Source of the DNA: Candidatus Cacconaster stercorequi
GTDB lineage: Bacteria; Bacillota; Clostridia; Oscillospirales; Oscillospiraceae
Direction of reading: 5' to 3'
NCBI GenBank assembly: GCA_018064925.1
Contig: JAGHUH010000003.1
Location: forward strand, 1 to 64,000
Length of the DNA stretch: 64,000 bases
Positions 1 to 64,000 of the stretch are shown in pieces. Within the stretch, counting starts at the first letter, position 1. Each line of letters starts with the position of its first letter. The notes beneath the pieces are model-generated. The model did no database searches. It had not been told where the DNA came from and saw only the letters and a program-made list of their open reading frames with translations. A program made the translations under genes and the position numbers.

Positions 1-116
1 GACTCAACCCCGCTTCCCCAAGCTTAGTTGCACATTTCTGTGCTCCCGTCTGGTGCTTTTTGATCGTTCATTGTTTAATTTACAAGGTACACGCTCCACT
101 CGCGCGGAACAGTTTT

Positions 117-145
117 ATTATACTGCAGGTCATCCACATTGTCAA
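117..145 (-). promoter_or_regulatory. Consensus sigma-A promoter (P2) reading off the left edge
   Basis: Read on the minus strand, TTGACA (140-145) and TATAAT (117-122) are separated by exactly 17 bases, a perfect consensus. An A/T-rich stretch lies just upstream (about 146-180), like an UP element. It points to the left edge of the window. Together with the second promoter at 210-238 it resembles the tandem promoters of Firmicutes rRNA operons; the rRNA genes themselves would lie outside the window. Confidence 0.75.
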
Positions 146-209
146 GACCTTTTTTAAAGTTTTTGTAAACTTTTTTCAGGCTGCATCGTGTGTCACAAAC
201 AGCTTAATT

Positions 210-238
210 AGAATACCACCCGTGCGCGGATTTGTCAA
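210..238 (-). promoter_or_regulatory. Upstream tandem promoter (P1), same direction
   Basis: On the minus strand TTGACA (233-238) and TATTCT (210-215) are 17 bases apart. It lies 93 bp upstream of the consensus promoter at 117-145 and points the same way. Confidence 0.6.
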
Positions 239-329
239 TACCTTTTTTATGAAATCCGCGCTTTTTTTCAAATCTCCGATGTGGTATACTCTCAATAATA
301 ATAATGTATCATTTCAGGAGGTGGATACC

Positions 330-2540
330 ATGCAAATTCGGCGTATGACGGCCACATTCGGCAAGCTTCATGCACAAAATCTGGCTCTTGCTCCTGGCCT
401 GAATGTTATTACCGCCCCCAACGAGTCCGGTAAGTCCACTTGGACGCACTTTTTATATGTCATGTTCTACGGTCTAAATACACGCGAGCGCGGAGCACTG
501 GCTGATAAAAATCGTTTTCTCCCCTGGGACGGCAGCAATATGCAGGGGCGGATGGATATCGCTGACAACAGCGGCGCCTATGTCATTGCGCGCACCGCTT
601 CCCGCAGCGGCGCCCCGCTGGGCGAGTTTCACTGCACCTATGCCGATACAGCCACCGAGGTGCCGGGCATTACCGGCCAAAACTGCGGTGAGCACTTTCT
701 CGGTGTGCCCGGCAGGGTCTATGAACGCAGTGCTTTCATTACGCAAAACTCCCTGATTGTGGAGCAGGACAATGAGCTGGAGCGCCGCATCGTGTCATTG
801 ATCACCACCGGCGAGGAGGATATTTCTTACTCCGACAGCTTCTCCCGTTTGAAAAAGCAGCTCAATCACCGCAGGTCCAACAGCAAAATGGGACAAATTC
901 CTCGTTTGGAACGCGAAATCGAGGCCTTGCAGCAGCAATTGGATGCGCTTGGCCAGCTTTCGCAGCAGGCCGGATTGATACAGGATCAGTTGGCGCAGCT
1001 CCAGTCTCAGCGTCAGGAGCTGCTTCGACAACAGGAACAATGGGTGCTGTGGGATGCACAGCAGACAGCACACGCCTGCCAACAGGCTGAAAACGATGCA
1101 CAGGCAGCGCAGAGTCGCGCTGCGTTTTTGGACGAGCAGGTCGCCGCGCTGCCGGACGCATCAGAACTTTCCCGGTTGTCCGTTCAGACTACCGCCGCTG
1201 TACAAGCGCAAAACGACGCGCAGACCGCCCGGCAAACAGCGCAGCAGGCGCAGCAGGCCGCCGATATTGCACAGGCAAAGCTAGAGGCCCATCCGTTCTA
1301 TCCCCGTACCGAAACACAACTGCAGCACAAACGCAGCGAGCTATTGTCCCCTGATATTCCCGATTCCTCCTGGCTCGTTCAGCTTCTGTTCTGTCTTGCC
1401 GGTTTGGCAGTCGGCATTACCGCTATTGCCGGATGGGATGCCCATTTGCCCCAATCGTATCTGCTCCTCGGCGTCGCTCTGGCTTGTTTTTCCATTGCCA
1501 TAGTGTTCTCTTTCCGACACCGTGTGCACCGCAGACAGGCCGTCGCTCTGCAGACCGAGCGTACCCGTCAACTTGCCGCCTTTGATGACTCAGCCGACGC
1601 TTATCGTACATTGCAGAAGGAAGCCGCCATTGCACTTGACCGGGCACAGCAGGCCAAGGCAACCACCGAGCGGCTATCGCAAAAATACCGCGAGCAAGAA
1701 ATGATGGTCTTGTGGCAGATTCAGCAGTTTCGCAGTACCGTTACTGACCTCTCCGGTGCGCAGAGAGCGCTGATTGACGCGCAGAAATGCCGCACCAATG
1801 CCGCCAAGGCGCATCAGAATGCCGAAAATGCCACTCTGCGTGCCAAGCTGCTGTGCGAGCATTTGCCTAACAGCCCGGCAATGGTAGACGGTGCCGTTTT
1901 TCAGCCGCCTTTGAGTAAAGCGCAATTGCAGGAAGATCTGCAACAGACGGAAACCGCTATCGCCACCGCCCAAACCCGATTAGACACGCTGACCGGTCAG
2001 CTGCGCACATTGGGCGACAGCGAGGATCTCAACGCCCAGCTCGCTCGACATCGTCAGCAGCTTTCCCGTAATCAGCAGGAATATAACGCGCTCACATTGG
2101 CTATGGATGCACTGTCGCAGGCCAACATAACGCTGCAAAATCGTTTCTCTCCCGCATTAGGCGCACGAGCCGCCGAAATCTTCCGCCAGATCACCGGTGA
2201 AAAATATACCAAGGTGCTGCTGAACCGCGATTTTTCTTTGTCTGTGGAAATGCCAAACGATCCCACTATGCACAGCGCACAGCTTTTAAGTCAGGGCGCC
2301 GCCGATCAGCTTTATCTGGCAGTGCGTCTGGCCATCTGCGATATGGTACTCCCCAGTGAAAATGCCGCGCCGCTGATTTTGGACGATGCGTTGGTGAGCT
2401 TTGACGACGAGCGGCTCCACGCCGCGTTGGATTATCTGGTGCAGGAGGGCGAGCGGCGGCAGATCCTGCTGTTCTCCTGTCAAAAACGCGAGCGGGAATA
2501 TCTGGCCGGGCGAAAAGGTGTGACATTCCTCTCGTTATGA
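330..2540 (+). CDS. YhaN-like AAA ATPase (RecF/SMC type) with central membrane hairpin
   Basis: A 736-residue SMC/RecF-type ATPase. Walker A (APNESGKST) is at about residues 29-37, followed by a long Gln/Ala-rich coiled coil. Two hydrophobic segments lie at about 345-368 and 375-393, then a second coiled coil. An ABC-like signature (LSQGAADQL) is near 652 and Walker B (LILDDALVSFDD) near 680. This layout matches the B. subtilis YhaN family, which usually works beside an SbcD-like phosphoesterase (YhaO); none is visible here, so a DNA-repair role at the membrane is inferred. I chose ATG 330 because AGGAGG lies at 316-321. An extended -10 (TGG TATACT, 282-290) supports its own promoter. Confidence 0.8.
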   Translation: MQIRRMTATFGKLHAQNLALAPGLNVITAPNESGKSTWTHFLYVMFYGLNTRERGALADKNRFLPWDGSNMQGRMDIADNSGAYVIARTASRSGAPLGEFHCTYADTATEVPGITGQNCGEHFLGVPGRVYERSAFITQNSLIVEQDNELERRIVSLITTGEEDISYSDSFSRLKKQLNHRRSNSKMGQIPRLEREIEALQQQLDALGQLSQQAGLIQDQLAQLQSQRQELLRQQEQWVLWDAQQTAHACQQAENDAQAAQSRAAFLDEQVAALPDASELSRLSVQTTAAVQAQNDAQTARQTAQQAQQAADIAQAKLEAHPFYPRTETQLQHKRSELLSPDIPDSSWLVQLLFCLAGLAVGITAIAGWDAHLPQSYLLLGVALACFSIAIVFSFRHRVHRRQAVALQTERTRQLAAFDDSADAYRTLQKEAAIALDRAQQAKATTERLSQKYREQEMMVLWQIQQFRSTVTDLSGAQRALIDAQKCRTNAAKAHQNAENATLRAKLLCEHLPNSPAMVDGAVFQPPLSKAQLQEDLQQTETAIATAQTRLDTLTGQLRTLGDSEDLNAQLARHRQQLSRNQQEYNALTLAMDALSQANITLQNRFSPALGARAAEIFRQITGEKYTKVLLNRDFSLSVEMPNDPTMHSAQLLSQGAADQLYLAVRLAICDMVLPSENAAPLILDDALVSFDDERLHAALDYLVQEGERRQILLFSCQKREREYLAGRKGVTFLSL

Positions 2541-2543
2541 TAC

Positions 2544-2572
2544 TGGACATTTCTCTTCTTTCGCGGTATACT
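2544..2572 (+). promoter_or_regulatory. Promoter of the mrp gene
   Basis: TGGACA (2544-2549) and TATACT (2567-2572) are 17 bases apart, directly after the stop of the AAA gene and 65 bp before the mrp start. Confidence 0.7.
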
Positions 2573-2636
2573 ATATATAATGTAGGCAAATACTGATAAC
2601 AAATGTAACATTTGGATATAAAGGAGAACATGAATT

Positions 2637-3464
2637 ATGAGTGAATGCAGTCACAATTGCAGCAGCTGCAGCGAAAACTGCTCTGAACGCGAGGGCGGCA
2701 GCCCCTTCCAGATCAAGCCCCTGCACGAGGGTTGCCGTGTCGGCAAGGTCATTGGCGTGGTATCCGGCAAGGGCGGCGTCGGCAAGTCTATGGTCACCAG
2801 CCAGTTGGCTGTTGCCGCCAGCCGCAAGGGTTATCATGTGGGCGTGCTGGATGCTGATATCACCGGCCCCTCCATTCCCAAGGCATTCGGCGTCCATGGC
2901 CGTGCCGAGGGTACCGCCGATGCCATTATTCCCGTCAGCAGCCGCACCGGCATTCAGTTGATGAGCGTCAACCTGTTGCTGGAGAACGAAACCGATCCTG
3001 TCATCTGGCGCGGCCCCGTCATCGGTGGCGTGGTGCAGCAGTTCTGGACGGATGTGCTGTGGCAGGATGTGGACTATATGTTCGTGGATATGCCTCCCGG
3101 AACCGGTGATGTGGCACTGAATGTGTTCCAGACCCTGCCCGTCGATGGTCTGATCATTGTGGCATCCCCCCAGGAGCTGGTGAGCATGGTGGTGGAAAAG
3201 GCCGTGAAAATGGCTCAGATGATGAACATTCCCGTCATCGGTCTGGTAGAGAACATGAGCTATATCGCCTGTCCCGATTGCGGCAAGAAGATCTATCTGT
3301 TCGGTGAGGGTAAGACCGAGGCCGCCGCCGCCAAGTACGACCTGCCGGTGCTGGCCAAGATGCCCATTGATCCCCAGCTTGCCAAGCTGGTGGATGAGGG
3401 CAATATTGAGAGCTTTGAAGGCGACTGGCTGGATGGCGTTCTGGAAAAGATTCTGGAAAAGTAA
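2637..3464 (+). CDS. mrp: Mrp/ApbC-type Fe-S cluster carrier P-loop ATPase
   Basis: A 275-residue ParA/MinD-like P-loop protein of the Mrp/NBP35 family, cytosolic ATPases that carry and transfer Fe-S clusters to apo-enzymes. The deviant Walker A GKGGVGKS is at about residues 44-51. The N-terminus is Cys-rich (four Cys within residues 4-15), as in NBP35-type members. A CPDC pair near residue 212 is the usual bridging cluster ligand of the dimer. ATG 2637 follows an AAAGGAG site. The gene has its own promoter (2544-2572) and an intrinsic terminator (3477-3510), so it is monocistronic. The family assignment is secure; client enzymes cannot be read from the sequence. Confidence 0.93.
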   Translation: MSECSHNCSSCSENCSEREGGSPFQIKPLHEGCRVGKVIGVVSGKGGVGKSMVTSQLAVAASRKGYHVGVLDADITGPSIPKAFGVHGRAEGTADAIIPVSSRTGIQLMSVNLLLENETDPVIWRGPVIGGVVQQFWTDVLWQDVDYMFVDMPPGTGDVALNVFQTLPVDGLIIVASPQELVSMVVEKAVKMAQMMNIPVIGLVENMSYIACPDCGKKIYLFGEGKTEAAAAKYDLPVLAKMPIDPQLAKLVDEGNIESFEGDWLDGVLEKILEK

Positions 3465-3476
3465 ATCCGGTACAAA

Positions 3477-3510
3477 AATAAGAGGTGCAAATGCACCTCT
3501 TATTTTTTAT
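3477..3510. terminator. Bidirectional intrinsic terminator after mrp
   Basis: A perfect stem, AATAAGAGGTGCA (3477-3489) with its complement at 3492-3504, is followed by a T-rich stretch. It separates mrp from the convergent 43-codon ORF. Confidence 0.88.
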
Positions 3511-3641
3511 TATATTTCTTCTGCTTTTTGCTGTGCAGCAATAAAAATTTGCCGCGCGTCTCCATAATTGCTGTCCTCTATCTTCTCAATAGCTCTTGAC
3601 ATGGCATTGAATAACGCAAAATACCGTTCTTTAAAATCCAT
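3510..3641 (-). CDS. Small hypothetical protein, 43 residues
   Basis: An open frame of 43 codons that starts MDFKERYFALFNAMS and ends IAAQQKAEEI, with no clear family. It looks like a soluble amphipathic helical protein: no signal peptide and no membrane segment. ATG 3641 is preceded by AGAAGGAA about nine bases upstream. The gene runs divergently from the XRE regulator at 3762 and shares its AT-rich, repeat-containing promoter region. It ends at the mrp terminator. A TTGACA on the minus strand (3723-3728) with an ATAATA-like box 16 bases downstream could drive it. The divergent pairing suggests control by that regulator, but this is inference. Confidence 0.6.
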   Translation of the reverse strand: MDFKERYFALFNAMSRAIEKIEDSNYGDARQIFIAAQQKAEEI

Positions 3642-3680
3642 GCGCTTATTCCTTCTCGTTTTTCATATAAATAATTACTA

Positions 3681-3743
3681 TATAATAATTTATATAGTAC
3701 TATTATCGTATAATAATTCTTTTGTCAATCCCCTATAATAATT
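3681..3743. promoter_or_regulatory. Three copies of TATAATAATT in the divergent promoter region
   Basis: The decamer TATAATAATT occurs at 3681-3690, 3709-3718 and 3734-3743, spaced 28 and 25 bp. Each copy contains a perfect -10 hexamer. The repeats lie between the small leftward ORF and the XRE gene. They may be stacked promoters, operators for the XRE protein, or both. Confidence 0.5.
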
Positions 3744-3761
3744 TTATCGGGGGTGACAAAA

Positions 3762-3992
3762 ATGCAGGAGGAATTTCGTGAATATCACAAAATGGTCGGC
3801 TTAAAGGTCGCCTATTACCGAAAATTAAAGGGTTTTACCCAGGAGCGGCTCGCTGAAAAGATGGGGGTGGAAACCTCCTTCATCGGGCAGATTGAAGCCG
3901 TCAATGTGGTCAAAGCAATCTCATTGGACACACTATTCCGCATTAGTCAGGCGTTGGATGTGCCGCCCCACAAATTTTTGGACTTTTCATGA
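3762..3992 (+). CDS. Small XRE-family (Cro/CI-type HTH) regulator
   Basis: A 76-residue protein that is almost only one HTH_3 domain: the helix pair around GFTQERLAEKMGVETSFIGQIE is typical of Cro/C1 proteins. No effector or sensor domain is present, so it should act as a dimeric DNA-binding repressor. I prefer ATG 3762 because GGGGGTG sits about six bases upstream; a GTG at 3753 would add three residues. It is divergent from a 43-codon ORF across an AT-rich region with three TATAATAATT repeats, which suggests autoregulation (inference). A terminator follows at once. Confidence 0.85.
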   Translation: MQEEFREYHKMVGLKVAYYRKLKGFTQERLAEKMGVETSFIGQIEAVNVVKAISLDTLFRISQALDVPPHKFLDFS

Positions 3993-3999
3993 CATGCAA

Positions 4000-4030
4000 A
4001 AAAGCAGGCGCGTTACGCCTGCTTTTCCTT
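4000..4030. terminator. Bidirectional terminator between the XRE gene and the TauE/SafE exporter
   Basis: The stem AAAAGCAGGCG (4000-4010), loop CGTTA and complement at 4016-4026 separate two convergent genes. The rightward copy is followed by CCTTTTTATTT. Confidence 0.85.
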
Positions 4031-4038
4031 TTTATTTC

Positions 4039-4761
4039 TCAAATTTGCTGCAGCAGCAAAATTAGTCCCGAAATGCCCACGAATGCATACACGCAGGTGC
4101 GGATCATCTCCGGCTTCAAGCGTGCTGACACAACCTCACCCAGCTTCATGCCCACCAGAATGCACGGGCTGCCCACCAAAATGTAGGGCCACAGCGTCCA
4201 GTTGAAAATACCGTTGACCATGCGTCCTGCCAGATTGATCACATTGGTGATGACAAACATGAACTGCATGGACGCCACATAGCTTTTGTGATCGTCGGTG
4301 GCGGCCAGAACATAGGGTGCCATGGGTGGCCCGCCAATGGCGAACAGTCCCGCGCTGACACCGGCAAACACCGCGCAGCCAATGCCCACCGTCGTTTTCG
4401 GCTTGGCTTTGACCTTGCCGGACAGCAGCAAAAAGTACAAGCTCAACAGCATCAGGAATACGGCAAACACGATCACCAGCACATGAAGATCGGCATCCCC
4501 CACCATTCCCGTCACCAGAAACCCGACCACGGAATACACCGCCGTGGGCCACAGGATGACATTCCAGTTGATATCCTTGCGATATCGCCAGCACATGATA
4601 ATAGTAAACAGCATATTGATGGACAGAGCCAGCATCGGTGCGTCGATCATATTAAAAAAGAACGGGAACATGATCATCATCAGCACCACGCTGCCAAACC
4701 CCGTTACCATCTGCACCGTGCCGGACAGCGCCGTGCCCAGCGTCATTGCAACCCAAACCAT
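4039..4761 (-). CDS. TauE/SafE-family membrane exporter
   Basis: A 240-residue polytopic membrane protein of the sulfite exporter TauE/SafE family, putative anion exporters for sulfite, sulfoacetate or related organic anions. Glycine-rich helices repeat through the protein. The N-terminal stretch SGTVQMVTGFGS and the mid-protein AGLFAIGGPPMAPY are the two pseudo-symmetric signature repeats. I prefer ATG 4761, with GGGGGTGG six bases upstream, over GTG 4770. A promoter with an extended -10 lies at 4796-4824. It sits alone between the XRE gene and the phosphate transporter, so its substrate cannot be inferred from context. Confidence 0.85.
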   Translation of the reverse strand: MVWVAMTLGTALSGTVQMVTGFGSVVLMMIMFPFFFNMIDAPMLALSINMLFTIIMCWRYRKDINWNVILWPTAVYSVVGFLVTGMVGDADLHVLVIVFAVFLMLLSLYFLLLSGKVKAKPKTTVGIGCAVFAGVSAGLFAIGGPPMAPYVLAATDDHKSYVASMQFMFVITNVINLAGRMVNGIFNWTLWPYILVGSPCILVGMKLGEVVSARLKPEMIRTCVYAFVGISGLILLLQQI

Positions 4762-4795
4762 TATTTCCACCCCCGCAGGAACAATATTCTATGAT

Positions 4796-4824
4796 ATTGT
4801 ATCACGAATGCTCGTCGGTGAAAA
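4796..4824 (-). promoter_or_regulatory. Promoter of the TauE/SafE gene
   Basis: On the minus strand TTTTCA (4819-4824) and TACAAT (4796-4801) are 17 bases apart, with TGA directly before the -10 (extended -10). Confidence 0.6.
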
Positions 4825-4868
4825 GGCAAAACATCCACGCTCCGCACGCAGATGGCAAGTAATCTCCC

Positions 4869-6626
4869 TTAAATGGAAAACCGCGCGGCATATTCTGCAT
4901 AGTATTGGTTGAATTGCTCCGTGTGCTCAGCACGCAGACCACCCAGGTACTCATGGGCGCCGACGGCATGATTTTCAAACTCGATCACCGCCACGCCGAT
5001 GTTGGAGCAATGATCCGCGACACGCTCCAAATTGGTCAGTAGGTCATTAAACACGAACCCGTGGGCCAGCGTACAGGCACCGTCCTCGATACGCTGGATA
5101 TGCCGCAGCTTCATGGCGTCACACAGATGGTCGATGTGCTCCTCCAACGGCTCGATCCGATACGCCGGCGCGGCATCATTGTCCGCCAGTGCCGCGACTG
5201 CCAACGCCATAATCTCGCTGACCGCGCAGGTCAGAACGCCCAGCTCCCGCTCCGCTTCCACGGAAAAGCTGATTTTCTTCTCGTGCTTTTCCCGGGCATT
5301 TTCCGCAATATTCAGCGCGTGGTCACTCATGCGCTCCAGGTCGGTGATGGCGTGCAGGCACATACTCACCGCCTTGTACTGCGTCTGGTCCAGCTCACGG
5401 CCGGTAATTTTTACAAGATACGCGCCCAGCTTATCCTCATAGCTGTCGATGAGCTGCTCTGTATTTTCAACGGCGGCAAATCCATCCGGCGAATAGTGCC
5501 TCAGCAGGGCAAGCGCGTCAGAGATATTCGTTTGCGTCCTTTGCGCCATAGCATTGACGGTCTGGCAGCTCTGCTCCACAGCGATGGCCGGATGCGCCAG
5601 AAACCGTTCCTCCAGCCGGTCAATATCGTGAAGCTCTGCGGATTGCCTGTCGTCCTTTATGACGGCCTGGCAGAGCTTTTCAAGGACGGAAATAAACGGT
5701 GCCAGCACGATCACAATCACCAGGCGGAACATTGTGTTCAGCAGAGCGATGTTCATGCTGCTCATAACATGATCCATAAAGGCAAAGCCAATGGCCGCGT
5801 GCAGCGCGTAGAACACAATGCCGATGATGGCGGCACCCAGCACATCAATGGCAAGATAGGAGAGCGCAGTGCGTTTTCCGGCTGTCCCGGAGCCCAACGC
5901 GGACAACAGTACCGGCACTGCTGCCCCAATAGCAATGCCCATAATCAGCGGCAGCGCCACGCCAAAGTTGATGGCTCCCGTCACAGAAAGCGCCTGCACA
6001 ATACCTACCGCCGCGGAGGCGCTTTGCAGAACACTGGTAAACAGGATACCGGCCAGAATACCCAACAGCGGATTGGAAAAGCTGGTGATCATGCGAATAA
6101 ACTGCTCGTTTTCCCGCAGCACGGACACAGAATCGCTCATCAACTGCATTCCGTACATCAAAACGGCAAAGCCCAGCAGGATTTGCCCAATATGGCGGCG
6201 GCTTTCTCTTTTTGATGCCATTACCAACACAGTGCCGATAACAGCCACCACTGCCGAGAGCGTTTCCGTGGAAAACAGGCGCAGCACGCCGCCGGCGCCT
6301 GTTCCAAGACTGGACAGGCAGATGATCCACCCGGTAACGCTGGTGCCGATGATAGCACCCATGACCACGCCAATGGCCTGACGCACCTTCATCATACCGG
6401 AGTTGACAAAGCCCACCACCATCACCGAGGTGGCCGAGCTGGACTGAATGATGGCAGTGACGCCTGTACCCAGCAGGATGCCTTTTATGGGGGTGCTGGA
6501 CAGCTTATAGAGGATCAGCTCCAATTTGCTGCCGGCCACCTTTTTCAGATTGTCGCCCATAAACATCATACCGAACAGGAACAGCGCCACGCCGCCCAGC
6601 AGTGAAAGAACATTTGAAATATCCAA
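4869..6626 (-). CDS. Na/Pi cotransporter (NptA family) with C-terminal PhoU domain
   Basis: A 585-residue sodium/phosphate cotransporter. The N-terminal half has about eight to nine membrane segments with the two inverted QSSSA-type repeats (TAIIQSSSATSVM, and LQSASAAVGIVQAL). The C-terminal 230 residues form a PhoU-like helical bundle. It should import inorganic phosphate or set its export balance at the membrane. The start is TTG 6626 with GGGGAGGT seven bases upstream. Upstream lie two TTTACA direct repeats with 11-bp spacing (6696-6712) and a TATACT -10 (6659-6664). The adjacent PhoR/PhoP-like pair makes phosphate-starvation control likely (inference). Confidence 0.9.
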   Translation of the reverse strand: MDISNVLSLLGGVALFLFGMMFMGDNLKKVAGSKLELILYKLSSTPIKGILLGTGVTAIIQSSSATSVMVVGFVNSGMMKVRQAIGVVMGAIIGTSVTGWIICLSSLGTGAGGVLRLFSTETLSAVVAVIGTVLVMASKRESRRHIGQILLGFAVLMYGMQLMSDSVSVLRENEQFIRMITSFSNPLLGILAGILFTSVLQSASAAVGIVQALSVTGAINFGVALPLIMGIAIGAAVPVLLSALGSGTAGKRTALSYLAIDVLGAAIIGIVFYALHAAIGFAFMDHVMSSMNIALLNTMFRLVIVIVLAPFISVLEKLCQAVIKDDRQSAELHDIDRLEERFLAHPAIAVEQSCQTVNAMAQRTQTNISDALALLRHYSPDGFAAVENTEQLIDSYEDKLGAYLVKITGRELDQTQYKAVSMCLHAITDLERMSDHALNIAENAREKHEKKISFSVEAERELGVLTCAVSEIMALAVAALADNDAAPAYRIEPLEEHIDHLCDAMKLRHIQRIEDGACTLAHGFVFNDLLTNLERVADHCSNIGVAVIEFENHAVGAHEYLGGLRAEHTEQFNQYYAEYAARFSI

Positions 6627-6658
6627 AGCGCAGACCTCCCCATCATTTACTGTTGTTA

Positions 6659-6712
6659 GTATAGCCGGGCAACATCAAATTCCTTTCCGCGGTTTTGTAA
6701 AATTCATGTAAA
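6659..6712 (-). promoter_or_regulatory. PhoP-box-like repeats and -10 upstream of the Na/Pi cotransporter
   Basis: On the minus strand TTTACA occurs at 6707-6712 and again at 6696-6701, spaced one helical turn (11 bp), followed by a TATACT -10 at 6659-6664 with no good -35. Gram-positive PhoP boxes are TTAACA-like repeats with 11-bp spacing beside a weak -35, so this fits an activated promoter. Confidence 0.55.
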
Positions 6713-6713
6713 A

Positions 6714-6739
6714 TAACCGGACTCCGCAGAGTCCGGTTA
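6714..6739 (-). terminator. Terminator of the phoPR-like operon
   Basis: The hairpin AACCGGACTC/GAGTCCGGTT directly overlaps the stop of the kinase gene and is followed on the minus strand by ATTTTA. That T-tract overlaps the first TTTACA repeat of the next promoter. Confidence 0.75.
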
Positions 6740-8071
6740 ATCTTTTGGAAATGTTACGGTAATGGCGGTACCAATGCCGATCTCGCTGCGGAGAGAAATC
6801 GCGGCGCGATGGATCTGGGCGGAATGCTTCACGATGGACAGCCCCAATCCGGTGCCGCCCACCTCCTTGGAGTGGCTTTTGTCCACGCGGTAAAATCGCT
6901 CAAAAATCCGGCTTTGATGCTCCGGGGAAATGCCGATGCCGTTATCGGCCACGGTAAGAATGATATGCTTCAGATCCTCTGACACGGTGATCTGCACCTT
7001 GCCGCCGGGTCTGTTGTACTTGATAGCATTGTCGCAGAGATTGTAGACGATGCCGTAAAGCAGATGCGGTACCCCGTTCATTTCGGTGCTGATCCCGCAC
7101 AGGCACAGATCGACATCCCGCTCCGCAGCAAAGGGAAACAGCGACTCCACCGCATTCTGGGCGATGGCGTGCAGGTCGCACCGCGTCTTTGCCCCATCCG
7201 TTGCACCCTCATCCAGCTTGGTCAGTTCGATGATGTCCTCTACCAGTTGCGTCATGCGATAGGTTTCGGCATAAATCTTCCCGGCAAAGGGTTTGATGTC
7301 CTCCTCTCGCACCAATCCATCCTTGATCAGTTCAGCATAGCCGGAGATGGTATGCAGCGGCGTTTTCAGCTCGTGGGACACATTCGCCGTAAATTCCCGG
7401 CGAATCTGTTCCGTCCGCTCCAGTTCCACCTGATCACTGCGAAGTTGTGCCTGTTGTGCGTTCAGGCGGTTGATCAGCGGTGCGATTTCTTTGTAATGCT
7501 CGTCTGCTGAAAGATGATGGAAGTCCAGATTATTCAGCGGCTCGACGATTTTGGTGGAAATGCGCCGCGCCAGGAAAAACGAGATCAGCAGTGCCGCGGC
7601 AAAAATGAACAAAATCGGCTGCAACAGACCCAAAAACAGCGTCAGTGCCGTGTATTGGCTGACCGCCAGACGCACCACGGAGCCGTCAGGCAGCCGCTGC
7701 GCCTGATAGAGCAGCTTGGTGGTCATGGTAGTGGAGTATCGCGTGCTGCCGCCGCTTCCGTGGGCCATGGCGTCGCGCACCTCCTGCCGCTCCAGGTGGT
7801 TCTCCATCTCCGTGGTGTCGGTCTTGCTGTCGTAAAGGATCTCGCCGTCAGCGGCGATCCATGTGATACGGTAATCTGTCTGCGTCAGATCATTGATGTA
7901 GCTGATGCCCTCATGCTCCACACCGTGGGCAGCCAGATCGGTTTCCGCCTTCAGCTGCGTGGTGAGCATATTGGATGTGTACTCATACATAATGCCCATG
8001 ACGAACACCAGCATAGACACAAAGACCACCAGCGCAACGATCCAGATGGCATGAAAAATGCGTTTACTCAT
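6737..8071 (-). CDS. PhoR-like sensor histidine kinase
   Basis: A 444-residue membrane histidine kinase. TM1 is at about residues 7-30, then an extracytoplasmic sensing region of about 115 residues, TM2 at about 145-170, a short linker, HisKA with phospho-acceptor His233 (in VSHELKTPL), and HATPase_c with N box (NLCDNAIKY), G1 (ADNGIGI) and G2 (GGTGLGLSI). The architecture and the close fit to PhoR-type kinases, together with PhoP boxes on its own operon and on the neighbouring Na/Pi transporter, support a phosphate-starvation sensor. Its start overlaps the response-regulator stop by 8 bp, so the two are translationally coupled. A PAS domain is not evident. Confidence 0.88.
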   Translation of the reverse strand: MSKRIFHAIWIVALVVFVSMLVFVMGIMYEYTSNMLTTQLKAETDLAAHGVEHEGISYINDLTQTDYRITWIAADGEILYDSKTDTTEMENHLERQEVRDAMAHGSGGSTRYSTTMTTKLLYQAQRLPDGSVVRLAVSQYTALTLFLGLLQPILFIFAAALLISFFLARRISTKIVEPLNNLDFHHLSADEHYKEIAPLINRLNAQQAQLRSDQVELERTEQIRREFTANVSHELKTPLHTISGYAELIKDGLVREEDIKPFAGKIYAETYRMTQLVEDIIELTKLDEGATDGAKTRCDLHAIAQNAVESLFPFAAERDVDLCLCGISTEMNGVPHLLYGIVYNLCDNAIKYNRPGGKVQITVSEDLKHIILTVADNGIGISPEHQSRIFERFYRVDKSHSKEVGGTGLGLSIVKHSAQIHRAAISLRSEIGIGTAITVTFPKD

Positions 8072-8741
8072 CCCGCACCGCCATTCGATATCCCACGCCC
8101 CGCACTGTCTCGATCACACTTCCGGCGTCGCCCAGCTTTGTGCGCAGGGTGCCCAGATGCACATCCACCGTGCGGGTTCCACCCAGAAAATCGACGCCCC
8201 ACACGGCGGACAGCAGCCGATCGCGGCTAAACACCTGATTTGGATTTTCCATAAAAATTTGTAAAAGCTCATACTCTTTCAGCGTCAGACGAATTTCCTC
8301 ACCGCCCACAGAAACGAAATGCCGCGCCTTGTCCATGGCAATATTCCCCCGGCGCAGCACCGATGCGGCCCGCTTCGGGGTACTTCGGCGAAGAACCGCC
8401 TTGATTCGGGACACCATTTCCATCATACCGAAGGGCTTGACCAGATAATCGTCCGCGCCGGAATCCAGAGCGATGACCTTGTCATATTCCGAGCCCTTTG
8501 CCGTGGCCATGATAATGGGAATATCTGCTGTGGCAGAATTGCCGCGCAGTTTTTTCAGAATGCTGACGCCATCCTCCATCGGCAGCATGATGTCCAGCAA
8601 TATCAGCTGCGGCAGTTCCCCCCTTAATGCTTCCCAAAAGGCGGCACTGTCGGAAAATCCTCTGGCCTCAAAACCTGCCGTTTCCAATGTGTAAAGCTCA
8701 AGCCCAAGAATTTCCTTGTCGTCCTCAATGCAGAAAATCAT
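8064..8741 (-). CDS. PhoP/PhoB-like OmpR-family response regulator
   Basis: A 225-residue regulator. The receiver domain carries acidic residues Glu6-Asp7-Asp8 and phospho-acceptor Asp50 (in ILLDIMLP). A winged-helix DNA-binding domain (LTLKEYELLQIF; VDVHLGTLRTKLGD; VRGVGYRM) forms the C-terminus. I chose ATG 8741 because AAAGGAG lies six bases upstream. It is the first gene of the two-gene operon with the downstream kinase. Its promoter (TATGAT at 8784-8789, CTGACA at 8808-8813) is preceded by two TTTACA repeats 11 bp apart, consistent with positive autoregulation. Confidence 0.9.
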   Translation of the reverse strand: MIFCIEDDKEILGLELYTLETAGFEARGFSDSAAFWEALRGELPQLILLDIMLPMEDGVSILKKLRGNSATADIPIIMATAKGSEYDKVIALDSGADDYLVKPFGMMEMVSRIKAVLRRSTPKRAASVLRRGNIAMDKARHFVSVGGEEIRLTLKEYELLQIFMENPNQVFSRDRLLSAVWGVDFLGGTRTVDVHLGTLRTKLGDAGSVIETVRGVGYRMAVRDE

Positions 8742-8783
8742 CGCGTACTCCTTTTCCGAACACAATTATCCTGATTATCTTTT

Positions 8784-8838
8784 ATCATATCAGACAAACA
8801 TAAAAAATGTCAGCATGGTTTTGTAAATTTATTGTAAA
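8784..8838 (-). promoter_or_regulatory. phoP-like promoter with PhoP-box-like repeats
   Basis: On the minus strand TTTACA occurs at 8833-8838 and 8822-8827 (11-bp spacing), just upstream of CTGACA (8808-8813) and an extended -10 TGA TATGAT (8784-8789). It is the same repeat and spacing as upstream of the Na/Pi transporter. Confidence 0.6.
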
Positions 8839-8881
8839 GCGCCCTGTATTTCTTTTCCTCTCTCCAGCGCCGTCTGCCCGC

Positions 8882-8920
8882 AAAAAATCGGCATAGCCGG
8901 TAGATTCCAGCTATGCCGAT
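8882..8920 (-). terminator. Terminator of the liv operon
   Basis: The stem ATCGGCATAGC (8887-8897) with its complement at 8910-8920 is followed on the minus strand by a TTTTTT tract, just after the livF stop. Confidence 0.85.
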
Positions 8921-8931
8921 TTCTGTTGCTC

Positions 8932-9645
8932 TTATTTCTTTTTCTTGCCGAGGTATGCTTCCTTGATGGCCTCGTTGGCCAGAAGCTCCTTGCCGGTACC
9001 GTGCATGGTGATGTTGCCGGTTTCCAGCACATAGGCATAGTCCGCAATCTTCAGCGCCATGTTGGCATTCTGCTCGATCAGCAGCACGGTCACGCCCTGC
9101 TGGTTGATCTCGGTAATGATCTTGAAGATATCCTGCACCACCAGAGGAGCCAGACCCAGAGAAGGCTCATCCAGCATCAGCACCTTGGGGCGGCTCATCA
9201 ATGCGCGGCCCACGGCCAGCATCTGCTGTTCACCGCCGCTAAGCGTACCGGACAGCTGCCAGTTACGCTCCTCCAGACGGGGAAACAGGGAGTACACCCA
9301 CTGAATATCCTTTTCGATCTCATCCTTGTCATTGCGCAGATAAGCACCGATCTTCAGGTTTTCCAGTACGGTCAGGTTGCCGAACACATGGCGGCCTTCG
9401 GGGGAATGGGCAATGCCCTCCTCCAGCACCTTGTTGATGGACAATCCCAGCAGTTCCTTGTCGTTGTAGGTAATGGAGCCGCTGTCAGCCTTTACCAGAC
9501 CGGAAATGGTACGCAGCATGGTGGACTTACCGGCGCCGTTTGCACCGATCAGGGTCACGATCTTTCCATCGGGGACTTCCAGATCAATGCCGCGCAGGGC
9601 GCGGATGCCGCCGTAGGAAACATGTAAGTCTTTAATCTTCAGCAT
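8932..9645 (-). CDS. livF: Branched-chain amino acid ABC transporter ATPase LivF
   Basis: A 237-residue ABC ATPase of the LivF class. Walker A GANGAGKST, signature LSGGEQQML, Walker B VLMLDEPSLGLAP and the H-loop region LLIEQNAN are all present. It powers uptake of Leu/Ile/Val or related amino acids together with LivG. It is the last gene of livH-livM-livG-livF, overlapping livG by 14 bp, and is followed by a strong terminator. Confidence 0.95.
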   Translation of the reverse strand: MLKIKDLHVSYGGIRALRGIDLEVPDGKIVTLIGANGAGKSTMLRTISGLVKADSGSITYNDKELLGLSINKVLEEGIAHSPEGRHVFGNLTVLENLKIGAYLRNDKDEIEKDIQWVYSLFPRLEERNWQLSGTLSGGEQQMLAVGRALMSRPKVLMLDEPSLGLAPLVVQDIFKIITEINQQGVTVLLIEQNANMALKIADYAYVLETGNITMHGTGKELLANEAIKEAYLGKKKK

Positions 9646-10486
9646 CGTCTGTCACCCCCAAGTATGCGTCAATGACGCGCTCGTTGTTCTGAATCTCGGC
9701 AGGTACGCCGCTGGCGATCAGCTTGCCGAAGTCCAGTACATAAATACGGTCGGAAATATCCATAACTAGATCCATGTGGTGCTCGATAAGCAGGATGGTA
9801 ATATCAAACTGCTTGCGGATCTGACCAATGAACGAGGTCAGTTCCAGCGTTTCCTGAGGATTCATACCGGCAGCGGGCTCATCCAGCAGCAGCAGCTTGG
9901 GATGGGTAGCCAATGCGCGGGCAATCTCCAGACGGCGCTGCTTACCATAGGGCAGGCTGGTGGCCAGTTCGTCCTTCACATCGGACAGGCCCACCAGTTC
10001 CAGCAGTTCCTCGACCTCCTGACGCTGGGCGGCCTCTTCCTTGTGATTGCCGCGGAAAGTGGCAGAGAACATATTGCTGGTGCGGCGCATATGCTTGGCG
10101 ATCAGCACATTTTCAAACACCGTCATGGACTTCCACAGACGAATATTCTGGAAAGTACGGGCCATGCCCAAAGCCGTGATCTCATCGGGGGTCGGCTCCT
10201 TGACATGGGTATATTCCCCGGCATGCTGGCCCTTATAGAGCTTCTTCATCTTGCCCTGGGGGTAATTCTCCACGATGCACTCACCGTCAAACCACACCTG
10301 ACCGTTGGTCGGTGCGTACACGCCGGTGATGACATTGAAGGCGGTGGTCTTGCCGGCGCCGTTGGGGCCGATCAGGGAGACAATCTCGCCCTCGTTGACT
10401 TCCAGATTCAGGTTATCCACGGCCACCACGCCGCCAAACTGCATGGTAGCGTTTTCTACGCGCAGAACATTTTTCTTCTCGCTCAT
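9632..10486 (-). CDS. livG: Branched-chain amino acid ABC transporter ATPase LivG
   Basis: A 284-residue ABC ATPase with Walker A GPNGAGKTT, Walker B LLLLDEPAAGMNP and the H-loop LLIEHHMDLV. A degenerate signature (SLPYGKQRRLEIA) and the MNPQE motif after Walker B are hallmarks of LivG. It pairs with LivF at the membrane. An insertion of roughly 20-25 residues after the first beta sheet (around KMKKLYKGQHAGEY) is longer than in the E. coli protein. Its start overlaps the livM stop by 4 bp. Confidence 0.95.
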   Translation of the reverse strand: MSEKKNVLRVENATMQFGGVVAVDNLNLEVNEGEIVSLIGPNGAGKTTAFNVITGVYAPTNGQVWFDGECIVENYPQGKMKKLYKGQHAGEYTHVKEPTPDEITALGMARTFQNIRLWKSMTVFENVLIAKHMRRTSNMFSATFRGNHKEEAAQRQEVEELLELVGLSDVKDELATSLPYGKQRRLEIARALATHPKLLLLDEPAAGMNPQETLELTSFIGQIRKQFDITILLIEHHMDLVMDISDRIYVLDFGKLIASGVPAEIQNNERVIDAYLGVTDDAED

Positions 10487-11724
10487 TTGGTTGCCGCCTC
10501 CTTCTGTGCCTTCTGTGCCTTGCGTTCTTTACGCACCTTTGCGGATGCTTTCCACCTGCGTATTGCCTCTGGCAGCTCCTTATCGCCCAGCAGGCCCTTA
10601 CGGAAGAACAGCACCACGATCATGATGATGATGGAGAATACCACCATACGGAAGCCGTTACGCAGCAGGGGCACCTTGAAAGAGCCAATATAAGTCTCGG
10701 CATCCAGGAAGCGCAGCCACCACTCGGAGCAGGCCACATAGGCGAAGGTTGCAATGATGGAGCCGGAAATGGAGCCGATACCGCCGATAACGACGATCAG
10801 CAGGATTTCGTAGGTCATGGTGGTGGTATACACCTTTGCCTGCGCGTTGGCCACATACATGGCAAACAGCACGCCGCCCACACCGGCAAAGAAGGAGCTG
10901 GTCACAAAGGACAGCATCTTGTGCTTTGCCAGGTTAATGCCCATGGCCTCAGCTGCCACCTCATCATCACGGATGGCCTTGAAAGCACGGCCGTAGGTAG
11001 AATTCACCAGCAGCACCATAATAATGATGCAGATAATGGCAACCAGGAAGGGAACAAAGGTGGACAGGTAGCACACCACTTTGCCGCCGGCCCTGATATT
11101 AAAGTCGGAGTAGGTCGGGAAGCTCTTGATCATGTTGGCGCCGTTGGTGATGGGGCCCAGCTTCTGCCACTGGAAAATGGCACGCAGGATTTCTGCAAAG
11201 CCCAAAGTGGCAATGGCCAGATAGTCGGACTTCAGGCGCAGTACAGGCAGGCCGATGAGCCATGCGAACAGAGCCGCCACCAAGCCGCCCAGGATCATGG
11301 CGATCAGCACGCTGAGGATCAAGCTGACCGTTCCGCCGACACCGGTGGAGCCGAACACGCCATTAAGGATATCCTGCAGGGAATTATTCAGGGCAGCGCC
11401 GCCGTACAGGTAGTACACCTGATCCTTTGCAGCGGCGGGCACCATCAAAATGGCGTATGTATAGGCACCCAGCAGCATGAAGCCGGCCTGACCCAGCGAG
11501 AACAAACCCGTAAAGCCGTTCAGCAGGTTCATGGATACGGCCACCAGAGAATACACGGCGGCCTTTTTCAGCACGGTGAACAGCTGGCTGGTGGGCAGCA
11601 GCACAGCGGGTACACTGGGTAAAATCAGATTCAGGTTTTCCAGCAGCAGCACCAGCAGCAGCGCACCGATAGCGCAGGCCAAAATAATATAGGAACTGCG
11701 ATTGTCTTTCTTTTGCTTCAACAT
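10483..11724 (-). CDS. livM: Branched-chain amino acid ABC permease LivM
   Basis: A 413-residue permease with about ten membrane segments. The conserved LivM loop LRLKSDYLAIATLGFAEI and the EAA-type region GINLAKHKMLSFVTSSFFAGVGG are present. The basic C-terminal tail, rich in Lys, Arg and Ala, is cytosolic. It forms the translocation path with LivH. It lies 14 bp after livH and overlaps livG by 4 bp. Confidence 0.94.
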   Translation of the reverse strand: MLKQKKDNRSSYIILACAIGALLLVLLLENLNLILPSVPAVLLPTSQLFTVLKKAAVYSLVAVSMNLLNGFTGLFSLGQAGFMLLGAYTYAILMVPAAAKDQVYYLYGGAALNNSLQDILNGVFGSTGVGGTVSLILSVLIAMILGGLVAALFAWLIGLPVLRLKSDYLAIATLGFAEILRAIFQWQKLGPITNGANMIKSFPTYSDFNIRAGGKVVCYLSTFVPFLVAIICIIIMVLLVNSTYGRAFKAIRDDEVAAEAMGINLAKHKMLSFVTSSFFAGVGGVLFAMYVANAQAKVYTTTMTYEILLIVVIGGIGSISGSIIATFAYVACSEWWLRFLDAETYIGSFKVPLLRNGFRMVVFSIIIMIVVLFFRKGLLGDKELPEAIRRWKASAKVRKERKAQKAQKEAATK

Positions 11725-11738
11725 ATCAGCGCACCCCC

Positions 11739-12626
11739 TTATACCTTATCGGTGGCCTTCTCACCGAACAGGCCGGTGGGCTTGAAGACCAGAACGATAA
11801 TCAGCAGCGCGAAGGTAAATGCATCGGAGAACACGGTCACATCCCATGCGGAGGGAAGACCCTTGATAATACTTTCGCAGATACCGATGATGAATGCACC
11901 GATCACGGCGCCAGGAATGGAACCGATACCGCCGAACACGGCTGCCACGAATGCCTTCAGGCCGGGCAGAGCGCCGATGGTGGGCGTTACGGCCGTGTAG
12001 CAGCTGAAGTACAGCATGGAGCCGATGGCCGCCAGAGCAGAACCGACAATGAAGGTTGCGGAAATCACATTGTTGATCTTTATGCCCATCAGCTGTGCCG
12101 TCTCAAAATCCTTGGACACAGCGCGCATACCCATACCGATCTTGGTGTGGTTAATGAGCTGGGTCAGCGCCACCACCAGGATAATGACCAGAATGGGCGT
12201 CACCAGCACGGCCATCTTGGTGGGTGTGCCGGCAATGGTAACGGTCTTGGTCAGAATGGCAATATTGGGATAGGTCATGGGCTGACCGCCGGTGATGTAA
12301 GTTGCCAGATTCTGCAGCAGGTAAGACACACCGATTGCAGAGATCATAACCGACATACGGGGTGCCGTACGCAGGGGCTTATAGGCCAGACGCTCAATGG
12401 CAAAGCCCAAAATCACCGTACCGATCAGCACCAGCGGCAGCGAGATGTAAAGCGGCATGGTTGCCGTCAGATAAATGCCCAGCAGACCTGCCACCATGAA
12501 CACATCGCCGTGGGCGAAGTTAATCAGACGCAGGATACCGTAAACCATCGTATAGCCGATGGCGATCAGGGCATATTGTCCACCCACCGAAATGCCGGAG
12601 AGCAGAATGGAAACTGCAAATTGCAT
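11739..12626 (-). CDS. livH: Branched-chain amino acid ABC permease LivH
   Basis: A 295-residue permease with about eight membrane segments. Hallmarks of LivH include YALIAIGYTMVYGILRLINFAHGD and the coupling-loop region GIKINNVISATFIVGSALAAIG. It pairs with LivM. ATG 12626 follows GGGAGGAAAC. A 223-bp hairpin-rich gap separates it from the upstream binding-protein gene, so the permease/ATPase genes may be expressed less than livK. Confidence 0.95.
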   Translation of the reverse strand: MQFAVSILLSGISVGGQYALIAIGYTMVYGILRLINFAHGDVFMVAGLLGIYLTATMPLYISLPLVLIGTVILGFAIERLAYKPLRTAPRMSVMISAIGVSYLLQNLATYITGGQPMTYPNIAILTKTVTIAGTPTKMAVLVTPILVIILVVALTQLINHTKIGMGMRAVSKDFETAQLMGIKINNVISATFIVGSALAAIGSMLYFSCYTAVTPTIGALPGLKAFVAAVFGGIGSIPGAVIGAFIIGICESIIKGLPSAWDVTVFSDAFTFALLIIVLVFKPTGLFGEKATDKV

Positions 12627-12688
12627 GAAAGTTTCCTCCCTTTCTTGTTTTTTTACAACGCACGAGAATCTAAAATCTCCGTTTCAGA

Positions 12689-12809
12689 TGTCTCAACAAA
12701 CGCCAGAGCATTCTGATGCTTGTCGAGACACCTGATTTCTTATCCGGAAAGCGGTCTGACACCGTCCTCCGGGAAAACACTGCATGGCGGGGGTATAGAA
12801 ACCCCCGCC
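12689..12809 (-). promoter_or_regulatory. Structured intercistronic region between livK and livH
   Basis: Three hairpins lie here. GGCGGGGGT/ACCCCCGCC (12786-12809) comes directly after livK. A two-part stem CCGGA..CGGT/ACCG..TCCGG spans 12744-12772. TGTCTC..AGCAT/ATGCT..GAGACA spans 12689-12730. None has a strong T-tract, so they are better read as processing, stabilising or attenuating elements than as a full stop. Confidence 0.6.
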
Positions 12810-12849
12810 AAACAGATTGTCTCAATCAGATTTCAGCAAACTGTCGCCT

Positions 12850-14046
12850 TTAGCTGGCAGAGCCGGTCTGCTGGGTCTCCAGAGCCCACACGCCGTCAGC
12901 AGTGTTGGCAGTCTTGATGAAAGCGGTATCGCGGACAGCGTCGCCGATCTCATCGAAAGCGATAGCGCCGGACACACCGGTGTAGCTCACGCCGGGCAGA
13001 GCGGCCTTGATAGCAGCGGCATCGCCGGAGCCGGCAGCCTTGATGGCCTCGAGAGCAACATAGTAAGCATCGTAACCCATAGCGGTCACAGCGGAGATGG
13101 TGTCATTACCGCCGTTGGCAGCCATAGCGTCAGAGTTATCAGCCAGATACTGCTTGACGCCCTTATCGAAGTCGGGAGCGCCGCCCTCCTGATAGAAGGT
13201 GGACACATACAGCTTCACATCGGTACCCTTAACAGCTTCCAGAACCATGTTGTCATCCAGCGTATCGGAACCCAGGAAGGGAGCCGTGATACCCAGGGAA
13301 GCAGCCTGAGTCATGATCTGAGTAGCATAAGCGATGGACACGGGGGTGAAGATAACATCGGCGCCCTCGCTCTTGGCCTTGTTCAGGTAAGAGGTGAAGT
13401 CAGAGTTGTTGGTGGGGAAGGAGTCGGTGATGACCTTGCCGCCGGCCTTCTCAAAGACCTGCTTGAAGAAGGCGATCAGACCCTGGTCATACTCGTTGCC
13501 GTTCTCGCCCAGGCAGTAAGCGGTCTTGGCCTGGAACTTATCCAGAGCGAAGCTGGCCAGAACATCGGCCTGGAAGTTATCCAGGAAGCAGATGCGGAAG
13601 TAATAGTCATTGCCTGCGGTAACATTGGGGTTGGTGCAGGTCACGCCCATGGCAGCCAGACCGGCATCGCCAAAGACGGGGCCACCGGCCATAGCGCAGC
13701 CGGAACCGTAGGTGCCCAGAACCATAGACACGCCCTTGGAAACCAGCTCAGAAGCAGCGGTGGGGGCCTTGTCGGTACTGGAACCGTTATCGGCCAGAAC
13801 CAGCTCGATCTTATAGGTCTCACCGTTCAGGTCAATGGTGGGAGTCTCAAAGTTTGCATACTGCATACCCAGGACTTCCTTCTTGCCGCCAGCAGCAGAG
13901 TCGCCGGTGGTGGGCTCAAACACGCCCAGCTTGATGACCTTGTCACCGGTGCTGGTGTCGCCGCCTTCAGCAGCATCGCCGCCACCGCAGGCCACCAGGC
14001 TCAGGGACATGACAAGAGCCAGAATCAATGCCAGAAACTTTTTCAT
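12850..14046 (-). CDS. livK: Branched-chain amino acid-binding lipoprotein (LivJ/LivK type)
   Basis: A 398-residue type I periplasmic-binding-fold lipoprotein. The signal peptide ends in lipobox LVAC with Cys20 as the lipid anchor, followed by a Gly/Asp/Glu-rich linker. The mature part matches the Leu/Ile/Val-binding ANF-receptor family (for example KLGVFEPTTGDSAAGGK and MGYDAYYVALEAIKAAGS). It captures ligand at the outer membrane face and delivers it to LivHM. ATG 14046 follows AAGGAGGAATTACA. It is the first liv gene; hairpins separate it from livH, a common way to make the binding protein in excess. Confidence 0.93.
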   Translation of the reverse strand: MKKFLALILALVMSLSLVACGGGDAAEGGDTSTGDKVIKLGVFEPTTGDSAAGGKKEVLGMQYANFETPTIDLNGETYKIELVLADNGSSTDKAPTAASELVSKGVSMVLGTYGSGCAMAGGPVFGDAGLAAMGVTCTNPNVTAGNDYYFRICFLDNFQADVLASFALDKFQAKTAYCLGENGNEYDQGLIAFFKQVFEKAGGKVITDSFPTNNSDFTSYLNKAKSEGADVIFTPVSIAYATQIMTQAASLGITAPFLGSDTLDDNMVLEAVKGTDVKLYVSTFYQEGGAPDFDKGVKQYLADNSDAMAANGGNDTISAVTAMGYDAYYVALEAIKAAGSGDAAAIKAALPGVSYTGVSGAIAFDEIGDAVRDTAFIKTANTADGVWALETQQTGSAS

Positions 14047-14542
14047 TGTAATTCCTCCTTGTTTTTTCTATGCAGATATTACATAGGATACATATAACTG
14101 TATCGTTTGTATTTTACTGAAAACCGTATGGTATTACAATTCACAATTTACTTAAATTTTTTTGCAGAAATTTACCGTTCTTTCGCGGTCTCTCTGTTAT
14201 ATGGCGCTCATTTGTCCGCAATACGAGGACGCATTTTTCTTTCCCCATTGACGATTTATATTCTCATTTCTTTCCAAATAATTGCTTTAGGCTGATTTCC
14301 TTTGGATTATCATGGAAAATATCTATATTTTTTCCCTTTTCTGCATTTTTGGTAAGTTGGCACAACTGCAAATATCGGAGAATTTTCGATTTCCCAAATT
14401 TCAGGGTTTTCTTTTTCCTATGCTTTGGTTATGTCAATGTCCCCCTTTCACAGACATCCATTTTCGTCAAATTGCACAATTGTTTTGCCGCACAGGTATA
14501 AAAAAGGAGCCTGTGCGGCAAACACAGGCTTCTTTTTTCTGC
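14047..14542. other. AT-rich intergenic region between ftsH and livK
   Basis: About 495 bp without a convincing gene on either strand. The left part must hold the livK promoter (minus strand), but I find no clean -35/-10 pair. The right end holds the ftsH terminator hairpins (14483-14529). I found no riboswitch or T-box signature. Confidence 0.5.
14483..14529 (-). terminator. Terminator of ftsH with two mutually exclusive hairpins
   Basis: The arm CCTGTGCGGCAAA (14510-14522) can pair with 14484-14496, a perfect 13-bp stem. Its first part, GCCTGTG (14509-14515), can instead pair with CACAGGC at 14523-14529. On the minus strand the shorter hairpin forms first and is followed by TCCTTTTTT, a normal intrinsic terminator. 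Confidence 0.75.
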
Positions 14543-16372
14543 TTATTCTTCTTTCGCAGCGCGGAAAACTTCCTCAAACGCTTCCGCCGTCATACTCTCG
14601 TGTTCCAGCAGATATTCTGCCACGGTCACCAGCTGTTCCCGATCCCGCTGCAGAATTTCCTCGCTGCGTTGATATGCCTCCGCCACGATGCGCTGAATCT
14701 CCTCGTCGATCTCAGCCGCCGTTTTTTCCGAATAGGGGCGGGTCTGGGTCATGCTCTTGCCGATAAACACCTCGTCATGCCCCGCGTCAAAGGCCACCGT
14801 GCCAATGCGCTCACTCATACCGTAGGTTCCCACCATCTTTCGCGCAATATTGGTGGCGCGTTGAATGTCATTGGATGCGCCCGTAGAGATATCACCCAGA
14901 ATCAATTTCTCTGCCGCGCGTCCACCCAACAGCGATGTAATCTCGTCCAGCATACGGCTGCGCGACATATAGGAGTGATCCTCCTCCGGCAGAGAAATGG
15001 TCATACCGCCCGCCTGCCCGCGGGGTACAATGGTGATCTGATGCACAGGATCGTGATCAGGCAGCGCGTGCATCACAACGGCGTGACCCGCCTCGTGATA
15101 CGCCGTCAACCGCCGCTCCTTTTCCGGCACGACGCGGCTGCGCTTCTCCGGTCCGGCGATGACCTTGATCACCGACTCATTCAGCGTTTCCATATCAATG
15201 GCCTGCCGATCCTCCTTGGCGGCACGCAATGCTGCCTCGTTCAGCAGGTTTTCCAAATCCGCGCCGCTGAAGCCGGGCGTGCTTTTCGCCAGTGTCTTGA
15301 GATCCACATTCTCGCTGAGTGGTTTGTTGCGGGCGTGTACCTGCAAGATCTCCTGGCGCCCCTTCACATCGGGCAGTCCCACATAGATCTGGCGGTCAAA
15401 GCGTCCGGGACGCAGCAGCGCCGGATCCAGAATATCCACGCGGTTGGTAGCCGCCAGCACCACAACGCCCTCGTTGCTGCCGAAACCGTCCATTTCCACC
15501 AGCAGTTGATTCAGCGTCTGCTCGCGCTCATCATGACCGCCGCCCAAACCGCTGCCGCGCTGACGCCCCACCGCATCGATCTCGTCGATAAACACGATAG
15601 CCGGCGCTGTCTGCTTGGCCTGATGGAACAGGTCGCGGACACGACTGGCGCCCACGCCTACATACATCTCCACAAAGTCGGAACCCGAGATAGACAGAAA
15701 TTTCACCCCGGCCTCACCTGCCACAGCCTTGGCAAGCAAGGTCTTACCGGTACCCGGAGGGCCCACCAACAGCACGCCCTTGGGAATATGGGCACCCAGT
15801 TCCATATATTTTTCGGGATCGCGAAGGAAGTCCACGATCTCGGAAAGCTCTTCCTTTTCCTCATCGGCGCCTGCCACATCACGGAATGTCACCTGCTTAT
15901 CGGGATCAGTACTGCCGTTTTGCACCCGTGCCTCACCGAAACGAGCCATTTTGTCGTTTACCGGGCCGCCGCTCATGCGGTTAAGTAAATTCATCAGCAG
16001 AACGAAACCCATCACCGCCAGCACATAGGGCAGCAACACCTGTGCCCAATTGGTGGAATGGTCAGCGTGGTAGTTATAATCCTTGATGACACCGGCCGCA
16101 TGCTGCTGCACCACCAGCTCATTCAGATCGTCATAAAACAGGTCAAAATCATACAGATCGCAAGTTGCGGTAGTGTTATCTGCCAGCGTTGCCGTCAAGC
16201 GGGTGTCGCTGATGTGAAACTCCTGCACCTTCTCCTGCACAAACAATTGCCGCAGCTCGGCATAGGAGATATCCGTGCTGCTGCGCATATTGCCGATCAA
16301 CTGGGAAATCAACAAAAATACGACCATCAGCAACAGTAATCCGCCGAGACCAAATCTTCTTTTTTCGGCCAA
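14543..16372 (-). CDS. ftsH: ATP-dependent zinc metalloprotease FtsH
   Basis: A 609-residue membrane AAA+ protease that degrades misfolded membrane proteins and selected regulators. An N-terminal membrane segment (about residues 8-26) and a second (about 112-131) bracket an extracytoplasmic domain. They are followed by the AAA module, with Walker A GPPGTGKT near 202, Walker B IVFIDEID and the second region of homology [11 protein letters not shown]. The M41 protease domain has zinc motif HEAGH near 426. The C-terminus lacks a long tail. It follows lepB by 20 bp and is the last gene of the leftward block. It ends at a hairpin terminator. Confidence 0.97.
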
Positions 16373-16392
16373 ATCGGTTCCTCCTTTTTTCC

Positions 16393-17037
16393 TCAGGTGA
16401 TCGTGCGGATTCCCCGCCAGCTGTTGTCCTTGAAAATGGACACGCCCACAAGTACGCGGGCCTTAATGGCATCAACGGGAATGTACGGCTGATTGAGGTA
16501 GCGGCTATCATACGAGCCGGCACGGTTGTCGCCCATGGCGAAGAAGCAGCCCTCCGGCACTTGGAACACCGATTGCTGCGGACTGCGGGTTCCTCCCTGC
16601 TTGGGCAGATAGTCCTCCGTCAGCTTTTCCCCATTGATAAACACATAGCCGTCAGAAAAAGAAACCTCATCGCCGGGCAAACCAATCACGCGCTTCACCA
16701 GAATCTTGCCCAGTTCTTCATCCCAGAATGTCACGATATCGCCGCGTTGCGGCTCCAGATCCGTCGTCAGATACGGTAAACGCCAGGAGATCAGCAGCGT
16801 ACGAGTAGGAATCGTGGTTTCCATTGAACCGCTGGGGACCCATGCAAGCTGCAGCAGCACGCGAAACACCACTACCACCAGAATGACCGTAATAAGCAGA
16901 TAACCGTACTCCGACCAGAACTGCCGTCCGCGCTTCCCCTTTGCCACGCGTCTGCCCTCGTAATGCTCCTGCGTGTTTTCCGTGAGTGTCCGATTCGGAT
17001 ACTCACTCGCCTCATGGTGGCCTTTATTTTTTTCCAC
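16393..17037 (-). CDS. lepB: Signal peptidase I
   Basis: A 214-residue type I signal peptidase that cleaves Sec and Tat signal peptides at the outer membrane face. A basic N-terminal tail of about 40 residues precedes one membrane anchor (about 43-64). The catalytic Ser is 71 (PSGSMETT) and the Lys is 115 (VKRVIGLPGD). Box D is GSYDSRY near the conserved MGDNR. The start is GTG 17037 after GAGGAGGGG. It lies just upstream of ftsH and behind the hpt terminator-like hairpin (17066-17097). Confidence 0.95.
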   Translation of the reverse strand: MEKNKGHHEASEYPNRTLTENTQEHYEGRRVAKGKRGRQFWSEYGYLLITVILVVVVFRVLLQLAWVPSGSMETTIPTRTLLISWRLPYLTTDLEPQRGDIVTFWDEELGKILVKRVIGLPGDEVSFSDGYVFINGEKLTEDYLPKQGGTRSPQQSVFQVPEGCFFAMGDNRAGSYDSRYLNQPYIPVDAIKARVLVGVSIFKDNSWRGIRTIT

Positions 17038-17065
17038 GGGTACCCCTCCTCTCCGTCAACAAGCC

Positions 17066-17097
17066 ATAATAAGAGGCAGCTTCCTGCCTCTTATTAT
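17066..17097 (-). terminator. Hairpin between hpt and lepB
   Basis: A perfect 14-bp stem (17066-17079 with 17084-17097) around a CTTC tetraloop lies just after hpt. The T-tract is weak, so partial read-through into lepB-ftsH is possible. Confidence 0.7.
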
Positions 17098-17123
17098 CAA
17101 CGGATTCTCTTAAAAAAAGTGTC

Positions 17124-17678
17124 TTATTTGCTGTAAACTTCGGGCTTCAGCACACCGATGTAGGGAATATTGCGATACATCTGCGCATAATCCAGGCCGT
17201 AACCCACCACGAACTCGTCTGGCACCACAAAACCTGCCAGATCGGGGGTAATGGCTTTCTCGCGGCGTGCAGGCTTATCCAGCAGCGTCACGATGGCAAC
17301 GGAGGCGGCGCCTCTGGTGATCAGATATTTCTTCAGGAACGCCAGCGTGTTGCCGGAGTCCAAAATATCCTCGACAATGATGATATCACGGCCGGTGATA
17401 TCGTGCTGCAGGTCGCGGGTGATCTGCACGCTGCCGGAGCTCTTGGTGGCATCCCGATAAGAGGACAGTCCGATAAATTCCAGCTCGCTTTTAAACTGCG
17501 CAGCACGCACCAGATCCGCCATGAAAATGAAGCAGCCGTTCAACACGCCCACAAACAGAGGATCTTTGCCTGCATACTGCTCATACAGGGCATCGCCCAT
17601 CTCCTGCACGCGGGCCTTGATCTCTTCCTCGGTCAGCAGAACCTTCAGGATATCTTGATCCATGTTGCTCTTAGCCAT
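17124..17678 (-). CDS. hpt: Hypoxanthine phosphoribosyltransferase
   Basis: A 184-residue purine salvage enzyme that converts hypoxanthine or guanine plus PRPP to IMP or GMP. The PRPP-binding motif IIIVEDILDSGNT is present, as are the flexible-loop region SSYRDATKSSGSV and the C-terminal GYGLDYAQMYRNIPYIGVL. I prefer ATG 17678, with GGGAGG nine bases upstream. The start overlaps the tilS stop by 8 bp. The tilS-hpt-ftsH order is a conserved Firmicutes cluster. Confidence 0.95.
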   Translation of the reverse strand: MAKSNMDQDILKVLLTEEEIKARVQEMGDALYEQYAGKDPLFVGVLNGCFIFMADLVRAAQFKSELEFIGLSSYRDATKSSGSVQITRDLQHDITGRDIIIVEDILDSGNTLAFLKKYLITRGAASVAIVTLLDKPARREKAITPDLAGFVVPDEFVVGYGLDYAQMYRNIPYIGVLKPEVYSK

Positions 17679-19005
17679 TTGTACTGTCCTCCCACACATT
17701 TTTCTTTACAATAATTTCTATTACTTCGCTGCCGTCCTGCGGCAGAAAATCCACATCTGTCCCGATACCGTACACTGCAGCCAGACGCTCACCTACGCAA
17801 AACACGGGGAGGCGCTGCCGTTCCTCCTGCGGTATGCCTCGCTCGGACAGCAGCCGCTTCACGCTGCGGCTGCCGCGGCTGCCCGGCAAGGTCAATCGGT
17901 CGGCGGCGCAAAACGGCCGCACTTGAACAACCTGATTTATCTTACCACAGTTTAGCAAAATTGTATCATCTTTTTCCGAAAAATTTCCGCGCACTTTTCG
18001 CTGCCAAATTGTGTATTCTCCCCAATCGGTCTGCTCGTGCAGCACTTTCGGCAGCAGCGTGTCGGGTCTGTGCTCCAGGCGGAGCGTTCCCTCGCGGCAC
18101 ACGGCGCGTACACCACCCGGCAGGTCCAGCATACCGCCGTTCTGCGCCAGGCGGAGCAATGCGTCATAATGCACCGCGCCGAAGTCCTTGCGTCCGGCCT
18201 GCGTGCGTGTCACAAGCAATCGCAGTATCCGTCCCCGCAGTGCCTCCGGTGCCGACAGCAGCTTGGTGCAATCCAGTGCCGTGCCCTCATCCGGCAGATA
18301 CGATGCCGCCAGATCGTTGAGGTACTCATTTTCGCCGCGCAATAGCTGCGCGGTGCGGGCAATATTCTCTGCCGCTCCGGAATGGATCCGTTCCAGCTCC
18401 GGCCACACCCGCAGGCGCAGACGATTTCTGGCAAAGCAGTCCTCGCCGTTGCTCTCATCGTCCACATAGGGCAGTGCATTTGCCGCCAGATAGTCCTCGA
18501 TTTCCTGCCGCGCAGTCTGTAACAGCGGCCGAATCAGCTTCCCACGCACCGGCGGAATGCCGCATAGTCCCTCGGCTCCGGTGCCTCGTAACAAATTCAA
18601 CACCACCGTTTCCGCCTGATCCGACAGATGGTGCGCCGTGGCAATTTTTGCCGCGCCGATCTCCCGGGCGGTCTGCTCCAGAAAATCATACCGGAGGCGC
18701 CGGGCAGCCTCCTCGCCGCTCCAGCCGTGTTCTTCAGCCGCCGCGCATACATCGCCATGCCCGCAGTAAAATGGAATGCCCCATTCCCGGCACAGCTCAC
18801 GGGCAAAGGCTTCATCCCGCTCTGCCGTGGGGCGCATCTGATGATTGAAGTGCGCCGCCGCCACAGAAAACCCACGCCCTGGCGCCAGCTCTTTCAAATA
18901 GTGCAGCAGGCACACGGAATCTCTTCCGCCGGAAAGGGCGCACAGAATAATGCCGCCCTTGTCCGGCAGCATATTCCATCGTTCCATCCATGCCAGCAGA
19001 TCCAT
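17671..19005 (-). CDS. tilS: tRNA(Ile)-lysidine synthase
   Basis: A 444-residue N-type ATP pyrophosphatase that changes C34 of tRNA-Ile2 (CAU anticodon) to lysidine so it reads AUA. The PP-loop SGGRDS is at residues 25-30. The nucleotide-binding core AAAHFNHQMRPTAERDE and helical motif HHLSDQAETVVLNLLRGTG follow. The C-terminal TilS_C domain recognises the tRNA. The protein is slightly shorter than B. subtilis TilS, which is fused or adjacent to Hpt in some species; here they overlap by 8 bp. The start follows GGGAGG. Confidence 0.94.
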   Translation of the reverse strand: MDLLAWMERWNMLPDKGGIILCALSGGRDSVCLLHYLKELAPGRGFSVAAAHFNHQMRPTAERDEAFARELCREWGIPFYCGHGDVCAAAEEHGWSGEEAARRLRYDFLEQTAREIGAAKIATAHHLSDQAETVVLNLLRGTGAEGLCGIPPVRGKLIRPLLQTARQEIEDYLAANALPYVDDESNGEDCFARNRLRLRVWPELERIHSGAAENIARTAQLLRGENEYLNDLAASYLPDEGTALDCTKLLSAPEALRGRILRLLVTRTQAGRKDFGAVHYDALLRLAQNGGMLDLPGGVRAVCREGTLRLEHRPDTLLPKVLHEQTDWGEYTIWQRKVRGNFSEKDDTILLNCGKINQVVQVRPFCAADRLTLPGSRGSRSVKRLLSERGIPQEERQRLPVFCVGERLAAVYGIGTDVDFLPQDGSEVIEIIVKKNVWEDSTNG

Positions 19006-19029
19006 GGTATGCCTCCCGCTTTCGCCTCG

Positions 19030-20379
19030 TTATTCTTCCTCGCTGTATCGTTTCTCCAGCGTACCGAACGCCGTGTAGTCCGGCATCCAGCGCAGCTCCA
19101 CCTTGCCGGTTTCACCGTGGCGATTCTTGGCTACGATGCACTCGGCAATGTTCCGCTTTTCGGAGTCCTCATTATAATAATCGTCACGATACAGGAACAT
19201 GACGATATCCGCATCCTGCTCAATGGCGCCGGATTCGCGCAGATCGGACAGCATAGGACGCTTGTCCTCGCGCTTTTCGTTGGCACGGCTCAACTGGCTC
19301 AGGCACAGCACCGGCACCTGCAGCTCCTTGGCCATGATCTTCAGCATACGGGAAATATCGCTGACCGCCTGCTGGCGGTTTTCGCCGCTGTAGCTTTTGC
19401 CGCCGGCAGAAGTCATCAACTGCAGATAGTCGATGACCACCAGACCCAGATTGTCCAGACGGCGGCACTTGGCGTTCATATCTGCCACGGTCAGCAGCGG
19501 ATTGTCATCTATTCGGATATCGGTGCGACTCAATGCCGATGCCGCCTCGGCGATCTTCACCCAGTCACTCTCCCGCAGATTGCCGGTGGTGAGCCGCTGG
19601 TTCTCCACCAACCCCTCCGCGGCGATCAGGCGGGTCACCAACTGCTCCCGGGACATTTCCAGAGAGAAGATGGCCACCGTCTTGCCGGAATCCTTGGCGG
19701 CGTTCAGCGCAATGTTCAGCGCCATACTGGTCTTACCCATACCGGGACGGGCAGCCAGCAGCAGCAGATCGGACTTGTTCAGGCCGTTGATCTTGTCGTC
19801 CACGGCGGAAAGACCCGTGCTGAGTCCCGGCAGCGTATCGCCGCTGGCTGTCAGCTCTGCCAGCCGATCCATGACCTCTTGCAGCACCACGCCGATGGGC
19901 ACCATGTTCTGTGCATTGCGCCCCCGGCGGATAGCGTAGATCTTCTGCTCGGCGGCCTCCAGCAGATCGGAGGCCGTGCCGGTTCCATCCTGCACCATGG
20001 CGGTGATGTCCGCCGCCGCGGAGCAAACAGATCGCAGCAGTGCCTTGTCCTGCACGATCTTCACATACTCCATCACATTGGCGGCGGTAGGTGTTACCTC
20101 CATCAGCTGCAGCAGGTACGAACGGGTGTTGTCGTTGGCCGTTCCATTTTCCTGCATCTCCCCTGCCACGGTCACGCCGTCCACAGGTCGGGCGTACATG
20201 AACATGGTGCTGATGGTTTCAAAGATCTCCCGGTTCTGCCGCAGATAGAAATCTTCCGCCCGGAGCTTATCCATGACATCCTTGACGCACTCAGCATCAA
20301 TGAGCATGGAGCCCAGCACCGCCTGCTCCGCCTCGGCGGAATGGGGCATACTGCGCGTTAGCAGTTCATCCACAGCCAT
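19030..20379 (-). CDS. dnaB: Replicative DNA helicase DnaB
   Basis: A 449-residue hexameric 5'-3' helicase of the replication fork (called DnaC in B. subtilis). The N-terminal domain (PHSAEAEQAVLGSML) binds primase. The RecA-like C-terminal domain has Walker A ARPGMGKTS near residue 210, Walker B VVIDYLQLM and the arginine-finger region DADIVMFLYRDDYY. ATG 20379 follows GAGGAGG. The rplI-dnaB order behind gdpP matches B. subtilis gdpP-rplI-dnaC. Confidence 0.97.
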   Translation of the reverse strand: MAVDELLTRSMPHSAEAEQAVLGSMLIDAECVKDVMDKLRAEDFYLRQNREIFETISTMFMYARPVDGVTVAGEMQENGTANDNTRSYLLQLMEVTPTAANVMEYVKIVQDKALLRSVCSAAADITAMVQDGTGTASDLLEAAEQKIYAIRRGRNAQNMVPIGVVLQEVMDRLAELTASGDTLPGLSTGLSAVDDKINGLNKSDLLLLAARPGMGKTSMALNIALNAAKDSGKTVAIFSLEMSREQLVTRLIAAEGLVENQRLTTGNLRESDWVKIAEAASALSRTDIRIDDNPLLTVADMNAKCRRLDNLGLVVIDYLQLMTSAGGKSYSGENRQQAVSDISRMLKIMAKELQVPVLCLSQLSRANEKREDKRPMLSDLRESGAIEQDADIVMFLYRDDYYNEDSEKRNIAECIVAKNRHGETGKVELRWMPDYTAFGTLEKRYSEEE

Positions 20380-20418
20380 GGGAAATCCTCCTCACTCTCC
20401 TGTCGTTCTTTCCGATCC

Positions 20419-20868
20419 TTACTTGGCTTCCACCACCAGCACATGCACCGTGCCGCTGATCTCAAAGCCCAGCTTCGCCTTGGCCTCGTAGCCGCCGAAT
20501 GCTTTGATGGGCTCGGCCAGCATCAGCTTCTTGGCATCTACATCCATGTTGTACTGCTCCTTCAGCGCCGCGGAGATTTCCTTGCTGGTCACAGCACCGA
20601 ACAGCTTGCCGCCCTCGCCGCCCTTGGCAGCGATCTTCACCTGGCAGCTCTTCAGCTTCTCGGCGATCTCCAGTGCGGCGGCCTTTGCCTCGGCGTCCGC
20701 CTTGGCCTTGGCCTTGGCCTGCATCTTCATGGTGTTCATGGCATCGGGCGTAGCCAACACAGCCAGTCCCTTGGGGATCAGAAAATTGCGGGCATAGCCC
20801 TCGGCGGCCTCGATCATCTGGCCCTTCTTGCCCTTGCCTTTTACATCCTGCTTCAGAATAACTTTCAT
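20419..20868 (-). CDS. rplI: Ribosomal protein bL9
   Basis: A 149-residue large-subunit protein that binds 23S rRNA with its N-terminal domain ([20 protein letters not shown]; then [14 protein letters not shown], a family signature). A long central helix rich in Lys, Ala and Glu joins it to the C-terminal domain. The length is normal. It lies 20 bp behind gdpP and 39 bp before dnaB, so the three are likely one operon. Confidence 0.97.
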
Positions 20869-20888
20869 GGTATTGTTCTCCTTTTCCT

Positions 20889-22874
20889 TTAATTATCCAT
20901 ATAGTGACCAATAGAGACCAGCAGCTTTTCGCGCAGCTCGGCCACCGTGCCGTTCAGCTGCCCGCCGGCGGTGGTGGAATTTCCGCCGCCGCCCAGTGCC
21001 TCCACAATGACCTGCACATTGATCTCGCCCAGCGAACGGGCGGAAATATACGCGCCGTTGTCCTTTTTGTACAGTACAAAGGATGCCTTCACGCCCTTCA
21101 GCGTCAGCAGTTCGTCGGCCGCCTTGGCCGCCGTGACACGGTCGCACTCCTGATCCAGCGCCGCAATAGCCACCTCTTTGCGGTAAAGCTCCGCCTCCTG
21201 GATGATGGCATAGCGCGCCACCATCGCGTCCAAATCGCTCTGGAACATTCGCTGTACATCCGCCGTGTCCGCGCCGCTGCGGCGCAAAAATGCCGCCGCT
21301 TCAAAGGTACGCCCGCCGGTGCGGTTGGTAAAGTTCTTGGTATCCAGCACAATACCCGCCAGCAGCGCCTCCGCCTCTGTTTTCAGCAGATCGGCCGGCT
21401 CCAGCAGATACTGTAAGATCTCCGTCACCAGCTCCGACGCCGAGGATGCGTAGGGCTCGTGATAGTTCAGTGCCATTTTCTCAATGTAGCTTGTGCCTCG
21501 GCGATGATGGTCAATCACCGCCACACGGTTGCAGGCCTCCAAAAGCTGCTCCGACTCCACGCTGCCCGGTCGGTTGGTATCCACCACCACCAGCAGTGAG
21601 CCCGGCTGTGCCTTCAAAAATGCCTCGCTGCCGCTGATGAATGCCTCGCTGTACTCCGGAAGCTCCCGCAGCTTGTTCAGCATGGGATGCACGGCGTTGT
21701 TCTCCGTATCCATCACGATCTGGGCGTGCTTGCCCCGCTTGCGGGCAACGCAGTAAATACCCGCTGCGGCGCCAAGGCAGTCCATATCCGCATACTTGTG
21801 GCCCATGATGTAAATATGCTTGGCATCGGACATCAGCTCACCCAGCGCATTTGCCATCACGCGGGATTTCACCTTGGTACGCTTTTCCGCCGCCTTGGCG
21901 CGGCCACCGTAAAACTCGAAGTTCGTCCGATCCTTCACCACGGCCTGATCGCCGCCCCGGGACAGCGCCATCTCCAATGCCAGCGATGCATTTTTAAAGA
22001 GGGCATCAAAGCCGTCGGCGTCCCGTCCCATACCGATGGACATCGTCGCCGCCACGCCGTCTCCGGCCACCACCGTGCGGATCTGATCCAGTATGGCAAA
22101 CCGCGCCTCGGCATACTCCGAAAAGTTCTTTTCTTCGAACATAAAGAGATATCTGTCGCGGTCGTATTTCAGCAGCAATCCGTCGCTGTCGGATGCCCAC
22201 CCGCTCAGTTTTTCCTCGATGGCGGCCAGCAGCGCCGAGCGCTTGTTTTCCGGACACGCCTTCATCAGATCCTCGTAGTTATCCAGCATCAGGATGCCCG
22301 CCACCGGGCGGGTGATATCCAGCGTGGTACGCATCTGCTCCAGCTCCGTCACATCCAGCCAGTAAGTGGTACATACCGCGCTGCTGTCCCGCACCGCCTC
22401 GTCCAAATGGCTCATGCTGCCGAACACGCGGTACTGCCGATGGTTCCAGCTCACCAGTTCGGGGCACTCCCGCTTCCCCTCCAGCAGCCAGCGGCTGGAA
22501 AACCCGGGCACCACATCGCCGACCTTCGCATCAAAGATGCCCTCCTTTTGCTCGGACAGCGCCATGAACTGCTCGTTGCTCCACAGGACATCCTCATCTT
22601 TTACGCCGAACACCATCATGGGCAGCGGAGAGGCCAGCATATTGCTGCTGGTAGCGGAGTCCATACCGCCACTCATGCGGTCCACATACTGCCGCACATT
22701 CTGCTGCACGGTTTTGCCGCGCCGATTGATCAGCAGCAGCGTCACTGCCGCCGCCAACACCTCCAGCACCGCCAGTGGGACGGACACCGTCACTGTCAGC
22801 GCCGCAAAGGCCAGCAGGCACACAGTATACAGGATGTTGTTCGCTCTCAATACGCGTGAAATTTTCTTATGCAT
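20889..22874 (-). CDS. gdpP: Cyclic-di-AMP phosphodiesterase GdpP
   Basis: A 661-residue membrane protein that hydrolyses c-di-AMP to pApA. Two membrane helices lie within about residues 11-55. A PAS-like domain, a degenerate GGDEF domain and a DHH/DHHA1 phosphodiesterase follow. Visible motifs are [15 protein letters not shown] (DHH motif I), [18 protein letters not shown] (DHH) and [12 protein letters not shown] (DHHA1). I chose ATG 22874, with GGAGGAG six bases upstream. A perfect consensus promoter lies at 22940-22968. It heads the gdpP-rplI-dnaB block. Confidence 0.95.
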
Positions 22875-22939
22875 CCGGCACTCCTCCTTCAGGCGCAAGC
22901 CGTAAAGATTGTGCTAATTTCCCAATTTAAGGATTATTT

Positions 22940-22968
22940 ATTATACCATTTGCCCCGTTCCTTGTCAA
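22940..22968 (-). promoter_or_regulatory. Consensus promoter of the gdpP operon
   Basis: On the minus strand TTGACA (22963-22968) and TATAAT (22940-22945) are 17 bases apart, a perfect sigma-A consensus. Confidence 0.85.
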
Positions 22969-23028
22969 TTTCCATGCCTGCACAGATGCCGCGAAAAATC
23001 CCGTCAGAAAAAGGCGAACGGAAAAGTC

Positions 23029-23057
23029 TGTACAAACAAGCAAAAATGTGATATACT
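23029..23057 (+). promoter_or_regulatory. Promoter of rnjA
   Basis: TGTACA (23029-23034) and TATACT (23052-23057) are 17 bases apart, with TGA before the -10 (extended). It is divergent from the gdpP promoter. Confidence 0.65.
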
Positions 23058-23313
23058 TTCTATAAATTATGGGATTTCCCATATGTTTTTTGTATATTTC
23101 CGCAGGAGAGTGATGCATCTCCGCGGTCAGATATAGGGGACAGCGCTCCCCCTCATTCATATCATACGGCAGGCGGGCGATATTCCGTGCCATCGGCGGC
23201 GATACAGGGCCGCGCGAAGGACGGTGCGCCTTTGTTTTGTTGCGCATTTTTTCGCGCCGCGATGCTCTGCCGTACCCGGCTACATCGTGTACGAAAAGGA
23301 GATTTTATTTTAT
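23058..23313 (+). promoter_or_regulatory. Long structured 5' leader of rnjA with attenuator-like hairpin
   Basis: About 250 transcribed bases precede rnjA. Small stems include ATGGGA/TCCCAT (23069-23082), GGAGA/TCTCC near 23105-23122 and GGGGA..TCCCC near 23138-23150. Near the end TGCGC (23225-23229) pairs with GCGCA (23242-23246) and is followed by six T residues, which looks like an intrinsic terminator. I could not match it to a known riboswitch, T-box, 6S or SRP RNA. It may be an RNase J autoregulation leader or an independent small RNA. Confidence 0.5.
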
Positions 23314-24972
23314 ATGGCAGAAAAATTGAAAATTATTCCCCTTGGCGGTCTCAACGAGATCGGCAAGAACATGACCGTCTATGAATACGGCGGTGAGATC
23401 ATCGTGGTGGATTGCGGCATGGCCTTCCCCGGCGATGATATGTACGGCATTGACTGCGTCATTCCCGATGTCAGCTATCTGGTGAAGAACAAGTCCCGCC
23501 TTCGTGGTCTGTTTGTCACTCACGGGCACGAAGATCACATCGGTGCCATTCCCTATGTGCTCAAGCAGGTAAATATGCCCATCTACTGCACGGGGCTGAC
23601 GGCGGGTCTGATTCGGCTGAAGCTGCAAGAGCACAAGTTGCTGGACAGTACCAAGGTCGTGGTGGTAGAGGCCGGTCAGACGGTCAAGGCCGGCAAGTTT
23701 CAGGTGGAATTTATCCATGTCAACCACTCCATCGCCGACTCTGTGGCCTTTGCCATCCATACCAAGATGGGCACCGTGGTGCACACCGGTGACTTCAAAA
23801 TTGATTCCACCCCCATCAACGACGAGGTTATCGACCTGGCCCGTTTCGGCGAGCTGGGCAAGGAGGGCGTACTGGCGCTGTTGGCTGACTCCACCAATGT
23901 GGAGCGTCCCGGCTACACCATGAGTGAGAGCGCCGTGGGTAAAACCTTCATGCGGCAGTTTACGGGCTGTGACAAGCGCATCATTGTCACCACCTTCGCC
24001 TCCAATGTGCACCGCATCCAACAGGTGCTGACCGCCGCGGCGGCGTGTGGACGCAAGGTGGCCGTCACCGGACGCAGCATGGAGAATATTATGCGTGTAT
24101 CCACGGAGCTTGGATACATCAAGGTACCCAAGAATACGCTGGTAGACCTGAACCGTCTGAAGGGTCTGCCTCTCAATCAGCAGATTATCGTCACCACCGG
24201 CTCCCAGGGCGAGGAGATGAGCGCACTGTACCGCATGGCGTTCTCCACCCACAAGCAGGTGGACATTGGCCCCGGCGACAAGGTGATCATTTCCGCCAGC
24301 ACCATCCCCGGCAACCAGATCACCGTGGGACGGGTCATCAACGAGCTGTTCCGCAAGGGCGCAGATGTGGTGTATGACAGGGCGGATCTGCTCCATGTAT
24401 CCGGTCACGCCTGTCAGGAGGAGCTGAAAATCATCCACGCGCTGGTAAAGCCCCGGTTCTTCATTCCCCTCCACGGCGAACAGCGGATGCTGCAGATCCA
24501 CTCCCGTCTGGCGCAGACCATGGGCGTAGCACCCAACCATGTCTGCATCGCGGAAAACGGCAGCGTCATCGAGCTGACCACCAAGCACATGAAATGTGAG
24601 ACCTCCGTCCCCGCCGGCGAGGTATTCGTGGATGGCGGCAGCGTCGGCGATGTGGGCGCGGTGGTGCTGAATGACCGCAAGCTGCTGGCCGAGGACGGCA
24701 TGGTGGTTGTCGTACTGCCCATGTCCTCCCACGATCACCAGCTTTTGTGCGAGCCGGAGATCGTCACCCGCGGCTTTGTCTATGTCAAGGAATCCGAGGA
24801 ACTGATGCAGACGCTGCGAGAGGTGGCGCTGGTCACGGTGGACAGTATGTCCACCCGCAAGCGCAAGGACGACAGCGAAGTCTGCCGCGCCGTGCGCAAT
24901 GCCGTCAGCAGTTACCTTTATAAAAACACCAAGCGCAGTCCCATGGTCATCCCCATGGTGACGAAGCTGTAA
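23314..24972 (+). CDS. rnjA: Ribonuclease J
   Basis: A 552-residue metallo-beta-lactamase/beta-CASP ribonuclease with 5'-3' exo- and endonuclease activity in mRNA decay and rRNA maturation. The metal motif THGHEDHIGAIPYVL is present, with later ligands in HVNHSIADS and HTGDFKID. The beta-CASP region (ADSTNVERPGYTMSE) and C-terminal HVSGHACQEEL motif are also present. I chose ATG 23314, after AAAAGGAG at 23293-23300, rather than an upstream extension. It has its own promoter and a long structured leader. An FAH-family gene follows 12 bp downstream, probably cotranscribed. Confidence 0.95.
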   Translation: MAEKLKIIPLGGLNEIGKNMTVYEYGGEIIVVDCGMAFPGDDMYGIDCVIPDVSYLVKNKSRLRGLFVTHGHEDHIGAIPYVLKQVNMPIYCTGLTAGLIRLKLQEHKLLDSTKVVVVEAGQTVKAGKFQVEFIHVNHSIADSVAFAIHTKMGTVVHTGDFKIDSTPINDEVIDLARFGELGKEGVLALLADSTNVERPGYTMSESAVGKTFMRQFTGCDKRIIVTTFASNVHRIQQVLTAAAACGRKVAVTGRSMENIMRVSTELGYIKVPKNTLVDLNRLKGLPLNQQIIVTTGSQGEEMSALYRMAFSTHKQVDIGPGDKVIISASTIPGNQITVGRVINELFRKGADVVYDRADLLHVSGHACQEELKIIHALVKPRFFIPLHGEQRMLQIHSRLAQTMGVAPNHVCIAENGSVIELTTKHMKCETSVPAGEVFVDGGSVGDVGAVVLNDRKLLAEDGMVVVVLPMSSHDHQLLCEPEIVTRGFVYVKESEELMQTLREVALVTVDSMSTRKRKDDSEVCRAVRNAVSSYLYKNTKRSPMVIPMVTKL

Positions 24973-24984
24973 GGAGGAAGGCAC

Positions 24985-25782
24985 ATGAAGTTTTTGCAGT
25001 TTATGAAGGACGGCAAGCCCGCACTGGGTCTGTTCACCATCAGTGGTATCGTGGATGTGGGCGCCAATCCCGGTATGCCCCGCACCATGAAGGAATTGTG
25101 CGAAACCGGTATCCCCCATGGCATCGACGAGCTGTATGAGCCGCTGATCCCCATGGATGAGATCACCTTTGCTCCTGCCGTCACCGATATGGAAAAAATC
25201 CTGTGCATCGGTCTGAACTACAAGGCCCACGCTCTGGAGACCGGTCTTGCGCTCCCCGAATCCCCCGCCGTGTTCTGCAAATTTGCCAATGCGCTGGCCG
25301 CCCATGAGCAGGAAATCGTACTGCCACAGGCAGAGGAGATCGACTACGAGGCGGAGCTGGTGCTGATTATGGGCAAGGGCGGTAAGATTTTCGCCGCCAC
25401 CTGCGGCAACGATCTGTCTATCCGAGAATGGCAGCGTGCCAGCACCCAGTGGCTGTGCGGTAAGACCTACGATGGCTTTGGCCCCATCGGCCCGTATGCG
25501 GTGGAGTGGAAGGATCTGCCGACGGATGCTGCCATCTCCTGCTATGTCAACGGCGAGGTGCGTCAGTCCTCCCGCGTCAATGACCTGATTTTCGATGCGC
25601 AGACCATTGTGGACTACCTCATGCCCCGCATCCCTCTGAAACCCGGTGACATCATCTTCACCGGCACCCCCAGCGGCGTGATGATGGGCTATCCTGCCGA
25701 CCAGAAGAACTGGCTGAAACAGGGCGACACCGTGGAGGTCACCATCAGCGGCATCGGTACCCTGCGAAACACGCTGGCGTAA
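24985..25782 (+). CDS. Fumarylacetoacetate hydrolase (FAH) family protein
   Basis: A 265-residue FAH-superfamily enzyme; such enzymes hydrolyse or decarboxylate 2-oxo/diketo acids with Mg2+ or Mn2+. The C-terminal catalytic domain shows GLNYKAHA, metal ligands in IDYEAELVLIMG, TCGNDLSIREWQR, TYDGFGPIGPY and GDIIFTGTPSGVMMG. The N-terminal domain is short. ATG 24985 follows AAGGAGGAAG, 12 bp after rnjA. Specificity (acylpyruvase, oxaloacetate tautomerase or other) cannot be told from the sequence. A strong bidirectional terminator follows. Confidence 0.9.
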   Translation: MKFLQFMKDGKPALGLFTISGIVDVGANPGMPRTMKELCETGIPHGIDELYEPLIPMDEITFAPAVTDMEKILCIGLNYKAHALETGLALPESPAVFCKFANALAAHEQEIVLPQAEEIDYEAELVLIMGKGGKIFAATCGNDLSIREWQRASTQWLCGKTYDGFGPIGPYAVEWKDLPTDAAISCYVNGEVRQSSRVNDLIFDAQTIVDYLMPRIPLKPGDIIFTGTPSGVMMGYPADQKNWLKQGDTVEVTISGIGTLRNTLA

Positions 25783-25792
25783 CTCTCATATC

Positions 25793-25838
25793 ACTAAAAA
25801 ATATCCCCGATGTACTCCATCGGGGATATTTTTTAGTG
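25793..25838. terminator. Bidirectional terminator after the FAH gene
   Basis: A 12-bp GC-rich stem, ATATCCCCGATG (25801-25812) with 25818-25829, is extended by flanking CACTAAAAA/TTTTTTAGTG. It works for both the FAH gene and the convergent zinc-ribbon gene. Confidence 0.92.
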
Positions 25839-26186
25839 TTCACCGTATTTTCGGCGCATGAGCAGATTTTTGGCCGCTCTCTTGGCATCATCCACATAAT
25901 CCTTGCCATCAATGACTTTCTGGAGCTTTTTGTCGGAATAATCCTTGAAGTTCCACTCGAATTTCTCCACATCGCTGTGAAACTCGGGTGTGGCTTCAAA
26001 TTCCTCCAGCGGCGTCATGGGGGCGTACAACTCTATCCTACGGCACCGGGGACACAGATATACATCCACCAAAAGCCACTCCGGCCCGGTCAGAAAATCT
26101 TCTCCCTCGCCGGTCAGACGCATCCTTTTGTAAAATTGAAGTTCCGTATCCCGGCACACCGGGCACAGGCGTTTGATTGGTTCCAT
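25833..26186 (-). CDS. Zinc-ribbon hypothetical protein, 117 residues
   Basis: A small cytosolic protein with CPVC near residues 8-11 and CPRC near 45-48, spaced like a zinc ribbon. The rest is acidic and helical (for example DVEKFEWNFKDYSDKKLQ), ending in a basic stretch (RAAKNLLMRRKYGEH). The family is not recognised. It is convergent with the FAH gene and shares its terminator. A zinc-binding role is visible; DNA, RNA or protein contacts are not known. Confidence 0.75.
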   Translation of the reverse strand: MEPIKRLCPVCRDTELQFYKRMRLTGEGEDFLTGPEWLLVDVYLCPRCRRIELYAPMTPLEEFEATPEFHSDVEKFEWNFKDYSDKKLQKVIDGKDYVDDAKRAAKNLLMRRKYGEH

Positions 26187-26260
26187 AGCGCTTCCCCCTT
26201 ATTCCTCCGCCACTTTTTTCAATGCTTCCGCATCGTCTTACGCATCGTACTTCCCATTCC

Positions 26261-26458
26261 TTACAGCTCCGGACCTTTCCGCTCCTTATGTACCGGGGTG
26301 ATGACCACATTTCCCTGCGCGTCCAGCAAAGGCGTCAGGCCGCCGGCGTATCCCTCCGCAATAAAGAGGTAGTTCACGCCTGTTTCTCTGTCTACCATGA
26401 TTCTCGCTTCGCCCAGCCCCTGGGAATACACCTTTTCGAATCTCTTTTCTTTCGCCAT
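26261..26458 (-). CDS. Small DUF6440-like protein
   Basis: About 65 residues. The pattern KRFEKVYSQG, then IMVDRETGVNYLF, then GYAGGLTPLLDAQGNVV matches the small DUF6440-type proteins common in Firmicutes, of unknown function. GTG 26467 is an alternative start (three residues longer); neither start has a strong ribosome binding site. It lies between the zinc-ribbon gene and the SPFH terminator. There is no signal peptide and no Cys. Confidence 0.7.
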   Translation of the reverse strand: MAKEKRFEKVYSQGLGEARIMVDRETGVNYLFIAEGYAGGLTPLLDAQGNVVITPVHKERKGPEL

Positions 26459-26475
26459 ATCCTTCACTCTTTCTC

Positions 26476-26500
26476 AAAAAGGGCGGACAGATGTCCGCCC
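26476..26500 (-). terminator. Terminator of the nfeD-SPFH operon
   Basis: The stem GGGCGGACA (26481-26489) with 26492-26500 is followed on the minus strand by TTTTTGAG. Confidence 0.85.
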
Positions 26501-26514
26501 TCTTGTTTCGCATA

Positions 26515-27426
26515 TTATTCGGCCTTTTCGTCCTTTTCCAGCAATGCTTTGGCAGAGGTAGCCAGACCGGCCAGACCCTGAATTTCACTGGGAATGATGA
26601 TCTTGGTGGCCTTGCCGTCGGCGGCCTTCTGGAAGGCCTCCAGTGCCTTGAGCTTGATGACCTGATCGTTGGGGGCGGCCTCGTTCAGCATACGCATGGA
26701 GTCTGCCATGGCCTGCTGCACCTTCAAGATGGCGGTGGCTTCGCCCTCGGCCTGCATGATGCGGGCCTGCTTGGCGGCGTCAGCCTTCAGAATGGCGGAC
26801 TGCTTTTCACCCTCGGCCACCAGAATCTGGCTGGCCTTCTGACCCTCGGCCTGCAGGATGCTCTCGCGGCGTTCACGCTCGGCCTTCATCTGCTTCTCCA
26901 TGGCGTTCTGGATCTCCTTGGGAGGCAGAATGTTCTTCAGCTCCACGCGGTTGACCTTAATGCCCCAGGGATCGGTGGCCTCATCCAGAATGGAGCGCAT
27001 CTTGGCGTTGATCACATCGCGGCTGGTGAGGGACTGATCCAGCTCCATGTCGCCGATGATGTTACGCAGCGTGGTGGCAGTAAGATTTTCGATGGCGCTC
27101 ATAGGGTACTCCACGCCGTAGGTGTACAGCTTGGGATCGGTGATCTGGAAATAGATGACCGTGTCGATCTGCATGGTAACATTATCCTTGGTGATAACGG
27201 GCTGGGGGTCGAAGTCGGCCACCTGCTCTTTCAGGCTGACCTTCTTGACGATGCGCTCAATGAAGGGGATCTTCAGATGCAGGCCGTTGCCCCACACCGC
27301 AGAGAAGGAGCCCAGACGCTCCACCACAAAGGCACGGGACTGCTGCACCACCTGAATGTTGCTGACGACCAGCACCAAAATCAGGATCACCAGAATAGCA
27401 ATGGCGATATAACCGGGAATAGACAT
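26515..27426 (-). CDS. SPFH/band-7 (paraslipin, QmcA-like) protein
   Basis: A 303-residue SPFH-domain protein. An N-terminal membrane segment (about residues 5-25) is followed by the band-7 domain (QSRAFVVERLGSF; TKDNVTMQIDTVIYFQI; ATTLRNIIGDMELDQSLTSRD) and a coiled-coil region rich in Glu, Ala and Gln (REHSILQAEGQ-like repeats). It forms membrane microdomain scaffolds or oligomeric cages and commonly pairs with NfeD. Here the NfeD domain is encoded 42 bp upstream, fused to an XRE domain. ATG 27426 follows AAAGGAGG. Confidence 0.92.
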   Translation of the reverse strand: MSIPGYIAIAILVILILVLVVSNIQVVQQSRAFVVERLGSFSAVWGNGLHLKIPFIERIVKKVSLKEQVADFDPQPVITKDNVTMQIDTVIYFQITDPKLYTYGVEYPMSAIENLTATTLRNIIGDMELDQSLTSRDVINAKMRSILDEATDPWGIKVNRVELKNILPPKEIQNAMEKQMKAERERRESILQAEGQKASQILVAEGEKQSAILKADAAKQARIMQAEGEATAILKVQQAMADSMRMLNEAAPNDQVIKLKALEAFQKAADGKATKIIIPSEIQGLAGLATSAKALLEKDEKAE

Positions 27427-27468
27427 AGTTTGTTCCTCCTTTAAAATGATATGATGTATGTCCTCTGC

Positions 27469-28293
27469 TTACTCTTTTTCTTCCACGAAGAGCTTCACGC
27501 CCTCCATGCGTACCACACGCACCAGCGTGTCGGATTTGATGACGGTGCCTCTCTCACTGCGCGCCGACCAGGTCTTGCCGTCGATATACACGGCGCCGCA
27601 GGGCACGGTGTTATCGATCTTCTCCGTGACGCGTGCCGTACCGCCCAGCACACGGTCAGCATTGGTAACGGCGGCATCAGGTTTGCTGATGCGCTTCACC
27701 AAAGGCCGCGTGGCCAGCAGTGCCGCAATGGATACCACGAAGAACAGCGTCAGCTGCAGCCAGATCCTGGCCCCGCAGATGGAGGCGATCAAGCCCGCCA
27801 CACTGCCCAGCACGAACCAGATGGATACCAATCCCGCCGTGGCTGCCTCCGCCACACCGAAAACGATAATGGCGCCGATCCAGATGATAGTTTCCATATT
27901 TCCGCTTCCTCCTTTCAAGCACAGGCCGATGATGCCTGCCAGCAGAAGCGTCCCCACCAGTATGCCGATACCCAGCCATTTGTTCAGAGGGGACAGATTG
28001 TTGAAAAACGAGGATAGCGCATTTTTTAATGTGCCTCCGTGCAGCTCCTTCGGCGCCTCCGCCGGTTCCGTCTGCTGCTCTGCGCCGATCAGGGGTACCT
28101 CATCGGCAAACAGCTCGTTGGGCGTCACCTGATAGCGGTTGCAGATATAAAGGATCTTTTCGATCTCCGGATAGCCCCGGCAGGATTCCCACTTGCTTAC
28201 TGCCTGACGGGACACCTTCAACTGCTCGGCGAACTGCTCCTGTGTCAGTCCGCTGCCGCGCCGCACTTCCTGCAGGCGATCTCCAAATGACAT
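27469..28293 (-). CDS. XRE HTH - transmembrane - NfeD fusion protein
   Basis: A single uninterrupted frame of 274 residues. Residues 1-56 form a Cro/C1 HTH (LTQEQFAEQLKVSRQAVSKW). A membrane segment lies at about 106-126. From Met133 a complete NfeD follows: membrane helices at about 136-200 and a C-terminal OB-fold (ADRVLGGTARV; GAVYIDGKTWSAR). ATG 28293 follows GGAGG. The codons for LKGGSGN before Met133 spell AAAGGAGG ten bases ahead of ATG 27897, so a free NfeD of 142 residues could also be made. NfeD-SPFH pairs are usual; an N-terminal XRE domain is not. A missing stop between two ancestral genes is one explanation. Confidence 0.75.
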   Translation of the reverse strand: MSFGDRLQEVRRGSGLTQEQFAEQLKVSRQAVSKWESCRGYPEIEKILYICNRYQVTPNELFADEVPLIGAEQQTEPAEAPKELHGGTLKNALSSFFNNLSPLNKWLGIGILVGTLLLAGIIGLCLKGGSGNMETIIWIGAIIVFGVAEAATAGLVSIWFVLGSVAGLIASICGARIWLQLTLFFVVSIAALLATRPLVKRISKPDAAVTNADRVLGGTARVTEKIDNTVPCGAVYIDGKTWSARSERGTVIKSDTLVRVVRMEGVKLFVEEKE

Positions 28294-28538
28294 ACGCGGT
28301 TTCCTCCGTTTCTCTTGGCTCAAGTATAGCGGTAAACATCGCCGCACACCACCAACTTCAATTTGCATCGCGCATTTTTTCGCAAAAAAACAGGCAACCT
28401 GAAGTTTACACGCCGTATTCTTGCGGCGGCGCCGTTGTTTTTTATTATACCTTATTATTTCCCATTGCGCCACTATTTTTTCGCCGCCACTGCCATGCGC
28501 ATAAATCGGCAAAAATTGTCCCTTTTCCGCCGGACTCC

Positions 28539-28567
28539 TTGCACTTTGTCAAAAAGTTCGATATACT
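28539..28567 (+). promoter_or_regulatory. Promoter of the RNA methyltransferase gene
   Basis: TTGCAC (28539-28544) and TATACT (28562-28567) are 17 bases apart, 31 bp before the start codon. Confidence 0.7.
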
Positions 28568-28598
28568 TATCAAGTAAACTATTCACCGAGGTAATATC

Positions 28599-29714
28599 AT
28601 GGTTACATATATGATCCCCTGCCTGCTGGGATTGGAAAAACTGGTGGGCGATGAAATAAAAAAACTGGGCTTGCAGGATGTACGCGTGGAGAACGGCCGC
28701 ATCCTGTGCCGCGGCACATTGGCCGACTGCGCCCGGCTGAACATCAACCTGCGCTGCGGCGCCCGGGTGATGTTGGTGCTGGGTCAGTTCCCCGCCCGTA
28801 GCTTTGAGGAGCTGTTTCAAGGCACCCGCGCCATTTGCTGGGAGGAATATCTGCCCCGGGACGCTGCGTTTCCGGTGAGAGGGCATTCCATCTCCTCGCA
28901 GCTTCACAGCATCCCCGCCTGCCAGAGCATCATCAAAAAGGCCATGGTGGAGCGCCTCAAGGAGCACTACCACATGGAGCAGTTTCCCGAAACCGGTGTG
29001 AAGTATCAGGTGCGCTTCTCCATCTTCAAGGACGAGGTCGCCATCTGTCTGGACGCCAGCGGCGAGGGGCTCTATAAGCGCGGCTACCGCGCCGTGGGCG
29101 TGGAGGCACCCCTGCGGGAAACGCTGGCCGCCGCCATGGTACTGCTTTCCCGCTATCGCGGCCGTGACCCCTTCTGCGATCCCTTCTGCGGCAGCGGCAC
29201 CATCCCCATTGAGGCGGCATTGATCGCCAAAAACCGTGCCCCCGGTCTGGATCGCAGCTTTGACGCCCAGCGCTGGGCATTTCTCCCCGGCGACAGCTGG
29301 CTAGATGCCGCCGACGAGGCCATGGATAAGGAATTCCACGGTCAGTATGACATCTGGGGTGGCGATGTGGATCCCCGCGCCGTGGCAATTGCAAAGGATA
29401 ATGCTCGCAAGGCCGGCGTGGACGACATCGTCCGGTTTGAGGTAGCGGATATGAAGAACTTCCACCGTGACAGTGAGTACGGCCAGCTGGTCACCAACCC
29501 GCCTTACGGTGAGCGTCTGCTGGAAAAGCGGGAGGCGGAGGAATTGTACCGTCAGTTTGGCAAGGTCTGGCGCAATCTGCCACCCAAATGGCGCACGCTG
29601 GTGCTGTCCAGCCACACGGAGTTCGAACGCACCTTCGGCCGTCAGGCGGATAAAAAGCGCAAGCTCTATAACGGCATGATCAAATGCGATGTATTTATGT
29701 ACGGCAATGTATAG
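28599..29714 (+). CDS. THUMP-domain RNA methyltransferase (YpsC/RlmL-like)
   Basis: A 371-residue class I SAM-dependent methyltransferase of the UPF0020 family. The N-terminal THUMP domain (about residues 1-160) binds RNA. The C-terminal Rossmann domain has DPFCGSGTIPIEAALIA for SAM binding and catalytic TNPPYGERL, typical of N2-guanine or N6-adenine RNA methylation. It corresponds to B. subtilis YpsC and the N-terminal half of E. coli RlmL, acting on 23S rRNA. ATG 28599 follows GAGGTAATATC. It ends in TAG, 14 bp before the lipid kinase gene, so the two are probably one transcript. Confidence 0.9.
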   Translation: MVTYMIPCLLGLEKLVGDEIKKLGLQDVRVENGRILCRGTLADCARLNINLRCGARVMLVLGQFPARSFEELFQGTRAICWEEYLPRDAAFPVRGHSISSQLHSIPACQSIIKKAMVERLKEHYHMEQFPETGVKYQVRFSIFKDEVAICLDASGEGLYKRGYRAVGVEAPLRETLAAAMVLLSRYRGRDPFCDPFCGSGTIPIEAALIAKNRAPGLDRSFDAQRWAFLPGDSWLDAADEAMDKEFHGQYDIWGGDVDPRAVAIAKDNARKAGVDDIVRFEVADMKNFHRDSEYGQLVTNPPYGERLLEKREAEELYRQFGKVWRNLPPKWRTLVLSSHTEFERTFGRQADKKRKLYNGMIKCDVFMYGNV

Positions 29715-29728
29715 GGAGGATCACCGCC

Positions 29729-30658
29729 ATGAAACATATTTTCATTATCAATCCCACTGCCGGTAAGGCCGACAGCCGCCAGAAGATCTACGATATGGCC
29801 GATGCACTTCGACGCGACCACGGACTGGATGTACAATGTATTCTGACGAAAAATCAGGGACACGCCACCGAGATCGCCCGGAAGCTGTGCGAAAGCGGTG
29901 AGGAGCTTCGCTTTTACGCCTGCGGCGGCGACGGCACCGCCAACGAGGTGGCCAACGGCGTTGTGGGCTATGAAAACGCCGCTATGACCGTGATCCCGGT
30001 GGGTACCGGCAACGATTTTCTGAAGAATTTCGGCGAGGACGCCGAGAAATTCCGGGATGCGGAAAATCTGTGGAACGGCCCGCAGTTCCATATGGATACC
30101 ATCGATTGCAACGGTCGCATTGCGCTGACCATCGCCTGCTCCGGCATTGATGCCCGCATCGCTGCCGATGTACATAAATATGGTGACAGCCCCATCTTCA
30201 GCGGAAAGGGCAGCTATGTGGCGGCGCTGATCGTCAATTTCCTTTTCAAGGGCATTGCCTCCCATTGGAAGATTGAGCTGGACGGCGAGACGGCAGAAGA
30301 TGACTATGCACTGGTGGCAGTGTGCAACGGCCGCTACTACGGCGGCGGCTTCATGCCGGTGGCCGAGGCCCGGATGGACGATGGCGTGCTGAATACGCTG
30401 GTGGTGAAAAAGGTCAGCCGTGTGTCCTTTGCCCGGTTTGTGACCCCCTACTCCAAGGGCGAGTACCGTAGATTTCCTCAATTGGCCCAGTGCTATACCG
30501 CCAAGGTCATCCGCATTATTTCCGACAAACGCGACATCGTCACCTGCCTGGACGGCGAGTGCATGGCCAACAGCGAGGTGACCATTCGTATGTCAGAGCG
30601 GCAGTTGAATTTCTTCGGCCCCGCAGGCTGTGACTGCAACGCCACCGCCAGGGAATAA
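29729..30658 (+). CDS. Diacylglycerol/lipid kinase family protein
   Basis: A 309-residue DagK-catalytic-domain kinase (DgkB/YegS type) that phosphorylates diacylglycerol or a related lipid at the membrane surface. The nucleotide-binding IINPTAGK is near the N-terminus. CGGDGTANEVANG is the catalytic glycine-rich motif and VIPVGTGNDFLKNFG follows. The C-terminal half is the beta-sandwich lid (CLDGECM). I chose ATG 29729 after AGGGAGGATCA. It likely recycles diacylglycerol from lipid and envelope synthesis; substrate is inferred from family only. Confidence 0.9.
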   Translation: MKHIFIINPTAGKADSRQKIYDMADALRRDHGLDVQCILTKNQGHATEIARKLCESGEELRFYACGGDGTANEVANGVVGYENAAMTVIPVGTGNDFLKNFGEDAEKFRDAENLWNGPQFHMDTIDCNGRIALTIACSGIDARIAADVHKYGDSPIFSGKGSYVAALIVNFLFKGIASHWKIELDGETAEDDYALVAVCNGRYYGGGFMPVAEARMDDGVLNTLVVKKVSRVSFARFVTPYSKGEYRRFPQLAQCYTAKVIRIISDKRDIVTCLDGECMANSEVTIRMSERQLNFFGPAGCDCNATARE

Positions 30659-30718
30659 GTGTCCCGATTGTGGAATTTAACAAATCTGTGAACTTTTGTC
30701 TTTTTTCCTTTTTTCCCC

Positions 30719-30746
30719 TTGCAAAACAATTTCATTGTGGTATGAT
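30719..30746 (+). promoter_or_regulatory. Promoter of groES-groEL
   Basis: TTGCAA (30719-30724) and TATGAT (30741-30746) are 16 bases apart, with TGG before the -10. The predicted start point falls inside the CIRCE element. Confidence 0.75.
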
Positions 30747-30754
30747 AGTCAGCG

Positions 30755-30781
30755 TTAGCACTCCGGTTGTTTGAGTGCTAA
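30755..30781. promoter_or_regulatory. CIRCE operator (HrcA binding site)
   Basis: A perfect TTAGCACTC - 9 bases - GAGTGCTAA, the classic HrcA heat-shock operator. The inverted repeat is extended to CAGCG/CGCTG on both sides (30750-30786). It controls groESL by repression at normal temperature. Confidence 0.97.
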
Positions 30782-30826
30782 CGCTGATTTTGTTTTGAAC
30801 ATTTAGGATATAAGGAGGAAGCAACT

Positions 30827-31111
30827 ATGAAACTCACCCCGCTTGCAGACCGCGTGGTACTAAAGATGGTGGAAGTCGAGGAGACCACCCGCGGCGGCAT
30901 CATCCTTACCGGCTCCGCCAAGGAGAAGCCCTCTGTGGCTGAGGTCATTTCCGTGGGTCCCGGCGGCAATGTGGACGGCAAGACCATCACCATGACCGTG
31001 AAGGCCGGTGACAAGGTCATCACCGACAAGTATGCCGGCAGCAAGGTCACGCTGGAGGATGAGGAATACATCATCGTCCGTCAGGGCGACATCCTGGCCA
31101 TCGTTGAATAA
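30827..31111 (+). CDS. groES: Co-chaperonin GroES
   Basis: A 94-residue Cpn10 that caps the GroEL barrel. It starts KLTPLADRVVLKMVE and has the mobile loop ETTRGGIILTGSAKEKPS and the dome-region GKTITMTVKAGDKVI. ATG 30827 follows AAGGAGGAAGC. It is controlled by a perfect CIRCE element and is followed 72 bp later by groEL. Confidence 0.97.
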   Translation: MKLTPLADRVVLKMVEVEETTRGGIILTGSAKEKPSVAEVISVGPGGNVDGKTITMTVKAGDKVITDKYAGSKVTLEDEEYIIVRQGDILAIVE

Positions 31112-31118
31112 AAACACG

Positions 31119-31160
31119 AGAGTGAACGACCATTTTTCATTTTTCACTCTTCATTCTTAA
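31119..31160 (+). repeat. Hairpin and 7-base repeats between groES and groEL
   Basis: AGAGTGAA (31119-31126) can pair with TTCACTCT (31143-31150). The right arm lies in a run of four 7-base units (TTTTTCA, TTTTTCA, CTCTTCA, TTCTTAA; 31133-31160). It may modulate the groES to groEL ratio or be a simple-repeat expansion. Confidence 0.5.
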
Positions 31161-31180
31161 TTTATCTGGAGGCAATTTAA

Positions 31181-32815
<1,635 letters not shown>

Positions 32816-32832
32816 GAAAACTGCAAATATGC

Positions 32833-32871
32833 AAACAGGAAAGAGCCGGTGGCTCTTTCCTGTTTGTTTTT
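32833..32871 (+). terminator. Terminator of groESL
   Basis: A 15-bp stem (32833-32847 with 32851-32865) around GGT is followed by GTTTTT. Confidence 0.92.
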
Positions 32872-32903
32872 GAAATAATTTATACCAATTGCAGAAAATT
32901 GTG

Positions 32904-32932
32904 TTGACAAACCCGTTCTCCTGTGGTATATT
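32904..32932 (+). promoter_or_regulatory. Promoter of the tRNA cluster
   Basis: TTGACA (32904-32909) and TATATT (32927-32932) are 17 bases apart, 26 bp before the first tRNA. Confidence 0.85.
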
Positions 32933-32958
32933 AACACTTGCCTGTTGTGAATGCACTT

Positions 32959-33035
32959 GGCGGCGTAGCTCAGTTGGCTAGAGCATGCGGTTCATACCCG
33001 CAGTGTCACCGGTTCAAATCCAGTCGCCGCTACCA
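32959..33035 (+). tRNA. tRNA-Met (CAT), elongator type
   Basis: A full cloverleaf: acceptor GGCGGCG/CGCCGCT, D-arm AGCTCAGTTGGCTAGAGC, anticodon loop TTCATAC with CAT, T-arm CCGGTTCAAATCCAG-type, and encoded CCA. It closely resembles the B. subtilis elongator tRNA-Met rather than tRNA-Ile2. Confidence 0.95.
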
Positions 33036-33084
33036 TTGATGGGTGGGATGCATCGCATCCCACCCAATTTTTCCACAACAGAAT

Positions 33085-33159
33085 GGCCCGTTGGTCAAGT
33101 GGTTAAGACACGGCCCTTTCACGGCTGTAACATGGGTTCGAGTCCCGTACGGGTCACCA
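33085..33159 (+). tRNA. tRNA-Glu (TTC)
   Basis: Acceptor GGCCCGT/ACGGGTC, anticodon loop CTTTCAC giving TTC, T-loop GGTTCGAGTCC and encoded CCA. It lies 49 bp after tRNA-Met, in the same transcript. Confidence 0.95.
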
Positions 33160-33162
33160 AAT

Positions 33163-33239
33163 GGAGGCTTAGCTCAGCTGGTTAGAGCGCCTGCTTCACA
33201 CGCAGGAGGTCACTGGTTCGAGTCCAGCAGTCTCCACCA
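33163..33239 (+). tRNA. tRNA-Val (CAC)
   Basis: Acceptor GGAGGCT/AGTCTCC, anticodon stem CCTGC/GCAGG with loop TTCACAC giving CAC, T-loop GGTTCGAGTCC and encoded CCA. It lies 3 bp after tRNA-Glu. Confidence 0.93.
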
Positions 33240-33271
33240 AACCCTCACTTCTCATGAAGTGAGGGTTTTTC
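33240..33271 (+). terminator. Terminator of the tRNA cluster
   Basis: A 12-bp stem (33240-33251 with 33256-33267) around TCAT, with a following T-run. Confidence 0.92.
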
Positions 33272-33283
33272 TTATATAAAAAG

Positions 33284-33313
33284 TCCTGATTCCTTGTGGA
33301 ATCAGGATTTTTT
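33284..33313. terminator. Second terminator, facing the nucleoside ABC operon
   Basis: The stem TCCTGATTCC (33284-33293) with 33298-33307 is flanked by T-runs on both strands. It serves as terminator for the leftward permease gene at 33331 and as a backup for the tRNA cluster. Confidence 0.88.
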
Positions 33314-33330
33314 GATAAATTTGTTGCCTG

Positions 33331-34242
33331 TCAGCTCTCTTTGCTGTAGGGGATACCCAATTGCGCAGGCACTTTGAAATTGCTGCGGAAGATCGTCAAC
33401 AAAATCGTCAGGATATAGGGCAGAGCGATAATCAGCTCCGTGGGGAATGCCCCGGTGCCGATGCGGAAATAGACGGAGATGGCATCCGCCAGACCAAACG
33501 CCAGCGTGCCCAGCACCGCGCCCTTGGGCGACCAGTTGCCCAAAAAGCAGATGGCAAAGGCAATCCAGCCGCGACCACCGATCACATTGCTGGTAAACAT
33601 ACCCAGATAGCCTACCGTGTAGAAGGCACCCGCCAGACCGCTGATCCCGCCGGCCACCAGCACGGTCAGGAAACGGACGCGGTTGACATTGATACCCGCC
33701 ACATCCACGGCCACTGGGTTTTCGCCGGTGGAGCGCAGGGTCAGACCGAGAGAGGTCTTATACAGCACAAAAATGGAAACGGGGATTAGAATATACGCCA
33801 GATAGGTCAGGATGTTCTGGTGGAAAAAGATTTCGCCCACAAAGGGGATCTTGCTGAGCAGCGGGATCGCCAGCTTGGGCAGCGTGTCGATCTGCAGCGG
33901 CGTGGTGGGCACGCCGAACAGTACACGCTGGAAGTAGGCGCAGATGCCCACCGCCAGAATGTTCAGCGCCGTACCGGTAACCACCTGCTGCTGTCCCAGC
34001 GTCACAGTGACGAAGGCATATAGCAGCGCCATCAGACCGCCCAGCACCACGGCCAGCACGATGCCCAGCAGCATACTGCCGCTGAGGTAGGTGCCCACAA
34101 AGCCGCCCCAGGCGCCCATTAGAAAAATACCTTCGATGGCGCAAACCATCATACCGGTGCGCTCGGCATAGACCTCGGCCAGAGCACCCAGCAGCAGCGG
34201 GGTACTCATCATAATGGCGCGTGTCAGAATATTCACTACCAT
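33331..34242 (-). CDS. BMP-type (nucleoside) ABC transporter permease, NupQ-like
   Basis: A 303-residue permease of the BPD_transp_2 family with about eight to nine membrane segments. The region PLLLGALAEVYAERTGMMVCAIEGIFLMGAW (in parts) is the hallmark of the second permease of guanosine/purine nucleoside systems (NupQ, YufQ). It is the last gene of operon one (binding lipoprotein, ATPase, permease, permease) and ends at a strong terminator. It starts 3 bp after the preceding permease gene. Confidence 0.9.
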   Translation of the reverse strand: MVVNILTRAIMMSTPLLLGALAEVYAERTGMMVCAIEGIFLMGAWGGFVGTYLSGSMLLGIVLAVVLGGLMALLYAFVTVTLGQQQVVTGTALNILAVGICAYFQRVLFGVPTTPLQIDTLPKLAIPLLSKIPFVGEIFFHQNILTYLAYILIPVSIFVLYKTSLGLTLRSTGENPVAVDVAGINVNRVRFLTVLVAGGISGLAGAFYTVGYLGMFTSNVIGGRGWIAFAICFLGNWSPKGAVLGTLAFGLADAISVYFRIGTGAFPTELIIALPYILTILLTIFRSNFKVPAQLGIPYSKES

Positions 34243-34245
34243 ACC

Positions 34246-35310
34246 TTACACACCCGCCTTTCTCATCTGCTTTTTCTTGTTGCGATTGTCCACAAAATAG
34301 CGCAGGGCATAAGATGCAATGACGCAGATCATCACGATGCCCTCGATCAGCTCGATAATACTGGCCGGAATATTCATGCCCGGCAGACGCCCCATGGTGG
34401 TGCCCATAATGTTCAAAAAGCCGAACAGAAGCGAGGCAAAAATACATCCGATGGGGTTGCCGTTAGCCAGAATGGCAATGCCGATGCCGTAAGAGCCGAT
34501 GGACGCGTTGAATTCACGCAGCAGCATATGCTGCACGCCGTTGATCTCCGTCAGGCCTGCCAGACCGGCCAGACCGCCGGCAATGGCAAAACTGATGATG
34601 TAGATGAGTCCCGCGTTGATGCCGCCCAGATTGGCGGCGTTGGGATTGCGACCCACGGCGCGGATCTGATAACCCAACTGGGTATGATTCAGCAGCACAG
34701 ACACCAGAATGGCTACCACCACCGCCAGCACAAAGCCCAGATGCACACGAGTACCGGGCAGGATATTGGGCAGATAGGCGCTGGATGCAATGGCATCGGT
34801 CTGCATATACTCCGCCTTGGTCTCCTGCAGACTGGTGCGCAGCAGATAGTCCATGAAGTTGCTGATGACATAGGTAGACATCATGCTGACCAGAAACTCG
34901 TTGGCCTTGAACTTGGCCTTGGCCGCACCGATAAGTCCGCCTACTGCGCCGCCGGCGGCGAAGGATGCCACCAGCACGATCAGCAGCAGCACGAAGGTGG
35001 GCACCTTACCCTGCAGCGCCAGAGAAATCGCCACTGCCACGATGGAACCCATGAGGAACTGACCCTGCGCGCCAATATTGAAGAGGTTGGCCTTATAGGT
35101 GAAGGCAAACGCCAGAGAGGTAAAAATCAGCGGCGTAGCCTTTACCAAAATCTCGCCCAGGTTGTATTTGTCGGTAATAATCTTGCTCAATGCCTTGCCG
35201 CAGACCTCGAAGGGATTGACATGCATGAAGGCCAGCAGCGCCATGCTGATGGCAAGACCCACGATCACCGCGATGACATTATAGAGCAGTACATTGGCTC
35301 TGGTTTTCAT
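34246..35310 (-). CDS. BMP-type (nucleoside) ABC transporter permease, NupP-like
   Basis: A 354-residue permease with about nine to ten membrane segments. Motifs include KATPLIFTSLAFAFTYKANLFNIGAQGQF (in parts) and the coupling region AVGRNPNAANLGGINAG, as in NupP. I chose ATG 35310 after GAGGAGGCGG. Its ATGA overlaps the ATPase stop. It pairs with the downstream permease to import nucleosides or related purines. Substrate is inferred from the family. Confidence 0.9.
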   Translation of the reverse strand: MKTRANVLLYNVIAVIVGLAISMALLAFMHVNPFEVCGKALSKIITDKYNLGEILVKATPLIFTSLAFAFTYKANLFNIGAQGQFLMGSIVAVAISLALQGKVPTFVLLLIVLVASFAAGGAVGGLIGAAKAKFKANEFLVSMMSTYVISNFMDYLLRTSLQETKAEYMQTDAIASSAYLPNILPGTRVHLGFVLAVVVAILVSVLLNHTQLGYQIRAVGRNPNAANLGGINAGLIYIISFAIAGGLAGLAGLTEINGVQHMLLREFNASIGSYGIGIAILANGNPIGCIFASLLFGFLNIMGTTMGRLPGMNIPASIIELIEGIVMICVIASYALRYFVDNRNKKKQMRKAGV

Positions 35311-36839
35311 AGGGCCGCCGCCTCCTCTCCATCGAAGTGTATGCCGGCCATCAGCAGACCGATCTGTTCTGTGGTCAGCTCGCCGTTGCGGTAAATGCCC
35401 ATAAAGCGGCCGTTGTGCATCACGGCAATGCGGTCGCACATCTCAAAGATCTCCGACAGCTCCGTGGACACCAGCAGTACGGCCTTGCCGTTGTCCTTCT
35501 CCTCCATGATCACATGGTGGATACGATCCACAGCGCCCATATCCAGGCCGCGGGTGGGCTGGTTGAACACCAGCAGGCGCGAGCCGATATCCACCTCACG
35601 CCCCAGCACGATCTTCTGCTGGTTGCCGCCGGACAGACTGCCTGCCAGATCATTGTAGTCGTTGGCCTTCACCCGGTGCCGCTCGATCAGCTCATTGGTG
35701 TAGGCGTTCAGCTTCTTGTGGCGGATAAAGCCGCGGTTAAACCACTTCTTGTCAAATACGCCCTTCAGCAGAATATTTTCCGCCAGATTCATATCCTTGA
35801 TCATCGCATCGCGATAGCGATCCACCGGCACATAGCCGATGCCGAAGGCGTTGCGGGCGCGGATGGATTCCTTGCTGATGTCCTTGCCCGCCAGCAGCAC
35901 CCGTCCGGATGTAGGCTGGCGCACGCCACTGATAATGTCGCACAGCTCGTCCTGTCCGTTGCCGCTGACGCCGGCAATGCCGAAAATTTCGCCGGCATGA
36001 ATGGTGAAGTCGATGTCATTGAGCAACGCCGTGCCCTTTTTCGGCTGCAGCGACACATTCTCAAACTGCAGTACACCCTCACCGGCGGTGGTATCCCGGC
36101 TGGCGTCACGGACAGCAGGCGTCAGCTCCTGGCCGATCATCAGTCGAGCCAACTCCTGCTCGGTGGTCTCCTGACGCCGCTTTTCTGCCACCACGACGCC
36201 GTTGCGCATGACCACGATGCGGTCGGCCACCTCCATGACCTCTTTCATCTTATGAGTAATAAACACCACGCTGTTGCCCTTGGCGGCAAATTCCTTGATA
36301 AACTGCATCAGGCTCTCGGATTCCTGAGGCGTCAGCACCGCCGTGGGCTCGTCCATAATAAGAATGCTGGTGTTGATATACAGCGCCTTGAGGATTTCGA
36401 TCTTCTGCTGCTGACCCACGGCCAACTCGCCCACCGGGCGATCCATGGGCACATCAAAGCCGTGCTCCAAGGCGATTTTTTTCAGTTTTTGTTCATAGTT
36501 CTTAATGGGGATATAGCCCCGCACATTGCCGAGAATGATATTCTCCGCCGCCGTGTGCGTGGGAACCAGAGAGAAATGCTGCTGGATCATGGCGATCCCC
36601 TTCGCCATGGCATCAGCCGGGGTCTTGATCTGGACCTCCTCGCCCCGAACGAAGATCTTGCCCTCGTCCAGGCCGTAAAGTCCGTAGAGAATTTTCATAA
36701 TGGTGGACTTGCCGGCGCCGTTTTCGCCCAACAGGGCCACGACCTCGCCGTTATTCACCGTCAGCGACACATCCTTGTTTGCCACGACCTTGGCAAAGCA
36801 TTTGGTGATGTGCTGTAATTCTACTGCGGGAGCTGTCAT
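35307..36839 (-). CDS. Duplicated ABC ATPase of a nucleoside-type importer (NupO-like)
   Basis: A 510-residue protein with two ABC cassettes, as in sugar and nucleoside importers. The first has Walker A GENGAGKST, signature VGQQQKIEI and Walker B LIMDEPTAVLTP. The second has the degenerate signature LSGGNQQKIVL and LVFNQPTRGLD. I prefer ATG 36839 (GGAGG seven bases upstream); 36842 is possible. It follows the BMP lipoprotein gene across a strong GC-rich hairpin and overlaps the first permease by 4 bp. Confidence 0.92.
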   Translation of the reverse strand: MTAPAVELQHITKCFAKVVANKDVSLTVNNGEVVALLGENGAGKSTIMKILYGLYGLDEGKIFVRGEEVQIKTPADAMAKGIAMIQQHFSLVPTHTAAENIILGNVRGYIPIKNYEQKLKKIALEHGFDVPMDRPVGELAVGQQQKIEILKALYINTSILIMDEPTAVLTPQESESLMQFIKEFAAKGNSVVFITHKMKEVMEVADRIVVMRNGVVVAEKRRQETTEQELARLMIGQELTPAVRDASRDTTAGEGVLQFENVSLQPKKGTALLNDIDFTIHAGEIFGIAGVSGNGQDELCDIISGVRQPTSGRVLLAGKDISKESIRARNAFGIGYVPVDRYRDAMIKDMNLAENILLKGVFDKKWFNRGFIRHKKLNAYTNELIERHRVKANDYNDLAGSLSGGNQQKIVLGREVDIGSRLLVFNQPTRGLDMGAVDRIHHVIMEEKDNGKAVLLVSTELSEIFEMCDRIAVMHNGRFMGIYRNGELTTEQIGLLMAGIHFDGEEAAAL

Positions 36840-36907
36840 CATGATGCCTCCAAATTTCACGGGATAATCTGCTGATTTGTCCGCACGGTGCAGACAAGTA
36901 TAAGGAG

Positions 36908-36934
36908 GGGGCCTGCTTATCAAAAGCAGGCCCC
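36908..36934 (-). terminator. Intra-operon hairpin between the BMP lipoprotein and its ATPase
   Basis: The stem GGGGCCTGCTT (36908-36918) with 36924-36934 is very stable but lacks a T-tract. It looks like an mRNA-stabilising or attenuating element that lets the binding protein be made in excess. Confidence 0.6.
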
Positions 36935-36951
36935 ACAGAATACGCGGTAAA

Positions 36952-37977
36952 TTAGTCGAACAGAGCCTTCAGATCCACGCTGCCGGCCTTCAGATCAGCA
37001 ACAGCCTGATCGCAGGCAGCCTTGGCCTCGGCGGGGCAATTGTCGGTATACACGGGGAAGTAGATACCCTCGGGCACGCCAACTTCAACCACCTGGTGAC
37101 CGGTCAGCTTGCCGCCCAACCACTCGTTGATGGCCCAAACATACATGGTCGCATAGTCAAAGTCAATGGAAGCCACAACGGTCTTGGGATCGATGGTGGT
37201 CTGGTCAGCGGAGTAACCCACGACCTTGGCACCCTTCTCCACAGCACCGTCGATGACGCCCAGGCCCAGAGAGTTGGCGTAAACGAACATCACATCTGCG
37301 CCGCCGTCGATCATGGTCTCGGACATCTGCTTGCCCAGAGCCACATCGTCCCAGCTATTGGCATAGGACAGCTCATAGGAAGCGTCGGCCTTGCCGTTGT
37401 CCTTGGCGATGGCCACGGCAGTCTTGCCGTAAACAGCCATCAGATCCTTCATGGCCTGGTTGGGATCGCCGCCGATCATACCGAACTTACCGGTCTCGGT
37501 GAGGTAGCCGGCAATGACGCCTGCCAGATAGGAAGCTTCATATTCCTTGGGGAACAGGGGGCACAGGTTGTCAGCGTCGCACTTGGAGCCGTTGACGACC
37601 ATAAACAGCGTGTTGGGATAGCTGGCTGCCACAGCAGAAGCAGCCTCATCGAACTGAGAACCTGCAGCCATGATGATGTCATAGCCACGCTCGGCATACT
37701 CGCGGAAAGTGGACTCAAAGTCAGCCTCCTGGACGGCCTCAACATACTCCATGTTGGTGCCCAGCTGCTCGTTGCAAGCCACCACACCAGCATAGTTGGA
37801 AGCATTCCAGCCCTGATCGTTGATCTCACCGGGAAGCAGCAGAACGATCTTCACATCGGCTGCAGCCTTTGTGGTATCGCCGCCATCGGCCGTATCGCTG
37901 GAATCACCGGCGCCGCAAGCAGTCAGAGTGCCCAGCAGCATCATGGCTGCCAGAATGAAAGCCAGTACTTTTTTCAT
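36952..37977 (-). CDS. BMP-family substrate-binding lipoprotein 1
   Basis: A 341-residue BMP (basic membrane protein / PnrA-like) lipoprotein that binds purine nucleosides. The signal peptide ends in lipobox LTAC, then a Gly/Ser/Asp-rich linker. The mature domain shows VKIVLLLPGEINDQGWN, ADFESTFREYAERGYD, ANSLGLGVIDGA and GYSADQTTIDPKTVVAS. I chose ATG 37977 after AGGAGGTTTG. It is the first gene of ABC operon one and has its own promoter at 38040-38068. Confidence 0.92.
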   Translation of the reverse strand: MKKVLAFILAAMMLLGTLTACGAGDSSDTADGGDTTKAAADVKIVLLLPGEINDQGWNASNYAGVVACNEQLGTNMEYVEAVQEADFESTFREYAERGYDIIMAAGSQFDEAASAVAASYPNTLFMVVNGSKCDADNLCPLFPKEYEASYLAGVIAGYLTETGKFGMIGGDPNQAMKDLMAVYGKTAVAIAKDNGKADASYELSYANSWDDVALGKQMSETMIDGGADVMFVYANSLGLGVIDGAVEKGAKVVGYSADQTTIDPKTVVASIDFDYATMYVWAINEWLGGKLTGHQVVEVGVPEGIYFPVYTDNCPAEAKAACDQAVADLKAGSVDLKALFD

Positions 37978-38039
37978 AACAAACCTCCTGAAGTTTTTAC
38001 TGTTCCTTATACCATTAAATACACGGAACATCTAATCTT

Positions 38040-38068
38040 ATTGTATCGGTCATGAAAATACCCGTCAA
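38040..38068 (-). promoter_or_regulatory. Promoter of BMP operon one
   Basis: On the minus strand TTGACG (38063-38068) and TACAAT (38040-38045) are 17 bases apart. I found no purine riboswitch between it and the start codon. Confidence 0.7.
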
Positions 38069-38199
38069 TTTGCATATTATACAAAATTTTTCCATTTCTT
38101 CCGTCAGAGTGCTCATGTTGTATTGCACCTTTATGCCATTTTAGCGGTTGTTTCTTCCAAAACTGAACAATTATGCTGTAAATCGCTATTTGCCATAGA

Positions 38200-38231
38200 A
38201 AAATGCTGCGGAATTTCTTCCGCAGCATTTT
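38200..38231 (-). terminator. Terminator after BMP lipoprotein 2
   Basis: A perfect 14-bp stem (38200-38213 with 38218-38231) around TTTC; the minus-strand right arm ends in TTTTTC. Confidence 0.85.
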
Positions 38232-38250
38232 AAGTATGATTACAGAAACC

Positions 38251-39279
38251 TTACTTCATGAAGGTGCCGTCCATCATGGCCTGGATGTAGGACTGATACT
38301 TGTCCTGAATATCCTTGGGAACCAGGTCGGACATTGCACCGGCAGACAGAGCGCCATTCTGCAGGGAGCCGTACAGGGTCTCGCCGCCGAAGTTGCCATC
38401 CTGAACAGCCTGCATGGAAGCAGAGATCATAGCAGCGTTATCGGTGCACTGGGAGCAGATGATGCACTCGTTCTGGCCCAGAATGTCCGCGGGCTGAGCG
38501 ATGTCAACAACCTTGACCTCGCCGGCAGCGGTGTTGTACTCGTCGATGGCCTGACGGGCACCGGAGTCAACAGCAGAAGCATCGCCGAAGAAGACATCAG
38601 CGCCCTGCTCGATCATGGTCTTGGCAAATTCCATACCCTTGGCGGAGTCATCGAAGGAGCCGGCATACACGCAATCCAGCAGCTTGACATCCTTGCCTTC
38701 CTGCTGGGCAACATACTTGGCAGCCTCGCCGAAGCCGGCATACTTGCCCTTGGTGGTATCCAGTTCCATGCCGCCGATGAAGGCAATGGTGCCGGACTTG
38801 GTCATCAGGCCAGCCAGAGCGCCGGCAATCCAACCGATCTGCTGTGCATCGGGCAGTAGAGAGGAAACATTCTTGTTGACGGCCTTTGCGGGGGTATCAG
38901 CACCACCGTTCAGCAGAGCGAAAGCAATGTCGGGATACTCTTCAGCAGCCTGCAGAACTGCATCGGTGTACTGGTTACCGGGAGCATAGATCATATCATA
39001 GCCCAGTGCGCAGTAAGCAACGATGGAGTCATAGTACTCGTTCTGAGCGATGGAATCGGTGACCTCATAGGTCCAGCCCATCTTGTCGGCAGCACTGACC
39101 ATAGCGTTGTAGCAGGCAGCGCCCCAACCACCGTCGTTGATGCTGGAGTCACAGATCATAGCGACCTTGTACTCTTTGCCATCCTTTGCATCGCCGCCAT
39201 TGTCGGCAGCCTCCTGACCGCAGGCAACCAGAGACAGTGCCATGGCCAGAGCCAGAATCATTGCGAGAATCTTCTTCAT
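38251..39279 (-). CDS. BMP-family substrate-binding lipoprotein 2
   Basis: A 342-residue BMP-family lipoprotein, only distantly like lipoprotein 1. Lipobox LVAC gives Cys20, followed by an acidic linker. The mature part shows VAMICDSSINDGGWGAACY, YDMIYAPGNQYTDAVLQAA, and GALAGLMTKSGTIAFIGGM. It is the last gene of ABC operon two, 60 bp after its second permease and behind a small hairpin. ATG 39279 follows AGGAGGAAATC. Ligand is probably a nucleoside or related compound. Confidence 0.9.
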   Translation of the reverse strand: MKKILAMILALAMALSLVACGQEAADNGGDAKDGKEYKVAMICDSSINDGGWGAACYNAMVSAADKMGWTYEVTDSIAQNEYYDSIVAYCALGYDMIYAPGNQYTDAVLQAAEEYPDIAFALLNGGADTPAKAVNKNVSSLLPDAQQIGWIAGALAGLMTKSGTIAFIGGMELDTTKGKYAGFGEAAKYVAQQEGKDVKLLDCVYAGSFDDSAKGMEFAKTMIEQGADVFFGDASAVDSGARQAIDEYNTAAGEVKVVDIAQPADILGQNECIICSQCTDNAAMISASMQAVQDGNFGGETLYGSLQNGALSAGAMSDLVPKDIQDKYQSYIQAMMDGTFMK

Positions 39280-39312
39280 TCGGATTTCCTCCTAATTTTT
39301 ATTTTATAATAA

Positions 39313-39328
39313 CCGCCCTTTTGGGCGG
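39313..39328 (-). terminator. Hairpin upstream of BMP lipoprotein 2
   Basis: CCGCCC TTTT GGGCGG, followed on the minus strand by TTATTATAAAAT. It may attenuate the upstream operon or mark a separate transcript for the binding protein. Confidence 0.5.
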
Positions 39329-39339
39329 ATATTATCCGC

Positions 39340-40263
39340 TTACCGCTGCTCGCGGCGATAGGGTTTGCCGTTGGCCTGCGGGCCACCCTTCTTGGCACCG
39401 ATCACGGACAGCACCACAATAGTGGCCACATAGGGGATCATCTGGAAGAACTGATACGGCACGCCGAAGGAGCCCACCTGCAGACGGATCTGCAGCGCAT
39501 CGCAGAAGCCAAAGAACAGGCACGCCAAGAGCACACCGCCACCGGTCCAGCGGCCGAAGATCACAGCAGCCAGCGCGATAAAGCCACGGCCTGCCACATT
39601 GCCCTGGGAATAGGTGTTGGAATAGCAGGTGGTCAGATAGGCGCCGCCAATACCGCTCAACGCACCGCACAGCACGCAGCTTAAATACTTGATGCGCACC
39701 ACGGGAATGCCCAGCGTAGCCGCCGCCTGCGGATGCTCGCCCACGGCCTTGTAGTTCAAGCCGGCGCGGGTTTTGTTAAAGAATATACAGGTGACGATCA
39801 CCAGCAGGAAGGCGATATACACCATGGGTGTCTGGTTAAAGAGCAGGTCGCCGAAAAAGGGAATGTTCTTCAACCCGGGAATGCCGATGCCTGCCATCAG
39901 CTCGATCTGCTTCAGATCGCTGCCGGTGCCGAAATACACGCGGTAGATAAAGGATGCCAGCGCAGGCGCAAAAATGTTGATAGCCATACCGTAAACAATA
40001 TGGTCGGCACAAAGACTAATGGTGGCGTAGGCATAGATCATATTCACAACAACGCCCACCAGAGCACCGCACAGGATGCCGAGCCATGTGCTTCCGGTGA
40101 TATAGCACACCAGGAAGCCCACCAGAGAGCCGATGGCCGCCAGACCCTCCAGGCCGATATTGACCATGCCCGCCCGCTCGGAGTACAGCTCCGCCAGCGC
40201 AATGAACAGCAGAGGAACGGCCATGCGGACCGTTGCAAGCAACAAGCTGGTAATCCAGGTCAT
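39340..40263 (-). CDS. BMP-type ABC permease (second system)
   Basis: A 307-residue BPD_transp_2 permease, NupQ-like. LFIALAELYSERAGMVNIGLEGL (in parts) and the coupling region AVGEHPQAAATLGIPV are visible. I chose ATG 40263; its ATGA overlaps the stop of the upstream permease by 4 bp. It ends PQANGKPYRREQR, a basic cytosolic tail. Operon two: ATPase, permease, permease, lipoprotein. Confidence 0.9.
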   Translation of the reverse strand: MTWITSLLLATVRMAVPLLFIALAELYSERAGMVNIGLEGLAAIGSLVGFLVCYITGSTWLGILCGALVGVVVNMIYAYATISLCADHIVYGMAINIFAPALASFIYRVYFGTGSDLKQIELMAGIGIPGLKNIPFFGDLLFNQTPMVYIAFLLVIVTCIFFNKTRAGLNYKAVGEHPQAAATLGIPVVRIKYLSCVLCGALSGIGGAYLTTCYSNTYSQGNVAGRGFIALAAVIFGRWTGGGVLLACLFFGFCDALQIRLQVGSFGVPYQFFQMIPYVATIVVLSVIGAKKGGPQANGKPYRREQR

Positions 40264-41336
40264 TGTTCCGTCGCCTCCTTCTTTTCTTTCTTGCGGAAGT
40301 AACGCAGGCGGAATGCCTCGAACTCCGGCAGCTTCACCAGTGCCATACCGGCCACGGAGAACACAATCACCAGCGCCTGAATAATATCCGATACACTGGT
40401 AGGCACACCTGTGGCGGCCTGCATAGTCGTGGAGCCGGCACGCAGCGCTGCGAAGAAGATGGATACGATCATGGTTGCGATGGGATGCAGCTGTCCGATC
40501 AGCGCCATGGATACGCCGTCGAAGCCGTAGCCCGCGCCAAAGCCGTTGATCAGACGGAACTGGGTGCCCAGCAGCTCTGCACCACCGCCCAGACCGGCGA
40601 TGGCGCCGGAAATAATAAAGCTGGTGAGAATGTAACGCTTGATGGGAAAGCCGTTGAAGCGGCTGGCCGTCATGTTGTAGCCCACGGCACGCAGCTTGAA
40701 GCCGCCGGAGGTCCAAAACAGGAAGTAATACAGCACGATGCCCACCACGATTGCGATCACAAACGCCCAGGTAAAGCGCATGCCGTCGATCACGCGGGGA
40801 AGCTGCACGCTGTCGGGCACGGGCAGCGTCTGGGGCACGCTCTCATCACGCAGCCAGTTGGTATACACCACACCCATAAACAGCGTTGCCACATAGTTGA
40901 ACATGATGGTGATGATCATTTCGTTCTGACCACGGGTGATCTTCAGCACGCCGGGGATCAAGCCCCAGATACCGCCGGCCACCGCACCGGCCAGCAAGCT
41001 CAGGAGAATGCCGGGAACGCCGCCGATACCGGAACAGTACGCCACATAGTAGCAGGCCACGGAGCCGATGATAAACTGGCCCTCACCGCCCAGATTGAAC
41101 ACGCCGCATTTATAGGCGAAGCAGGCGCACAGACCGCAGAAAATCAGCGGTGTCGCCTTGGTCAGCGTGGTGCCGATATTGGCCGCATTGCCGAAGGCGC
41201 CCTTTGCCAGATACTGCATGGCCACCAACGGATTGGCACCCAGCACCGCCATAATGATGGCGCCGATCAGCAGTGCCAGCACAATGGAGAGCACGGGCAC
41301 CACGAAGCTGCCCAAAGATTTTGTCAGTTTCTTCAT
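40260..41336 (-). CDS. BMP-type ABC permease (second system), NupP-like
   Basis: A 358-residue BPD_transp_2 permease. KATPLIFCGLCACFAYKCG and VFNLGGEGQFIIGS mark the family, and RAVGYNMTASRFNGFPI is the coupling region. It starts 13 bp after the ATPase stop and overlaps the next permease by 4 bp. Substrate is inferred as a purine nucleoside or similar. Confidence 0.9.
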   Translation of the reverse strand: MKKLTKSLGSFVVPVLSIVLALLIGAIIMAVLGANPLVAMQYLAKGAFGNAANIGTTLTKATPLIFCGLCACFAYKCGVFNLGGEGQFIIGSVACYYVAYCSGIGGVPGILLSLLAGAVAGGIWGLIPGVLKITRGQNEMIITIMFNYVATLFMGVVYTNWLRDESVPQTLPVPDSVQLPRVIDGMRFTWAFVIAIVVGIVLYYFLFWTSGGFKLRAVGYNMTASRFNGFPIKRYILTSFIISGAIAGLGGGAELLGTQFRLINGFGAGYGFDGVSMALIGQLHPIATMIVSIFFAALRAGSTTMQAATGVPTSVSDIIQALVIVFSVAGMALVKLPEFEAFRLRYFRKKEKKEATEQ

Positions 41337-41349
41337 AGCCGCCCTCCTC

Positions 41350-42858
41350 TCACTTACCGGTCATAGCAAGACTGATCTCCTCCACAGGAGGATTCTTGCC
41401 GGAGTATTCGCCCATGATCCGGCCTTCAAAGAACACCAGAATCCGGTCGGATACTTCCAGAATTTCATCGAAGTCGGCGCTGATCAGCAGAATGCCGACG
41501 CCCTTGTCACGAGCCTCGATCATCTTATCATGTACGAAGCGGGTGGCGCCGATATCCAGACCACGGGTAGGATGTGCCGCCACCAGCAGATCGGGCTCGG
41601 ACTCCATCTCGCGAGCCAGTATGACCTTCTGCTGGTTGCCGCCGGACAGGCTGCGCACCGTCTGCTCCACGGAGGTGCAGCGGATATCGTATCTGCCCAC
41701 CATCTCTCCGGCATAGCGGGCCATGTCGCGCTTTTTCAGCAGCAGGCCCTTGCCGCGGCTGAACTTTTCCGCCGTGGTGGCCTTCAGCACCAGATTGTCG
41801 GTAATGGACATATCGCCCACCAGGCCCTGCAAATTGCGATCCTCGGGCACATGGGAAACGCCGTTTTTAATAAAGGATGACGGGTCATATACGCTAACGC
41901 TTTTCCCCTTCAATTCCACACTGCCGGATTGCGGTGCCAGCACGCCGGTGATCAGCTGCGCCAACTGGGTCTGTCCGTTGCCATCCACGCCGGCAATGCC
42001 CACGATCTCGCCGCGATGCACCTTCATGGACACACCGTTCAGACCGTTGTGCTTGGAGTTCTTGTTGTAGTCCACATTCTTCAGCTCCGCCACGCACTCG
42101 CCCTTTGCCTCCATCTTCTCATACTGGGAAGCGGACAGCTCGCGGCCGATCATCATGCTGGCCAGTGCCTTGCCGTCGGTCTCGGCACAGTTCACCGTGC
42201 CGATCACCTCGCCCAGACGCAGCACCGTAATGCGGTCGGAAATATGCAGCACCTCGCGCATCTTATGGCTGATGAAGATGATGCTCTTGCCCTCGCTCAC
42301 CAGCTTGCGCATGATGGCAAACAGTCCCTCGACCTCAATATCGGTCAGGGCGGCGGAGGGCTCGTCCAACACCAGAAGCTCCGCGCCGTGATACAGCGCC
42401 TTCAAAATCTCCACGCGCTGCTGTGCGCCCACGGAGATCTCCGTAATGAGCTTGTCCAGCTCCACATCCAATCCGTATTTTTCCGACAGCTCCTCGATCT
42501 CCCTGCGGCGCGCGTCGCGGTCGATAAAGAGGCCGGACACATTGCGGTCACCCAGAATGATGTTTTCAAACACGGTCATGGCCTCCACCAGCATGAAGTG
42601 CTGATGCACCATGCCGATGCCCAATTTTACCGCATGGGCCGGAGAGTCGATATGTTCTTCCTTGCCATTGACAAAAATTTTGCCCTCCGTGGGTTGGTAT
42701 AGACCGATCAGAATATTCATCAGCGTGGACTTACCCGCTCCGTTCTCGCCCAACAGTGTATGTACCTCACCGTGTTTCACGGTCAGGTCGATTTTCTTGT
42801 TGGCGTAAAAGTCACCGAAGCGCTTGCTGATGTGTTCCATTCTCAGCAGTTCATCCAA
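41350..42858 (-). CDS. Duplicated ABC ATPase (second nucleoside-type importer)
   Basis: A 502-residue double ABC cassette. The first has Walker A GENGAGKST, signature VGAQQRVEIL and Walker B VLDEPSAALTD. The second has LSGGNQQKVILA and VAAHPTRGLD. The start is probably TTG 42858, with AAGGAG about ten bases upstream; ATG 42840 is possible. It is the first gene of operon two, driven by a promoter at 42940-42968. Confidence 0.9.
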   Translation of the reverse strand: MDELLRMEHISKRFGDFYANKKIDLTVKHGEVHTLLGENGAGKSTLMNILIGLYQPTEGKIFVNGKEEHIDSPAHAVKLGIGMVHQHFMLVEAMTVFENIILGDRNVSGLFIDRDARRREIEELSEKYGLDVELDKLITEISVGAQQRVEILKALYHGAELLVLDEPSAALTDIEVEGLFAIMRKLVSEGKSIIFISHKMREVLHISDRITVLRLGEVIGTVNCAETDGKALASMMIGRELSASQYEKMEAKGECVAELKNVDYNKNSKHNGLNGVSMKVHRGEIVGIAGVDGNGQTQLAQLITGVLAPQSGSVELKGKSVSVYDPSSFIKNGVSHVPEDRNLQGLVGDMSITDNLVLKATTAEKFSRGKGLLLKKRDMARYAGEMVGRYDIRCTSVEQTVRSLSGGNQQKVILAREMESEPDLLVAAHPTRGLDIGATRFVHDKMIEARDKGVGILLISADFDEILEVSDRILVFFEGRIMGEYSGKNPPVEEISLAMTGK

Positions 42859-42939
42859 TGTGCGCTCACTCCTTCTTGCTGCCTCTGCCGTGGGGCAGGA
42901 AGCGATTTCCATAATTTCTAAAATAATGTATATATATGT

Positions 42940-42968
42940 ATCATATCAGAAACATTTTTGGTTGGCAA
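42940..42968 (-). promoter_or_regulatory. Promoter of ABC operon two
   Basis: On the minus strand TTGCCA (42963-42968) and extended TGA TATGAT (42940-42945) are 17 bases apart. Confidence 0.7.
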
Positions 42969-43050
42969 TCGTTTTTACCTTACCGCCACATATTTTTTTG
43001 AATCGCACCGTTTTTCGGAATTTAATTGGAAATCCGCCATTTCTTTCTGC

Positions 43051-43090
43051 AAAAAAGCATCGGGCGAAATATTTCACCCGATGCTTTTTT
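43051..43090. terminator. Terminator after the FNR/ferredoxin gene
   Basis: A 14-bp stem (43051-43064 with 43077-43090) ends in A/T tracts on both sides. It closes the leftward 43-49.5 kb operon. Confidence 0.9.
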
Positions 43091-43096
43091 TGAATG

Positions 43097-44320
43097 TTAA
43101 TACAGCGTCCGTACCTCCAGTGCCACATCGCTGATGGGATAGGTGCAGCAGGGATGGATCCAGCCGAACTTCTTGTCGGCCTCCCGGCGCCCGTCGACGC
43201 TCTCCGGCACAAATACCTCGCCGGAGATCAAACGGGAATGGCACCAGCCGCACTGTCCGCTGCGGCAGTCGGAGGGAACACTGATCCCCGCCTCCTCCAT
43301 GGCACGCAGCAGTGTCTGATCGGCACGGCAGAAGATCACGCGTTCTTCCCCGCGTACCATCACCGTCACCCGATATGTCTTACCCGCGGCATCGGTGGGA
43401 TAGGCGCTGTCGCGCGCCGGATCACCATACTCGCCAGAAAGCTCAAAGCGCACACGGCGGCGGGGCAGATTCAGTTCGGTCACTTCGCCCTCCAAAAAGG
43501 CGTACATGGCCTTGGGTCCGCAGGCATAGATGCTGTAATCACCGTCACCGGCGTATTTCTTGATAAGCTCTGCCGTAAGGAAACCGTGCTCATAGCCGTC
43601 CGCTTTCTCATCGGACAGCACATACACCACCTTCACCCGGCCGTTGGAACGCTCCGCCACGGCATCCAGCTCGTCACGCAGCAAAATATCATCGTGGGTG
43701 CGGCTGCCGTAGAGGATGGTCAGGTCAAAATCCTCAATGCCGTCGGCAATGGCGCAGGCCATGGAGCAGAACGGCGTAATGCCGCTGCCGCCGGCCAGTG
43801 CCACCACATGTCCGGCATCCCGGAGACTCTGATAGTAGAAGTTGCCCAGTGGGCCGGATAGGATCACCTCGGTGCCCTCAGCCCAGTTGTTCAGGATATA
43901 CTCGGATGCCTGACCGCTTTGGCTGTGCTTGACGGTCAGGGTATAGCTGGTGTTCTCCTCACCCAGCGCGTCGACGGGATTGGAGCGAATGGAATAGGGG
44001 CGGCAGGCGGTCACGCCATCCATATTCAGTGCCAGTGAAACATACTGCCCGGCACGAAAATATGCCATTGCCTGCGTGCCCTTATCCGTATCCGGTACCA
44101 GCACAAAGGATTTGGCGCCGCCGTGGTCGATCACGCGGCTCACTCTGGCAAACTGCACACTGGGGTGCAGTGCCTTTGCCAGACGATTGGCATTGAACAC
44201 GGAGGTGGGGATGGTGGCTTCCGCCGCCTCAATATGGGCGTTGCGGGTCTTGACCTCGCCCAGAAAAGCGCCGACGCCCAGTCCCTTCAGCGATTTTTTA
44301 TCGTAATTGTACTTTGCCAT
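43097..44320 (-). CDS. FAD/NAD(P)H oxidoreductase fused to a plant-type 2Fe-2S ferredoxin
   Basis: A 407-residue electron-transfer protein. An FNR-type FAD domain (CRPYSIRSNP) and NAD(P)H domain (ALAGGSGITPFCSM; YGSRTHDD; YACGPKAMY) come first. A C-terminal [2Fe-2S] domain shows CRSGQCGWCHS with a distant fourth Cys near the end (HPCCTYP). An N-terminal extension of about 55 residues has no assigned domain. It should pass electrons from NAD(P)H to a partner, probably the adjacent FAD oxidoreductase (1-bp gap). Like benzoate or toluene oxygenase reductases in design, but here in an anaerobe. Confidence 0.88.
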   Translation of the reverse strand: MAKYNYDKKSLKGLGVGAFLGEVKTRNAHIEAAEATIPTSVFNANRLAKALHPSVQFARVSRVIDHGGAKSFVLVPDTDKGTQAMAYFRAGQYVSLALNMDGVTACRPYSIRSNPVDALGEENTSYTLTVKHSQSGQASEYILNNWAEGTEVILSGPLGNFYYQSLRDAGHVVALAGGSGITPFCSMACAIADGIEDFDLTILYGSRTHDDILLRDELDAVAERSNGRVKVVYVLSDEKADGYEHGFLTAELIKKYAGDGDYSIYACGPKAMYAFLEGEVTELNLPRRRVRFELSGEYGDPARDSAYPTDAAGKTYRVTVMVRGEERVIFCRADQTLLRAMEEAGISVPSDCRSGQCGWCHSRLISGEVFVPESVDGRREADKKFGWIHPCCTYPISDVALEVRTLY

Positions 44321-44321
44321 C

Positions 44322-45869
44322 TTACTTGCCCTCCTTCATATCCAGCAGGGTGTAGCGTGCCTGCTCGGCACCGGAGAGGTACGCCTGGCTGTAGCCATCC
44401 ATCTGGGTACCATGACCGCCGCAGAAGCGCAGGCCGCGGATCGTGTAGTCCAGCTCATGTCCGGACTGGACACGGGGGAACATTCCGTCCCATGTCCGGG
44501 GCTCGTAGCCGTACACATCGCCCATGGGGGTACCAAGGTAACGCGCCCATGTCACGGGAGAGGCCACCACGATCTCCTCAATGTGGTCGCGCAGATTGAT
44601 GCCCGCCAACTTTTCAAAGTGGGTCACGGTCTCCTCGGCAATTTGATCCTTGATTTTGAAATAATTCTCCTCGGTAACATCCTTGAATGCGTCCTCGGAA
44701 TAGAATTTGGCAAACTGCACCATACAGGTACCCTCGGGGGAGCAATCGGGAATAGCCTCGTTGAGAATGGTCACGCAGTAATCCTCGTGGGTATCAATGG
44801 CGGCGGCGTTCAGATACTGCTGATGGGTATCGCCGGTGGACCGAACAAAGGTGTCGTAGGCTTTGAAGCCCAGCTCCTCATAGGGGATATCCAGTCCCAG
44901 ATACACCGTTACGCAGCACTGGCCCAGCTTACGGGCGTTCATCAGCTTACGGTCACGCTCCGGCACCTCGGCGGGATCCACCATGCGGTCAAACACCACC
45001 GTGGGCATCAGGTTGGAGATCACGCGCTCGCAGGCGATATATTCGCCGCTTACCAACTGTACGCCGTGTACAGCGCCGTCTTTCACATCGATCTTCGCCA
45101 CCTCGGCGCCGTACCAGATCTCACCGCCCAGTTCCCGGATGCGGCGATCAAAGGCCATACCGATCTCATGGCTGCGATAGCGGGCGATCCACGGCTTTTT
45201 TGTCACATAGGTGTAAGTCATAAAGGCATACACGGCAAAGCTCATTTGGGTGGCATCGGCGGACACATAGTCCCAATAGGACTCGATGAGCTCCCGTGCC
45301 TTGTCCGGCATCCCCATGCGGCGCAGCATTTCATCGGTGGTCATGGGCACCACCTTCATCAAATCGTGGTATTTCAGCAGCATTTCCACCTTGGCCGGCG
45401 GTGCCGGCTCATTGTTGTGCTCTGCCAGCCATGCCACACCGTCGCACAGCATCCGGCCAAATTCCATAAAATCAGTAACGGACTTGCGGCTGCCGGGAAC
45501 CTGCCTTTCCATCTCGTCGATAAACGCCTCTACGCCCACCGGCATGGTGGCATCAAAACCGCCCTTGGGATCGGTATTGATGGAGCGGAATGCCTCGTCG
45601 ATGCCAACCCATTCTACATCCAGACCGTAATCATCCAGCAGGCGGCGCACAGCACCGGCGTTTTCGCCCTCGCCCATCTGGCACATCTCGTGCAGCGTTG
45701 CCTCAAATTCAAAGCGTCCTCTGCGGAAACTGGTGGCACAACCGCCGGGCAGGTTATGCTTTTCCAGCAGCAATACCTTCTTGCCCGCCTTGGCCAAATA
45801 CGCCGCCGCAGACAGTCCGCCGTTGCCGCCGCCTACGACGACAACATCATACTGTTGATCTTTTTTCAT
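44322..45869 (-). CDS. CrtI/phytoene desaturase-like FAD oxidoreductase
   Basis: A 515-residue NAD(P)/FAD-dependent oxidoreductase. An N-terminal dinucleotide fold is VVVVGGGNGGLSAAAYLAKAG, in parts, followed by LLEKHNLPGGCATSF, the CrtI/carotene-isomerase/retinol-saturase pattern. The C-terminal GLRFCGGHGTQMDGYSQA helps bind FAD. No carotenoid genes are nearby, so carotenoid chemistry is not supported; a membrane-lipid or isoprenoid-type substrate is possible. I chose ATG 45869 after AAAGGGGAAG. It lies 20 bp after the MoxR gene and just before the FNR/ferredoxin gene. Confidence 0.82.
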   Translation of the reverse strand: MKKDQQYDVVVVGGGNGGLSAAAYLAKAGKKVLLLEKHNLPGGCATSFRRGRFEFEATLHEMCQMGEGENAGAVRRLLDDYGLDVEWVGIDEAFRSINTDPKGGFDATMPVGVEAFIDEMERQVPGSRKSVTDFMEFGRMLCDGVAWLAEHNNEPAPPAKVEMLLKYHDLMKVVPMTTDEMLRRMGMPDKARELIESYWDYVSADATQMSFAVYAFMTYTYVTKKPWIARYRSHEIGMAFDRRIRELGGEIWYGAEVAKIDVKDGAVHGVQLVSGEYIACERVISNLMPTVVFDRMVDPAEVPERDRKLMNARKLGQCCVTVYLGLDIPYEELGFKAYDTFVRSTGDTHQQYLNAAAIDTHEDYCVTILNEAIPDCSPEGTCMVQFAKFYSEDAFKDVTEENYFKIKDQIAEETVTHFEKLAGINLRDHIEEIVVASPVTWARYLGTPMGDVYGYEPRTWDGMFPRVQSGHELDYTIRGLRFCGGHGTQMDGYSQAYLSGAEQARYTLLDMKEGK

Positions 45870-45889
45870 CGGCTTCCCCTTTCCAAAGC

Positions 45890-47353
45890 TCAAATGTCCA
45901 TTTGCAGCTGTTCCATCTGCTTGATAATATCCGTGCGGCGCTGATAGAACATCAGCTCCTGATTGTGACGATAGTAGGCGTCGCACCCATAGCGGGCAAT
46001 AAATCGAGCGGCATAGTAGCTCATGGTCAGCTCCGTGACCATAATCAGCAGCTCCTGTCCCTCCGGCCAGACCTTTTCGGCAAAGGCGAACATGGCCTCC
46101 AAGCGGCTTCCCGCCCGTTCGGCGGCGGCGCGCATCTCCGCCACCATACCATCGTACTCCGCCTTAATGGCAGAAAAGTCGGAGCTCTCTCGTGCGTGGC
46201 GGCGCAGGAACGCCAGAATCCGCTCATAGCAGGTCTGCTTCTCCACGCCCAGCGTACCCAGCACCCTGGCGCGCTCCATATCCTCCTCCACGGCGGCGAT
46301 CTGTCCGTCGATGGGCGCGCCGGATTTGACCTGCTTCAGATGTGCCAGCAGCTGACGGATCATATCCTCGGTCTCTATGACGCCGCGGACATCGCCTCCA
46401 ACGCTGTCCAGCAGCAACCCCAGCAGCGTCAGCCGTTCATCGAAGGGTGCATCGGCGGCACGGCGGCAGATCTCCTGCGATGCCTGACCGTTGAGAATGG
46501 TATCCACCTGATAATCGGATTTATACTTGTTGAACAGATCATAGTAGATGGCAAAGTCCTCAGCGATCTCTTTGTCCTGCAGATACTGGCTGATTAGCCG
46601 ACCGTCCACCGTCAGGCCGTTGAGCTCATAGAGCTTGATCATATCGCTCAAATCGTCCCAGCCGCGGGCGGTAACAAAGCGCTTGCCGTCCACCGTGGTC
46701 TCCACCTTGTAGAAATTCTCTTTTCTGGCATCCAGATAGGTCAGCACGGAGGCGTGCACACCCTTTTTCAGCGCATACTCCTTCCACGCAGGATAGTCCG
46801 GTTCGATGTCGATGCGCTTCAGACGATCCCAAGTGACGATATCGAACTCCCGGGCACTGCGGTTATACTCGGTGGGGTTGCCCGCCGTGACCACCAGCCA
46901 GCCCGCCGGAACGGCATGACGGCCAAAGGTCTTGTACTGCAAAAACTGCAGCATGGTGGGCGTCAGTGTTTCGGACACGCAGTTGATCTCATCCAGAAAG
47001 AGGATCCCCTCCTGCACGCCGCTTTGCTCCATCATATCATACACCGAGGCGATGATCTCCGACATGGTATACTCGGACACCTCATATTCCCTGCCGCCAT
47101 AGGTCTTGCGGACGATCACCGGCAGACCCAACGCACTCTGGCGGGTATGATGCGTCATGGAATAGGACACCAGACCCACGCCCAGCTCATCGGCCACCTG
47201 CTTCATAATGGCGGTTTTGCCGATACCCGGAGGGCCCATCAGGAATACGGGACGCTGGCTTTCCGGCGGAATACGAAAATGCCCAAACTCGTCCCGGGTG
47301 AAATACGCCCGCATGGCGTCACAGATCTGTGCTTTTGCCTCGGCAATATTCAT
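45890..47353 (-). CDS. MoxR-type AAA+ ATPase
   Basis: A 487-residue AAA+ ATPase of the MoxR/RavA group. Walker A is GPPGIGKTA near residue 40, Walker B ILFLDEINCV, and sensor 1 VTAGNPTEYN. A C-terminal helical extension of about 230 residues follows the AAA core. MoxR ATPases act with VWA proteins as chaperones that insert cofactors or activate enzymes. Here the VWA gene lies two genes upstream, and FAD and Fe-S oxidoreductases lie downstream as plausible clients (inference). Its ATG overlaps the LRR gene stop by 4 bp. Confidence 0.88.
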   Translation of the reverse strand: MNIAEAKAQICDAMRAYFTRDEFGHFRIPPESQRPVFLMGPPGIGKTAIMKQVADELGVGLVSYSMTHHTRQSALGLPVIVRKTYGGREYEVSEYTMSEIIASVYDMMEQSGVQEGILFLDEINCVSETLTPTMLQFLQYKTFGRHAVPAGWLVVTAGNPTEYNRSAREFDIVTWDRLKRIDIEPDYPAWKEYALKKGVHASVLTYLDARKENFYKVETTVDGKRFVTARGWDDLSDMIKLYELNGLTVDGRLISQYLQDKEIAEDFAIYYDLFNKYKSDYQVDTILNGQASQEICRRAADAPFDERLTLLGLLLDSVGGDVRGVIETEDMIRQLLAHLKQVKSGAPIDGQIAAVEEDMERARVLGTLGVEKQTCYERILAFLRRHARESSDFSAIKAEYDGMVAEMRAAAERAGSRLEAMFAFAEKVWPEGQELLIMVTELTMSYYAARFIARYGCDAYYRHNQELMFYQRRTDIIKQMEQLQMDI

Positions 47354-48198
47354 AGTTCAAACTCCTCTTCTATCTCTCTGGCCGTGCCCTTGGCCTGCAG
47401 CAGCAGTGCCGTCAGCTCCGTTTTGCCGCTTTGCGTGGCACGGCGTACATAGTCATCAATTTCCTCCGGACGCAGCAGCTTCCGCTGTGCGATTCCCGTC
47501 ATGGCCGGAATATTATCGGTTTCCAGCACCCGCTCCATGACCTCCTGCTCATTGGCGCGAATAAAGGTCTCCGCCCGCTGTGCCACCCAATCGGGATGAC
47601 GATCCGGACAGGACGCCCACAGGAGGCTGTATACCATCTCCGATTCCGGGTCGCGGCACTGGGCATAGCCCGGTGCGATGTAGCCCTCCACCAACTGCGG
47701 GCAGTTGCCGAACACATTGCGCTCCATCTGCGTCTGCGTGCCCAATACATTGGCTTTCCGCAGACCGCCGCAATCCCAAAAGGCGCTGTCGCCCAGCCGC
47801 GTCACGCCCGCCGGCACGGTGATCTCCCGCAAGCCGGTGCCCCAGAAGGCCATCTCGCAGATGGTGCGCATGGTTTCCGGCAGTTCGATATGCTCCAGCG
47901 CCGGGCAACACAAAAACGCTCCCTCTCCGATGAACGAAAGCTGCGGCGGCAGCACCACACGGCGCAAACTCTCGCAGTTGGAAAACACCGCCGCGTGCAG
48001 CTCCGTGATATGCGACGAAAGCACTACCTCCTCCAGCTTGACACAGCTGGAGAACACCTCTTCCCCGATAAAGGTCACGCTGTCCGGCAGCACCACGCGG
48101 CGAATGTCACCCTCGCCGGCATAGGCGCCGCCCTCCAAACGCTGAATGCCCTCCGGCAAAATCAGCAGACCGTTATGCGTCTGAAAATCTCGAATCAA
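47350..48198 (-). CDS. Cytosolic BspA-type leucine-rich-repeat protein
   Basis: A 282-residue protein without a signal peptide. About five LRR_5 repeats (for example RRVVLPDSVTFIGEEVFSSC; RRVVLPPQLSFIGEGAFLCC; REITVPAGVTRLGDSAFWDC) span about residues 10-155. The C-terminal 120 residues are helical and unassigned. BspA-type proteins are normally secreted adhesins, so a cytosolic member between a VWA and a MoxR gene is unusual and may be an adaptor. The start is TTG 48198 with GGAGG eight bases upstream, within the end of the VWA gene (26-bp overlap). Confidence 0.8.
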   Translation of the reverse strand: MIRDFQTHNGLLILPEGIQRLEGGAYAGEGDIRRVVLPDSVTFIGEEVFSSCVKLEEVVLSSHITELHAAVFSNCESLRRVVLPPQLSFIGEGAFLCCPALEHIELPETMRTICEMAFWGTGLREITVPAGVTRLGDSAFWDCGGLRKANVLGTQTQMERNVFGNCPQLVEGYIAPGYAQCRDPESEMVYSLLWASCPDRHPDWVAQRAETFIRANEQEVMERVLETDNIPAMTGIAQRKLLRPEEIDDYVRRATQSGKTELTALLLQAKGTAREIEEEFEL

Positions 48199-49495
48199 GA
48201 ATCTCGTCCTCCGTTAATACCATGTGCATGGCCCATGACGGCACCTGCACCTCCGTATATTCCTCCTGATGGATGATGAACGCCGTGTCATAGCCCGGAC
48301 GCTTTGCCGGAAATGTTCCCCGTCCATCGGTAAAATACAGCAGTCCCCGCAGATCCGTCAGTTGTCGGCGGCGGATCAGTTCATCCACACGGGCGAACAC
48401 AGGGCGGAAATCCGTCTGGCCCAGCCCCTTGATCTCCATGCTTTTGATATAGGCCTCAAAATCCTCATGGCAGGTAATCAGCACATCCTCCCGGATCCGA
48501 TCATCGCACTGAATGATATGCATATTCACCCGGGTAAAGAAATTCTCCTGCCGGGACAAAATGTCATGGGTATGCTGAATGAACGACTGCACCACATCAC
48601 CCCGCACACTGCCGGAGGTGTCGATGGCAATCACAAATTCCCGGATGCGCTTTTGCTCCCGGTATTCCAGCGGCTCGATCAACGGGACATTGCCATAAAG
48701 CGACATACCATAGGTATAGAAATTCTGGTCAAATTCCTCGTCGCTGAGCCGTACCACCTCGCCCCGAACGCCGAACCGCTGCAAAAAGGCGGTATAGTCA
48801 TGCTTGGGGCGGTTCAAACTGCGCAGGTTCTGCACCAGCGCGCTGTCCATCTCCTTGAGCATGGTTTCCAGCTCCGTCTGCATCCGCTGGGAAACCTCCT
48901 GCCACAGTTGCTCCAAGAGCTGCACATCCCGTTCGTTTCCCGCATCCTCGTCCATCTCGCCGTACCACAGATTATGTTGGTCGGCCAAAAAATCACCGCG
49001 CATTTTCCGCAGTTCATCTTCGTCAAAATCCTGCTCGCCCAGCCATTTATAGATCCGCTCGGCGGTCATGGTACCCACTGCGGTGCGGAATTCTTCCAGT
49101 GCTTCACGCTGATTTTCCTGCCGCTGGGAGTGGAGCATGGGCTTATCCATCTGGCAGATGACATTCTCCACTGCCACATCGCAGGCCAGATCCCAACGCA
49201 GCTTGTGGATCTCCTCGCCCACAAAGCTGTGGCGGAACACGCAGTGCAGCACGGCGTGCATAATATCCCGGCACACCGCTGATTGCTGGGCACGGTACTG
49301 CGTCAGGATGTGCCACGGCTCATAGTACAGATACTGCCCATCGGTAGCAAATTTCCACTCCTGCGTACATACAAGGCTCAGGTGAGACAGCGCCCGATCC
49401 ATAAAACGCAGCTGCACCAACAGGGTATTGCGGCTGAGGGTCAGTATCTCCTCCGCCAGCACCCGGGCGCTCTCTTCGCGGTCTTTCTGCTCCAT
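48173..49495 (-). CDS. VWA-domain protein with metallopeptidase-like N-terminus (ViaA/DUF2201-like)
   Basis: A 440-residue protein. The N-terminal half has HAVLHCVFRHSF, a HxxxHxxxxH pattern seen in DUF2201-type putative metallopeptidase domains. The C-terminal VWA domain carries the MIDAS DTSGS, then TDF and YFTDG. Such proteins pair with MoxR ATPases. I chose ATG 49495 after GGAGGTGG. It is the first gene of the five-gene operon; a strong promoter lies at 49527-49555. Confidence 0.85.
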   Translation of the reverse strand: MEQKDREESARVLAEEILTLSRNTLLVQLRFMDRALSHLSLVCTQEWKFATDGQYLYYEPWHILTQYRAQQSAVCRDIMHAVLHCVFRHSFVGEEIHKLRWDLACDVAVENVICQMDKPMLHSQRQENQREALEEFRTAVGTMTAERIYKWLGEQDFDEDELRKMRGDFLADQHNLWYGEMDEDAGNERDVQLLEQLWQEVSQRMQTELETMLKEMDSALVQNLRSLNRPKHDYTAFLQRFGVRGEVVRLSDEEFDQNFYTYGMSLYGNVPLIEPLEYREQKRIREFVIAIDTSGSVRGDVVQSFIQHTHDILSRQENFFTRVNMHIIQCDDRIREDVLITCHEDFEAYIKSMEIKGLGQTDFRPVFARVDELIRRRQLTDLRGLLYFTDGRGTFPAKRPGYDTAFIIHQEEYTEVQVPSWAMHMVLTEDEILDSRFSDA

Positions 49496-49526
49496 CTGTC
49501 CCACCTCCTTTTCCTTCATATCGTTT

Positions 49527-49555
49527 ATTATAGGGAGAAACAACCCTCGTTGCAA
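49527..49555 (-). promoter_or_regulatory. Promoter of the VWA-LRR-MoxR-oxidoreductase operon
   Basis: On the minus strand TTGCAA (49550-49555) and TATAAT (49527-49532) are 17 bases apart. Confidence 0.8.
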
Positions 49556-49579
49556 GGGCATTTCCCCCCTTTTTCGCAC

Positions 49580-49610
49580 AAAACACCCCGACTCAAGGTC
49601 GGGGTGTTTT
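49580..49610 (-). terminator. Terminator of degV
   Basis: A 13-bp stem (49580-49592 with 49598-49610) around TCAAG lies just after the degV stop and ahead of the VWA promoter. Confidence 0.88.
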
Positions 49611-49622
49611 CTCTGACATCAG

Positions 49623-50480
49623 TTACTTGTGCAAAAACAGCACGCCCAGACATCTGGGGCCGCAATGGGATGCAATGGTGCAGCCGGCCTCGGTAATGAA
49701 TACCTCCTTCACATGGGCGGTATCCTTCACCAACTGAACCAGCTCGTCCAGCGTTTCCCGGGACATACCCGTGGAATTGGTCACAAAGGCGTAGTCCTCG
49801 CGCACATCGGCACCCTCTAAACGGGCTGCCACATACTGGCGATAGACCTTTTCCATGTTGCCGCGATACTTTTTGCCCACCACCAATACGCCATCGCGCA
49901 TTTCCAGGCAGGGCTTCAGCTTCAGCAGATTGGCGCCCAGCGCCGCCACGCCGGAGCAACGGCCGCCCTTCCACATATATTCCAGGGTATCCAGCACAAA
50001 GCTGGTATCGACTTTATCCGTCATGCTGCGCAGCCTGTCCGCGATATCCGCAGCAGCCATTCCCGCGTCGCGCATATCCGCCGCCTGCAGCGCCAGTAAG
50101 CCACCGCCGGTAGAAAGATGACGGGTATCCACGCAGTAGACCTTGCCCAGATCCGACAGCTCCGCCGCGGCCAGACAGGCGTTTTGATAGGTGCTGGACA
50201 GCTCGGAACTGATGTCCAGATGCACCACCTCGTATCCCGCCTCCAGCATGGGACGGAAGAAATCCACAAAGCCCTGGGGGCTTACAGCTGCCGTCTGGGG
50301 CAATGTTCCGTCAGCGCGGTATCGCTCAAAGAGATGCTCGCAGGTATAGCCGCCATCATCCAGATAGCGTTCCTCACCCACAAGGATACTCAACGGCGCA
50401 ATATGAATCCCAAAGCGCTGCAGCAGCTCGGGCGACAGGTCGCAGGTACTGTCATATGTAATGGCCACCGGTTTATTCAC
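49623..50480 (-). CDS. DegV family fatty-acid-binding protein
   Basis: A 285-residue DegV-fold protein. ITYDSTCDLSPEL, DDGGYT and HLDISSELSSTYQ mark the family. DegV (FakB) proteins bind fatty acids and hand them to the FakA kinase for phosphorylation; no fakA is nearby. The start is GTG 50480 with GGGGGAG about six bases upstream. A TATAAT-like -10 lies upstream on the minus strand. It has its own terminator and faces a divergent response regulator. Confidence 0.92.
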   Translation of the reverse strand: MNKPVAITYDSTCDLSPELLQRFGIHIAPLSILVGEERYLDDGGYTCEHLFERYRADGTLPQTAAVSPQGFVDFFRPMLEAGYEVVHLDISSELSSTYQNACLAAAELSDLGKVYCVDTRHLSTGGGLLALQAADMRDAGMAAADIADRLRSMTDKVDTSFVLDTLEYMWKGGRCSGVAALGANLLKLKPCLEMRDGVLVVGKKYRGNMEKVYRQYVAARLEGADVREDYAFVTNSTGMSRETLDELVQLVKDTAHVKEVFITEAGCTIASHCGPRCLGVLFLHK

Positions 50481-50566
50481 AAGACACTCCCCCTTAACAC
50501 GACATAGGTACGACAAATTATATCGTCGAAACCTCACGCGAACCTCAAATAATTTAAGAATTCCTA

Positions 50567-50595
50567 TCGCCAAGCTGGTTATTATGTGATATGAT
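50567..50595 (+). promoter_or_regulatory. Promoter of the orphan response regulator
   Basis: TCGCCA (50567-50572) and extended TGA TATGAT (50590-50595) are 17 bases apart. The -10 covers an in-frame ATG at 50591, which rules that codon out as the start. Confidence 0.6.
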
Positions 50596-50626
50596 AGGCA
50601 CAACAACACGGGAGGAGGAATATGCC

Positions 50627-51310
50627 TTGTTCAATATTCTGGTGGCAGAGGACAACGAGGACACCCGGGTGCTGATGTGTGACCTGCTGCGCCGTGCTGG
50701 ATATGTACCGTGGCCCGCCGCAAACGGCGTGGAAGCGTTGGCGCTGATGGATCACCGGCAAATTGATTTGGCCATTGTGGATGTAACCATGCCCCGCATG
50801 GACGGCTATGTTTTCACCCGCACCCTGCGAGAGGGTCACTGCGATATTCCCATCATGATGGTCACTGCCAGAGCCAACCGGGAGGACAAGCGTCTGGGCT
50901 TTGCCGCCGGTATTGACGATTATATGATCAAACCCGCTGACGAGGAGGAGCTGCTCTGGCGCATTGCCGCACTGCTGCGCCGCTGCAAGAGTGTCAGCGA
51001 GCATCAACTGGCCGTGGGCGGAACGGTGCTGGATTATCACGCCTTTCAGGTCAGCTATCAGGGCAAGACCGTACAGCTGCACCACCGGGAATTCCTGCTG
51101 CTGTATAAGCTGCTGTCCTATCCCAAAACCATGTTTACCAAGCGCCAGCTTATTGACGAGCTGTGGGATCTGGACACGGATGTGGACGAGCACACCGTGG
51201 AGGTACATATCTCCCGCCTGCGGAGCAAATTCCGGGACAATCCGGATTTCGAGCTGCGCACCATCCGCGGCTTCGGCTATATGGGGCTGACCCGGGAAAG
51301 TGACCCATAA
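50627..51310 (+). CDS. Orphan OmpR-family response regulator
   Basis: A 227-residue regulator. The receiver domain has Glu8-Asp9 and phospho-acceptor Asp52 (IVDVTMPRMDG) with Lys near 102. The winged-helix domain (HREFLLLYKLLSYP; EVHISRLRSKFRDNPDF; TIRGFGYMG) follows. It resembles SaeR/ArlR-type regulators. No histidine kinase is adjacent. The start is probably TTG 50627, with GGGAGGAGG eight bases upstream; an earlier ATG (50591) lies within the -10. It lies upstream of the CoA-transferase operon but has its own promoter. Confidence 0.88.
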   Translation: MFNILVAEDNEDTRVLMCDLLRRAGYVPWPAANGVEALALMDHRQIDLAIVDVTMPRMDGYVFTRTLREGHCDIPIMMVTARANREDKRLGFAAGIDDYMIKPADEEELLWRIAALLRRCKSVSEHQLAVGGTVLDYHAFQVSYQGKTVQLHHREFLLLYKLLSYPKTMFTKRQLIDELWDLDTDVDEHTVEVHISRLRSKFRDNPDFELRTIRGFGYMGLTRESDP

Positions 51311-51352
51311 TGGATTTGTCCGCCGTTTCCTGTGCGCCGAGACGGCTCAATC

Positions 51353-51382
51353 TTGACTTTTCCCCCGCTACCGCGCTATGAT
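51353..51382 (+). promoter_or_regulatory. Promoter of the CoA-transferase genes
   Basis: TTGACT (51353-51358) and TATGAT (51377-51382) are 18 bases apart, 38 bp before the first CoA-transferase start. Confidence 0.65.
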
Positions 51383-51420
51383 GAAGAAAAACATGATCTG
51401 CTGAAAGGAGCTTCGTTGAC

Positions 51421-52758
51421 ATGATAGATTATATGAACGAATACAAGACCAAGCTGCGGACGCCGGAACAGGCTGTACAGGTGGTAAAGGACGGCGATTG
51501 GGTGGACTACACCTCCAATGTCTGCTTCCCCACCCTGCTGGATGCGGCGCTGGCAAAGCGTCGGGATGAGCTGTGGGATGTGAAGGTTCGCGGCAACCTG
51601 ATCTTCGGGCCCATTCAGGTGGTGGAATGTGACGACACCCGCGAACACTTCTGCTACAACAGCTGGCACTGCTCCGCCTATGAGCGCAAGCTCTGCGATA
51701 AGGATCTGTGCAACTACATCCCCATGATCTTCCGCAACAACACGGTATATTACCGCCAGTTCCTGACGGTGAATGTGGCCATGATGGCCGTCCCTCCCAT
51801 GGACAAGCACGGCTATTTCAATATGTCCTGTGCTGTGGGCGTGGGGCGCGGTATTCTGGACAAGGCTGACATCGTCATTCTGGAGATCAACGAAAACCTC
51901 CCCGTCGTCTGCGGCGGCTTTGACGAGGCCATCCACATCTCCGAGGTGGACTATGTGGTGGAGGGGCACCATGACCCCCTGCCTCAGTTCCCCATTGCAC
52001 CTGCCACGCCGGAGGATATTGCCATCGCCGATCTGATTCTGCCCGAAATCCCCAACGGTGCCACGCTGCAGTTGGGCATCGGCGGTATGCCCAATGTACT
52101 GGGTGCCAGACTTGCCCAGTCTGACCTCAAGGATTTGGGGATGCACACCGAGCTTTGCTCCGACGCCTACTACGAGCTGTTCAAGGCAGGCAAGCTCACC
52201 AACAAATGCAACACCATCCATCGGGGCAAGGGTGCCACCGGCATTGTGTTCGGCTCGCAGGATCTTTATGACTGGATCGACCACAATGTGGGCGTGATGG
52301 GCGCGCCGCTGGAATACATCAACGCCCCCGAGGTCATCGGACAGCTGGACAACATGATCTCCATCAATAACTGCATCGCCGTGGATCTCTACGGTCAGGT
52401 CTGCGCCGAAAGTGCCGGACTGCGCCAGATCAGCGGCACCGGCGGGCAGCTGGACTACCTCACCGGAGCGGCTATGTCTCGCGGCGGCAAGGCGTTCATT
52501 GCTATGACCTCCTCCTTCGTGGACAAGAAAGGACAGCGCCACAGCCGCATTCTGCCGCACTTCGGCGGCGACATTGTCACCGATCCCCGCTCACAGGCGT
52601 ATTACATCGTCACCGAGTACGGCATGGTCAATCTGGCAGGCCGCAGCTCCTGGGAGCGCGCGGAGATGCTGATTTCCGTGGCACATCCCGATTTCCGGGA
52701 AGAGCTCATTGCGGCGGCACAGGCGCAGCGCATCTGGCACCGCTCCAACAAGCGCTGA
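51421..52758 (+). CDS. Acetyl-CoA hydrolase/transferase family CoA-transferase
   Basis: A 445-residue type I CoA-transferase of the 4-hydroxybutyrate/butyryl-CoA:acetate family. Visible motifs are QLGIGGMPNVLGARL, then LGMHTELCSD (predicted catalytic Glu, by analogy to Glu238 of the C. aminobutyricum enzyme), then DLYGQVCAESAG and SGTGGQLDYLTGA. It moves CoA between short acyl-CoAs and acetate or a related acid, a late step of butyrate-type fermentation. Acid specificity is not readable. ATG 51421 follows AAAGGAG. It lies 26 bp before a broken paralogue. Confidence 0.88.
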   Translation: MIDYMNEYKTKLRTPEQAVQVVKDGDWVDYTSNVCFPTLLDAALAKRRDELWDVKVRGNLIFGPIQVVECDDTREHFCYNSWHCSAYERKLCDKDLCNYIPMIFRNNTVYYRQFLTVNVAMMAVPPMDKHGYFNMSCAVGVGRGILDKADIVILEINENLPVVCGGFDEAIHISEVDYVVEGHHDPLPQFPIAPATPEDIAIADLILPEIPNGATLQLGIGGMPNVLGARLAQSDLKDLGMHTELCSDAYYELFKAGKLTNKCNTIHRGKGATGIVFGSQDLYDWIDHNVGVMGAPLEYINAPEVIGQLDNMISINNCIAVDLYGQVCAESAGLRQISGTGGQLDYLTGAAMSRGGKAFIAMTSSFVDKKGQRHSRILPHFGGDIVTDPRSQAYYIVTEYGMVNLAGRSSWERAEMLISVAHPDFREELIAAAQAQRIWHRSNKR

Positions 52759-52784
52759 AAACCATCAAAAACGGAGATGCTTCT

Positions 52785-54080
52785 ATGACAAACCGTGAAA
52801 TTTACGAGTCCAAAAAGGTCACCGTGACGGAGGCGCTCAGCCACATTCATTCCGGCGATTGCATCATCAGCGGCACTTACGCTGCCGAGCCGGTACAGTT
52901 GTTTTCTCATCTGCACACGGTGACGGAGCGCGTCACCGATCTGCGGGTATGGCTGTGCAACACCCAGGGGGATTACCCGTTTATCAACGATGCGCAGTAC
53001 TGGCAGCACTTCACCTATCACTGTGCCTTCTACGGTGCCAAGGAGCGCGCGCTCCACAAAAGCGGGCGGGTCAGCTATTTCCCATGGTATCTCAGTCAGG
53101 TGGGTCCCCATCTGGTGGAGGCCGACCGCCCCCGCGTCTTTCTCACCGCCGCCGCGCCCATGGACGAGGATGGCTACCTCTATATCTCCCCCTGCCTGCA
53201 ATGGGAGTACGAGGCGTACCCCGCCTGCGATGTCCATATCTTTGAGATCAATCCCCATGTACCCCGCATGACCAATGCTCCCAAGGTGCATATCAGCGAG
53301 GTCACCTGCCTCATCGAGTGCGACAACCCCGTTTCCGAGGTACCGGAGCCGAGGATGACCGCCATTGAGCAGCAGATCGGCGCTTACGCCGCCGAGCTGG
53401 TGCGGGATGGGGACACGCTGCAATTCGGCATTGGCGGAACCTCCAACGCAGTGGCCGAGGCGCTCTACGGAAAGCACGATCTGGGCGTACACACCGAAAT
53501 GTTCAGCACCTCCATGGGGCGGCTGATGGAAACGGGTGTCATCAACAACAGCCGCAAGAATTTTCACCCCGGCAAGGCCGTGTGTGCCTTTGCCTGGGGC
53601 AGTCAGGATTTCTAGCGCTTTATCCATGACAACCCGGATGTGGAGCTGCACCCCTCTGCTTATGTCAACGACCCGGCGAACATCGGGCGCAATGACAACA
53701 TGGTGTCCATCAACACGGCGCTGCAGATCGACCTCACCGGGCAGGTCTGCTCGGAGTCGTTGGGCACGCGGCAGTATTCCGGTACCGGCGGCGCCACGGA
53801 CTTTGCCTCCGGCGCCTATCGCTCCCGGGGCGGGCGGGGCATCATCGCCGTCACCTCCACTGCCAAGGGCGGCACGGTCTCCCGCATCCAACCCATGCTG
53901 GCCCCCGGCTCCGTGGTGTCCATTCAGCGCAATGTGGTGGATTACATTGTCACCGAGTACGGCGTGGCAAAAATGCGGGATGCCAGTCTGCGTCAGAGGG
54001 CGCAGCGGCTCATTGCCATCGCACATCCGGATTTCCGCCAGGAGCTGACACGGCAGGCCCACGATCTGCTGATCTGGTAA
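52785..54080 (+). pseudogene. CoA-transferase paralogue broken by in-frame TAG
   Basis: A homologue of the preceding gene. It runs intact for 276 codons (motifs QFGIGGTSNAVAEAL, LGVHTEMFSTS, WGSQDF), meets TAG at 53613-53615, then continues in the same frame to 54080 (NPDVELHPSAY; DLTGQVCSESLGTRQ; IVTEYGVAKM). The intact neighbour has GSQDLYDW at this spot, so a Tyr codon changed to TAG is likely. The rest is undamaged, which suggests a recent nonsense mutation or a sequencing error. No ribosome binding site precedes the downstream part. TAG also ends the RNA methyltransferase gene (29714), so it is a normal stop here. Confidence 0.82.
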
Positions 54081-54085
54081 ACGAT

Positions 54086-54122
54086 AAAAAACAGAGCTGA
54101 AAGTTTTCAGCTCTGTTTTTTT
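54086..54122. terminator. Bidirectional terminator after the CoA-transferase genes
   Basis: A stem (54086-54102 with 54105-54120) with A/T tracts on both sides separates the convergent CoA-transferase and activase genes. Confidence 0.88.
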
Positions 54123-57100
54123 ATGATTCTTTTTCTAAATTTTCCCGGGCAACCTCCAGCATCAGCTTAATGCGGTTAAGCTGGTTGACTCGACTGGCAC
54201 TGGGATCATAGTCGATGGCGGCAACATTGGCCTGGGGATACAGCTCCTTCAGCCGCTTCACCACGCCCTTGCCCACAATGTGGTTGGGCAGGCAGCCAAA
54301 GGGTTGGGCACAGACGATATTGGGCACGCCCTCGCGGATCAGATCCACCATCTCACCGGCCAGGAACCATCCCTCACCGCACTGGTTGCCCAACTGCAGC
54401 ACCTTCTGGGCATCCTGCCGCACCTTCTTCAGCTTGCTGGGCACGCTGAAGTGGCGGCTGCGCTTCAGCTCACGGGTCACGGGACTGCGCAGCAGATCAG
54501 ACAGCCCGATGCCGATTTTGGAGATCCACGCATCCTTCCTGCCACCGCCCAGATATTCTGCACGATAGATGGAACTCCAGAAGCAGTACTGCAAAAACTC
54601 GATCAGATCCGGCATGACCACCTCGGCGCCCTCGCGTTCCAGCTGGTCGGCCAGATGGTTGTTGGCCAGCGGCATGAACTTCACCAGCACCTCACCCACA
54701 ATGCCCACGCGGGGCTTTTTCATGTCCTCATGTACGGGAATGCGGTCAAAATCTCGGATGATCTGACGGCAGTTGCGATAGAACTTCGCAACGCCGAAGC
54801 CGGGCGCGGAGATGTCGGCGATGCACTTTTCCTTCCACTTTTCATGCAGGGCATTGACGGAACCGATTTCCTTTTCATACGGGCGCATCCGATACAGTAC
54901 CCGCATAAAGATATCGCCGTAGATCACGCCCTGAATACCGCGAACAATGGTGCGGGGCGCGAAATGCAGGCCGCTGTTGGTCTCCATGCCGTTGGCGTTG
55001 ATGGAGATCACCGGAATCTGGGGGTATCCGGCATCCTTCAGCGCCTTGCGAATAAAGCCCACATAGTTGGAGGCACGGCAGCCGCCGCCGGTCTGGGTCA
55101 TCATCACCGCCAGATGGTCGGTATCGTACTTACCGGAGGTCACCTCGTCGATGATCTGACCGGTCACGATCATGGTGGGATAGCAGGCGTCGTTGTTGAC
55201 ATACTTCAATCCCATATCCAACACCCGCTGGCTCTCGTTTTTCATCATCACCAGCCGATATCCCGCGCTGCGGAAGGCCGCACCAATGAAATCGAAATGC
55301 AGCGGTGCCATCTCAGTCACCAAAATGGTATAGCCCTGACGGTGCATTTCCTCGGTATATTCCAAGCGGTGATAGTCCTGCACCGCCCGGTGCTGTGCAG
55401 GCAGCTTACTGCGCAAACGCAGCGCGGCCATCATGGAGCGCACACGAATGCGGGCAGCGCCCAGATTGTTCACCTCATCGATCTTCAGCAGGGTATACAT
55501 CTTGCCGCCCATGGTCAGCAGCTCTTGCACCTGATCCACCGTAACGGCATCCAGACCGCAGCCGAAGGAGTTGAGCTGCACCAGATCCAGATCGTCCCGT
55601 CCCACCACATAGCCGGCGGCGGCGTACAGCCGGGCATGATATGTCCACTGGTTGGTGGCGCGCAGTATCACATCTTTTTCCTGCAGCGGCGCCACGCTGT
55701 CCTCGGTGAGCACGGCAAAGCCAAAGCTGTGGATCATCTCGGGAATGCCGTGGTTGACCTCCGGATCCAAATGGTAGGGGCGACCCGCCAGCACGATACC
55801 GTGGCCGTTGTTTTCCTCGATCCATTGCAGGGCGCGCTTGCCCTCATTCAGCACATCCTCCCGGAAGCGCATCAGCTCCTGCCAACCGGCGTGAACCGCC
55901 TGCGCGGTCTCCTGCTGGGGAATCTGAAATTCCTCCTCCATCACCTGACACAGGCGCTTTCCCAGAATCTCCTCATCGGTAAAGGCCACAAATGGATCCA
56001 GAAACCGGATATTTTTCTCCTGCAGATCCTCCATGTTGTTGCGGATATTTTCCGGATAGGAGATCACCATGGGGCAGTTATAGTGATTTTGCGCCGCCTC
56101 GCGTTCCTGCCGCTCATAATATACGCAGGGGTAGAAGATGGTATCCACACCCTGCTCAATGAGCCACTGCACATGGCCGTGGGCCAGCTTGGCGGGATAG
56201 CATTCGGACTCGCTGGGGATGGAGTCCATGCCCAGCTCAAATACCTTGCGGCTGGATTTGGGGGACAGCACCACCCGGAAGCCCAGTTGGCGGAAAAACA
56301 CGGCCCAGAACGGGAAGTCCTCGTACAAATTCAGCACGCGGGGCATACCCACCGTGCCGCGGGGGGCATTCTCCGGTATCTCATAGTCAAAAAGCCGCTT
56401 CTGCTTATAGGCAAACAGGTTGGGTGCCTCGTTGGTCTCCGCTTTCTCTTGCCCGCCGCGTTCACAACGGTTGCCGGAGATGTGGCGGCGTCCGTCACCG
56501 AACAGATTGACCGTCAGGCGGCAATGGTTCTGACAGCCGCCGCAGTGGGCGGTTTTCGTTTCATAAGTAAAGTGCTCGATCTGCTCCAGCGCCAGCATGG
56601 TGCTTTCGCTGCCGTCGTAGCGTTCCCGGGCGATCAGCGCCGCACCGAAGGCGCCCATCAGACCCGCGATATCCGGGCGGATGGCTTCACGCTCCGAGAT
56701 CAGCTCAAAGCCACGGAGAATGGCGTCGTTATAAAATGTACCGCCCTGCACCACAATATGCCGGCCCAGCGACTGGGGGTCGGTGAGCTTGATAACCTTA
56801 AACAGTGCGTTTTTGATGACCGAATAGGCAAGACCCGCAGCGATATCCTCCACGGAAGCACCCTCCTTCTGGGCCTGCTTGACATTGGAGTTCATGAAAA
56901 TGGTACAGCGAGTGCCGAGATCCACGGGTTTTTTGGCAAAGAGCGCCTTTTGCGCGAACTCCTGCGCCGTATAGCCCAGTGAGTTGGCAAAATTCTCAAT
57001 AAAAGAACCGCAGCCGGAGGAACACGCCTCGTTGAGGATAATGGTATCCACGCAGCCATCCTTGATCTTGATGCACTTCATATCCTGACCGCCGATATCC

Positions 57101-58365
57101 AGAATGCAATCCACATCCGGCTGGAAAAAGCGGGCGGCATAGTAGTGGGAAATAGTCTCCACTTCGCCCTCGTCCAGACAGAAGGCATCCTTCAGCAGGG
57201 TTTCACCGTAACCGGTGGAGCAGGAGCGGACAATGCGGGCGTTGGGGTGCAGCTTGCTGCGGATTTCACCCATAGCCTGCCGGCACACCGCCAACGGATC
57301 GCCCTTGTTGCTGCCGTAGTAGCTGTGGAGCAGTTCGCCGTCAGCAGACAGCAGCACCAGCTTCATGGTGGTGCTGCCGGCATCAATGCCCAGAAAACAG
57401 TCGCCCTCGTAGGTGCTGATATCCCGGCGGCCGATGCGGTAGGCGCTCTGCCGCTTCCGGAAGGCCTGATAGGCCGCGTCATCTTCGAAGAGTGCCGGCA
57501 GGCAGTGCATCTCGGACAGTGAGCCGTCCACCGCCGCCAGCTTTGCCAACACATCGCCCAGCGTGCGCGCCTCCGTGCGCTGGCTGTATGCTGCCGCGCC
57601 GCCGGCCGCAAACAGATGCGCATCCTCCGGGAAGATCGCCTGCTCCGGGGTCAGGTTTAATGTGCGAATAAAGGCCGCACGCAGCTCCGACAAAAAGTAC
57701 AGCGGGCCGCCCAGAAACGCCACATTGCCCCGAATGCGTCTGCCGCAGGCCAGACCGCTGATGGTCTGGGTCACCACGGCCTGGAAAATGCTGGCCGCCA
57801 GATCCTCACGGGGTACGCCATCGTTGATGAGGGGCTGAATGTCCGTTTTGGCAAACACGCCGCAGCGCGCCGCAATGGGATATAGCTCACGGTAGCCTTT
57901 GGCATATTCGTTCAGCCCCGACGCATCGGTCTGCAGCAGCGCCGCCATCTGGTCGATAAAGGCACCGGTACCGCCGGCACAAATGCCGTTCATGCGCTGC
58001 TCCACGCCGCCGGTGAAGAAAATGATCTTGGCATCCTCGCCGCCCAGCTCGATGACCACATCCGTCTGGGGTGCCGCCACGCGAATGGCAGCGGTCACGG
58101 CAATGACCTCCTGAATAAATTCAATGCCGATGTGCTTGGCCAGATTCAGGCCACCGCTGCCGGTAATGGCAAAGGTGCCGCGGACATCGCCCATCTGCTG
58201 ATAGACCTCCTGCAGCATATCCTGCAGGGTCTTGCGTACATCCGCAAAGTGCCGCTGGTACTTGGCATATACCCGCTGCTCATTTTCGTCTGTCACCACC
58301 AGCTTAACCGTGGTGGAACCAACATCAATACCGAAAGAATACTGTTTCTCTGTCTGCTTGGTCAT
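54121..58365 (-). CDS. Fused 2-hydroxyacyl-CoA dehydratase activase / BadF-BcrA ATPase (1414 residues)
   Basis: A very long acyl-CoA dehydratase activase-related protein. Two ASKHA ATPase modules come first: IDVGSTTVKLV near residue 13 with ICAGGTGAFIDQM, then IDAGSTTMKLV near 322 with NEACSSGCGSFIENF (cluster Cys). A Cys-rich DUF2229-type region (CGGCQNHC; PSESECYPAK) and an HgdB-like C-terminal half follow. ATP-driven electron injection into 2-hydroxyacyl-CoA dehydratases is the family role, but the fused forms are poorly characterised and no dehydratase subunits are adjacent. Promoter at 58430-58457. It is divergent from a TetR gene. Confidence 0.88.
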   Translation of the reverse strand: MTKQTEKQYSFGIDVGSTTVKLVVTDENEQRVYAKYQRHFADVRKTLQDMLQEVYQQMGDVRGTFAITGSGGLNLAKHIGIEFIQEVIAVTAAIRVAAPQTDVVIELGGEDAKIIFFTGGVEQRMNGICAGGTGAFIDQMAALLQTDASGLNEYAKGYRELYPIAARCGVFAKTDIQPLINDGVPREDLAASIFQAVVTQTISGLACGRRIRGNVAFLGGPLYFLSELRAAFIRTLNLTPEQAIFPEDAHLFAAGGAAAYSQRTEARTLGDVLAKLAAVDGSLSEMHCLPALFEDDAAYQAFRKRQSAYRIGRRDISTYEGDCFLGIDAGSTTMKLVLLSADGELLHSYYGSNKGDPLAVCRQAMGEIRSKLHPNARIVRSCSTGYGETLLKDAFCLDEGEVETISHYYAARFFQPDVDCILDIGGQDMKCIKIKDGCVDTIILNEACSSGCGSFIENFANSLGYTAQEFAQKALFAKKPVDLGTRCTIFMNSNVKQAQKEGASVEDIAAGLAYSVIKNALFKVIKLTDPQSLGRHIVVQGGTFYNDAILRGFELISEREAIRPDIAGLMGAFGAALIARERYDGSESTMLALEQIEHFTYETKTAHCGGCQNHCRLTVNLFGDGRRHISGNRCERGGQEKAETNEAPNLFAYKQKRLFDYEIPENAPRGTVGMPRVLNLYEDFPFWAVFFRQLGFRVVLSPKSSRKVFELGMDSIPSESECYPAKLAHGHVQWLIEQGVDTIFYPCVYYERQEREAAQNHYNCPMVISYPENIRNNMEDLQEKNIRFLDPFVAFTDEEILGKRLCQVMEEEFQIPQQETAQAVHAGWQELMRFREDVLNEGKRALQWIEENNGHGIVLAGRPYHLDPEVNHGIPEMIHSFGFAVLTEDSVAPLQEKDVILRATNQWTYHARLYAAAGYVVGRDDLDLVQLNSFGCGLDAVTVDQVQELLTMGGKMYTLLKIDEVNNLGAARIRVRSMMAALRLRSKLPAQHRAVQDYHRLEYTEEMHRQGYTILVTEMAPLHFDFIGAAFRSAGYRLVMMKNESQRVLDMGLKYVNNDACYPTMIVTGQIIDEVTSGKYDTDHLAVMMTQTGGGCRASNYVGFIRKALKDAGYPQIPVISINANGMETNSGLHFAPRTIVRGIQGVIYGDIFMRVLYRMRPYEKEIGSVNALHEKWKEKCIADISAPGFGVAKFYRNCRQIIRDFDRIPVHEDMKKPRVGIVGEVLVKFMPLANNHLADQLEREGAEVVMPDLIEFLQYCFWSSIYRAEYLGGGRKDAWISKIGIGLSDLLRSPVTRELKRSRHFSVPSKLKKVRQDAQKVLQLGNQCGEGWFLAGEMVDLIREGVPNIVCAQPFGCLPNHIVGKGVVKRLKELYPQANVAAIDYDPSASRVNQLNRIKLMLEVARENLEKES

Positions 58366-58425
58366 ATCTGAGTCTCCCGTGTTCCGTTATGCTAAATGAA
58401 AAATATGTCGAAAACTTCATGTAAG

Positions 58426-58457
58426 TTTCATTATATGAAAGTTTCCGCAGATTTCAA
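58426..58457 (-). promoter_or_regulatory. Activase promoter with overlapping 15-bp palindrome
   Basis: On the minus strand TTGAAA (58452-58457) and TATAAT (58430-58435) are 16 bases apart. The palindrome TTTCAT TAT ATGAAA (58426-58440) covers the -10 and is a candidate operator for the divergent TetR protein. Confidence 0.6.
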
Positions 58458-58644
58458 CAAACACCCGACCCACTTGTGTTGTTTAAACTATATCAACCCC
58501 AATATATGTTGTCTATTTACCGGAATATTTATATATTTGGGTAAAAATGCGCATATTTGTGACATTTCCATCCCTAATATAACGGATTATTTACAGTTGC
58601 CAATTCCCTTTATTATCCATAATTTTCCACTTTTCGGGTCGGTG

Positions 58645-58673
58645 TTGATTATATGCGACAAATGGCCTATAAT
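58645..58673 (+). promoter_or_regulatory. Promoter of tetR
   Basis: TTGATT (58645-58650) and TATAAT (58668-58673) are 17 bases apart, 28 bp before the start codon. Confidence 0.75.
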
Positions 58674-58701
58674 ATGACGCAGTGGAAGGAGGGAAATCTG
58701 C

Positions 58702-59304
58702 ATGGGAAACCAACACGACCTGCGCGTGCAGCGAACGGAACTATTTATCAAGAATGCTTTTCTGCATTTACTGGATGAACAGCCTTTTGAAAAAATCCAG
58801 GTGAACGACATCGCGCAGCGCGCCATGATCAACCGCAGCACCTTCTATCTGCATTACCGCGACAAATATGATCTGCTGGAGCAGCTCAAGGCGCAGATGA
58901 TTCGGGACATCGGTGGTTTTACCGATTCTCTGACCCGGGAAATGGTGCTGGTCTGCCGGCAGGAGCACACGCCCCTGCCTCATTTACTGGCACTGCTGGC
59001 CTATGTGGAAACGCTTCCGGCGTTTTTTCGTCTGGTGGCTGACAACGACCCATCGTTTTACCGGCGCATCGGACAACCCGCGCAGCAGAAGATTGCAGAG
59101 CTGTTCCCGGAACTGCAGAATGACGCGCTGCCGCCGGCATATGGCGAAGCCATCCTGACATCGCTGCTGCGCTGCGTCATCGAGCAATGGATCAGCCGTG
59201 ATCTCAAAGAGCCTAAGGAGGATGTGGCACTGTTGCTGACGCAGATTATTCTGGCGGATAAGCTGGCACTCTATCAGCTTTCCTCCGCGGCACCTCAGGC
59301 GTAA
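58702..59304 (+). CDS. TetR/AcrR-family regulator
   Basis: A 200-residue repressor. The N-terminal HTH (FEKIQVNDIAQRAMINRSTFYLHYRDKYDLL, in parts) is the TetR_N signature. The C-terminal ligand domain is of TetR_C type with a Cys and several aromatic residues. It is divergent from the CoA activase gene, so control of that gene and of itself is likely; a 15-bp palindrome overlaps the activase -10. ATG 58702 follows GGAAGGAGGG. A hairpin follows the stop. Confidence 0.9.
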   Translation: MGNQHDLRVQRTELFIKNAFLHLLDEQPFEKIQVNDIAQRAMINRSTFYLHYRDKYDLLEQLKAQMIRDIGGFTDSLTREMVLVCRQEHTPLPHLLALLAYVETLPAFFRLVADNDPSFYRRIGQPAQQKIAELFPELQNDALPPAYGEAILTSLLRCVIEQWISRDLKEPKEDVALLLTQIILADKLALYQLSSAAPQA

Positions 59305-59309
59305 AAGAA

Positions 59310-59340
59310 GGCATATCCGCTTTTTTCGGGCGGATATGCC
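59310..59340 (+). terminator. Hairpin after tetR
   Basis: The stem GGCATATCCGC (59310-59320) with 59330-59340 has six T residues in its loop and a weak T-tract after it. Confidence 0.6.
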
Positions 59341-59344
59341 TGGC

Positions 59345-59396
59345 ACTTTAAGTTTTTGTGTTCGTAAAGCAGGAAAACTTTAAGTTTTTATGTTCG
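59345..59396. repeat. Direct repeat pair A (20 bp)
   Basis: ACTTTAAGTTTTTGTGTTCG (59345-59364) recurs at 59377-59396 with one mismatch; the period is 32 bp. It lies at the entry to the AT-rich segment. Confidence 0.85.
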
Positions 59397-59405
59397 CCCC
59401 TAATT

Positions 59406-59487
59406 GAGTAGGCTTTACGATAGATTGTTCGTTTTTATTTTTTACGACCAATTCCGAAACGAGTATGCTTTACGATAGATTGTTCGT
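59406..59487. repeat. Direct repeat pair B (27 bp)
   Basis: A 27-base unit starting GAGTAGGCTTTACGATAG (59406-59432) recurs at 59461-59487 with one mismatch. The inner GCTTTACGA is also present inverted at 59362-59370, within the gap between the two A repeats. They look like insertion ends or protein-binding iterons. No transposase is nearby. Confidence 0.85.
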
Positions 59488-59503
59488 ACTCAAAGACAGC
59501 AAC

Positions 59504-59547
59504 AAAAAATCCGCTCTCTCAAGAATGAGTTGGAGCGGATTTTTTTA
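59504..59547 (-). terminator. Terminator of the DUF4116 operon
   Basis: The stem AAAAAATCCGCTC (59504-59516) with 59533-59545 has A/T tracts on both sides and lies directly after the 24-codon ORF. Confidence 0.85.
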
Positions 59548-59548
59548 T

Positions 59549-59623
59549 TTAGTGGTTCACAAATTTGATGGCTCCAATATTCTGCTTTGTGGTGCCCATG
59601 ATTTGCTTGACAATTCCTGTCAT
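59549..59623 (-). CDS. 24-residue peptide ORF coupled to the DUF4116 gene
   Basis: A short open frame (begins MTGIVKQIMGTTKQN, ends FVNH) starts at ATG 59623 with GAAGGAGG four bases upstream. That site overlaps the DUF4116 stop, so translation is probably coupled. It ends two bases before the operon terminator. No family is known; it is basic and amphipathic. It could be noise, but the ribosome binding site and position argue for translation. Confidence 0.5.
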   Translation of the reverse strand: MTGIVKQIMGTTKQNIGAIKFVNH

Positions 59624-59633
59624 TTTGCCTCCT

Positions 59634-60356
59634 TCAGTCATTTCGCATACAATATTCGATAAATGTTTCTGCTCCTACGTATCGCAACGCTAAAGGATTC
59701 TGTTTGATAGCCTCTGCAATGATGAGTTTGTTATTACGCATTTGCTTGGATGCGTAATACAGTGCCATCCCACTCTGCTGGACAGCACCAAGAACAACCC
59801 CTTTGTCGTTACGGAGTTCCCGAGACGCATATTCCAGCGCCCAACCGTTCCGTTTAACGGCGGCCAGGATGACCTCTTTGTCATTTTGGAGTTCGATGGA
59901 TGCATATTTCAGCGAATGGGTATCCTGCTTTACGGCGGCAAGAACTACATCCTTGTCGTTTTTTAGCTTTGTGGATGCATATTGAAGCGCAAGACCGTTC
60001 TGCTGTACCGCTGTTAAGACAATTTCCTTGTCTTTTTTTAGCATTTCGTGCGCGCACTTCAGTGCTACGCCATAATTCCGCACAGCGGCCAAAACGATTC
60101 TTCTGTCTGCCACAAAACATTTTGGGACATGAGTGAGGGCTCTACCATTTTGCTCTACAGCCGCCAAAACGATTTTTCGATCTTGACGCAATATTTCAGA
60201 CGCGAATTGAATTGCCCTGCCGTTTTTCTTCAAAGCGGCCAAGACAACATCTTTGTCATCACGAAACTCTGCCGGTAGGCTTGATAGAGCGGTTCTGGAT
60301 TTTTTGACAGCATCCAACGCTTCCAGCTTGTCCTTCGACATAGTGTTTAGCGCCAT
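59634..60356 (-). CDS. DUF4116-like repeat protein
   Basis: A 240-residue protein built from eight tandem 25-residue units (for example DKEIVLTAVQQNGLALQYAS; DKEVILAAVKRNGWALEYAS), with a degenerate first unit from about residue 10. Each unit fits a helix-turn-helix repeat, so the protein is probably a short solenoid for protein binding. The DUF4116 family occurs in intracellular bacteria and giant viruses and has no known function. ATG 60356 follows AAAGGAG. It lies in AT-rich, likely transferred DNA between direct repeats and the ABC cassette. Confidence 0.8.
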   Translation of the reverse strand: MALNTMSKDKLEALDAVKKSRTALSSLPAEFRDDKDVVLAALKKNGRAIQFASEILRQDRKIVLAAVEQNGRALTHVPKCFVADRRIVLAAVRNYGVALKCAHEMLKKDKEIVLTAVQQNGLALQYASTKLKNDKDVVLAAVKQDTHSLKYASIELQNDKEVILAAVKRNGWALEYASRELRNDKGVVLGAVQQSGMALYYASKQMRNNKLIIAEAIKQNPLALRYVGAETFIEYCMRND

Positions 60357-60398
60357 ACTCTTCTCCTTTCGTTATTTAATGTGTTTTAGATTTATGTA

Positions 60399-60438
60399 CA
60401 AAAAAAGAGACCTCTTCCTACATAGGAAAAAGTCTCTT
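60399..60438 (-). terminator. Terminator-like hairpin upstream of the DUF4116 gene
   Basis: On the minus strand AAGAGAC..GTCTCTT (60405-60411 with 60432-60438), with an inner TTCCT/AGGAA stem, is followed by seven T residues. It precedes the DUF4116 gene, so it is either an attenuator or the end of a lost leftward gene. Confidence 0.7.
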
Positions 60439-60482
60439 GAATTTATTATATAGTTGGTTGCGTATCTATCACATGATACTTA

Positions 60483-60683
60483 ATGATGATAATGCTATAT
60501 CTTACGTTAATTGTAGTGTACAAGACTATTAAAAGCGGATACAAATTTAGCGCAAACAACAAGTACTATGGTCCGTATTCTCTTTGCGCAACAAATGGAC
60601 GCACAGACTATGTTGTAAAAATGTCAAAGTCGGCAGGAAAGAGCGTATCTTCTATTGTAAAAGTTGACTGGATGATTGATTAG
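60483..60683 (+). CDS. Small peptide-like ORF, 66 residues
   Basis: An open frame of 66 codons with a short hydrophobic start (MLYLTLIVVY) and a polar, Tyr/Ser/Asn-rich tail (SGYKFSANNKYYGPY; GRTDYVVKMSKSAGKS). No good ribosome binding site is visible, and no signal peptidase site is clear, so it may be the 3' part of a secreted-peptide gene that lost its start. It lies directly before a perfect 21-bp hairpin and two ABC ATPase-membrane fusion genes. A bacteriocin-like or signal-peptide role is a guess from position only. Confidence 0.45.
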   Translation: MMIMLYLTLIVVYKTIKSGYKFSANNKYYGPYSLCATNGRTDYVVKMSKSAGKSVSSIVKVDWMID

Positions 60684-60688
60684 TTAAC

Positions 60689-60738
60689 AAATATTTGCTA
60701 TGCTGGAACATATCAAAGTTCCAGCATAGCAAATATTT
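60689..60738 (+). terminator. Perfect 21-bp hairpin between the small ORF and the ABC gene
   Basis: Bases 60689-60709 are exactly complementary to 60718-60738, with an 8-base loop. There is little T-tract. Such hairpins between a peptide gene and its transporter genes cause strong 5' expression with partial read-through. Confidence 0.85.
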
Positions 60739-60752
60739 AGTTGGTGAACATT

Positions 60753-62474
60753 ATGATTATTACCATTCCGGATATTGTTGCGGGCAAAAAGCATTTAATT
60801 GACAAGTGTCAGATTAACATTCAAAAATATGCATTGACTTCTATTTGTGGGGAAAATGGCAGTGGTAAAACAATGCTGTTAAGCTGCCTGTTCTCTGAAA
60901 GCGTAAAAAATAACATTTCCGCATGTATGATGGATCAGAGTAGCGAGTTGCAGTTAAACAGATGCACAGTATTAGAAAACATTGCTTTATCAGAGGAAAG
61001 AGAGCATTGTGAAAAAGCGTATAAGCTGTTGGAAGAATACGGCGTAGACGAATTAGCGTCACACAAAATTAACGAACTAAGCGGTGGCGAAAAAAGATTG
61101 ATTTGCCTTCTCCGTTGTATATATAACGAACCAGATATTCTCTTTTTGGATGAGCCAACTAATGATTTAGATTACATTTCCGTTGAAAAACTTATTAAAA
61201 TTTTGAATAAAATTTGCAAGAAATGTACAGTAATTGCGGTTACTCACGATGATAGAATTACTTCTATATCTTCACAAATTTATCGGATAAACTATCAGCG
61301 CATTATTAATGAAAAAAATGTGGGAGTCGATAAAAATGCCCAAACATCATCATATTTGGGGCAGAGTAAAGATCCTTGTGCCCACAAAATATCTTTGAGT
61401 CTATTACGCAAAGCACTAAACTCGGTCAATGTTCTAAGATTACTGTTTTTCTTGTTTTCTGCCTGCATGATATATTTTTCAATTTTACACCAACAGGAAA
61501 TACCGAATTTAGGACTTGATTCAATAGCTCCTGGGGAAGTAGATATATTTATTCCTCTATCAGATTATGCGTGCGGAATGCTAACAGAAGGGGCAGTTCC
61601 CATTCGAGCGTTAACCTGTTTTAATGACAATGCGAAGATTACAGAAAAAGCAAGAATATACAAGGAACTCGTTTCTCAGTTGACCCAAATGCCAATCAAC
61701 TACGGGCTAAAAATGAAAGAAGATTTACGATGGATTCAGTTCAAAAATGAGTACTATGATGTAGAAAACCGAACATTTATCTATCCATTAGAGCTGTATG
61801 CAGAAGAATTCCAACTCGATAGCCCACCCGACACATCGAAGTATTTTGATGTGTTTTCCGAAATCGTGAGCGAGGGAGCAGAGCCACTCGATATTACACT
61901 ATATAATTCGTTGTTGAACAACCGGAAGCAAGAGCTTGAAAACAATCATACTGAATGCACATGGCTGACAATTTCGCTTCAAGGAACTGACTTCTACACT
62001 TTTATAAGCTCTGATAGTGTATCAGCCATCATGGACGGCAATTATTGCATCCGGTCCGCCGAAACAATTGAGTTTACAAAGCAAGTGAATACATTTATTG
62101 TGCTGGAGCGAGTTTTAAAGAGAGCAATTGTGGCAGCCCTTATCTATCTTGCACTTGCTTTTTTTGCCACGTTACTACTTTGTGTAGCAAATCGATCCGC
62201 AATAAAAGTGTTCTGCAATTGCGGTGCGCAGAAGAAAGATGTTGCAAGAATTGTATCAAAGAATATTGCAGACGGACAATTCTGCCTCATTTGCGGTATT
62301 GGAGCCATCGCGGTTATGGTTATTTGGCTCATAATAAGTAAGGATACGAATACAATTAGTGCTTATATTGAAACTATAACTTATATTATGGTAGGAGCTT
62401 TGTCCGCGAATATAAGAAAAAGAACAGCTATGGTGTCGACAAACAATATCTACGACTGGAGGAAACGCAGGTGA
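60753..62474 (+). CDS. ABC ATPase fused to MacB-like membrane module (first of pair)
   Basis: A 573-residue fusion. An ABC cassette has Walker A GENGSGKT (33-40), signature LSGGEKR (109-115), Walker B ILFLDE (129-134) and H-loop AVTHDD (162-167). Then TM1 at about 227-246, an extracellular region of about 210 residues, and TM2-4 at about 458-478, 511-528 and 540-553. That is the layout of type VII (MacB-like) half-transporters, but with no close match to MacB. ATG 60753 has GGTGA five bases upstream; TTG 60741 and GTG 60744 are alternatives. Its stop overlaps the next gene's GTG by 4 bp. It is AT-rich. Confidence 0.78.
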   Translation: MIITIPDIVAGKKHLIDKCQINIQKYALTSICGENGSGKTMLLSCLFSESVKNNISACMMDQSSELQLNRCTVLENIALSEEREHCEKAYKLLEEYGVDELASHKINELSGGEKRLICLLRCIYNEPDILFLDEPTNDLDYISVEKLIKILNKICKKCTVIAVTHDDRITSISSQIYRINYQRIINEKNVGVDKNAQTSSYLGQSKDPCAHKISLSLLRKALNSVNVLRLLFFLFSACMIYFSILHQQEIPNLGLDSIAPGEVDIFIPLSDYACGMLTEGAVPIRALTCFNDNAKITEKARIYKELVSQLTQMPINYGLKMKEDLRWIQFKNEYYDVENRTFIYPLELYAEEFQLDSPPDTSKYFDVFSEIVSEGAEPLDITLYNSLLNNRKQELENNHTECTWLTISLQGTDFYTFISSDSVSAIMDGNYCIRSAETIEFTKQVNTFIVLERVLKRAIVAALIYLALAFFATLLLCVANRSAIKVFCNCGAQKKDVARIVSKNIADGQFCLICGIGAIAVMVIWLIISKDTNTISAYIETITYIMVGALSANIRKRTAMVSTNNIYDWRKRR

Positions 62475-64000
62475 AATTTGAATCCCTACACATAAAGAAC
62501 AAATATCTTCACATGGAATTGCAGACAGTCGATTTTAGCTATACGGGCATCTATTTAATCACAGGTCCTAACGGCTCAGGAAAAAGCACTATTCTCAAGG
62601 AAATTGTATTCGGGAATAACACTCCAAAATTTCCGACAGAAGATCAGTATAATGCATATAACCATAATAGAGGGGCATTGATAAGCTATGTGCCTCAAAA
62701 AGTTTCTGTTCCGGATGTCACCGTAGATGAATACATAAGAAAAGACAACCCAATTGTACGACGGGATGAACTCGTAAACCTTTTGGATAAATTTGGGCTG
62801 CCTGAATTAGATATGGGTTTAAAGATTAGGGTAATGAGCGGAGGCGAAATCGTAAAACTTTCTATAATTTCCGCCTTGCTTAAAAAGACTCCGTATTTGG
62901 TGTTGGATGAGCCGACAAATAATTTGGACGACAGATCGACAGCGTCGCTGATGCATGAGATTGAAAAGTATGCTGAAGATCGTACTGTACTATTAGTTTC
63001 TCACGACCCCAGAGTGATAAAGCACGACGCATACCAGGTTTTTATCACACAAGATGGAATCTCACAAGAATATTCAAAGGGAATACAGAACACGACCGCT
63101 CCGGCGCAACAGCCTAAGATATCCGGTCTGAAATTAGCTACACGGCTTTTGAAGAAAAACCACAACATTGTATGCCTGGCAGCTTTCGTGTGTGTATTAG
63201 TAGCTGCACTATTATTTAATCTGAACGAATTTAGCCGTAAATACTCTACAGATATCCCACCAAAACAGAATTCCATCTTGGTATATAACGCAGATTTCAC
63301 ATACCCGAACTTAAACGAATATTATGTAAAATCGGCTCGATTGGAAATAGACCGTTCAAAATACGAACGGCGTCTTAGTTATGATGATATTCCGCAATGC
63401 GCTCAAGAGAACGGAATAAATATGTTTTATGTTTTGCGCGAAGACAAGACATCGGCCTTTTGTGATAATGCGTTTTCTGAATCTGCAGAAGATCCAGAGC
63501 CGGCTTCCATCCCGAGCGTTATTGCCGAAAACTATTTAAGTCAATGTGGACTTTCTGATGTTTTTTCGCTGAAGAAGGGGAGATATCCCGCTGACAATAC
63601 ACACGAAATCGCCCTTTGCGAAAAACGCCTATCAGAGCAATTTCGCATAGAAAATAGTGAAACAAGTGCCATCGGGGAAAAGTTGGAAGTCGATGGGATA
63701 AAGTATACTATCGTCGGAATTACATCATTTGATGTAATTTGGGTATCTTACCATGGCAACGAAAACAGCTTGTTTTATTGCTACGATGTAACGGACTATG
63801 ACTCGTTCGCCGACAACGCAATTTCTTATCAAATAGGCGCTGATTACACTTATTGTTATGAACCGTCAGTTGCAGTTATTACTACAAAACCACAGCAAGA
63901 AAAATCAGTCCTTAACTCGATGATGTCGAATTATCCGGCCAATAATTACTATTCTTACGAATACAATCAAGGATGGACATTGGCATACAATTGGGCATTT
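62471..64000 (+). CDS. ABC ATPase fused to MacB-like membrane module (second of pair, partial)
   Basis: Open from GTG 62471 to the window edge, 510 codons with no stop. The ABC cassette has Walker A GPNGSGKST (32-40), Q-loop region VPQKVSV, signature MSGGEIVKL (122-130), Walker B YLVLDE (142-147) and H-loop LVSHD (175-179). TM1 is at about 232-250. A long extracellular region follows with MacB-core-like segments (FSLKKGRYPADNTHEIAL; IGEKLEVDGIKYTIVGI). The remaining membrane helices should lie beyond the edge. It overlaps the previous gene by 4 bp and probably forms a heterodimer with it. Confidence 0.78.
   Translation, partial: MKFESLHIKNKYLHMELQTVDFSYTGIYLITGPNGSGKSTILKEIVFGNNTPKFPTEDQYNAYNHNRGALISYVPQKVSVPDVTVDEYIRKDNPIVRRDELVNLLDKFGLPELDMGLKIRVMSGGEIVKLSIISALLKKTPYLVLDEPTNNLDDRSTASLMHEIEKYAEDRTVLLVSHDPRVIKHDAYQVFITQDGISQEYSKGIQNTTAPAQQPKISGLKLATRLLKKNHNIVCLAAFVCVLVAALLFNLNEFSRKYSTDIPPKQNSILVYNADFTYPNLNEYYVKSARLEIDRSKYERRLSYDDIPQCAQENGINMFYVLREDKTSAFCDNAFSESAEDPEPASIPSVIAENYLSQCGLSDVFSLKKGRYPADNTHEIALCEKRLSEQFRIENSETSAIGEKLEVDGIKYTIVGITSFDVIWVSYHGNENSLFYCYDVTDYDSFADNAISYQIGADYTYCYEPSVAVITTKPQQEKSVLNSMMSNYPANNYYSYEYNQGWTLAYNWAF

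Follow-up and report, generated by a model that had tools for sequence, protein, structure and literature searches.

What system is encoded by the AT-rich gene cassette that closes the window, the stretch of 64,000 nucleotides of Candidatus Cacconaster stercorequi DNA analysed here? According to the ORF list and the contig, the cassette was arranged on the plus strand in the order small ORF, hairpin, fusion A, fusion B and M50 protease gene. The features were located as follows:

60405..60438, minus strand: terminator-like hairpin upstream of a DUF4116 gene (1 found, against a mean of 0.2 in shuffles)
60483..60683, plus strand: small ORF of 66 aa, corresponding to roughly the last 40% of a secreted-protein precursor
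60689..60738, plus strand: perfect 21-bp inverted repeat, arms 60689-60709 and 60718-60738, 8-nt loop
60741..62474, plus strand: fusion A, 577 aa from TTG; ABC ATPase, TM1, extracellular domain, C-terminal TM cluster
62471..64327, plus strand: fusion B, 618 aa, passing position 64000; ABC ATPase, TM1, MacB_PCD-like domain, TM2-4
64349-64792 of the contig, plus strand: M50 protease gene, 147 aa, HELAH motif; Peptidase_M50 E 6.4e-11

The genes of the two fusions overlapped by 4 bp. The GC content was 0.37-0.41 in each of the four kilobases of 60001-64000, and at least 0.53 in 51 of the 60 preceding kilobases (range 0.448-0.619). Similarly, GC3 was 0.35-0.39 in the four cassette ORFs versus 0.74 in the CoA-activase gene. 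The preliminary description of an AT-rich cassette with a 66-codon ORF, a 21-bp hairpin and two ABC fusions, lying in an otherwise GC-richer contig, was therefore borne out. The low GC and the rarity of the cassette are compatible with horizontal transfer. The hairpin on the minus strand may be a scar left by a neighbour since lost.

The order small protein, A, B, M50 was also found in Listeria monocytogenes, Alkalibaculum sporogenes (G907) and G457, a genome of another class. The same gene order thus occurred at all four loci with a full-length B, Cacconaster included. The cassette is rare and sporadic among Gram-positive bacteria, and its three other carriers are distantly related. In Alkalibaculum, it lay downstream of AgrB, GHKL kinase and LytTR regulator genes, a neighbourhood also seen in quorum-regulated peptide loci. 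In Listeria, it was flanked by glycosidase and internalin genes, and no agr set was present in the ORF list of the locus. Two records named as Listeria phages (OR846786 and OR848104) matched B. The cassette in OR846786, in which B was split into two ORFs, was treated as probable host DNA because it had the same glycosidase and internalin flanks. Three scans of viral contigs found no relative. The only match in the plasmid collection was a Listeria record of 2.9 Mb, named plasmid and taken for a chromosome; Alkalibaculum A, B and precursor, and the Cacconaster small ORF, had no match there. G788 was dropped as a relative, its match being the ATPase part of an exporter, and so was G1293, with a 165-column ATPase match. 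In G861 and G026, a B-type outer/TM part was present, and no A, M50 or precursor was found in the 12.0 kb and 3.7 kb read, respectively. The four-gene set was not described in the titles and abstract openings of the literature searched.

The small ORF is not unique to this genome, and its homologues stood in the equivalent position at the other loci. It matched the C-terminal piece of the Listeria protein by BLASTP (E 5e-7), and gave no BLASTP match to the Alkalibaculum precursor. In shuffle tests of local alignments (gap -8), 0 of 2000 shuffles reached the score for each of the pairs Cacconaster-Listeria, Cacconaster-Alkalibaculum and Listeria-G457, and the same pairs gave 0 or 1 of 2000 in three other settings. 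The remaining pairs were weaker under the first setting: Listeria-Alkalibaculum (41/2000), Cacconaster-G457 (85/2000) and Alkalibaculum-G457 (99/2000). Direct similarity was weak or absent in three of the six pairs, and the small proteins of the four loci are linked as a chain of sequence matches.

The precursors at the other three loci had 138 to 164 residues, an N-terminal TM helix by hydropathy and a strong ribosome site ahead of their genes. No TM segment was detected by hydropathy in the small ORF at 60483-60683, no Shine-Dalgarno sequence was found upstream of it, and its first 9 to 12 residues fell outside the homologous region. A signal peptide in the small ORF was ruled out on the absence of a TM segment and the lack of homology of these first residues. 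The missing N-terminal part was sought upstream in six frames over 59301-60520 and was not found (18 tests, z -1.6 to 1.2). The small ORF, earlier regarded as a working peptide gene, is probably a 5'-truncated relic of a precursor gene, since the homology is limited to the last 40% or so, with neither the N-terminal helix nor a strong ribosome site. For the Alkalibaculum precursor, the AF2 model contained a helix at 7-29 followed by strands, at low confidence (pLDDT 60, two-row alignment). It had no PDB match at E<=0.001, and the weak matches obtained were mostly to beta-sandwich proteins. No bacteriocin model of Pfam or NCBIfam matched the small ORF, either Listeria piece or the Alkalibaculum and G457 precursors.

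For fusion A, the start at ATG 60753, with GGTGA upstream, was preferred. The perfect 21-bp hairpin ahead of fusion A, folded as RNA, reached -34.7 kcal/mol (z -8), and none of 200 shuffles was equally good. A local effect of the hairpin on fusion A is possible, because the base of the folded stem takes in the GGTGA. At the other three loci, no inverted repeat of at least 10 bp with arms within 60 bases was found between the small-protein gene and A, and a wider search at the Listeria locus yielded three chance-like pairs of 10-11 bp only. The hairpin was consequently ruled out as a conserved attenuator, and its proposed role as an element of the system was not supported.

Homologues of A and full-length homologues of B were found at the three other loci, with an identity of 24-32% between loci for B. 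By hydropathy, B had four segments at all four loci. A had four in Listeria and Alkalibaculum, five in G457, of which one lies within the ATPase, and only three above threshold in Cacconaster. TM2-4 had been described for the first fusion; the description also holds for B, which, read to 64327, has four segments. The outer domain of B matched MacB_PCD at E<=1 in all six family members (best 1e-6), with scores of 26.9 for member 1 and 16.8 for the whole Cacconaster B against a cut-off of 27. Among the 25 families listed, out of 36, for the outer domain of A, MacB_PCD did not appear. The hhalign comparison of A with B gave a probability of 10.7, was confined to 44 columns near TM2 and established no homology between the two outer domains. 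A has the same overall topology as B. The ATPases of both scored best with ABC-F-like models, below every cut-off among those listed, and the structure model of fusion B had a pLDDT of 45, too low for a structure search.

TM1, the outer domain and TM2-4 are common to the cassette fusions and the MacB or type VII (ABC3) transporters, including BceAB, and the N-terminal ATPase is fused in A and B as in MacB. Unlike in these transporters, both halves are fusions, they differ from one another and a single operon encodes them; no adaptor gene was noticed in the cassette. The two different fusions of MacB topology, as first described, were found paired at all four loci with full-length B, and this co-occurrence is consistent with a heterodimer of A and B. 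AS-48EFGH, the accessory transporter of the circular bacteriocin AS-48, consists of separate subunits with an adaptor, and the precursor of its locus is a different one. Like the cassette, the AS-48 locus, a bacteriocin locus of a Gram-positive bacterium, encodes a MacB-like subunit (PMC5985334).

The preliminary description recognized no usual partner of these genes; an M50 site-2-type protease gene was found directly after B on the same contig. Its product had the characters of this class, being a membrane protein with an HExxH motif and a distal Asp. The motif was present at all four loci. So, on inspection by eye, was an Asp within the C-terminal block, which in G457 stood one position away. 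The Pfam M50 score exceeded the cut-off in Cacconaster, G457 and Alkalibaculum; the Listeria score of 12.6 fell short of the required 27.2. An M50 protease and an ABC transporter are also shared with the epipeptide loci (epeXEPAB or yydFGHIJ). However, EpeX has about 50 aa, about one-third of the length of the cassette precursor, and inspection by eye of the ORF lists for the four loci revealed no radical SAM gene. Membership in the epipeptide group was ruled out, as the scores were far below the cut-offs (LiaK/YydH 16.2 bits vs 225; YydI 52 vs 240). The M50 protease EpeP is described as serving an antimicrobial epipeptide (PMC10885120).

The gene order, homology, hydropathy topology, motifs and, by comparison, the truncation were established here. 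To the best explanation of them we give an even chance: the cassette would comprise a bacteriocin-like secreted protein, an M50 protease of its own and two unlike type VII ATPases that act as a pair. The product of gene 1 would be a small protein that enters the membrane by its N-terminal helix; its outer part is probably rich in beta-structure. The M50 protease may then cleave this helix or its remnant. Genes 2 and 3 would supply two different MacB-like ABC half-transporters, each with an N-terminal ATPase, which probably pair. Driven by ATP inside, the pair may move its outer domains, so that the product would be pulled from the membrane or kept off the producer. The cassette product may have antibacterial activity. 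With gene 1 5'-truncated, the Cacconaster cassette probably no longer acts as a producer, and it would be at most a transporter/protease (immunity-like) remnant.

This remnant, with A, B and M50 retained beside a truncated precursor gene, fits an alternative that we consider unlikely, though the best of the rivals, namely immunity or detoxification. A and B would remove or release an outside peptide in the manner of BceAB or MacB, assisted by the M50 protease, with the small protein only as cognate toxin and the Cacconaster copy as an orphan immunity set. In Gram-positives, pumps of the MacB family confer protection from lantibiotics, from bacitracin or from the SDP toxin; they are thought not to move substrates across the cytoplasmic membrane (PMC5985334). 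Pneumococcal scbBC was reported without scbA in 157 of 571 genomes (PMC11796350). However, M50 lacks a clear role in immunity, no sensor kinase stood next to the Cacconaster copy in the ORF lists, and the truncation may merely reflect decay of the whole set.

Signalling was judged considerably less probable. The M50 protease would cut a small pheromone fragment out of the precursor, to be exported by the ABC pair. In Gram-positives, the processing of signal-peptide pheromones is carried out by site-2 proteases (PMC10202637), and agr-type genes adjoin the Alkalibaculum locus. The similarity found among the precursors, however, falls beyond the helix, within the outer region, and no recurring receptor gene was noticed in the stretches read.

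Lactococcin 972-type operons such as streptococcin B scbABC likewise combine a small secreted protein, which is reported to be a beta-sandwich in that family (PMC11796350), with ABC and membrane partners; the cassette differs in fusing the ATPase and membrane parts twice and in adding an M50 protease. The suggested kinship, as such an operon with fused ABC parts, is very improbable: although the small secreted protein is probably beta-rich and TIGR03608 was the second-best NCBIfam model for the ATPase of A, its 82.3 bits for A and 55.9 for B were far under the cut-off of 254.85, and no lactococcin 972 precursor model of Pfam or NCBIfam matched the small ORF, the two Listeria pieces or the Alkalibaculum and G457 precursors at E<=1.

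Returning to the bacteriocin-like cassette, the four-gene set is covered by no curated model among those listed. Tentatively, and at somewhat less than an even chance, it may represent a hitherto undescribed class of antibacterial protein secreted by Gram-positives, with a membrane-anchored beta-domain that would be released by a site-2 protease and pulled from outside by an obligate asymmetric MacB-type pair. The Cacconaster copy itself is of little weight, because its precursor gene is truncated. If the explanation is true, the cassette would bring together a precursor, a membrane protease dedicated to it and an asymmetric mechanotransmission pump encoded by two genes, in a four-gene set outside the curated models listed. 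The halves of such a pair could be altered singly to find which of them senses and which drives, an approach that the MacB homodimer does not permit.

The right end of the window had a GC content of 0.37-0.41, compared with at least 0.53 in 51 of the 60 preceding kilobases. The cassette noticed there by eye in the preliminary description was real, and the same gene order was found at three other loci. No usual partner had been seen in that description. The contig is 64,873 bases long, of which the window takes the first 64,000 (source genome incomplete, 88% complete, 46 contigs), and when the sequence right of 64000 was read, an M50 (site-2-type) protease gene was found just beyond the edge. 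The features were as follows:

60483-60683, small ORF, 66 codons
60689-60738, perfect 21-bp inverted repeat between the small ORF and fusion A
60741-62474, fusion A (ABC ATPase-membrane fusion)
62471-64327, fusion B (ABC ATPase-membrane fusion), extending past the window edge
64349-64792, M50 protease gene, outside the window on the same contig

The genes of A and B overlapped by 4 bp. The stretches that we take to be Walker A, the signature (SGGE), Walker B and the H-loop were complete in both, as read from the sequence. After the ATPase, each protein had TM1, an outer domain (about 210 residues in A and 260 in B) and a C-terminal TM cluster, with only three hydropathy segments above the threshold in A and four in B. 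In addition, a protein encoded at 59637-60356 (-) consisted mostly of DUF4116 repeats (8 stretches, E 7.9e-130).

The sole record from the protein search of the plasmid collection was, judged by its size, a Listeria monocytogenes chromosome, in which the order was that of the window: the small-protein ORF, A (553 aa), B (591 aa) and the M50 gene (134 aa), flanked by a glycosidase gene on one side and an internalin gene annotated InlC2 on the other. Two GenBank records named Listeria phage (OR846786 and OR848104) also matched B; in the one opened, the cassette lay between chromosomal glycosidase and internalin genes, so this record appears to be host DNA deposited under a phage name. Genome searches gave two further complete sets, in G457 (another class of the phylum) and Alkalibaculum sporogenes M08DMB (G907). 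B shared 24-32% identity among the four loci across most of its length. Where neither partner was from Listeria, A was 25-27% identical over the greater part of the protein; for Listeria A against the others, the BLAST alignment was limited to the ATPase part (34-40%). The HExxH motif of the M50 protein was kept at all four loci. The Pfam M50 cut-off was passed by the window, G457 and Alkalibaculum proteins, with Listeria below it, and the Alkalibaculum frame had no common start codon ahead of HExxH. The hairpin, previously taken as an element of the system, was local only, as no such repeat was found at any of the three other loci.

Upstream of the Alkalibaculum cassette lay genes for AgrB, a GHKL kinase and a LytTR regulator. 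Downstream of the M50 gene, Alkalibaculum and G457 had another small ORF, whose start looked signal-like by eye, beside a further ABC set of a Pfam-matched ATPase and membrane-like ORFs (L014:1018-3627 (-) and L008:1171-4517 (-)); the two membrane-like ORFs that were scanned had no match in Pfam. This downstream set is possibly a second bacteriocin-like module.

Matches were counted as genomes, the own genome included where searched, and the genome draws overlapped. With three or four candidates scored per genome, the four large searches gave lower bounds: at least 2/300 genomes in the family, 2/394 in the order, 4/341 in the class and 2/398 in the phylum. The order of G907 gave 1/67, and the class and family of G457 gave 1/13 and 1/6, respectively. 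Besides the window, the only full-length B relatives in the genome searches were those of G457 and G907; B-like outer/TM parts were present in G026 and G861. G788 and G1293 were dropped as relatives, the match being to the ATPase only. Of 60 stretches returned by a pattern search in the named genome collection, two were relatives (G907 and G861), both already found. The B-like outer/TM parts lay in proteins without the ATPase part, at L004:1295-2236 (-) and L015:5854-7041. No A, M50 or precursor gene was seen in the stretches read around them, and they are read as relics or stand-alone proteins.

The small ORF belongs to the set, as had been proposed, with homologues in the same position at the other three loci. 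The small protein had 138 aa in G907, 164 aa in G457 and 147 or 157 aa in an intact Listeria copy, depending on the start codon; in another Listeria record (L005) the ORF was interrupted. All three had an N-terminal membrane segment by hydropathy and a strong Shine-Dalgarno sequence ahead of the gene. The window ORF matched the Listeria C-terminal piece by BLASTP (E 5e-7), and no BLASTP match to the G907 protein was found. When the segments following the helix were compared by shuffling (local alignment, gap -8, 2000 shuffles per pair), window-Listeria, window-G907 and Listeria-G457 each gave 0/2000, and the weaker pairs were Listeria-G907 (41/2000), window-G457 (85/2000) and G907-G457 (99/2000). 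Thus, the four small proteins were linked as a chain, not in every pair. The two window matches scored 70 and 67, compared with a top score of 32 among 99 control segments.

The small ORF had also been read as that of a peptide, as in bacteriocin operons. Only the final 54 residues or so of the family are represented in the window copy, and hydropathy shows no membrane helix in it. A Shine-Dalgarno sequence, present at the other three genes, is absent ahead of its ATG; TGA occurs in frame three codons before that ATG, and the missing N-terminal part left no trace in six frames over 1.2 kb around the start. From these features we infer a 5'-truncated fragment. A consensus scan, which is weak evidence, found no plus-strand promoter-like site in 60300-60800. 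The minus-strand terminator-like hairpin nearby (60405..60438) had no visible gene to serve, and 59341-59545, a probable insertion-element scar, shared about 80% identity with sequence immediately following an ISL3-type transposase gene on contig C16. These last two features suggest that the area was rearranged. At the other end, a 100-bp exact repeat (C35:64773-64872, on the window's contig, and C12:1-100) starts within the final codons of the M50 gene; it could be the reason why the contig breaks here and why the M50 protein has an odd C-terminal tail. Near the C12 copy are an ABC exporter with a C39 peptidase and a gene of the HlyD type.

The outer/TM part of B matched MacB_PCD in all six members tested (best 1e-6), with one listed member just below the curated cut-off and a weak match for the window's own B (E 0.0084). 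With the topology, these matches make the assignment of B as a predicted type VII pump well supported. A shared this topology, its outer-domain homology to B being unproven. For both ATPases the best models were ABC-F-like, with L_ocin_972 ranked second for A, and the scores were below every cut-off among the models listed (the best 25 of 196 and 25 of 194 for the two proteins).

The cassette was compared with known systems (PMC11796350, PMC10885120, PMC5985334, PMC10202637). It resembles lactococcin 972 in the general idea but fails precursor and ATPase model membership; with epipeptides it shares the M50-plus-ABC logic, but its model scores are far below the cut-off; kinship with MacB/BceAB is at the superfamily level, for B. 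No description of the four-gene set was found in the literature titles or abstract openings searched. The cassette is real, conserved and rare, and is read as a putative bacteriocin-like locus, in which the A-B pair may have a role in export or release, or in self-protection.
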